Part shown: positions 1 through 23,869 of the stretch, in pieces
Layout: each line of letters opens with the position of its first letter
Numbering within the stretch: position 1 is the first letter of the stretch
DNA from: a virus
DNA length: 23,869 bases
Strand: one strand, 5' to 3'
IMG/VR virus record: IMGVR_UViG_3300011116_000615
Coordinates: 1 to 23,869 of that record
Translations under genes and position numbers: made by a program
The notes under the pieces: model-generated
Seen by the model: only the letters and a program-made list of their open reading frames with translations
What the model was told of the DNA's origin: nothing
Database searches by the model: none

Positions 1-78
1 GAGGCGGAGATACCACATGACAATGCAACTGCCGCAACTTCTACTATCTTTATACAAGTGTTTCAAAAATTGAGATGA
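1..78 (+). CDS. C-terminal end of an unidentified early-region protein (partial)
   Basis: The frame starting at base 1 is open for 25 codons and ends at TGA 76-78, giving the tail IFIQVFQKLR. The start lies outside the window. A hairpin terminator follows 12 bases after the stop, which supports this being the true end of a rightward gene. Nothing in 25 residues allows a functional call. Confidence 0.45.
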   Translation, partial: EAEIPHDNATAATSTIFIQVFQKLR

Positions 79-90
79 ATGACTCTATAT

Positions 91-118
91 GTGCCAGTAT
101 CTGCGCTGGCACTTTTTT
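91..118 (+). terminator. Intrinsic terminator
   Basis: GTGCCAG (91-97) pairs perfectly with CTGGCAC (106-112) around an 8-base loop and is followed by TTTTTT (113-118). It sits just after the stop of the partial left-edge gene and before the ATG at 141. An ATG at 75 would place this hairpin inside a coding region, so it argues for the later start of the next gene. Confidence 0.8.
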
Positions 119-140
119 AAACAAAGCAAAACCAATTGCC

Positions 141-380
141 ATGACCTTAGAGCAAGCTAAACAAGCATCCGAAATTTTACAGAAAATAGATAGAAATAAT
201 GAGATAATAAATAATTTAAAATTTAAAAAAACACATAACATACGATTTTGTAAAGTAGAAGCAAATGAAAGTGATTTTATTATTCTTGACAAAGAACTTA
301 TAGATACTATTTTGGATCATTCACTTCATGTCTTAACTGAAGAAATATGGGAATTGAAACAAGAACTTAAATTATTGTAA
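141..380 (+). CDS. Hypothetical protein, 79 aa, helical
   Basis: The frame is open from ATG 75, but bases 91-118 form a terminator hairpin, so I choose ATG 141. It follows the A-rich leader AACAAAGCAAAACCAATTGCC, similar to leaders of neighbouring genes. The protein begins MTLEQAKQASEILQKID and ends with an amphipathic helix around residues 64-79 (VLTEEIWELKQELKLL), so it is probably mostly alpha-helical and soluble. There is no signal peptide or membrane segment. It is the first complete gene of the rightward early cluster. I do not recognise the family and assign no function. Confidence 0.7.
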   Translation: MTLEQAKQASEILQKIDRNNEIINNLKFKKTHNIRFCKVEANESDFIILDKELIDTILDHSLHVLTEEIWELKQELKLL

Positions 381-396
381 ATTTTAAAAAAGTAAA

Positions 397-732
397 ATGA
401 TTTATATATGTAAAAATTGCAGCTCGGAATCAAATAATATGGATTTTGGGGAGTATTGCGAAGATTGCGGAGATCTTACAAGGGAAAAAACAATGCCTAT
501 GAAAAGAGAATATACACATGATTTTATATGGCAAAAGTACATGGAAGATAAATGTCCCGTTTGCGATGGCAAAGTTGATTCTGATTCTCAATATTCGCAC
601 ACGGAAAATGGCGGTAAATGTATGGCAAAGTATTTTTCTTGCGAAAGTTGTTTCAGTCGCTATACCGTTGGATATAACAGAAGCCGTCAACCAATAATGT
701 GTGAAATAACATATAACGCTGTACACAAATAA
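397..732 (+). CDS. Double zinc-ribbon protein, 111 aa
   Basis: Ten cysteines lie in two zinc-ribbon-like sets: C5-x2-C8 with C21-x2-C24 at the N terminus, and C53-x2-C56 with C82-x2-C85 in the second half, with further Cys at 75 and 102. Such paired CxxC knuckles normally bind structural zinc. In phage proteins they can mediate nucleic-acid or protein contacts, but no catalytic motif is visible. The gene starts 16 bases after the previous stop behind an A-rich leader and ends 12 bases before the next ATG, so it is part of the same cluster. The zinc-ribbon reading is direct from sequence. A role in transcription or DNA transactions would be inference. Confidence 0.8.
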   Translation: MIYICKNCSSESNNMDFGEYCEDCGDLTREKTMPMKREYTHDFIWQKYMEDKCPVCDGKVDSDSQYSHTENGGKCMAKYFSCESCFSRYTVGYNRSRQPIMCEITYNAVHK

Positions 733-744
733 AACAAAATAAAC

Positions 745-1014
745 ATGGAAAATAATGAAATAGACCGATTAAAAATAGGCATACATTATGGTTTATTTGC
801 TGACCCTATAAGTGAGCAAATTAAAAACCAAGGATTTATTTGTGATGAAAAAATCAGAAAATTTGATAAGACATTTGATTCACTTCAAGTGTTAAGATTT
901 AATGATTTATTAACGGATGGTATGTATGATAAGATTTTAACAAAATTTCACAGACAAATAATTCGTCACGTTGCAAAGATAAATAAGTATAAAATTGAAG
1001 CAATTAGTAAATAA
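745..1014 (+). CDS. Hypothetical protein, 89 aa
   Basis: This is an ATG-initiated frame in the rightward cluster, preceded by the leader ATAAAACAAAATAAAC typical of this window. The product is basic towards its C terminus (KFHRQIIRHVAKINKYK around residues 67-83) and has no membrane segment or recognised motif. The charged, helical C-terminal half could bind nucleic acid, but this is only a guess from composition. The spacing of 12 bases upstream and 15 bases downstream fits a real gene in an operon. Confidence 0.7.
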   Translation: MENNEIDRLKIGIHYGLFADPISEQIKNQGFICDEKIRKFDKTFDSLQVLRFNDLLTDGMYDKILTKFHRQIIRHVAKINKYKIEAISK

Positions 1015-1029
1015 ACAAAACAAAGCAAA

Positions 1030-1251
1030 ATGAAAAATAACGAAACAAAGCCAAATGAACCAATTAATATAGTGGAATATAATAATAATTATATATCTAC
1101 AGGTCTAACCAAACGCGAATACTTTGCAGCAATGGCATTGCAAGGGTTGTTGGCAAATGACAGTGGATTAATTACAAGTAAAGCAAGAGATGCTGTAAAA
1201 GCTGCAGAGGCACTGATTGAGATATTAAACAAACCAAAATACGATGATTGA
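1030..1251 (+). CDS. Small phage protein, 73 aa (YFAAMALQGLLA type)
   Basis: The leader ACAAAACAAAGCAAA precedes the ATG. The central stretch KREYFAAMALQGLLAN followed by KARDAVKAAEALIEIL resembles a small protein widespread in tailed phages and prophages, which has a pattern of YFAA-A-QGLLA followed by a helix rich in Ala. The function of that family is not known to me. The N-terminal 25 residues are polar and Asn-rich. Its stop overlaps the start of a tiny membrane ORF (ATG 1244), suggesting translational coupling. Confidence 0.75.
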   Translation: MKNNETKPNEPINIVEYNNNYISTGLTKREYFAAMALQGLLANDSGLITSKARDAVKAAEALIEILNKPKYDD

Positions 1252-1339
1252 AAAGATAAAATCATTACTTATTGAAATATGCATTTTTCTTGCATGTGTT
1301 ATTTTAAAAGAACTAAACAAAACAAAACAAGATGTTTAA
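1244..1339 (+). CDS. Possible 31-aa single-span membrane micropeptide
   Basis: This short frame starts at ATG 1244 inside the end of the preceding gene (8-base overlap) and ends at TAA 1337-1339, again overlapping the next gene's ATG by 8 bases. The product has a hydrophobic core LLIEICIFLACVIL, enough for one membrane helix, flanked by Lys residues. The double overlap fits the tight packing of the cluster, and without it there would be an 80-base gap. The leader of the next gene (AACAAAACAAAACAAG) lies inside this frame, so part of the coding sequence may be coincidental. Function unknown. Confidence 0.4.
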   Translation: MIEKIKSLLIEICIFLACVILKELNKTKQDV

Positions 1340-2255
1340 ATTACCAAAAGAACATTTATCTGTATCACAAATAAACCTCTGGGAAAGCGACCCGATTGCC
1401 TACCAAAAGAAATATTTTATCGGCATTCCCGATCCTCCCTCCCCTTTCCTTGAATTTGGCAAACAGTTTGCAAAGGACATAGAGGATTATAGTAAAATTT
1501 TTTCAAGCAAAGAAATAACTCCAGAAAGAGATTTTAATTTTCCACCAAACTTTTTAGAAATTACTTTGCTTTATCCTCATGTAGAATACAAATTAGAGCA
1601 TGATTTTGGAGACTTTAAGATGCTAGGATATATTGACAATATGAGTAAAGATTATGAGCTCGTAGTTGACTTTAAGACCGGCACCGCTCCATGGTCAACA
1701 CAGCGACTGAAGGAATCTTTGCAGATGCAAACCTACTCGTTAATATTGTGGTATAAGTTTAACGTTATACCTACCTCTGTGATTAGCTATTGGAAAACAA
1801 AGTTACGAGGCAAAACATTGTCCTGGACTGGTGAGCATGAAAGTTTTATGTATGTGTTTAATATAGAAGAACTCACAGCCACAGAGGCAAGGATAAGAAA
1901 AGCAGCGAAAGAGATAAGTGAAGCATACGAAAGATATCAAAATAGTGCGATAGGTGAAAGATTCTTTAAATATGCTGAAATTACAAAGGAGTTAAAAGAA
2001 TTGGAAACAAAAAAAGAATTAATAAAAAGTGATTTAATTGATTTACTAAAGGATAATAAAATGGCTATGGATGTGCATGGCTCTTTAGTATCTTATTCTA
2101 CTTACCAAAGAAAGTCTTATTCATTTTCTAAAAACATAATAGACAAGGAATATGAAATAGAGCAGATGAAAAGAGAGGAGATAAACAGTGGTATAGCTGA
2201 AGAGAAAACAAAAACAGTCACACTTATATTAGTGAAAGATGAAGGAGTGGAATAG
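1332..2255 (+). CDS. PD-(D/E)XK nuclease, RecB/Cas4-like
   Basis: This 307-aa protein shows the layout of PD-(D/E)XK family exonucleases (PDDEXK_1/RecB type). An N-terminal LSVSQINLWESDP (residues 9-21) matches the helix with conserved S-x-N/L. GYIDNM (99-104) supplies D102, VVDFKTG (111-117) supplies D113 and K115, and QMQTYSL (131-137) is the downstream QxxxY element. The C-terminal 100 residues are charged and partly coiled-coil (KELKELETKKELIKSDLIDL). Enzymes of this class degrade or process double-stranded DNA ends, often with a phage single-strand annealing protein. No annealing protein was recognised beside it. The start follows the leader AACAAAACAAAACAAG. DNA exonuclease activity is inferred from the motifs. 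Confidence 0.85.
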   Translation: MFKLPKEHLSVSQINLWESDPIAYQKKYFIGIPDPPSPFLEFGKQFAKDIEDYSKIFSSKEITPERDFNFPPNFLEITLLYPHVEYKLEHDFGDFKMLGYIDNMSKDYELVVDFKTGTAPWSTQRLKESLQMQTYSLILWYKFNVIPTSVISYWKTKLRGKTLSWTGEHESFMYVFNIEELTATEARIRKAAKEISEAYERYQNSAIGERFFKYAEITKELKELETKKELIKSDLIDLLKDNKMAMDVHGSLVSYSTYQRKSYSFSKNIIDKEYEIEQMKREEINSGIAEEKTKTVTLILVKDEGVE

Positions 2256-2259
2256 CAAG

Positions 2260-2649
2260 ATGTTAGAAATACAGGCTTTCTGCGACGAAGTAAACGCCTG
2301 GATAAGTACAGCTCCATCGGCAGAGATGTTGGATGAATGCGATGAATACCTTCGACAGTTATCTGCCTACTATTCAAGGTACACAGTGATAAGCGGAATG
2401 AATGAAAGTATCTTCGCTCAAATGATGATGATTTGTATTAGAGATATGCCAGAGGAGGAGTATAAAAGAATAAAGCACTCTTCTACTTTGACTGATTATT
2501 ATGTAAAAGGAATATACCCTAAAGCTACTGCAATTTTTGAGCAATGTAGAGCAGTGCAAAAGTTACTTTTAGTTACTTCTGATAATTACCGGACATTGCT
2601 TAGTAGCTTTAGGCAGGAAAGAATATTAGTAGGTCACATGACTACATAA
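2260..2649 (+). CDS. Hypothetical helical protein, 129 aa, possibly frameshifted at its 3' end
   Basis: I choose ATG 2260, five bases after the nuclease stop. An in-frame ATG at 2239 would overlap that gene by 17 bases and add seven residues. The product is mostly helical, with acidic EMLDECDEYLRQLSAYYS early and SDNYRTLLSSFRQERI near the end. I do not recognise a named family. The frame stops at TAA 2647, but the -1 frame is open from just after 2610 to TGA 2727-2729 and reads like protein (SRSHDYIRYLQTSELSEVYE). The gene may therefore continue past the stop if a base is missing in a short A run near 2618-2621, or if recoding occurs. Treat the 3' end as uncertain. Confidence 0.65.
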   Translation: MLEIQAFCDEVNAWISTAPSAEMLDECDEYLRQLSAYYSRYTVISGMNESIFAQMMMICIRDMPEEEYKRIKHSSTLTDYYVKGIYPKATAIFEQCRAVQKLLLVTSDNYRTLLSSFRQERILVGHMTT

Positions 2650-2823
2650 GATATTTGCAGACCTCGGAGTTAAGTGAAGTGTATGAGCGGATTAAACATT
2701 TCTTTCGGCTTAACTGCGTCAGAGGATGAATTGACAGCTCGGAAAGACGGCAAATTTTAAACCTTCTTCCTGCCCTCAGGAACATGGTTACCATTTCGGT
2801 GACGTCAACAAAATGATAAAAAC
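2650..2823 (+). other. Gene-poor stretch with protein-like fragments in shifting frames
   Basis: There is no complete ORF here, yet each segment has a plausible reading. The -1 frame of the preceding gene runs to 2729 (ERIKHFFRLN). The original frame has a 25-codon ORF from ATG 2683 to TAA 2760 (LTASEDELTARKDGKF). A third frame from 2735 to 2833 gives KPSSCPQEHGYHFGDVNKM. Joining them needs single-base changes, each possible at a short homopolymer (A3 near 2618, T3 near 2703, T4 at 2755-2758). This could be a decayed gene, sequence errors, or chance. The pieces are not claimed as separate genes. Confidence 0.35.
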
Positions 2824-2976
2824 ATGGAACTAATTATTTTAATATTACTAACTGCCTTTATTTTTGGTTCAACTGACAAATCAGAGTATCAAATTAAAAA
2901 AGAAGCAGATAAATTGCCTCCTTTTACAAAACAAGAAGCAATAAATTATTATTATAAAGAACTTTTAGGAAAATAA
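2824..2976 (+). CDS. Small protein with N-terminal membrane anchor, 50 aa
   Basis: ATG 2824 opens a 50-codon frame ending at TAA 2974-2976, 15 bases before the thyX start. Residues 1-14 (MELIILILLTAFIF) are strongly hydrophobic, like a signal anchor or export signal without a lipobox cysteine. The remainder is polar and Lys-rich (KKEADKLPPFTKQEAINYYY). It is the only sensible reading frame in this gap, and the upstream AACAAAATGATAAAAAC is A-rich like other leaders here. Function unknown. Confidence 0.55.
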   Translation: MELIILILLTAFIFGSTDKSEYQIKKEADKLPPFTKQEAINYYYKELLGK

Positions 2977-2991
2977 TTTAATGTTTAACAA

Positions 2992-3636
2992 ATGAAAGTA
3001 GAACTTTTAGAAATATTTGGAAATGATGACATGGTAGCCAATGCGGCCCGCGTTTCCTTCGGCAAAGAAGCCAGTAATTACACTGTGGAGCAGAATGAAA
3101 AGCTAATAAAATACCTTGCAGAGCATAATCACACCTCGCCCTTTCGACATCCACAGTTACAGTACCGGATCACCTGCCCTATCTATGTAGAAAGGCAGTT
3201 ATTTAAACACCAGGTAGGATTGACTGCCAATTCAATATCTGGTAGATATGTAGATTTTCAGGATAACTATTACAAGATAGAAGATTTTAGATTACAGAGC
3301 AAAAGTAGTAAGCAAGGCAGTGCAGGACATTTAGAAAGGTACGACAATGATGCAGCACTAATGATACAAGATGCTGTGATAAATTATTGTGCCACTGCCT
3401 ACCACGAGCTCTTGCAGCTGGGAGTAGCAAAGGAGCAAGCGCGTACTATTTTACCATTAAATTTAGAAACTACTTTTATTTGGACTGGCAGTTTATTAGC
3501 TTACATCAACTTTTGGAAGCTAAGAATTACACGAGATACACAATTAGAAACATTGCAAATAGCAATGGATATGTTATTTGAGTTAAAAAAGCGTACTAAT
3601 TGTTTTCAATATTCTTTAAAAGCATTTTATATATGA
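2992..3636 (+). CDS. thyX: Flavin-dependent thymidylate synthase ThyX
   Basis: ThyX makes dTMP from dUMP using methylene-tetrahydrofolate, FAD and NADPH. At 214 aa the length is normal. The N terminus has the usual AARVSFGK (residues 18-25) and HNHTSPFRHPQLQYRI (45-60). The signature normally written RHR-x7/8-S appears as K72-H73-Q74, then S83-G-R85-Y86, so both outer arginines are replaced, a variant I associate with phage ThyX proteins. The C-terminal ILPLNLETTFIWTGSLLA matches the family. Its TGA overlaps the next gene's ATG (ATGA), tying it to the diphosphohydrolase-domain protein. With the dCTP deaminase nearby, it fits a pathway from dCTP through dUMP to dTMP during phage DNA synthesis. 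Confidence 0.93.
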   Translation: MKVELLEIFGNDDMVANAARVSFGKEASNYTVEQNEKLIKYLAEHNHTSPFRHPQLQYRITCPIYVERQLFKHQVGLTANSISGRYVDFQDNYYKIEDFRLQSKSSKQGSAGHLERYDNDAALMIQDAVINYCATAYHELLQLGVAKEQARTILPLNLETTFIWTGSLLAYINFWKLRITRDTQLETLQIAMDMLFELKKRTNCFQYSLKAFYI

Positions 3637-3962
3637 AAGAATACGATGAAGTAAGAGGCCTTCGTTATAACTCCGATAAACTTCGCTACGACCTTATTCC
3701 AGCTCTTGCTAACCGCGAATATGCCAAAGTTTGGACACAGGCATTAGGCAAATATCCGGAGGGTAACTGGGAAAAGGGTATGCCATGGACAGAGGTCATA
3801 GCCAGTGCAATGAGGCACTTGGAATCGATAAGGCTAGGAGAGGACATTGACGAAGAATCAGGGCTACTACATGCCGCACACTTGCAAGCCAATGCTGCAA
3901 TGCTGACTGAATATTATTTTACTAAAAAGGAATTTGATAATCGTAAAAAATACGACTTATGA
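3633..3962 (+). CDS. dATP/dGTP diphosphohydrolase-domain protein (MazZ/MazG-like)
   Basis: The motif series GLRYNSDKLRYDLIP (near the N terminus), NWEKGMPW, ASAMRHLESIRLGEDIDEES and HAAHLQANAAML matches the phage family annotated as dATP/dGTP diphosphohydrolase N-terminal domain (formerly DUF5664). This all-alpha family is related to MazG-type NTP pyrophosphatases. The acidic and His residues of RHLESIRLGEDIDEESG probably hold the metal. I start at ATG 3633, which overlaps the thyX stop as ATGA. An in-frame ATG at 3600 would bury 36 bases in thyX. At 109 aa it is a single domain. It would convert purine dNTPs to dNMPs plus pyrophosphate. That activity is family knowledge, and its role here is inference. 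Confidence 0.85.
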   Translation: MKEYDEVRGLRYNSDKLRYDLIPALANREYAKVWTQALGKYPEGNWEKGMPWTEVIASAMRHLESIRLGEDIDEESGLLHAAHLQANAAMLTEYYFTKKEFDNRKKYDL

Positions 3963-4186
3963 AACAAACGGCAGTTGAATGGTTGGTGGAGAAAATTATA
4001 GAAAATGAATTAATTGATGTAAAGAATGGCCACCAATTTATACATTTACAAAGTATAGCCAAAGAAATGGAAAAGGAGCGGATAAGGCAAGCGTACAATG
4101 ATGGAAAAGCAGCTGTTATACATATTGAACAAAATATGTCGCTTGAAGAATATTACGATAAAAATTATAAAAACGAAACAAAATGA
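3959..4186 (+). CDS. Small conserved phage protein, 75 aa
   Basis: The sequence MKQTAVEWLVEKI, an acidic-basic middle (AKEMEKERIRQAYNDG) and a C-terminal EEYYDKNY form a pattern I associate with many Bacteroidota phages and prophages. No biochemical role is known to me. It is predicted soluble and helical. Its ATG overlaps the preceding TGA (ATGA) and its own stop overlaps the ATG of the dCTP deaminase by four bases, so it is translated as the middle gene of the nucleotide-metabolism cluster. The last codons (NETK) double as the A-rich leader AACGAAACAAA of the next gene. Confidence 0.8.
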   Translation: MKQTAVEWLVEKIIENELIDVKNGHQFIHLQSIAKEMEKERIRQAYNDGKAAVIHIEQNMSLEEYYDKNYKNETK

Positions 4187-4716
4187 TTTTAACCGACAAG
4201 ACAATTAACGACGAAATTAGTGAAGGAAACATCGTTATTGAGCCTTTTAATCCTGAATATTTAGGTACAAATAGCTACGATTTAACTCTTCATAACACAT
4301 TAATACTTTATACAGATAGTGTATTAGATGTAAGAAAGAAAAACCTAAGCGCACCAATGATTATTCCTCCAGAAGGATTGATACTCCAGCCCAATGTCAT
4401 TTACCTTGCCTCAACTGTGGAATATACAGAGACATTGCGCCATGTTCCAGTGATACAAGGAAAGTCATCATTAGGAAGATTAGGTTTATTTGTCCATGTG
4501 ACGGCTGGCTTTGGAGATGTAGGATTCAAAGGACATTGGACGTTGGAATTAATTGCTGTGCAAAGAATAAAGATTTATCCTGGAATAAAAATAGCGCAAA
4601 TAGTTTATCATGAAATTTCAGAGATGCCTAAAATAAGCTACGATAAAAAGGAGGATGCAAAGTATAGCAACCAGGGCAAAGATCCAGTAGCATCTAAAAA
4701 TTATTTAAATAAATAA
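4183..4716 (+). CDS. dcd: dCTP deaminase
   Basis: The 177-aa product carries the trimeric dUTPase/dCTP-deaminase fold signatures. These are LGTNSYDLTL (27-36), the nucleotide-binding GKSSLGRLGL (93-102, with S95/S96 and R99), HVTAGFGDVGFKGHWTLEL (105-123) containing the catalytic glutamate E122, and a C-terminal YSNQGKDPVASK that should close over the substrate. It deaminates dCTP to dUTP. Some relatives also hydrolyse to dUMP, and the sequence alone does not tell which. dUMP is the substrate of the ThyX encoded about 550 bases upstream, so the two enzymes probably act together to supply dTMP. The ATG overlaps the previous stop by four bases. Confidence 0.93.
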   Translation: MILTDKTINDEISEGNIVIEPFNPEYLGTNSYDLTLHNTLILYTDSVLDVRKKNLSAPMIIPPEGLILQPNVIYLASTVEYTETLRHVPVIQGKSSLGRLGLFVHVTAGFGDVGFKGHWTLELIAVQRIKIYPGIKIAQIVYHEISEMPKISYDKKEDAKYSNQGKDPVASKNYLNK

Positions 4717-4718
4717 CC

Positions 4719-4847
4719 ATGTTGACGAAAAACGAAAAAGAAAAATTAATAAAAGATGCTGCAAATATATTTGTGGCCGCTGGAGGCATTATAACACTTG
4801 CTTTCGCTATTTACTTTATTGTTGACTATTTAAAAAAATGGCACTAA
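4719..4847 (+). CDS. Small single-span membrane protein, 42 aa
   Basis: ATG 4719 begins two bases after the dcd stop. The product has a charged N terminus (MLTKNEKEKLIKDAAN), one clear membrane helix (IFVAAGGIITLAFAIYFIV) and a short basic tail (DYLKKWH). Its TAA (4845-4847) forms TAATG with the next gene's ATG at 4847, an arrangement repeated at many junctions in this phage. It fills what would otherwise be a 120-base gap. Function unknown; the positively charged tail would be cytoplasmic or periplasmic depending on topology. Confidence 0.6.
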   Translation: MLTKNEKEKLIKDAANIFVAAGGIITLAFAIYFIVDYLKKWH

Positions 4848-5029
4848 TGGAAGTTGAAATGAATAAATATGTGATTAAATTTGAAGATGGCAAAAGTGTG
4901 ACTGTAAGCGCAAAAAATTTAGAAGAAGCGATAAATAGGTTTAAAGAATTGCGGATAGAAACTGCCACTAAAGAGATAAGAGTAATGTCATCCTATGAAC
5001 TTTACAATAGACATAAAGCAAAGGAATAG
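4847..5029 (+). CDS. Hypothetical protein, 60 aa
   Basis: Three in-frame starts are possible: 4838, 4847 and 4859. I choose 4847 because it makes the TAATG overlap used elsewhere here; 4859 (MNKYVIKFEDGKSVTV) is also good. The product looks like one small alpha/beta unit: strand YVIKFEDGKSVTVSA, helix NLEEAINRFKEL, strand EIRVMSS. It is soluble and not assigned to a named family. It is the last gene before the 5062-5091 terminator. Confidence 0.7.
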   Translation: MEVEMNKYVIKFEDGKSVTVSAKNLEEAINRFKELRIETATKEIRVMSSYELYNRHKAKE

Positions 5030-5061
5030 CAATCATTTTTGGTAATTTAAGTTGTTTTCAG

Positions 5062-5091
5062 AGTGCGAAGATTTGCCTTCGCACTTTTTTT
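5062..5091 (+). terminator. Intrinsic terminator ending the nucleotide-metabolism cluster
   Basis: AGTGCGAAG (5062-5070) pairs perfectly with CTTCGCACT (5077-5085) around the 6-base loop ATTTGC, and a T run extends to 5091. It lies 33 bases after the stop of the 60-aa gene. Confidence 0.88.
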
Positions 5092-5134
5092 ATAATTATT
5101 TTAGATAAATATATACAAGTTATTTATTTTATAT

Positions 5135-5142
5135 TACTTTTG
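5135..5142 (+). promoter_or_regulatory. Candidate Bacteroidota-type promoter -7 element (TACTTTTG)
   Basis: TACTTTTG matches the Bacteroidota -7 consensus TAnnTTTG exactly. It lies between a strong terminator and the ATG at 5182, where a new promoter would be expected, about 40 bases before the start codon. I see no good TTTG/TTG -33 element upstream (the region is ACAAGTTATTTATT), so it may be weak, or need a phage or host activator. Confidence 0.5.
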
Positions 5143-5181
5143 TAATGTTATTTTAATAATCACTTTTAACACCACCACAAA

Positions 5182-6126
5182 ATGAAAAAGAATTTTAACA
5201 ATCAGACTTTTGAATGGCTATTTAATGACATCGCATCATCCATGCCAAAGATTATTTTTGTAGGTATAATTTTAACCTACCTTATCACAGCAGTACTTAA
5301 CGTGTATTTCCTTCCCCTTCCCCTTTTGCTTTCTATCCCTGCATCTCTCATGTTGCAGTTCGGCAGGTTCGCCATTGTATTTATTGACTTTTTAAATCCA
5401 AGTGAAAAACGCTCACCTTACCCTGCCAAAGTTGCGGCAGGTGCCACCGTAGTAGCATTGTTGGAATTGTATTTTTCAATTCAAGGCCAGGCAACAGGTG
5501 CGGAGTTTTATGCTATGTTTATTTTTATTAGCACTGTTATTTGCTTTGGATATTTCTTAGAAATACAATTCATCGAGAAAGGCATAGAAGCTTATGGTAT
5601 TGGCGTTAAAACACCAAGGAAGCGCAATACTACCAAAGCAAGTAAAGAGCCTGTTAGAATGAATCCTACAGTGCGTAGCGTTCAATTAGCCTTAGCTATC
5701 ATGTTAGTATTAGCTGTAACTACGGTAAATGGACAGAACAATCACTTTATGGCATATAATACCATGAGCCTTGAAAAGATAGGAAATAAGATGCTGGAAA
5801 GGTCTTATTATAGTGAAGCTGATAATAGCTATACAGTGGATACTATTCACTATGATATGTTATCCGGAATAAACTTGTGGGATGGCTATTCCAGGACAAC
5901 TTATGATAATTGCCTTTTTATGACTTATGGCACTCAAAATTTAATGTATTTCCCATTGATGGAATTATGGAAATATGGTAAAAAATATTATGACTATCAT
6001 GATTTACTTAAATTTGTAAGTAAATACGTTAAACGTAACTTCTTAAATAAAAAGATAAATTATGATGAAATTCATAGGCATCGATCCAGCCATGAGACTA
6101 AATGGGTTAGCAGTATGCGTGATTGA
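5182..6126 (+). CDS. Five-span membrane protein with C-terminal soluble domain, 314 aa
   Basis: Hydrophobic segments lie near residues 23-47, 48-70, 84-102, 109-128 and 165-184, the last preceded by a basic linker (KTPRKRNTTKASK). After this comes a 130-residue polar, Tyr-rich domain containing LWDGYSRTTYDNCLFMTYG. The fifth segment, QLALAIMLVLAVTTVNGQ, resembles a signal-peptide core. The gene begins a new transcription unit after the terminator and promoter candidate, behind CACCACCACAAA. Its 3' end overlaps the resolvase gene by 65 bases, unusually long for this window, so the last 22 residues may reflect a frameshift or a lost stop. I do not recognise the family. A role in altering the host envelope or excluding other phages would be speculation. 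Confidence 0.75.
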   Translation: MKKNFNNQTFEWLFNDIASSMPKIIFVGIILTYLITAVLNVYFLPLPLLLSIPASLMLQFGRFAIVFIDFLNPSEKRSPYPAKVAAGATVVALLELYFSIQGQATGAEFYAMFIFISTVICFGYFLEIQFIEKGIEAYGIGVKTPRKRNTTKASKEPVRMNPTVRSVQLALAIMLVLAVTTVNGQNNHFMAYNTMSLEKIGNKMLERSYYSEADNSYTVDTIHYDMLSGINLWDGYSRTTYDNCLFMTYGTQNLMYFPLMELWKYGKKYYDYHDLLKFVSKYVKRNFLNKKINYDEIHRHRSSHETKWVSSMRD

Positions 6127-6601
6127 TGATAAAAAAGTATATTTTGGAAGGTACAGGAATCTTGCTACATGGATAATGGATAGCTTAACATGGCAGAACG
6201 ATTGTGCTATCTGTGTAGAAGATTCTTCCCTCCAAAATATTACTTTTCGCAAACATGCCAATGTAAAAGCAAGTAACAAGATTAGCCGAAACGTCGGCAT
6301 GAATCAAGGAGCTTCCAGAACAATTATTGACTTATTAGAATTAAATGGTCATAAAGTAAAAGGTATTTCACCACAGCACAAAGGAAGTAAATGGACTATT
6401 GATTATTGTATGAGTGTAATAAAAGCAATGAAATTAGAGGTGCATGGAAATAAAAAACTTTCACAAGACGAAATAGACGCATTTCAAATAGCGTTGATTT
6501 CTAAAACATATTTTGAAAATGATGCAAGAGTTGGTTATAAAAAAGAAACTCCATCGATTGAACCTGGCATACATGGAGGAGACAATGAGACGAAAGATTA
6601 A
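6062..6601 (+). CDS. RuvC-like Holliday junction resolvase
   Basis: The N terminus MKFIGIDPAMRLNGLAV is the RNase H-fold first strand with catalytic D8. AICVEDS (49-55) provides the second acid E53, and DEIDAFQIAL (136-145) the C-terminal acid D139, in the order expected for RuvC. At 179 aa the length is right. RuvC-type enzymes cut four-way DNA junctions; phages use them to resolve recombination or replication branches before packaging. ATGs at 6062 and 6065 are both possible. The start lies within the last 65 bases of the preceding membrane-protein frame. Cleavage activity is inferred from fold and residues. Confidence 0.85.
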   Translation: MMKFIGIDPAMRLNGLAVCVIDDKKVYFGRYRNLATWIMDSLTWQNDCAICVEDSSLQNITFRKHANVKASNKISRNVGMNQGASRTIIDLLELNGHKVKGISPQHKGSKWTIDYCMSVIKAMKLEVHGNKKLSQDEIDAFQIALISKTYFENDARVGYKKETPSIEPGIHGGDNETKD

Positions 6602-6692
6602 CTATTTTTACGTTGATTATTTAGCCACCAGGATAAGGCAAGAAGAAACTAAACTTACATTATTAAAAATAAACAGTCATGGCAATAACTAA
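6585..6692 (+). CDS. Possible small basic protein, 35 aa
   Basis: The frame starts at ATG 6585, overlapping the end of the resolvase gene, and stops at TAA 6690-6692, overlapping the next ATG (6679) by 14 bases. The product is basic (MRRKINYFYVDYLATRIRQE) and could be a short helix. It fills the 77-base gap between two confident genes. No Bacteroidota-like A-rich leader is evident. Plausible but unproven. Confidence 0.35.
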   Translation: MRRKINYFYVDYLATRIRQEETKLTLLKINSHGNN

Positions 6693-6957
6693 TTTTTTAA
6701 AACCAAATGAGATAAAGCAAGGTTTGATGTTAATTGAAAAATATCCCAAACCAATAAATAAAAATAATGTTGTAAACACAAATAGTGCTTTATTACAATT
6801 TTACTCCGGTAACGATGGTTCAGGTAGGAAATTTTTAGAGTATATGAATCCGGAAAGGATGTTAGCTATATTGTTTATGATTATAAATAATACAAGCGAA
6901 AAGGATGAAGTAAAAGCTAAAGCATCTACGATGTTTAAAAGAATATTAAAGGAATAG
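6679..6957 (+). CDS. Hypothetical protein, 92 aa
   Basis: This is an ATG frame preceded by ATTAAAAATAAACAGTC, ending 28 bases before the terminator at 6986. The protein is soluble, with a helix PERMLAILFMIINN and a charged C-terminal helix (KDEVKAKASTMFKRILKE). No recognised domain or catalytic motif. It is the last gene of the rightward block. Confidence 0.7.
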   Translation: MAITNFLKPNEIKQGLMLIEKYPKPINKNNVVNTNSALLQFYSGNDGSGRKFLEYMNPERMLAILFMIINNTSEKDEVKAKASTMFKRILKE

Positions 6958-6985
6958 GTTAAAGGTGAGTATTAGTGTTTTGTTG

Positions 6986-7015
6986 GCCGTAGGTATTTTA
7001 TCCTACGGCTTTTTT
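6986..7015 (+). terminator. Intrinsic terminator at the convergence of early and late units
   Basis: GCCGTAGG (6986-6993) pairs perfectly with CCTACGGC (7002-7009) around an 8-base loop and is followed by TTTTTT (7010-7015). It ends the rightward block one base before the last codon of the leftward amidase gene. On the other strand the hairpin is not followed by a T run, so it acts best for rightward transcription. Confidence 0.88.
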
Positions 7016-7016
7016 G

Positions 7017-7676
7017 TTACCATTCCACACCTTCCTTAATAGCATATTCAAGAATGCCTTTTGCGTGAGCTTTAGCTATTGCCTCCTGCCATTCTCTGTC
7101 AATCATTAATACAGCATCGTTATAATTGGTAAAGAATCCATTCTCAGTCAACACTGCTGGCACCTTTGTTGCAGTAAGCATTTGAAACCTTGCCTCTCTA
7201 TCTAAGTCACCGTCGGAGTAATCATGTCTATGTATCCATCCTGGTGTAGCATCTTTTATTTCATGACCTATCAATGTAGCAAGGAGATCTGATTTCGTTT
7301 CACCTGGAGAGGTAAACACTTCCCATCCTCTGGCAGTAGTAGATGATGCTGCATTGCCATGAATAGAAACAAGGACAGTTGACTTGCCAAGTGTTGAATA
7401 GCTATTTACAAGCTGACATCTTTTATTAAGTGATGTGTCATTAATTGGCTCATAGACTGGTTTAACCTGGAAGCCATAATCAAGGAGGAACTGCTCTAAG
7501 AAATTGGCAACAGATCGATTAAACACACCTTCAAAAAACCATCCGTAAGAATGGAATTTTCCTTGCCTGTGTTGGAAACATTTAGATGGATAGGTAACAT
7601 ATTTATCCGGCCCTATTCCTTTTCTTAGCCCACCATGCCCAGCATCCACACAGACTACAAATTCATTTGCTTTCAT
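7017..7676 (-). CDS. Endolysin: N-acetylmuramoyl-L-alanine amidase (Amidase_3)
   Basis: The 219-aa protein has the zinc amidase motifs in order: VDAGHGG (H14), FFEGVFNRSVA (E49), VLVSIHGNA (H106) and the catalytic glutamate in LTENGFFTN (E178). Amidase_3 enzymes cut the bond between N-acetylmuramic acid and L-alanine in peptidoglycan. There is no N-terminal signal peptide, so release through the holin encoded two genes upstream in the transcript is expected. No cell-wall-binding domain follows the catalytic domain, as is common for phages of Gram-negative hosts. It is the last gene of the leftward late block and ends against the convergent terminator. A stem-loop lies 16 bases before its ATG. 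Confidence 0.92.
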   Translation of the reverse strand: MKANEFVVCVDAGHGGLRKGIGPDKYVTYPSKCFQHRQGKFHSYGWFFEGVFNRSVANFLEQFLLDYGFQVKPVYEPINDTSLNKRCQLVNSYSTLGKSTVLVSIHGNAASSTTARGWEVFTSPGETKSDLLATLIGHEIKDATPGWIHRHDYSDGDLDREARFQMLTATKVPAVLTENGFFTNYNDAVLMIDREWQEAIAKAHAKGILEYAIKEGVEW

Positions 7677-7692
7677 ATTTTTATATTTTTAA

Positions 7693-7718
7693 GGGGAATA
7701 GAAATTAATCTACTCCCC
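7693..7718 (-). other. Stem-loop just upstream of the endolysin start
   Basis: On the leftward strand GGGGAGTAGA pairs with TCTATTCCCC over ten positions (one G-T wobble) around the loop TTAATT. It is not followed by a T run, so it is not a standard terminator. It sits 16 bases before the amidase ATG and would enclose the stop codon (7705-7707) of the extended reading of the neighbouring gene. It could shield the mRNA or tune endolysin translation; that is inference. Confidence 0.5.
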
Positions 7719-7756
7719 TCGGCACTAAGGTAGCGATTCCTGCTGCGCCTATTTCT

Positions 7757-8050
7757 TTACAAGCGAAATCCAATCAATGCGAAAGCCGCATTAATCAATG
7801 ATAACTTTGCAGGCAATTTTACTTCAATTTCTTTTCCAGCACATTCGCGGCTTGTTTCCTTAATCTTATCCCAAATTATTTGGGCTAGTTGGATATATTC
7901 GCGCCACGTGAATTTCACTTTGTTGCCTTCTAAATGAACGTTTATCTCGGAAGCAAGTTCCGCAAAGTTCATCGAGTAACAAGCGATGTCACCAAGTGGA
8001 CTTTTAACTGTATCAGCCGATTTTAAGGCTTCTTTTAAATTAGTCTGCAT
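7757..8050 (-). CDS. Unknown small protein in the lysis cassette, 97 aa, probably longer by frameshift
   Basis: The ORF starts MQTNLKEALKSADTVKSPLGD, has a central WREYIQLAQIIWDKIKET, and ends in an Ala-rich hydrophobic stretch (LSLINAAFALIGFRL). The +1 frame beyond the last codons stays open to TAA 7705-7707 and reads CKEIGAAGIATLVPRGVD, a natural-looking continuation. Removing one G of the GG in ATTGGATTTC would join the two into about 114 residues. The gene lies between holin and amidase, a place often used for antiholins or spanins, but there is no signal peptide, lipobox or firm membrane helix. I cannot assign a function. Confidence 0.7.
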   Translation of the reverse strand: MQTNLKEALKSADTVKSPLGDIACYSMNFAELASEINVHLEGNKVKFTWREYIQLAQIIWDKIKETSRECAGKEIEVKLPAKLSLINAAFALIGFRL

Positions 8051-8060
8051 GATTATTATT

Positions 8061-8465
8061 TTAACGATTAAAAAATCTTGTAATTAAAACGCCAAGGTTT
8101 ACGCCTGTAATGCGCTTAATATTTTCAGCAATAGAATAAAGCTCCACCGTTGCAATTAAAAACGCTGCCATGTACGTTATGTTAAATGGAAGAGAAAAAG
8201 TATTTCTTGCACCCTCGAATATAAGGATGCCACAAAAATACACAACTATCTTTTCCATTGTTCGGTAAAGCCCTTTGCTATTTATCTTTTGCTGCTCTTT
8301 CTTTGCTGCGATTATTCCGGTTCCCATATCCGCAAAAACCACAAAGATTGTAAAAATCAAAAATCCCTTTATTGGTATGAAGAAAGAAAAAATATATCCA
8401 CAGCAAATCGCGTATGTTATTTTCTCCCACCCAAGGTGCAAAAAGTTGATTAACGTTGCTTTCAT
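8061..8465 (-). CDS. Phage holin (toxin-secretion/phage lysis holin family, Phage_holin_4)
   Basis: Three to four membrane segments are visible in 134 aa (around YAICCGYIFSFFIPI, FLIFTIFVVFADMG, IVVYFCGILIF and YMAAFLIATVEL). The pattern ADMGTGIIAAKKEQQKINSK followed by RTMEKIVVYF and IAENIKRITG is characteristic of the Phage_holin_4_1 family. Holins make holes in the inner membrane at a set time and let the endolysin reach peptidoglycan. Its ATG overlaps the stop of the exported protein gene as TAATG. The amidase lies downstream in the same transcript, completing the lysis pair. Confidence 0.92.
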   Translation of the reverse strand: MKATLINFLHLGWEKITYAICCGYIFSFFIPIKGFLIFTIFVVFADMGTGIIAAKKEQQKINSKGLYRTMEKIVVYFCGILIFEGARNTFSLPFNITYMAAFLIATVELYSIAENIKRITGVNLGVLITRFFNR

Positions 8466-9067
8466 TATTCCTTTTTTATTAGCCTAACATCATTATCCAC
8501 GGTTGCAAATTTACCGTTAGCAAATTTGTATAAGTCGTATTTGACACCATTAAATGAAAAGCTAATTTGGTTTGTAAAAGTCGAGAGTAATAGGTTGGTG
8601 GAAATCGTATATACTTTGCCGTTATCAGGATTAAATATTAATCTTTTATTAGCATTCAACTGTATTTCACCAAGGATATTTTCACCTTTAAAATTCAATG
8701 TCCAATCACCAAGGAAAGCAGTTGAATCACGGAGTGCCGTTGATGTATATACAGGTCTGCCGCTTATCTGCTGGTGCAAATTGTTGTAATAATTAATACG
8801 CTTAACCGCTTTACTTTTTAAAATCAATGGCTTTGCATGAATGGCTAATGTGTTGCTTTGCCTTTCAGCATCGGTAACAAGGCTTTGAATGGCTGTTAAG
8901 CTATCCCCAAGTATTTGTTTATTTCCCGTTATCGTGCTATCGCTGAATGTAGTCATAGTAACAATGTAATAAATGTTACCTTGCTTTTGAATGTACACCG
9001 TATCGGTAACAACGTCTTGCGAAATAGCAAGAAAAGGAATGAGTAAAAAGAAAAGTATTTTTTTCAT
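8465..9067 (-). CDS. Exported protein of the tail-fibre/lysis region, 200 aa
   Basis: A clear signal peptide, MKKILFFLLIPFLAISQ, opens the protein, with likely cleavage after residue 16 or 17 and no lipobox Cys. A short helical section (about residues 52-100) follows, then a beta-rich C-terminal half with DWTLNFKGENILGEIQLN and ISFSFNGVKYDLYKF. It lies between the chaperone-tipped fibre and the holin, with one base separating it from the fibre stop. I do not recognise a family. It might be a fibre accessory protein or act in the periplasm at lysis. The signal peptide is unusual for a phage late protein and matches that of the adjacent fibre gene in style. Confidence 0.8.
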   Translation of the reverse strand: MKKILFFLLIPFLAISQDVVTDTVYIQKQGNIYYIVTMTTFSDSTITGNKQILGDSLTAIQSLVTDAERQSNTLAIHAKPLILKSKAVKRINYYNNLHQQISGRPVYTSTALRDSTAFLGDWTLNFKGENILGEIQLNANKRLIFNPDNGKVYTISTNLLLSTFTNQISFSFNGVKYDLYKFANGKFATVDNDVRLIKKE

Positions 9068-9068
9068 G

Positions 9069-10259
9069 TTATTTGTTTTCGAGGATTAAAATTCTTTGTT
9101 CAAGGGCCTTGATAAGGGCTTGTTGCTCCTGTATGGCTTTGGTTAAGATGGGTATTAAACTTTGATAATCAACGCCCATAAATTCATCAAAATGAACACT
9201 TTCAGGAATCAAAGTGCCAATGTCTTGAGCAATAAAACCAAGTTGTTGTTCACCGTTACTTTTATAAGTATATTTTACAGGCTGCATTTGAATAACCTCG
9301 TTTAAGCCATAATTTAAAGTTTGAATTTCATCTTTTAAATTATAATCAGACCTTGTCGTATATCCAGCCGCACTAACGCGCCCACCGACGTAAACGCTAT
9401 CAACAACGTGCAACTTATAACCACTTTGTGGAGTTGTCGTGCCAATGCCTACGTTGCCATTCCTATCAAATTTAACAATTTGCGAAAATGTTAGAGTGGC
9501 TCCTGCTCCTGAAGTATTATTTGATGATGTATAAAAATCATATTCTCCATCTATACATGCAAATCGAGTTGCATAACCATTCTGATAGTATTTAAATCCT
9601 CCTGAAAAATAACTATTTGTCCAAAATTCTCCTTGTGTTCCAAACCCAACAAAACTTGTACCAGCTAATAGTTGAATAGCTTTAAAATTAGTCCATGGAC
9701 TTGGAGAAACGCCAATACCTAAATTTCCATTTGCATCCAATGTCATTTTATTTGTTGTATTTGTTGAAAATCCAAGTGTGTTTGATGCAGGTAAATATAT
9801 TCCATTAGTTGGAATTGTTGAGCTTGTAGGTCTAAAATTTGCGCCTACAACTGCACTTGTAAATGTCTTATCTCCTCCAATGCTTTGCGTCGTTGTTAAA
9901 TCTACAAAGTTTTGCGTTGTGCTACCAGTTCCCCCATTTCCTAAAGGCAACACTCCCGTGACTTTTGTCGTTAAAGATAATTGCCCTTGCAAATTATTTA
10001 AGCTATCAACTACTCTATTCCATTTTGGCGTTGTTGATGCACGGTAAAGCCATATAGCTTCTGTAATTGTATCAAGAACAAGATAGGCAGATGTGTCTAA
10101 TTTACTTGTCATTAAATTAACCGTATCAGTTGTTCTTCCACGCCACACCAGCCCATCTGACGTTGTTTGTTCGCCCAGTGTTATCTTTTGATTTGCATTG
10201 CCTTGGTACTGTGCCAAAGCAAGGCAAGGGAAAAGGAGTAGGAAAAGGAGTTGTTTCAT
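9069..10259 (-). CDS. Tail fibre with C-terminal S74 intramolecular chaperone and a signal peptide, 396 aa
   Basis: The C terminus carries an intramolecular chaperone of endosialidase domain (peptidase S74). It shows TRSDYNLKDEI (302-312, with catalytic S304 and K309), PVKYTYK, QLGFIAQDIG (339-348) and a final coiled coil (about 372-395). Such domains trimerise fibres and then cut themselves off before the conserved Ser. The shaft includes NGNLGIGVSPSP and NGNVGIGTTTP, repeats typical of fibres. The start MKQLLFLLLFPCLALAQ is a good signal peptide, odd for a virion protein. Residues about 24-83 resemble a module in the next, larger fibre (shared QTTxDGLVWRG). Probably receptor-binding. Confidence 0.9.
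   Translation of the reverse strand: MKQLLFLLLFPCLALAQYQGNANQKITLGEQTTSDGLVWRGRTTDTVNLMTSKLDTSAYLVLDTITEAIWLYRASTTPKWNRVVDSLNNLQGQLSLTTKVTGVLPLGNGGTGSTTQNFVDLTTTQSIGGDKTFTSAVVGANFRPTSSTIPTNGIYLPASNTLGFSTNTTNKMTLDANGNLGIGVSPSPWTNFKAIQLLAGTSFVGFGTQGEFWTNSYFSGGFKYYQNGYATRFACIDGEYDFYTSSNNTSGAGATLTFSQIVKFDRNGNVGIGTTTPQSGYKLHVVDSVYVGGRVSAAGYTTRSDYNLKDEIQTLNYGLNEVIQMQPVKYTYKSNGEQQLGFIAQDIGTLIPESVHFDEFMGVDYQSLIPILTKAIQEQQALIKALEQRILILENK
10011..10190 (-). repeat. Fibre N-terminal module, copy 2 (in the 396-aa fibre)
   Basis: Residues 24-83 (KITLGEQTTSDGLVWRG, then LVLDT and WNRV) align with residues 72-128 of the 1216-aa fibre. In both proteins the module directly follows the hydrophobic export-like segment, so segment and module appear to have been copied together. 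Confidence 0.75.
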
Positions 10260-10276
10260 GTTTATGTTTTTAATAA

Positions 10277-13200
10277 TTAATTACCAGCCATTTTTTGCCA
10301 ATACGTAGAACCAGTACTAATAAGCGTACACCACTTTCCGGGCCCTGCTCCTAAAATTTGACTATTTATACTTCCATCTAATTGTTGAATATTAGTAGCA
10401 TTACTTGTAATTGAGCCATTTCCAATATTTAAAACATGTATTTCTCTACCCGGAAAATCTGAGGCAGTTGGCAAAGTAAATGTAGCAAGATCGGAACGTC
10501 CCCATCTTATCCAAGTATCATTATCTAATACAATATATGTAGCAGCACTTCCAGCAACGTATTTTCTTCTAATATATCCTTCTCTATTATCAATATCATT
10601 TTGCATAACTACATTTCCCGTAAACGTTTTATTCCCGGCAAAACTTTGAGTAGTTGTATTCACCACTCCCGATGCTCCTGTACCTGCATCAGCAATAGTT
10701 ATACTTGGTGTAGTTGTACCATTTGCTACTGATATAGGTAAAGTACCTGTAACATTTGTTACTGTGCCACTGCCCCCTGTTGCGCTCAATGTGCCGCTTG
10801 ACAAAGATAATCCGCTGCCTATTGTAACTGTGGCAAATCTATCCGTAGAAGATAAACCAGCAAGCCTTGTTGCTACATAGGTATAATCTTTAAATACTGC
10901 TCTCGCATTAAATTGTGTTATACCTTCAAATACCTTATCTCCGCTAAATTGTTGTGTACCACTTGCTGTTACTATTCCAGCTACACCAAAACCTGCATCT
11001 GCCACGCTAATAATTGGTGTAGTCGTTGGGTTGGCTACTAAAATAGCACCGCTACCGCTTACACTTGTGACTGTACCTGTACCTGCACCAATCGCTGTTC
11101 TCGTATCAGCTCCATTTAAAAGAGTGATTGTATTATCTGTATTTACTTTGATAAATTTTTCAGATACGCTATTGGTAAGTCCAAACAAAGATTTACCAAC
11201 TGCCGTCGCTCCAAAATTAGTCAATGCACCGTCGGCTGTTGTTGCACCTGTACCACCATTTAACAAAGGTAAAGCAGTGCCACTATATGTCAATGCTAAA
11301 TTGCCGTTTATTGTTACAGGCGAACCGCTTACGGTAAATATTGAAGGTGCCGTTAATCCTACACTTGTAACTGTGCCAGTGCCTCCTCCTGATGTGTAAT
11401 TAGGTATATTTAAAGTAGTACCATTAAATGTAGCTAATCCAGTTGTTCCATTCGTGGTGAGTGAAATTGTATTTTGCTTGTTATTAAAAGTATTCCAATC
11501 TGCAGAAGTTAAAATACCACTTACAGTACTACTCGCATTACTTAAAGCATTTTGCTTATTATTAAATGTAGTCCAATCCGTAGAAGTCAAATAACCATTT
11601 ACGCTCCCAGTAGCTGCATTTATTGATAAAATAGGCGTAGTTGTTTTATTGGTAACCGAAATTGGCGTACCAACAGCCGCATCTACCTCTGTAACTGTAC
11701 CTGCACCAATGGCACTTCTAAAAGAAGCTGCTGATAATGCCGTGACTGTATTATCCGCATTAAATCGAGGGAAAGAAATAGTAGATGGATTAGTTAAAGT
11801 AAACATTGATTGCCCTATGGTTGTACCTCCTAAACTTGTTCGCCCTGTCGCTGCTACAAGTCCTGTACTTTCTCCATCCCATTTTAACCTATCTGTAAAT
11901 GCTATATTCCAATTACTTGAATTGTTTGGAATAGATGATGTCCAAGTTGTCCCGGTGCTTAAAGCTATACCTGCCTCTGGATATACAGGATTTGCTGTTT
12001 GTGAAACGCCTGCAGAACCAATGCCAGATACTGTGACTAAAGTATAGTTTTCACCTACTTTATAAGATGTAGCTGCTATTTTAATTTTATTTGTATCAAT
12101 AACGGAGTATTGGTCATTTATAAGTAATTGTCCATTGCGAAAGAGTAATATAAATGCCCTTAATTGTATAGGAAATTTATTTGTAATTGTCCAAGTCAAT
12201 GTATCTGTTGTAACATTATTATATTCTTGCTTAAGGATTTTAATTGTGTCATTGCCAATTCTAACTTTTACAATGCTATCTCTAACATAATTGTAAACAG
12301 TATTAGAATCAACTCTTAAAGTTCCTGTTGTGGTAATACTTCCACCTGTTAAGCCGTATGCCGTTGCTACGCTTGTAACGGTGCCATTTCCTTTAGCATT
12401 TATTCTATTGGACAAAGAAGCCGTGTCAGTTGTATTTAATTTACTTGCAAATCTTGAAGTAAGGTTCAATAAACTTGTATCCGTCAACTCCATTAAAACA
12501 GATAAATCAGCCGAAACCGTACCAGTCGTTGTTATTGGATTTGGGCTAACTGTAATTCCTGTCCCTGCTGAAATAGACGTTAAACTTCCCGATCCTCCAC
12601 CACTTCCTGCACCGCCACCACCTTTAGGAAATATAACAGTATAATTTTCGCCTATTTTATATGAGGTTGCCGCAATGACTACCGATGTTTTGGTAGGTAT
12701 AGTATATTGAGATGGCAGCAATATTTGACCATTACGGTAAACTTGAACAACCTTCACACCACCGGGAACTAATGTATCTGTTTGCGTCCAAGTTAATGTT
12801 GATGATTGAACGTTGCTAAAATCTTCACGAGCATAAAATCTTCCAGCAGTATCGACATAACTTTTTTTTGCATAGGTTGAAAGCATTGAAGCCGTGTCAC
12901 TCACCAAAAGTGCAGCCGTTGTATCTCGCCATAATCCACCTGAATAATATAAAGTAGCACCTGTAACTGGATTAGTTATTCGAGTGTCGTGAAGCTCGTC
13001 AAGCTCCTGCCCGTTACGAATTTTAACAAACAATTCTCCCGATCCGTTATTACTTTTGACACATACGCCAATATATACGCTGTGTTGTGGTGCTTGCGGC
13101 TTTGTGGAAGTCAATGCACCTGCCACCGTTGGCGATAAATACACCGCGCTATCTTCTGTTAAGGCTGATGTGTTTAAGCCTGTTATTAAGCCTTCGGTAA

Positions 13201-13927
13201 TAATAAAACCGCTTGCATTGTTAGCAATAGCCTCCGCGACCACGCCAAAAGTATTAGCCGAAAAAGCATCCGTTACCGCTAAGCCTTTTGCCACTGTTAT
13301 TCGATTTCCTTGACTTCCTGACAGATAAACCACATCGCCCTTATTAAGCGTTGCACCTGTTCTATTGTTCACTCGTTGGTGTAATTGTTGCCCTATAACA
13401 TTGGTAACATTACCACCTTTTAAGCCTTGTATCAAAGAACCCTGTGTATCATTGTATTCAACTTCACCTACTCCCACCGTGCCATTCTTTGTCGTGTTGA
13501 AGGTAATTGAATCAAAAGGCATAGTTAAACCTTGCGCACCGCCGACCAAGTTCCAAACATTGGAGGTAAAATCAAACGTATAAAATTTAAGGTTAACCGT
13601 ATCAAGAATCACCCACGCGTTTTGATTGTTTATCGGTTGAATGGAAGCCGTGTCAGACAATGCCCCACGCCAAACAAGCCCGTCGCCAGTAGTCTGGAAA
13701 CCTAATCTTTGTTTGTTGCCTGTATTTGGGAATTGGGCAATAGCAAATGTGGAGGCTAAAATAACAAAGGTAATAACAAGCCCTTGCCGTTTATTACCTA
13801 CTTTGTCAATAGCTTTTCCAATAAACTTTCGGCCTATTCCCATGACTAATTCGTTAGCTAAAACTTTGGCAATATCTCCCATTGCTTTTAAAAACTTTCT
13901 TTCCTTTTTTGGCTTTATTTCTTCCAT
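10277..13927 (-). CDS. Large modular tail fibre, 1216 aa
   Basis: Residues 1-48 are basic and helical. Residues 49-65 (GLVITFVILASTFAIAQ) form a membrane/signal-like segment. Residues 72-128 hold a module shared with the 396-aa fibre. Copies of a beta module lie at 374-435 and 571-635 (core VYRNGQ, SQYTI, KIGENYTV). A Gly-rich hinge (GGGGAGSGGGSGS) sits at 436-448. From about 515 onward come repeats beginning GTVTSV or a variant (515, 743, 851, 951, 1054), plus two LTSxDWxTFNNKQN units. The C-terminal section (about 1110-1216) is non-repetitive and probably forms the receptor-binding tip. The start forms TAATG with the adaptor gene. Host recognition is inferred from architecture and position. 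Confidence 0.88.
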   Translation of the reverse strand: MEEIKPKKERKFLKAMGDIAKVLANELVMGIGRKFIGKAIDKVGNKRQGLVITFVILASTFAIAQFPNTGNKQRLGFQTTGDGLVWRGALSDTASIQPINNQNAWVILDTVNLKFYTFDFTSNVWNLVGGAQGLTMPFDSITFNTTKNGTVGVGEVEYNDTQGSLIQGLKGGNVTNVIGQQLHQRVNNRTGATLNKGDVVYLSGSQGNRITVAKGLAVTDAFSANTFGVVAEAIANNASGFIITEGLITGLNTSALTEDSAVYLSPTVAGALTSTKPQAPQHSVYIGVCVKSNNGSGELFVKIRNGQELDELHDTRITNPVTGATLYYSGGLWRDTTAALLVSDTASMLSTYAKKSYVDTAGRFYAREDFSNVQSSTLTWTQTDTLVPGGVKVVQVYRNGQILLPSQYTIPTKTSVVIAATSYKIGENYTVIFPKGGGGAGSGGGSGSLTSISAGTGITVSPNPITTTGTVSADLSVLMELTDTSLLNLTSRFASKLNTTDTASLSNRINAKGNGTVTSVATAYGLTGGSITTTGTLRVDSNTVYNYVRDSIVKVRIGNDTIKILKQEYNNVTTDTLTWTITNKFPIQLRAFILLFRNGQLLINDQYSVIDTNKIKIAATSYKVGENYTLVTVSGIGSAGVSQTANPVYPEAGIALSTGTTWTSSIPNNSSNWNIAFTDRLKWDGESTGLVAATGRTSLGGTTIGQSMFTLTNPSTISFPRFNADNTVTALSAASFRSAIGAGTVTEVDAAVGTPISVTNKTTTPILSINAATGSVNGYLTSTDWTTFNNKQNALSNASSTVSGILTSADWNTFNNKQNTISLTTNGTTGLATFNGTTLNIPNYTSGGGTGTVTSVGLTAPSIFTVSGSPVTINGNLALTYSGTALPLLNGGTGATTADGALTNFGATAVGKSLFGLTNSVSEKFIKVNTDNTITLLNGADTRTAIGAGTGTVTSVSGSGAILVANPTTTPIISVADAGFGVAGIVTASGTQQFSGDKVFEGITQFNARAVFKDYTYVATRLAGLSSTDRFATVTIGSGLSLSSGTLSATGGSGTVTNVTGTLPISVANGTTTPSITIADAGTGASGVVNTTTQSFAGNKTFTGNVVMQNDIDNREGYIRRKYVAGSAATYIVLDNDTWIRWGRSDLATFTLPTASDFPGREIHVLNIGNGSITSNATNIQQLDGSINSQILGAGPGKWCTLISTGSTYWQKMAGN
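10628..11701 (-). repeat. Repeated GTVTSV beta-shaft units
   Basis: Within the large fibre, residues 743-1100 contain repeated units beginning GTVT(S/E/N)V at 743, 851, 951 and 1054, about 100 residues apart in the last three. Later parts such as SVANGTTTPSITIADAGTG and TTQSFAGNKTF recur in similar form. They read like tandem trimeric beta-shaft modules, which can expand or contract by recombination. Confidence 0.75.
11471..11590 (-). repeat. Tandem LTSxDWxTFNNKQN units in the fibre
   Basis: Two copies start at residues 780 and 806 of the large fibre, 26 residues apart: LTSTDWTTFNNKQN and LTSADWNTFNNKQN. The DNA is also visibly repeated (TTTTGCTTGTTATTAAA and TTTTGCTTATTATTAAA on the plus strand). 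Confidence 0.85.
12023..12217 (-). repeat. Beta module copy 2 (large fibre residues 571-635)
   Basis: Core positions DTLTWTI, LLFRNGQLLINDQYSV, IKIAATSYKVGENYTL match the other two copies at 12623-12808 and 13939-14133. The pattern is LTWT, then xxxNGQxL, xxQY(T/S), and G-x-NY-x-(V/L). Confidence 0.8.
12623..12808 (-). repeat. Beta module copy 1 (large fibre residues 374-435)
   Basis: Core positions STLTWTQ, VQVYRNGQILLPSQYTI and VIAATSYKIGENYTVIF. This copy lies just before the Gly-rich hinge. It shares IAATSYKxGENYT with copy 2, and LTWTQ and SQYTI with the copy in the adaptor protein. Confidence 0.8.
13544..13714 (-). repeat. Fibre N-terminal module, copy 1 (in the 1216-aa fibre)
   Basis: Residues 72-128 (KQRLGFQTTGDGLVWRG, then VILDT and WNLV) match the module just after the signal peptide of the 396-aa fibre. 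Seen directly by comparing the two translations. Confidence 0.75.
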
Positions 13928-14298
13928 TATACTATGTTTATTGCAAAGACAATATAATTACTGCCATCGTAATGTGTGTTTGAATCTATCGTGATCGTCG
14001 CAGGTGCCGTAATAGTATATTGACTATCTATTAATTTCTGCCCATTCTGATACACATGAACCGAAGCATTTAAGTTAGTCACTGGCAGTTTGCCATTGTT
14101 TTGTGTCCATGTTAATACATTGGAGGAAGTATTAAGAAATTCTTGACTAAAAATAGAAACAGCAGAGCCATTTACCGTCACATTATTTATCGTTTCAGTG
14201 ACATTATTATTTACCACTCCACCACTTCCGGCATTGTTTGCCACCTGGTTAAAGTCGCGAGGTTTTGATAATACTGTGCGTTCTGTGTAGTTAGGCAT
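13927..14298 (-). CDS. Fibre adaptor/baseplate protein, 123 aa, with one beta module
   Basis: The N-terminal 50 residues are polar and Asn/Val-rich (GGVVNNNVTETINNVTVNG). Residues 56-120 are a copy of the beta module found twice in the large fibre (VLTWTQ, VHVYQNGQKLIDSQYTI, GSNYIVFA). The gene lies between the tail hub and the large fibre, overlapping the hub gene by 8 bases and the fibre gene by one (TAATG). A linker between tail tip and fibre is a reasonable inference; no catalytic motif is seen. Confidence 0.75.
   Translation of the reverse strand: MPNYTERTVLSKPRDFNQVANNAGSGGVVNNNVTETINNVTVNGSAVSIFSQEFLNTSSNVLTWTQNNGKLPVTNLNASVHVYQNGQKLIDSQYTITAPATITIDSNTHYDGSNYIVFAINIV
13939..14133 (-). 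repeat. Beta module copy 3 (adaptor residues 56-120)
   Basis: This copy is in a different gene from copies 1 and 2 but keeps VLTWTQ, VYQNGQKLIDSQYTI and the closing GSNYIVF. That suggests a duplicated domain used both in the adaptor and inside the fibre. Confidence 0.8.
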
Positions 14299-16513
14299 CT
14301 AATTCTATTTTAAAGTAATCACCTTGCCAAATCTCTGTTTTTAAATCAAGACTACCTCTTTCAAAAACGTAATATCCAGATGAATATTCTATGACCTTGT
14401 GAGGAAGGTAAGGATTATCTACTGATAAATTTTGGAAAGGCATATCTACCATGCGTAGCTTTGGCGTGAGCTGACCGCGAATCACTTCGTTAACTAATAG
14501 CTGTGTGACGTTATTAAATCCCGATCCGCTGCCTACATCCCAACTGCTACTATTTTCGTAGGAACCTGATTCAAGAACTTTTAATCCTCCATCAGTTGTC
14601 TTGCTCGGCCCGTCACCAAGGTATGTATCAAGGCTAAATATTGTGGAAGATTTATCATCATTGTCCGAACCATATTCAAGAATGTCACTTTGTCCAGAGA
14701 CTGCACCTGTGGGAAGAAATTCAAGGTAATTATTGCTAAGCAAATAAGATACAGTAAAGTTTGATATTATACTACTTCCTGCCTCATTTCGCATTTGCTT
14801 TAACCTCATCTCCCATACATACTCCGCACTTTCCGGAATGTCCAATGTATCAAATGTGATGGTCTTATATGCAACAAAAGCAGCATCAGCCGTTATTGTT
14901 TCAGTGTTAAACTCATACTCATAAAAACTATTCTCCCACGTTGCAGGCTCTAATTGAAAATTAAATCCATTAGTATAGGTTACACCTCTTTTTAAATATT
15001 TATTTTCCTGTTTTACTTGTAATGATTTTATTTTGCCAGTAAATCCTGGCGATGATACACTATCTAATTTTAATGTATTTGTATTAGTAGATAAAATTAC
15101 ATACTCGTAATCGCCACTTTCAGTAATTGTTTTTGTTACTCCACCCAAACGTAATCTAAGGCTACCACTATTATTTATTTCAACTTTAATTTTTACATAA
15201 TATTTTCTTCCAGATGTAACTGTAAATGTAGTATAAAATGCTTCCGTAGCTATTAATGTACCTTCAAGTATTTTGTTATCAATTATCCATCCGCTGCCCA
15301 ATGTCCAGTTAGCAGATTCAAAACCTTGTAAAGGAAAGCTATTTATTATAGATGCTACCTTAACAGCAAATACAAATTGAAAAGGTTCAAAGTTTACTGG
15401 GTTTAAAGCCTGTGCGTAAAATCCAAGTATGCCTGTATAAGATAATCTAGCATCCGGATTAGAGGCATCTAAGGTCGGAGTAGTTGTAATTATCGGAGTG
15501 CTATTTGTTGCGTAGTTATATTCTACACCTGCTAATAAATTCTGTTTAGCAAAATGATTGTACCTTATAACAACATTTTTTAAAGCAGGATAGTAAGTCC
15601 ATTTACCACCGCTCAATCTCATTAAATCACTTCCTGGAAGATTAGTTTGAATATTAGATAGCGTTAAATCTGCTGTAAATGTACCAGCTACTTGTACGCC
15701 AAAAGCAGTATATTTAAAGTATCTTTTAGTTGCAGGAGTTCTTGAATATTCATTGACTTGAATAAACCAATATTGATTCCCACTAAATAATAATCTCGCT
15801 CCAAATGTTTGACAAATTTTCTTTAAAACATCGTAGCAACTTTGATATACATAATTGCTTTTAGTGTCTTTGTGATAAAATGCTCTATGTTGTATGACTG
15901 TCAATAATGAGTAATCACTATTTACACTATATGCCGTTGTGTTTTCATGCCAGTTAAAAATAGTATGTAATACAGGCAAATTATTTGCCACCAAGTTATC
16001 CTGAACAAAATCCAGTTGATTAAGGCAATTTAAAATATGCTGTACAACAGTGTCCTGCCCAATATAAGGCCCTACCGCGCTTTTGTAATCCAATGTCTTT
16101 AGCCAACCTAAGCCATCTATTGCAGATATTTGAGCCTGATAACCTATAACCAATGGCACATCTTCAAATTCTACTAAGTCGGTAACTATGTAGCCATACC
16201 ATTTGAAGGATACTGTTGTGTTATCATCTTCGTAGGCTGTGAGTTCCATTGTAAATCTTCCTTCAACTGCCAAGCCAATGTCAAGCAGAAGTGTCTGGAG
16301 ATTATTATTATTTATAAGTAAAGACAATGAACACCGCGAGCCAATGATAGGTGTAAACCTCTCCTGCCCTTGCTGACTTTCACTGTCATATTGCAGCTGC
16401 AAACCAATAGTATCAAAATTATAAGTCATACCGGAAAAGACCTTGTCTTTAATAGCAACTACTATTTTCCTGCCTTTCTCGTTATATACCGTTGTTTGAA
16501 ACCTTGCTGCCAT
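14291..16513 (-). CDS. Tail hub/tip protein with an inserted jelly-roll domain, 740 aa
   Basis: Directly after the tape measure gene in transcription order, this is the place of distal-tail and tail-associated (hub) proteins. The N-terminal 270 residues include MELTAYEDDNTTVSFKWYG and a helical AVGPYIGQDTVVQHILNCL, a pattern I associate with tail-tip proteins of Bacteroidota phages. Residues about 396-503 look like an inserted carbohydrate-binding-type jelly-roll (GFESANWTLGSGW, TVTSGRKYYVKIKV, LRLRLGGVTKTI, GFTGKIKSLQV). The last 200 residues are beta-rich. It forms TAATG with the tape measure stop. A role in tail tip assembly and host surface contact is inferred. No peptidase or glycosidase motif was found. 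Confidence 0.75.
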   Translation of the reverse strand: MAARFQTTVYNEKGRKIVVAIKDKVFSGMTYNFDTIGLQLQYDSESQQGQERFTPIIGSRCSLSLLINNNNLQTLLLDIGLAVEGRFTMELTAYEDDNTTVSFKWYGYIVTDLVEFEDVPLVIGYQAQISAIDGLGWLKTLDYKSAVGPYIGQDTVVQHILNCLNQLDFVQDNLVANNLPVLHTIFNWHENTTAYSVNSDYSLLTVIQHRAFYHKDTKSNYVYQSCYDVLKKICQTFGARLLFSGNQYWFIQVNEYSRTPATKRYFKYTAFGVQVAGTFTADLTLSNIQTNLPGSDLMRLSGGKWTYYPALKNVVIRYNHFAKQNLLAGVEYNYATNSTPIITTTPTLDASNPDARLSYTGILGFYAQALNPVNFEPFQFVFAVKVASIINSFPLQGFESANWTLGSGWIIDNKILEGTLIATEAFYTTFTVTSGRKYYVKIKVEINNSGSLRLRLGGVTKTITESGDYEYVILSTNTNTLKLDSVSSPGFTGKIKSLQVKQENKYLKRGVTYTNGFNFQLEPATWENSFYEYEFNTETITADAAFVAYKTITFDTLDIPESAEYVWEMRLKQMRNEAGSSIISNFTVSYLLSNNYLEFLPTGAVSGQSDILEYGSDNDDKSSTIFSLDTYLGDGPSKTTDGGLKVLESGSYENSSSWDVGSGSGFNNVTQLLVNEVIRGQLTPKLRMVDMPFQNLSVDNPYLPHKVIEYSSGYYVFERGSLDLKTEIWQGDYFKIELDA

Positions 16514-18567
16514 TATTGTACTCGATTAAGCCCCTTTTGACTTCTGTTTAACAATATAATCAAATCATTACCGCTAATCCTTGTTTCAAGGCTGCCACCT
16601 ACTCCCATATCTCCCATCATGCTTTTCAACTTTGATAAAGGTGCAATAACTTCCGGATCTACTCGTGCGTTTCTGTTATCTCCCACCGTTGCCATAGTTG
16701 GGCCGTATGCAAGACCACCCTCGGCTAACTTAGGCGCGCCAATTTTCATTATTAATGACCTTGCTACACCTCCAGCAGCAGCAGCAATAGCAGGAGCAAT
16801 AGCAACCATAAAAGGGGATAATGGTACAGATGCCAATGCTTTTGCTACATACATTCTAATAAAATTAGCAATAATGTCAGCAATACTTTTCCTTACAGCC
16901 GCAGCAAGTTCTTTCATGCTTTCAAAACCACCAGCCGCTAAATCAGCAAAAGTATTTATACCTTGTACTAATATAGCTTGCATAGGAGTTAACATATCTG
17001 CAGCAGATTTTACAGCAGGTGTAATTTTATTAAATGAGTTAGCTACATCTTCATTTGTCTGTTTTAATCTTTCGTTTGCAGCTGATATACTTTCTATTTT
17101 ATCTGGTAGCAAATCTAAAGTTGGTAATAAGTTTACTGTGTCTATTGGAGTGTTTAAAGCCGCGCCAACTGCTTTACCTCCTCCAGTTCCTCCTCCAGTC
17201 GGTGCGCCACCATCACCAAAAACTAATTCTCCTGTTCCATCTGTTGCACCACCACCTCCACCTTTGCCCGGTGCGGCCATGAATAGACTTTTAAACTTAC
17301 CTTTAAGGCTATCAACTGTTTCTCCTATCGTTTTAAATTCAGCTGCAACTACTTTCTGTTCTTCTTGATATTTTGTCATACCACTAACATCAAATAATTG
17401 ATAACCCATTGCCTTTTGCAGCTTATCAATAGCCATCATAAAATCAGCTACTCCCTTGTTTGCACTGTTTTTTATGTTTATCCAAATGTTTGTAAACCTA
17501 TCGCTAAAGGCTTTCCAGTTATCGTAAACATATAAGGCTATAGCACCCACAGCTGCAATCGCTAAGGTAACGCCAAGTATGGCAGGATTAGCAAGTATTT
17601 TTGCAAAAGCACCGGATATAACAGTAGATAATTTTTTGACAGTATCCATAATTAAACGAGTAGTACCTATCAATGCACTAAAAGTAGTAATCAATTTTCC
17701 AACTATAAATATTGCAGGTCCTAAAGCCGCAACAAGTAAACCTGCCTTAACTATAAATCCTTGTGTCTCTGGATTAAGTGATTTAAAACCATTTACTAAT
17801 CTTTGCAATCCTGCGCTCAATGCTGCTGCAACTGCTTCTAAATTTAATGTTTCATTGATTGCTTTACCTAACTCCGCTAATGATGCGCTAACATTGTCTT
17901 TTAAATTATCAAAGGTATTTGCTAAGCCACCATTTGCCCTTTCCAAATTACCTAAAGCACCAACAGACCTTTTTATAAATTCTTCGCTGCTGATTCCAAG
18001 TTCTCTGATTCCTTCGGCTGTAACTACACCAAACTCCTCCTTCATCACTCTGGCAAACTCTGGCAACCTTTCTTTAATTTGGTTAAGATCCTCCTGTGTA
18101 ACTTTGCCAACCGCGCTTATCTGTGATAGTGCCAATACTACACCATCAAATTGTTCTGCTCCACCTCCTGCTCTGGCTACAGCATTGCCAAATTGGGTAA
18201 TAGTTTCCCTTGCAGCGTCGGCATTCATCCCTACACTTTGTAATGAGGCAGAGGCTTTGACTACTTCAGGAAGGGCAAGGCCTGGATTTTCTGCAACCTT
18301 GCGGAGTTTTTCCATTTCTATCCCTGCCTCTTCACTACTACCCATAATGGCTATTAATCCATTTTGTAGTTTTTCAATGTCGGCAAAAGACTTTAAGGAA
18401 GCAGCACCAAGTCCAATAATAGGCAAAGTTAACGATTGGGTTAAGGTAGAACCGATGTTCTGCATATTACTACCAAACCTTGACATGCTACGCTCAACCT
18501 TTCCAAGCTCTTTATCAAGATTGGAAACATCTACGCCAAGCTTTAAATTAAGTTTACCTATTGCCAT
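16513..18567 (-). CDS. Tail tape measure protein, 684 aa
   Basis: This is the longest tail gene outside the fibres and lies just after the frameshifted chaperone pair, the canonical place. Residues 1-240 form the tape-measure N-terminal domain (LSQISAVGKVTQEDLNQIKE, LPEFARVMKEEFG, GISSEEFIKRSVG). Hydrophobic segments lie near 272-308 and 328-347, a Gly-rich linker at 433-465, and the C terminus has GGLAYGPTMATVGD with VIAPLSKL, common near tape measure ends. The protein sets tail length and probably enters the host envelope with the DNA. At about 1.5 angstrom per residue a tail near 100 nm is expected. Start and stop are both TAATG overlaps. Confidence 0.92.
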   Translation of the reverse strand: MAIGKLNLKLGVDVSNLDKELGKVERSMSRFGSNMQNIGSTLTQSLTLPIIGLGAASLKSFADIEKLQNGLIAIMGSSEEAGIEMEKLRKVAENPGLALPEVVKASASLQSVGMNADAARETITQFGNAVARAGGGAEQFDGVVLALSQISAVGKVTQEDLNQIKERLPEFARVMKEEFGVVTAEGIRELGISSEEFIKRSVGALGNLERANGGLANTFDNLKDNVSASLAELGKAINETLNLEAVAAALSAGLQRLVNGFKSLNPETQGFIVKAGLLVAALGPAIFIVGKLITTFSALIGTTRLIMDTVKKLSTVISGAFAKILANPAILGVTLAIAAVGAIALYVYDNWKAFSDRFTNIWINIKNSANKGVADFMMAIDKLQKAMGYQLFDVSGMTKYQEEQKVVAAEFKTIGETVDSLKGKFKSLFMAAPGKGGGGGATDGTGELVFGDGGAPTGGGTGGGKAVGAALNTPIDTVNLLPTLDLLPDKIESISAANERLKQTNEDVANSFNKITPAVKSAADMLTPMQAILVQGINTFADLAAGGFESMKELAAAVRKSIADIIANFIRMYVAKALASVPLSPFMVAIAPAIAAAAGGVARSLIMKIGAPKLAEGGLAYGPTMATVGDNRNARVDPEVIAPLSKLKSMMGDMGVGGSLETRISGNDLIILLNRSQKGLNRVQ

Positions 18568-18911
18568 TATATACCTTCTTTATCCCATTTGTCAAATATT
18601 GTTTTGTCAGTATTTGTCAAATTTCTTTTAGTTTCTTTTTTAGTAGGATTCTCCCATGGAAACTCAATCAAATCTTTTGGCTTTAAACTTTTACCTTTTG
18701 CTGTGTGAACATTTAATAAAAGCGTTGTTTGCCATCTTATTCGTTCCCATTGTACTTGTTCCTGTTGTTCAAATTGATTGTTATAACCTTGCATGGCTAT
18801 AACAACCTCTTTAAAACTCATGTCGTAATATTGCGAAGGAGGAAACCTTAAAACTCCGAAACAAAAACGTTCGATGTGTTCAAGTGTGAGCTCTCCGCCT
18901 TCGCCACTACG
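18567..18911 (-). CDS. Tail assembly chaperone T extension, read by -1 frameshift from G
   Basis: After the slippery site A AAA AAC, the -1 frame stays open from CGT (18911-18909) to the stop at 18567, giving 114 residues. It starts RSGEGGELTLEHIERFCFG, passes through LRFPPSQYYDMSFKEVV, and then continues in charged helices. This region joins smoothly across ATG 18821, so that ATG is probably internal rather than a start. The GT fusion would be about 216 residues (102 from G plus 114). As in lambda gpG/gpGT, a minority fusion product is expected to bind tape measure and tail protein during assembly. Frameshifting is inferred from sequence and gene order. Confidence 0.8.
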   Translation of the reverse strand, partial: RSGEGGELTLEHIERFCFGVLRFPPSQYYDMSFKEVVIAMQGYNNQFEQQEQVQWERIRWQTTLLLNVHTAKGKSLKPKDLIEFPWENPTKKETKRNLTNTDKTIFDKWDKEGI

Positions 18912-19216
18912 TTTTTTTGGCTCTCATCTTCTGGAGGTGAAATCTCATTTGAAATCATTTCCATGATGCGAGTTATACCTCCCATATCCGTATCTACCAA
19001 ATCGCAAAAGGATTGTAAAGTGTAAGGGCATTTCTCGCCTTTGGCTTTGTAACCATGTTCAACACCTGTAAAGGCAAGTTCAAGGGCTAGAAGAAGATCT
19101 TCTCCTAAAAGGGAAAGGTCACTTAATTTAAGCTTCCTCTCCCTTAGAAACGTACCTAACACGAACATTCCAAATTTAATCGGAATAGTCGTGTTGGCGA
19201 TTGTTATTGTTTTCAT
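18848..19216 (-). CDS. Tail assembly chaperone G, 122 aa
   Basis: The gene lies between the major tail protein and the tape measure gene, where lambda-type gpG sits. The product begins MKTITIANTTIPIKFGMFVLG, is helical, and contains LLLALELAFTGVEHGYKAKG. After residue 100 the zero frame gives a low-complexity end (ESSHLNTSNVFVSEF), while the -1 frame gives the conserved-looking T domain, typical of the G/GT pair. The slippery site is at codons 100-102. It probably coats the tape measure protein while the tail tube forms and is absent from the mature virion. Confidence 0.82.
   Translation of the reverse strand: MKTITIANTTIPIKFGMFVLGTFLRERKLKLSDLSLLGEDLLLALELAFTGVEHGYKAKGEKCPYTLQSFCDLVDTDMGGITRIMEMISNEISPPEDESQKNVVAKAESSHLNTSNVFVSEF
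18911..18919 (-). promoter_or_regulatory. -1 ribosomal frameshift slippery site (C AAA AAA AC, A AAA AAC heptamer)
   Basis: On the leftward strand codons 100-102 of gpG read CAA AAA AAC, giving the canonical heptamer A AAA AAC at 18917-18911. The plus strand shows the matching T7 run at 18912-18918. Slipping back one base enters the 114-codon T frame. A GC-rich stretch (GGCGAAGGCGGAGAGCTC) follows and might stimulate slippage. Confidence 0.82.
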
Positions 19217-19231
19217 GTTAGGTAATTTTTA

Positions 19232-19660
19232 TTATGCTTTAGTAGTTTTCGTGATAGCTCCTGTAACTTCAAATGACGCTGAATAGCTAACATTTTCTTC
19301 TACACCAGCATTCAAGTCTAATGATGTACAAATAGCTTTCATAGTGAACACATTGTCTCCTATAACGTCGGTTGTGAATTTAATCGTAAGTTCTGTACCT
19401 GCTATTAAATCGGTAAATAAATCATCAAATAGGTAATTAGTGGAAGCATCTCCCGGGCCCGCATATAACGCCTCCGTAGAAAGTGTGCCAGATAACTGAC
19501 CCTTCTTTACTTCCCTCCATCCACCAGACGCTGAATCCTTTGTAAGAATTTCACGCATAGCAGATGAAATGTTCATTTGGCATGATGTAGCGTAACCGAT
19601 AGCAGTGCTATCTTTATAAAGCCTCATCAACGTACCATTAATTATTCCTGTAGTTGGCAT
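19232..19660 (-). CDS. Major tail tube protein (phage tail 2/TP901-1 family)
   Basis: The 142-aa product has the two-sheet tail-tube pattern. The N-terminal GTLMRLYKDSTAIGYATSCQ is followed by SGGWREVKKGQLSGTLSTEAL, a central TELTIKFTTDVIGDNVF, and the closing YSASFEVTGAITKT. Hexameric rings of such proteins stack around the tape measure to form the tube of a long non-contractile tail. Its position before the G/GT pair supports the call. Confidence 0.9.
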   Translation of the reverse strand: MPTTGIINGTLMRLYKDSTAIGYATSCQMNISSAMREILTKDSASGGWREVKKGQLSGTLSTEALYAGPGDASTNYLFDDLFTDLIAGTELTIKFTTDVIGDNVFTMKAICTSLDLNAGVEENVSYSASFEVTGAITKTTKA

Positions 19661-19662
19661 GG

Positions 19663-19914
19663 TTATTTATTTTTTTGTTTAGTAATATTTTCTTCATTTG
19701 CCTCGTCTGCAAAATATGAGTTAGGCACTGGTATAGGAATATAGATTGGGTCTTGCTGAACTTCCTGTTTTTGTGGCATTTGTTCAACGACAAAATCTTC
19801 GTCAAGTAGTTCTGCAATTCCATCCTTTATCATTTGCTCTTCGTACTCTGATAAAAAAACGCCTACTTTACCTGCCTCTTTTCCGTTCCATTCTTTTAAA
19901 AGTCTTAATTTCAT
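19663..19914 (-). CDS. Small structural-region protein, 83 aa
   Basis: The product starts MKLRLLKEWNGKEAGKVGVF and continues SEYEEQMIKDGIAELLDED, a pattern I have seen in small head/tail-region phage proteins that begin with a basic beta strand and end in an acidic and proline-rich tail (DPIYIPIPVP). The role is not known to me. The gene overlaps the preceding tail completion gene by four bases (ATGA) and lies two bases before the tail tube gene. No membrane segment. Confidence 0.7.
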   Translation of the reverse strand: MKLRLLKEWNGKEAGKVGVFLSEYEEQMIKDGIAELLDEDFVVEQMPQKQEVQQDPIYIPIPVPNSYFADEANEENITKQKNK

Positions 19915-20300
19915 CTTTTCATTTTTACCATAAAATCAATACTGATCCAATATACATTTAAGTCAGCATTATAAACCTGACTACTTGAACTCATATATTT
20001 TATTGTTTGCACAGAAATATTATTTACTGTACCAACAAATCTATCTAACCTATTGCGCACATTGTTTGCAAGTGTTTGAGTAGTTTCGTAATTATTAGTA
20101 TAAACATCTATTTGTATAGTAATTTCCTCCAAATTACTTTGACCATCTTTAAAATCAACTGGTAAGCTATTAATGATAGTATAAACCATGAAAGGATATT
20201 GCACATTTTGCGGAGCAATGTCCGGAAATATATTTAATCCACAAACATTTGTAATTGTGGTATCCGTCGTTAATCTCCCGTATATTACTTTTCCTATCAT
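19911..20300 (-). CDS. Tail completion/terminator-like protein (DUF3168 family)
   Basis: Within 129 aa the pattern is helix, then IFPDIAPQNVQYPFMVYTI (24-42), ITIQIDVYTNNYETTQTLAN and VRNRLDRFVG, matching the DUF3168 family of tail completion proteins. The gene lies between the gp10-like protein and the tail tube gene, the usual place for tail terminators. These cap the finished tail tube and make the joint to the head. It overlaps both neighbours by four bases (ATGA). Confidence 0.85.
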   Translation of the reverse strand: MIGKVIYGRLTTDTTITNVCGLNIFPDIAPQNVQYPFMVYTIINSLPVDFKDGQSNLEEITIQIDVYTNNYETTQTLANNVRNRLDRFVGTVNNISVQTIKYMSSSSQVYNADLNVYWISIDFMVKMKR

Positions 20301-20914
20301 GATATTTGCCAGAATTTTTTAGGTCTTTCCTGCATGATGAAAATGCACTCATCACGCATGGTTTTAATTACTTTTTCCCTACTCAAATTTCTAGCTTTAA
20401 CCACTATCTTATTGTACCATGCTCTTGTGCTACCAAATACCATGTGAGCGTAAAATCCATTCGTTCCTTCGCTGCTATTAATACCTCTGTTCATTGTATT
20501 TCTTTTGTACAATGGCCCAATAGCACCAACCGCTCTTTTATATGATACAAGATTTTTAGATAAATCAATAATAGACTTTCTTAAATTGCCAGGTTGTACC
20601 CACATCGAGGCGCGATCATTTTGTTCCCATCCTTGCATCTTTTTATTTTTGAAAGGATTGGTAGAAATACGGTGTGGTTTACTACTTACTGGTACTAAAG
20701 ACCTATAAACTTCTAATGCAATGGGAGTAGCTGAATCAATAACTCTACTTTGCTCTTTTAATGTACATTGTTCCATTAACTCTGCAAACTCAATAACCGC
20801 ATCGGCTAAGCCTACAACTCGTAGGCTCATTCCTTGAAAGCTTCGCCTGCCTGCATAATTAGATTTTTGAAGATCTTTAAGATGATTAATTTGTTTAGCT
20901 GATAAATATCCCAT
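20297..20914 (-). CDS. HK97 gp10-like head-tail protein, 205 aa
   Basis: I start at ATG 20914, which forms TAATG with the preceding gene; the frame is open nine codons further. The protein includes GLADAVIEFAELMEQ, a helix with PIALEVYRSLVPV, the loop WVQPGNLRKSIIDLS, and GFYAHMVFGSTRAW near the C terminus, which fits the HK97 gp10 (minor tail/neck) family. Members act at the neck between head and tail. At 205 aa it is somewhat longer than typical gp10. Position between head closure and tail completion genes supports the assignment. Confidence 0.8.
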   Translation of the reverse strand: MGYLSAKQINHLKDLQKSNYAGRRSFQGMSLRVVGLADAVIEFAELMEQCTLKEQSRVIDSATPIALEVYRSLVPVSSKPHRISTNPFKNKKMQGWEQNDRASMWVQPGNLRKSIIDLSKNLVSYKRAVGAIGPLYKRNTMNRGINSSEGTNGFYAHMVFGSTRAWYNKIVVKARNLSREKVIKTMRDECIFIMQERPKKFWQIS

Positions 20915-21258
20915 TACACATAGTTTTGAGCAAATGAACAAAATAGGTGCAAATACAAATTATCTACACTTATCTGGACATTCTCTATTTGATAATATTT
21001 ATCCATCCAAATTATTCTCTGTTGCTCGTTTATGTCTGTCCTATATCGACAGGTCACTCTCACCTGGCTTAATGCTGTTATCTTGCCTCCTTCTACCTCT
21101 TCCTTATTAATTCCTTTATAATCCACTATTGCCCAAACCTCCGCTAAATTACTCCATGTCTCTGTTCCAAATCCACTAGTCGTAGCGGAGCGACTAACGC
21201 TCTGTACTATTATTCTTTCCCGTAACTTCCCTATCTCTTCTTTCTTATTATATCTCAT
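20914..21258 (-). CDS. Head closure/adaptor protein (SPP1 gp16-like, phage head-tail joining)
   Basis: The 114-aa product starts with GKLRERIIVQSVSRSATTSG, then GTETWSNLAEVWAIVDYKG, KITALSQVRVTCRYRTDI and RIIWMDKYYQIENV. This is the standard order of the Phage_H_T_join family (a small beta barrel closing the portal/connector channel). Both boundaries are TAATG overlaps. It follows the connector gene in transcription. Confidence 0.9.
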   Translation of the reverse strand: MRYNKKEEIGKLRERIIVQSVSRSATTSGFGTETWSNLAEVWAIVDYKGINKEEVEGGKITALSQVRVTCRYRTDINEQQRIIWMDKYYQIENVQISVDNLYLHLFCSFAQNYV

Positions 21259-21818
21259 TAGAATAATTGTACGCGATATTGGTCAAGTAAATATTCCGAT
21301 GCCGTAGGTAATTTCTTTACATAATCTTCTCTGTTGTCGTAGCTGTCAGCTATCATCATTAGGATAGCTTGTCTTATTTGCATTGGTACACTAACAGCAG
21401 TAGCTCCATATCCAGCCGTATAAGTAATCGTAACATCATTAATATTTCCGTACAATGTAGGCCATGTTTTACCGTAGGCTAATGATAGCCTTGCAGGTTT
21501 TTCAAATGTATCTACAATATAGTTTCCACTATTGTATGTCTGTGTAGTATTTTGGCTATCTGCATATTGGAAAGAAGATACAGATATTACTGGAGATACA
21601 GATAGGTAAATAGTAGGTTTGGATAACCTGTCTAACTTCTCTGTGATTGTTTGTGTAATTAATGCTTGATTAAGATACCTTTCAGCAACTTCACGAGCTG
21701 ACTGCAAAAGCGTAGTAATCAAAGTATCATCGGCAGATGTATCTACTTTCAAATAATTTTTAACTTCACTTAATGTCCAGACTTCTGTTGCAGGTGCCGT
21801 CGTTACTTTCCAAGCCAT
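21258..21818 (-). CDS. Head-tail connector protein (gp6-like, DNA-packaging family)
   Basis: The N-terminal EVWTLSEVKNYLKVDTSADD followed by LITTLLQSAREVAERYLNQ is the helical core of the HK97 gp6/SPP1 gp15 connector family. The middle is beta-rich, and the C-terminal MQIRQAILMMIADSYDNRED completes the fold. These form a ring under the portal. The length (186 aa) is normal. A hairpin lies between this gene and the major capsid gene. The gene forms TAATG with the head closure gene. Confidence 0.9.
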   Translation of the reverse strand: MAWKVTTAPATEVWTLSEVKNYLKVDTSADDTLITTLLQSAREVAERYLNQALITQTITEKLDRLSKPTIYLSVSPVISVSSFQYADSQNTTQTYNSGNYIVDTFEKPARLSLAYGKTWPTLYGNINDVTITYTAGYGATAVSVPMQIRQAILMMIADSYDNREDYVKKLPTASEYLLDQYRVQLF

Positions 21819-21835
21819 GTTCTAATTTTTAAAGA

Positions 21836-21859
21836 GGGATGGATATTGCTACCCATCCC
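21836..21859. terminator. Hairpin between capsid and connector genes, possible attenuator
   Basis: GGGATGG and CCATCCC (21836-21842 and 21853-21859) form a 7-bp stem with a 10-base loop. On the plus strand it is followed by ATTTTTT; on the leftward (coding) strand by TCTTT, so it would be a weak terminator for the late transcript. A hairpin here would reduce downstream head-tail mRNA relative to capsid mRNA. Confidence 0.55.
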
Positions 21860-21871
21860 ATTTTTTATTTA

Positions 21872-23104
21872 CTAGGTCAACTTATTAGCTAGGTGCTTAA
21901 TGGCAGCAGCCTGTAATAGTTTACCGTCATATCTCGCGTATAACAAGAAGCCTAACTCCATCTCATCCATGAATCTCTCACGCAATGGCACAAGGACATT
22001 GTTTGAAACCTGGCGAATGATGTACTTCGACCAATCACCAAAATAAACAATCTTTGCAGCAGTTGCCTGCGTAGATGGAAGATCGTTATTGATAAAGAAA
22101 TTGTAACCTAACAATCTATCAGGAATACCATCTCTCAATGATGGCTGAAATAAGGTTGTGTTGCTATTATCTAAGTTTAGTTTTCTTACCGCACTTAAAA
22201 TAGTGTCGTTCATCATAAATGCAGCCGATGGAGCATTTCTGTAAGCAACGTCAACAGAATGAATAAGGTCAACTAAGTTAGATGCAGTGAAAGCCGTTTG
22301 ACTTGCAGAAACCGCACCCTGTGTAGTGGCAGCAGCAAAACCAGTAGGCTTTCCAGAACCATCACCTGTAGTAAATGCAGCGTTCAAACCTCTACCTAAA
22401 CGCTCACCTAACATAATAGGTAATTCTGTGTTTAATAAACCAAACTCGTCATTAGCCCATTCTACAGAAACCTTTACCAATGTGTTAATAACGTGTGCAG
22501 CAAATGTCTCTCTGGTGAAAGTCATATCCTGAACTGTAACCGCACCACCTTCTGTATGCCATGAACCAGTTGTTCCAGTATCATTAACTTTAGGGTAGTA
22601 CAAAGTACCTGCCTGCGGAGTAGAAATAATACGAGCAACTTGTAACATTGGGCCATAGTAAGCCATTGTTCTTTCCAGTTCATTAGAGAATTGGTAAGGA
22701 ATAACATAACCACCAGCTAAACCACTTTCAGATGTGGTAATAGTTGCAGTTCCTCTCATTTCCGTTAACAAAGCCCTATCTTTGCTAGATAGCTCTCTTT
22801 TGGCAATGGCTTTAATAAACGCTGCCTGATATTCTGGAGACTTTACAATCTCTCTCTTATCAGTTGGCAAAGCTGCAATAGTTTGCTCGGTTGCAGACAT
22901 CGCTCTTTCTTCGGAATCAATAGCATTCCATCTTTCGAGGCGTGAAATTTGCTCCGTATAATTTTTAAAGTTAGCATCGGCAGCGTCCCATTGTGCCAAT
23001 TCCTCGGCAGTCATCAAACGACCTTCTGCTGCTGCTCTTTTTTGCAAGTCCTCCATTATCGCGTAATCGGAAGCCCGCTTTTCTCTTAACAACTTAGAGT
23101 TCAT
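21872..23104 (-). CDS. Major capsid protein (HK97 family)
   Basis: The protein has 410 aa. The N-terminal roughly 115 residues are charged and helical (delta/scaffold domain), normally removed by the prohead protease. The mature domain begins near GLAGGYVIP (128-136). HK97-fold features follow: SGLAGGYVIPYQFSNELE, the E-loop/A-domain region AGTLYYPKVNDTG, WHTEGGAVTVQDM, LGERLGRGLNAAFTTGDGSG with KPTGFAAAT, and the C-terminal FMDEMELGFLLYARYDG. It forms TAATG with the protease gene, matching the usual order protease-capsid. Confidence 0.95.
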   Translation of the reverse strand: MNSKLLREKRASDYAIMEDLQKRAAAEGRLMTAEELAQWDAADANFKNYTEQISRLERWNAIDSEERAMSATEQTIAALPTDKREIVKSPEYQAAFIKAIAKRELSSKDRALLTEMRGTATITTSESGLAGGYVIPYQFSNELERTMAYYGPMLQVARIISTPQAGTLYYPKVNDTGTTGSWHTEGGAVTVQDMTFTRETFAAHVINTLVKVSVEWANDEFGLLNTELPIMLGERLGRGLNAAFTTGDGSGKPTGFAAATTQGAVSASQTAFTASNLVDLIHSVDVAYRNAPSAAFMMNDTILSAVRKLNLDNSNTTLFQPSLRDGIPDRLLGYNFFINNDLPSTQATAAKIVYFGDWSKYIIRQVSNNVLVPLRERFMDEMELGFLLYARYDGKLLQAAAIKHLANKLT

Positions 23105-23766
23105 TATTTTGTTTTTAAATTTAATAAATGCAGGGCATTCCTGCGTAATTCGTTCTGAATATTAATCTCTGATTTCAGAGATATATCAATTATTGTTTGC
23201 AAATCTTTGTCTATTTCCTTTGTAGCATCGTAACTTCTTTTTGCTACCATTGTATCTGGATTAGCCGGATAAGTTACCGGACTAACGTCATAAACCTTTT
23301 TAATTGAACGGATAACTCTTTTAGGTTTACTTCCCATTCTTTCCTGCCAATCTTCCGCCTCTACGGTAAAAGCAAAACTACTTTGGTAAACATCACCACG
23401 TTTAACCATTTCAAGTAAATCATTACCTAATGTAGTGTTTGGTGCCTCAAATTCGTACTCCATTGAATTACCGGTAACATTTAGCTTTAATGTACCTGAT
23501 GATGTTCTTGCAAGTACCATATTTTGGTCATGGTTAAATAATGCTACAACATCATTCATGTCAGCATCTTTCAATGATTCTGGCGACATTTCTTCGTCGT
23601 ACCATCCCATGTCATAGGCAGAGTTCAACACTGTGGCAGTGCCAAAAATGGTACGGCTTTCCGGTTTAGCCCTTAGTTCAAAATTTATGCTTCTTTTTTC
23701 CATGTTATTATCTTTAGACCTTTCGTCCATTATTTTATTTGCTCTACTTTCTGCCCAAGGCAACAT
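23104..23766 (-). CDS. HK97-family prohead protease (S78)
   Basis: Starting from the second Met (residue 22, at 23703) the protein reads MEKRSINFELRAKPESRTI, the usual beginning of this family. The frame also has ATG 23766 directly after the preceding stop, adding 21 polar residues. I report the longer form but the shorter is equally possible. Motifs include FNHDQNMVLART with catalytic H79, MVKRGDVYQSSFAF with the Ser region S129/S130, and VYDVSPVTYPANPDT. It processes the capsid delta domain and itself during maturation. The gene is coupled to the capsid gene by TAATG. Confidence 0.92.
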   Translation of the reverse strand: MLPWAESRANKIMDERSKDNNMEKRSINFELRAKPESRTIFGTATVLNSAYDMGWYDEEMSPESLKDADMNDVVALFNHDQNMVLARTSSGTLKLNVTGNSMEYEFEAPNTTLGNDLLEMVKRGDVYQSSFAFTVEAEDWQERMGSKPKRVIRSIKKVYDVSPVTYPANPDTMVAKRSYDATKEIDKDLQTIIDISLKSEINIQNELRRNALHLLNLKTK

Positions 23767-23869
23767 TTAACTTCCTCCCCAAGCGTCGTACATTATGCTT
23801 CCGCATATCTCATTCTCGTTATCATCAAAATATTTGCCTTGGTCATATACCTTAGCACTACTTAAAAAA
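23767..23869 (-). CDS. C-terminal end of an unidentified late gene (partial)
   Basis: The leftward frame at the window edge is open for 33 codons and ends at TAA 23769-23767, immediately before the protease ATG 23766. The tail reads DDNENEICGSIMYDAWGGS. In HK97-like order this would be the portal protein or a small gene between portal and protease; the fragment is too short to tell. Confidence 0.5.
   Translation of the reverse strand, partial: FLSSAKVYDQGKYFDDNENEICGSIMYDAWGGS

Follow-up and report, generated by a model that had tools for sequence, protein, structure and literature searches.

Two tail fibres of a tailed phage, here F1216 and F396, and a 200-aa partner encoded beside them carry conserved, selected segments that read as signal peptides of the Bacteroidetes Q-rule type. 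We assign a probability of roughly 0.55 to the reading that the fibres pass through Sec, undergo cleavage, fold together with exported partners and become attached to the virion outside the cytoplasm, probably when the cell lyses. In the textbook view, tailed phages are fully assembled in the cytoplasm.

The window, that is the whole stretch of DNA analysed, corresponds to a linear IMG/VR virus record; it has 23,869 bases and 33 genes. Its minus-strand late genes start with prohead protease, HK97-type capsid, connectors, tail tube and tape measure, and continue after the tape measure with genes for a 740-aa and a 123-aa protein, F1216, F396, the 200-aa partner, holin, a 97-aa protein and amidase (Table 1). 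As expected of siphophage tail fibres, the two fibre genes lie after the tape measure and tail tip and show similarity to fibre families. Profile and PHROG family searches with the 740-aa protein gave no match. We infer a Bacteroidota host; the strongest match of the tape measure among those listed was Cellulophaga phage phi39:1, and a second backbone carrying the same fibre-lysis cassette (backbone B, see below) encodes DUF6712 and a capsid protein related to Bacteroides phage.

Table 1. Features of the fibre and lysis region in the window, with predicted signal segments and domains.
Feature	Position	Strand	Basis or remark
F1216, 1216-aa tail fibre with internal Q-rule signal segment	10277..13927	-	ORF; similar at residues 139-333 to tail-fibre domains found in other phages
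F1216 basic leader, 48 residues	13784..13927	-	Purifying selection; type tracks virion backbone
F1216 hydrophobic h/c region, residues 49-64, predicted cleavage between AIA and Q	13736..13783	-	Signal rule, relatives
F1216 predicted mature N-terminal module, Q65 onward, QTTGDGLVWRG	13544..13735	-	
F1216 tail-fibre domain, residues 139-333	12929..13513	-	Common to signal-less fibres/tail proteins of Pseudomonas, Nitrincola and Acinetobacter phages
F1216 first NGQ domain, residues 368-431	12635..12826	-	Resembles 123-aa tail-tip protein
F1216 second NGQ domain, residues 544-634	12026..12298	-	
F396, 396-aa tail fibre with C-terminal S74 chaperone	9069..10259	-	PF13884, E = 3.2e-10; PHROG tail fiber
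F396 predicted signal peptide, MKQLLFLLLFPCLALA before Q	10212..10259	-	Signal rule, relatives
F396 predicted mature N-terminal module, residues 17-83	10011..10211	-	
F396 Peptidase_S74 intramolecular chaperone domain, residues 304-355	9195..9350	-	
200-aa partner gene, predicted exported	8465..9067	-	Type tracks C-terminal class of the preceding fibre
200-aa partner predicted signal peptide, MKKILFFLLIPFLAIS before Q	9020..9067	-	Signal rule, relatives
123-aa signal-less putative tail-tip protein, one NGQ domain	13927..14298	-	Candidate docking element
740-aa putative tail-tip protein, without signal	14291..16513	-	Role from position after tape measure
Holin	8061..8465	-	PF05105
Amidase endolysin	7017..7676	-	PF01520

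The original prediction had placed a hydrophobic or signal segment in each of the three proteins, and all of them are present as written in the ORF translations. F396 begins with MKQLLFLLLFPCLALAQ, the 200-aa protein, whose ORF lies just outside the interval that the prediction covered, begins with MKKILFFLLIPFLAISQ, and F1216 has GLVITFVILASTFAIAQ at residues 49–65, behind its basic leader. Each segment ends in A-x-A/S followed by Gln, which fits the Bacteroidetes Q-rule: most signal peptidase I (SPI) substrates in Bacteroidetes carry Gln at +1, which is turned into pyroglutamate (PMC5837995). Using a signal rule of our own (basic n-region, hydrophobic core, [small]-x-[AGSNC], then Q), the only hits among the 33 window genes were F396, F1216 and the 200-aa protein, all three adjacent. 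Shuffled sequences gave a chance rate of 0.25–0.31% per protein, corresponding to approximately 0.1 expected hits in the window against the three found. By this rule the segments resemble known Q-rule SPI substrates in their basic n-region, uncharged hydrophobic core, small residue at −1 and Gln at +1; those substrates are, however, known for cellular proteins (PMC5837995), and the 48-residue leader of F1216 is unusually long. Lipoprotein (SPII) substrates were considered and rejected, as the +1 residue is Gln in all three proteins, with no lipobox Cys. A type IX secretion C-terminal sorting domain gave no NCBIfam match up to E = 0.1. The AF2 model of the F1216 N-terminus is of low confidence (52) and consists of just a long leader helix and a hydrophobic helix.

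A scan of IMG/VR for the fibre module matched 356 viral loci, 80 of which were kept, with 85 distinct module-bearing ORFs and a complete N-terminus in 83. The hydrophobic segment, with A or G before Q, is kept in 83/83 of these distinct complete fibre N-termini, collected with two search patterns, one of which contains AQ and could favour AQ hits and the other of which does not. The QTTxDGLVWRG module follows the segment directly in both fibres, as originally described, and does so in every relative. The related suggestion that the pair moves as one unit held in part: the module after the cleavage site is common to all, but the leader and hydrophobic stretch of the F1216 family form two types that track the virion backbone. 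In relatives of F1216, substitutions in the h-region are between hydrophobic residues, with only A/G at −1 and always Q at +1. Estimates of dN/dS were 0.06–0.14 for the leader, 0.22–0.25 for the h/c-region and 0.06–0.13 for the mature module, hence leader and module are constrained and the h-region evolves faster, which is the pattern of a signal peptide. Chance hydrophobic N-termini or wrongly placed start codons are an extremely improbable source of these segments, given a shuffle rate of 0.3% per protein, the complete conservation among relatives and a leader under purifying selection.

The same residues bear on whether the segments are cleaved at all. Uncleaved N-termini might form a hydrophobic bundle that anchors the fibre in the tail tip or contacts the host membrane at ejection, with no export involved. 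Tail fibres are normally assembled in the cytoplasm, which would suit an anchor, as would the conserved F1216 leader whose type tracks the virion backbone and the annotation of comparable proteins of isolates as virion components (see below). An anchor, however, needs neither A/G at −1 nor Q at +1, and both are fixed across diverged h-regions; furthermore, the partner, which is not a fibre, carries a signal of this kind too, and segments of 14–18 residues with a basic start resemble signal peptides, not membrane spans. This explanation, one of those offered originally, leaves the fixed small −1 residue and the +1 Gln unaccounted for and we consider it improbable.

A further proposal, that host envelope genes were recruited into fibres together with their own signals, draws on the resemblance of these signals to host Q-rule signals. 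It fared poorly against the distribution of the module, as the scan of GTDB genomes gave 0 relatives against the 356 viral loci; a GTDB scan with the 200-aa protein also found no relative. Residues 139–333 of F1216 match fibre and tail proteins of other phages, and the N-termini of the four checked (4/4) are without a signal. The F1216 body domain is a phage fibre domain that also occurs without a signal in phages of other phyla, and host recruitment is very unlikely.

The gene between F396 and holin encodes a Q-rule signal in 59/59 distinct fibre–partner pairs extracted by script, with a few loci without such an ORF. In one of these, L068 (6004–6634), the fibre is short (220 aa) and differs in its C-terminal type, and the holin is not preceded by a partner gene. 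The −1 residue of partners is S, A, G or C, and across 41 aligned partners, down to 22% identity to that of the window, invariance is limited to M1, the +1 Q and a single G. Partners of fibres of one C-terminal class average 79% identity, against 26% for partners of fibres of different classes, and no label shuffle of 1000 reached this difference. As a control, identity of the adjacent holin was 70% for the same fibre class and 71% for different classes, and the association of partner and class holds whether or not the adjoining holins are near-identical. One partner is similar across fibre classes (up to 96%); it is probably that of L063, where the fibre ORF seems to be split. Single-linkage clustering at E 1e-3 was discarded, having chained all partners into one family and brought out no pattern. 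As the class is that of the fibre C-terminal end while the fibre middle varies, the partner more probably serves in folding or at the tip than as a blocker of receptors. An AF2 model of the window's partner (mean pLDDT 76, pTM 0.43) had no convincing PDB or viral fold match.

Predicted export of the three proteins is well supported, because a Q-rule signal occurs in every relative, a partner gene that is itself predicted to be exported accompanies the fibres, and the segments evolve as signal peptides do.

We found the fibre-lysis cassette on two tailed-phage backbones that are unrelated to each other. L014 and its relatives carry the same cassette (F1216 73%, holin 96% and 97-aa protein 98% identical) on backbone B, where the morphogenesis module is a different one: its protease is of the ClpP type, its portal and capsid proteins differ, and it includes DUF6712. 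The head and tail proteins of the window found no match in the L014-type backbone apart from a shared NGQ domain. This domain is a separate 123-aa gene in the window, whereas in backbone B it forms the C-terminal end of an 811-aa protein (L103, 12838–15273), with 47.5% identity between the two over 80 aa (residues 724–803 of the 811-aa protein). The NGQ-domain proteins are hence candidates for a common dock for the fibre. The tracking of backbone by F1216 leader type may reflect linkage, or a leader that contacts the virion.

Support for signal-bearing fibres ending in virions comes by analogy, from MS/MS annotations of Cellulophaga phage isolates and not from this phage. Signals before Gln coincide with GenBank notes of virion MS/MS in phi10:1 (gp91–94), phi39:1 (gp25–26) and phi19:1 (gp101–103); these are notes on other phages, and membrane material purified along with the virions could have contained exported proteins. 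A further protein with such a note, phi19:1 gp104, has a signal-like N-terminus with no +1 Q. In phi10:1, phi39:1 and phi18:1 together, 6 of 35 MS-annotated proteins examined qualify as signal-bearing, all after the tape measure. Predicted post-cleavage N-terminal peptides include QTVEGTVGSDGSLIPYNVSGGLDETAVDTK (phi10:1 gp94), QVEQVEAVVLAK (phi39:1 gp25) and QGVAPLVDQVR (phi19:1 gp101).

The Cellulophaga cassettes (phi10:1, phi19:1, phi39:1, phi19:3, phi46:3, phi13:2 and Ingeline) likewise consist of consecutive signal-bearing fibre or spike genes, nearly all with +1 Gln. They also resemble the window's cassette in that signal and N-module are exchanged among bodies and one cassette occurs on unrelated virions; several of their products are MS/MS-annotated virion proteins. 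Their fibres and pectate-lyase spikes differ in that no sequence relation to F1216 or F396 was found, and the GenBank annotation rows examined make no mention of signals. Phages of the Assiduviridae and Pachyviridae share a 777-aa spike at 97% identity, with spike cassettes reaching up to 97% identity across these families and 49% relatives in Duneviridae. In phi46:3, gp81 has a different signal and N-module on a 93% identical spike body, and phi17:2 has a signal-less N-terminus on a homologous spike body (49.5% identical). Fibres of phi18:1, phi38:1, 11b, P2559Y, P12024L, RAP44 and B124-14 carry no such signal. With so many Bacteroidota phage fibres lacking the signal, export is not required in general, and appears to be recurrent rather than universal.

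Exported proteins could instead have their function in the periplasm or on the cell surface, late in infection, and never join a virion; they might, for example, mask receptors, block superinfection or keep progeny from adhering to debris. The presence of Q-rule signals and the location beside lysis genes are compatible with this, and lambda Lom is an exported non-virion protein encoded between tail-fibre genes. Five genes of P. gingivalis phages with Q-rule signals and unknown function were interpreted in 2023 as modifiers of the host surface (PMC10367356); these are phage genes too, but here the signals are on fibres and their partner. The fibre domains and S74 chaperone point the other way, as do the MS/MS annotation of signal-bearing fibres and spikes as virion components in three isolates, the lack of any other recognised fibre gene within the window, and a partner that tracks the fibre C-terminal class though the fibre middle varies. 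Since MS/MS-annotated virion proteins of isolates bear the same kind of signal, export followed by incorporation into the virion fits better than a purely non-virion role, which we regard as unlikely. The periplasmic or surface role originally suggested is therefore retained as far as export is concerned, which is likely, and less so as an exclusively non-virion function.

Under extracytoplasmic assembly, the reading we prefer, F396, F1216 and the 200-aa partner would enter the host Sec and SPI route, be cleaved before Gln and have this residue cyclised to pyroglutamate. Folding would then take place in the periplasm, aided by the S74 domain and the exported partner, and the fibre would meet the virion outside the cytoplasm, most simply once holin and amidase open the cell. 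The fibre would dock on tail-tip proteins that carry an NGQ domain but no signal: in the window the 123-aa protein, in backbone B the C-terminal end of the 811-aa protein. The signals would speak against assembly of these fibres in the cytoplasm. Sec export with joining outside the cytoplasm would account for the signals and the exported partner as well as for the MS/MS notes. It would likewise account for cassettes shared between virions, as docking outside the cytoplasm could let one fibre cassette serve unrelated virion backbones. The occurrence of such signals on virion proteins of unrelated isolates suggests that some tailed phages may route fibres through host secretion. We put at about even the chances that in several tailed Bacteroidota phage families fibres and partners pass through Sec, are cleaved, pyroglutamylated and matured in the periplasm, and are joined to the tail at or after lysis.

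Among known systems, S74 (endosialidase-chaperone) tail fibres share a C-terminal PF13884 domain with F396 only, above the curated cutoff; the usual S74 fibres, such as phi38:1 gp85, have no export signal, whereas F396 does. The filamentous phage coat proteins pIII and pVIII are virion proteins with cleaved Sec signals, and filamentous virions assemble at the membrane without lysis. The window differs in encoding a tailed phage, with HK97-type capsid, tape measure, holin and amidase. In the searchable literature, which takes in few subscription papers, no earlier report of such signals on tail fibres was found. If the preferred reading is true, Sec-routed fibres would add an extracytoplasmic maturation step to tailed-phage assembly. 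Receptor-binding proteins would then be open to folding and modification in the host periplasm, and adsorption would have glutaminyl cyclase and signal peptidase among its host factors. It would also help to explain near-identical spike cassettes on unrelated virions.

A 314-aa multi-pass protein of the window (5182–6126, plus strand) has an internal hydrophobic stretch followed by TTVNGQ that resembles a second internal Q-rule site; its L104 homologue is only 182 aa long. A DUF4468 protein with a Q-rule signal adjoins the tape measure in Flavobacterium phage 6H (L113, 8153–8707). The Bacteroidetes O-glycosylation sequon, D[ST][AILVMT], occurs 20 times in the window's three signal proteins against approximately 7 expected, and is low in several Cellulophaga signal-bearing spikes.

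Follow-up and report, generated by a model that had tools for sequence, protein, structure and literature searches.

The closest described relatives of the locus reported here are branched receptor-binding complexes. The paper on TSP4 describes the domains XD2 and XD3 as jellyrolls that serve contacts between trimeric spikes (PMC8825819). According to the same source, XD3 of gp66 from phage G7C is needed to bind gp63.1, and the role of XD2 is given as not known. An XD2-XD2 contact was proposed for TSP2 and TSP4 (PMC8432352), and extra XD domains are described as assumed to serve branching (PMC10253068). A further account presents gp37 of K1-5 as a short adapter and names PF03906, the N-terminal family of the T7 tail fibre (PMC6872550).

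The window, i.e., the whole stretch of DNA that was analysed, is a virus record of 23,869 bases with a GC content of 36%. Pfam matches identify (i) an HK97-type head block with prohead protease (PF04586), capsid (PF05065), connector (PF05135), and head completion (PF05521) proteins, (ii) a tail tube protein (PF06199) and a tape measure protein (PF20155), and (iii) a lysis block with holin (PF05105) and amidase (PF01520). In the interval from tape measure to holin, the minus strand encodes a 740-aa protein, a 123-aa protein, a 1216-aa fibre, a 396-aa protein with a Peptidase_S74 chaperone domain (PF13884, E 3e-10), and a 200-aa protein (8465-9067, minus strand). The 123-aa protein (S; 13927..14298, minus strand) is proposed to be a tail-side adaptor, the 1216-aa protein (10277..13927, minus strand) is the main fibre, and the S74 protein (9069..10259, minus strand) is termed the second fibre. 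The S and main fibre genes overlap, with the stop codon of S sharing the A of the fibre ATG (TGATG), and the stop-to-ATG distance is 0 in 122 of 124 loci in which the two genes are adjacent. Residues 139-333 of the main fibre (12929-13513, minus strand), N-terminal to the modules discussed below, match fibre proteins in 16 phage records from several hosts and constitute a shared fibre domain.

The 1216-aa fibre contains two copies of a beta module of about 70 residues, and the 123-aa protein contains a third. That these three stretches are copies of one module had been claimed by a sequence-only reading, and the minus-strand translations are as it described. Pairwise BLASTP relates the copies with E values of 5e-15, 1e-12, and 9e-12 and identities of 49, 40, and 37% over 39-60 residues. 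A profile built from S and 14 of its relatives only recovers both fibre copies of the window, one with 36.4 bits (E 8e-11) and the other with 40.1 bits (E 6e-12); the next best frame of the window has 4.2 bits (E 0.81), and 1000 shuffled fibres and the reversed fibre gave at most 4.8 bits. The three copies are thus, by alignment and profile, homologous. Copy S lies at 13933..14145, F1 at 12620..12826, and F2 at 12023..12229, all on the minus strand; BLASTP and the predicted models support all three, with additional profile support for F1 and F2. The earlier placement was right in location and is corrected by these values at the edges. The earlier sequence pattern describes the module overall, save that the second copy reads LFRNGQ and DQYSV at two of its cores, and the IAATSYKxGENYT core is common to the two fibre copies only, the small protein having IDSNTHYDGSNYI instead. 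The module covers about 71 of the 123 residues of S, and its description as nearly a whole small gene was an overstatement.

Among the first 160 relatives, a short protein has a single copy of the module and the fibre usually has a pair; in three loci the fibre has three copies. Between phages, mean identity is 74-80% for modules that occupy corresponding positions and 31-37% for those at different positions. This difference bears out the earlier suggestion that one module was duplicated across the two genes, and it places the duplications before the radiation of this phage group. In the three-module fibres (L104, L096, and L125), the first copy is closer to F1 (55% identity on average) than to F2 (44%), and a second fibre gene is present in each.

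Structures were predicted for the window proteins aligned with their relatives. The S module is modelled with block-mean pLDDT values of 69-87 over residues 51-120, residues 1-45 being below 50, and the F1 and F2 models attain 55-93, with low values at loops and ends and an unreliable linker between the modules. All three models have the same strand order, and the possibility that the segments have unrelated folds finds no support in them. The first VIA row is XD2 of CBA120 TSP4 (residues 187-250) both for the S model (Z 7.5, rmsd 1.9, 62 residues) and for the F2 model (Z 8.6, rmsd 1.8, 63 residues), where a Z under 8 may mean merely a common arrangement. Lower rows hold T7-type fibre N-termini, with the T7 gp17-type structure 7ey9_c at Z 7.0 and 8.5 against the module models, T5-type neck proteins, and other phage tail parts, followed by bacterial pilins and an enzyme domain. 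The rows for galacto-N-biose phosphorylase, pilin, aminopeptidase, and a spore-fibre fold were taken as common beta-sandwich resemblance. Foldseek gave a modest best PDB E value of about 2e-3 for the module models. At the sequence level, hhalign aligns the module profile to nine XD2 sequences with P 9e-5 and a score of 26.8 over 29 columns only; the best of 200 column-shuffled profiles scored 19.8, none reaching 26.8, and the reversed profile gave P 0.27. This sequence match agrees independently with the predicted fold, and the module is predicted to be a jellyroll of the XD2/XD3 (T4 gp10-like) docking kind.

None of the window copies matches a Pfam, PHROGs, or NCBIfam model above cut-off. Shr-like_HID (PF07550) matches the window copies with 14.3-17.7 bits against a Pfam gathering cut-off of 22.3, and weak matches to it occur in 13 of 18 module copies (best E 1.3e-4). 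PHROGs holds no family for the fibre, the small protein, or the 740-aa protein at E up to 1, the best value over the 18 module copies being 0.04, and the two NCBIfam matches of the small protein are both far below cut-off. The T7 tail fibre N-terminal family PF03906 is absent from the Pfam matches at E up to 1, and the module profile does not match the single T7 gp17 sequence (P 0.28). A module-profile search of the sequences of solved structures returned a VEGF receptor (best E 0.4) and then dynein, which were taken as chance. In phage records, tblastn of the module at E up to 10 returned 2 and 4 records with best E values of 4 and 6, and no match to the small protein was found in 50,697 phage records with E allowed up to 0.01. 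Two UniProt entries from uncultured Caudovirales phages resemble the window proteins: A0A6J5MD84 (123 aa) is 93% identical to the small protein by structure alignment, and A0A6J5MHG6 (1238 aa), with 26% identity over 112 columns, is probably a fibre. Both are named "Uncharacterized protein" only, and a literature search over titles and abstract openings found no description of these proteins, which does not prove that there is none. One module match (L230, NBNH01000018.1), the sole one among genome contigs, comes from a possibly misbinned 4-kb contig in a MAG named Actinomycetales.

The fibre modules track the second fibre gene. Three scans for the fibre N-terminus alone supplied the fibres, which were pooled with earlier loci; 379 candidate stretches of metagenome-derived virus contigs encode this N-terminus. 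Each scan took the best 80 candidates, so that the sample leans to near relatives. A fibre was present at 385 loci, and 147 of these fibres entered the count, being distinct, complete, and followed by at least 1200 b of sequence; the count covers frames with KE near their start, and three-module fibres fall outside it. A second fibre gene lies downstream of 84/84 module-bearing fibres (83 by filter, plus L102, whose second-gene frame starts before the filter limit and was read individually) versus 0/63 module-less ones. With fibres of any N-terminus included, the second gene accompanies every one of the 99 complete, distinct frames that carry more than one module (two as a rule, three in three frames), and a laxer rule for calling that gene, applied to both groups, leaves 99/99 positive and 63/63 negative. 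The distance from the fibre end to the holin, which is independent of the gene model, agrees: it is 1366-2714 b with modules (holin seen in 74/84) and -142 to 631 b in the module-less loci (63/63). The 200-aa protein tracks the modules less closely and is present at some module-less loci. Fibres with modules have a median length of 1214 aa versus 755 aa for those without. Two long module-less fibres, L071 (1365 aa) and L254 (1371 aa), have no second gene; in these two and in L395, likewise module-less, 479 residues of a second-fibre body lie in line within the fibre at 53-56% identity, as though a second fibre had become joined to the main one. Weaker matches to second-fibre bodies (25-39%) occur in some fibres with modules and in some without.

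The association recurs on two trees. On the best tree of the 740-aa protein (81 loci, from the 98 small-gene-context rows), the module state changed 18 times, and the second gene co-changed in 11/11 independent well-supported pairs (p 0.001). The tree for the other gene context, described below, has 9 changes and 4 supported pairs, all of which agree (p 0.125). The fibre tip, encoded on the DNA between the modules and the second gene, allows a stronger test. For 62 of the 63 module-less fibres, a related tip is found in a module-bearing fibre, in 7 cases at 90% identity or more. On the tree of the largest tip family (82 fibres, L102 counted as second-gene-positive), 16 switches occur and 11/11 supported pairs agree (p 0.001); two smaller tip families contribute 1 and 2 supported pairs, and three families are of a single state only. 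Tips are therefore common to both forms, whereas the modules are not parted from the second gene. In one example, the tips of module-less L072 and module-bearing L090 are 97% identical; the two fibres also match at 84% identity in residues 1-366, and it is the module-holding stretch in which they differ. The coupling of modules to the second gene holds over at least 11 independent switches, and linked recombination could explain part of it.

Two fibre N-terminal regions offer candidate contacts. Residues 1-95 of the main fibre (13643..13927, minus strand) form a conserved N-terminus that, by alignment, is common to fibres with and without modules. BLASTP relates a domain within and beyond it, residues 68-128 (13544..13726, minus strand), to residues 21-83 of the second fibre (10011..10199, minus strand) at E 1e-9 and 38% identity over 63 columns. 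The N-terminal domains of the main fibre and its own second fibre are homologous in 83/83 pairs, with a median identity of 40% over 72 columns, and both are therefore candidates for plugs that fit a single type of socket. The second-fibre N-terminus also shows a conserved consensus behind AxAQ in 76/83, and this stretch presumably docks.

A hydrophobic stretch that resembles a secretion signal stands at the N-terminus of the second fibre and of the 200-aa protein, and in the main fibre it comes behind some 50 residues, most of them charged. Such signal-like starts are odd in phage tail proteins. A hydrophobic 13-residue stretch is found in 147/147 counted fibres, with an AxA-like site in 94/147, and in 83/83 second fibres, with an AxA-like site in 80/83. 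The signal-like starts of both fibres leave open that the adsorption complex may cross, or assemble at, the host envelope.

The small protein is linked to the fibre N-terminus rather than to the fibre modules. In 80 loci sampled by the small gene, a fibre frame lies behind it in 77, all 77 with the conserved fibre N-terminus. Fifty-six of the fibres behind a small gene are complete; 27 have two modules and 29 have none. The best module score among the 63 module-less fibres of the larger sample is 3.4 bits. Module-bearing fibres also occur in a second context, in which the portal gene is followed by a DUF6712 protein and this by the fibre, with no small gene adjacent. Fibres with and without modules number 54 and 44 in the small-gene context and 22 and 17 in the other, 10 of the 147 fibres having no assigned context, and the two properties are independent (Fisher p = 1.0). 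A whole-record search with the small-protein profile found the module in a frame of 686-822 aa in 15 of 16 second-context records, which were hand-picked from large contigs behind one fibre N-terminus scan. In four such frames (L431-L434, about 816 aa), the module stands at the C-terminal end and is 41-50% identical to the small protein, with the match spanning small-protein residues 40-117 in three and 7-117 in one. No relation was detectable between the 740-aa and the about 816-aa protein (hhalign P 0.17, with only 4 sequences on one side). With 15 of 16 records containing it, the constant pair in both contexts is a small-protein-type module on another virion gene together with the fibre N-terminus, and from this we infer that the former binds the latter.

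In the reading that we regard as probable, a second receptor-binding fibre branches off at the fibre modules F1 and F2, and the S module serves on the tail side as the socket of the main fibre. The all-or-none linkage to the second gene in the sample, the XD2-like predicted fold with its profile similarity, the switches on two trees, the second-fibre bodies in line in some module-less fibres, and the homology of the two fibre N-termini favour this reading. F1 and F2, candidate sockets, would hold the second, separately encoded receptor-binding fibre (9069-10259); the conserved N-terminus of the main fibre would sit in the S module at the tail side; and the homologous N-terminal domains of the two fibres would be the natural candidate plugs. 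The fibres involved would presumably be trimers. Modules and fibres are not matched one to one in number, as two modules (three in L125) are seen with one second fibre.

The linkage could also arise if modules and second fibre gene were swapped as one recombination cassette without mutual contact. The two are adjacent, the module state switches often, and the shared N-terminal and tip stretches could serve as crossover sites; yet the tip between them is common to both states, as the relatives of 62 of the 63 module-less fibres attest, and no mismatch between modules and second gene was seen, which leaves this explanation unlikely. Fibre length invites another account, in which the modules are shaft domains that set length or stiffness, with the second fibre bound to some other part of the tail. 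Module-bearing fibres are indeed the longer ones and the fold is common among phage tail proteins, but length alone leaves the all-or-none link to the second gene unexplained, and L071 and L254 are long without modules and without a second gene; we hold this account to be quite improbable. The sequence-only reading had raised the possibility that the small protein docks to the fibre modules by like-with-like contacts. The presence of the same module in two adjacent, overlapping genes and the XD2-XD2 contact proposed for TSP2 and TSP4 (PMC8432352) speak for it. The small gene, however, is as frequent with module-less fibres (29 of the 56 complete ones), and its context is independent of the fibre modules, so that such docking is unsupported, cannot be the general way in which small protein and fibre meet, and is very hard to credit.

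If F1 and F2 are branch points and S is a tail-side socket, the parts may form a construction kit, in which one module provides the sockets of both the tail (in S or at the C-terminal end of the about 816-aa protein) and the fibre (F1 and F2) and one N-terminal domain acts as the plug on both fibres. This generalization is tentative and, on balance, doubtful. Were it true, the complex could grow by the addition of sockets and plugged fibres.

Systems of the branched-fibre kind are already known, and the locus described here is a variant in an uncharacterised phage group. It is closest to TSP4 of CBA120 and gp66 of G7C, as these are described in PMC8825819: its module resembles their XD2/XD3 domains in predicted fold and by weak, shuffle-tested profile similarity, and here as there modules in the main receptor-binding protein accompany a further receptor-binding protein. 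gp66 likewise has, in that description, two such domains and one partner. Unlike TSP4 and gp66, no XD1 is recognised here, F1 and F2 lie about 130 residues apart, an extra module copy resides on its own small gene, and both fibres have signal-like hydrophobic N-termini. The anchor-branch systems of Klebsiella phages KP32 and KP34, as presented in PMC6872550, likewise have second proteins with a conserved N-terminal stretch, whereas here the N-terminal domain of the second fibre is homologous to that of the main fibre itself. K1-5 gp37, a short protein with, according to PMC6872550, little beyond a T4gp10-like docking domain, is comparable to S; it has two docking subdomains and takes two spikes in that account, whereas profile search finds one module in S. 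The N-terminal domain of T7 gp17-type fibres is alike in predicted fold (7ey9_c), with no sequence match and another place in the fibre. What the present group adds is a repeated natural switching between one-fibre and two-fibre forms, which reveals the domain that accompanies the extra fibre. The branched receptor-binding complexes described in the cited papers are those of enterobacterial phages, and the same logic would here operate in a group of metagenome-derived viruses.
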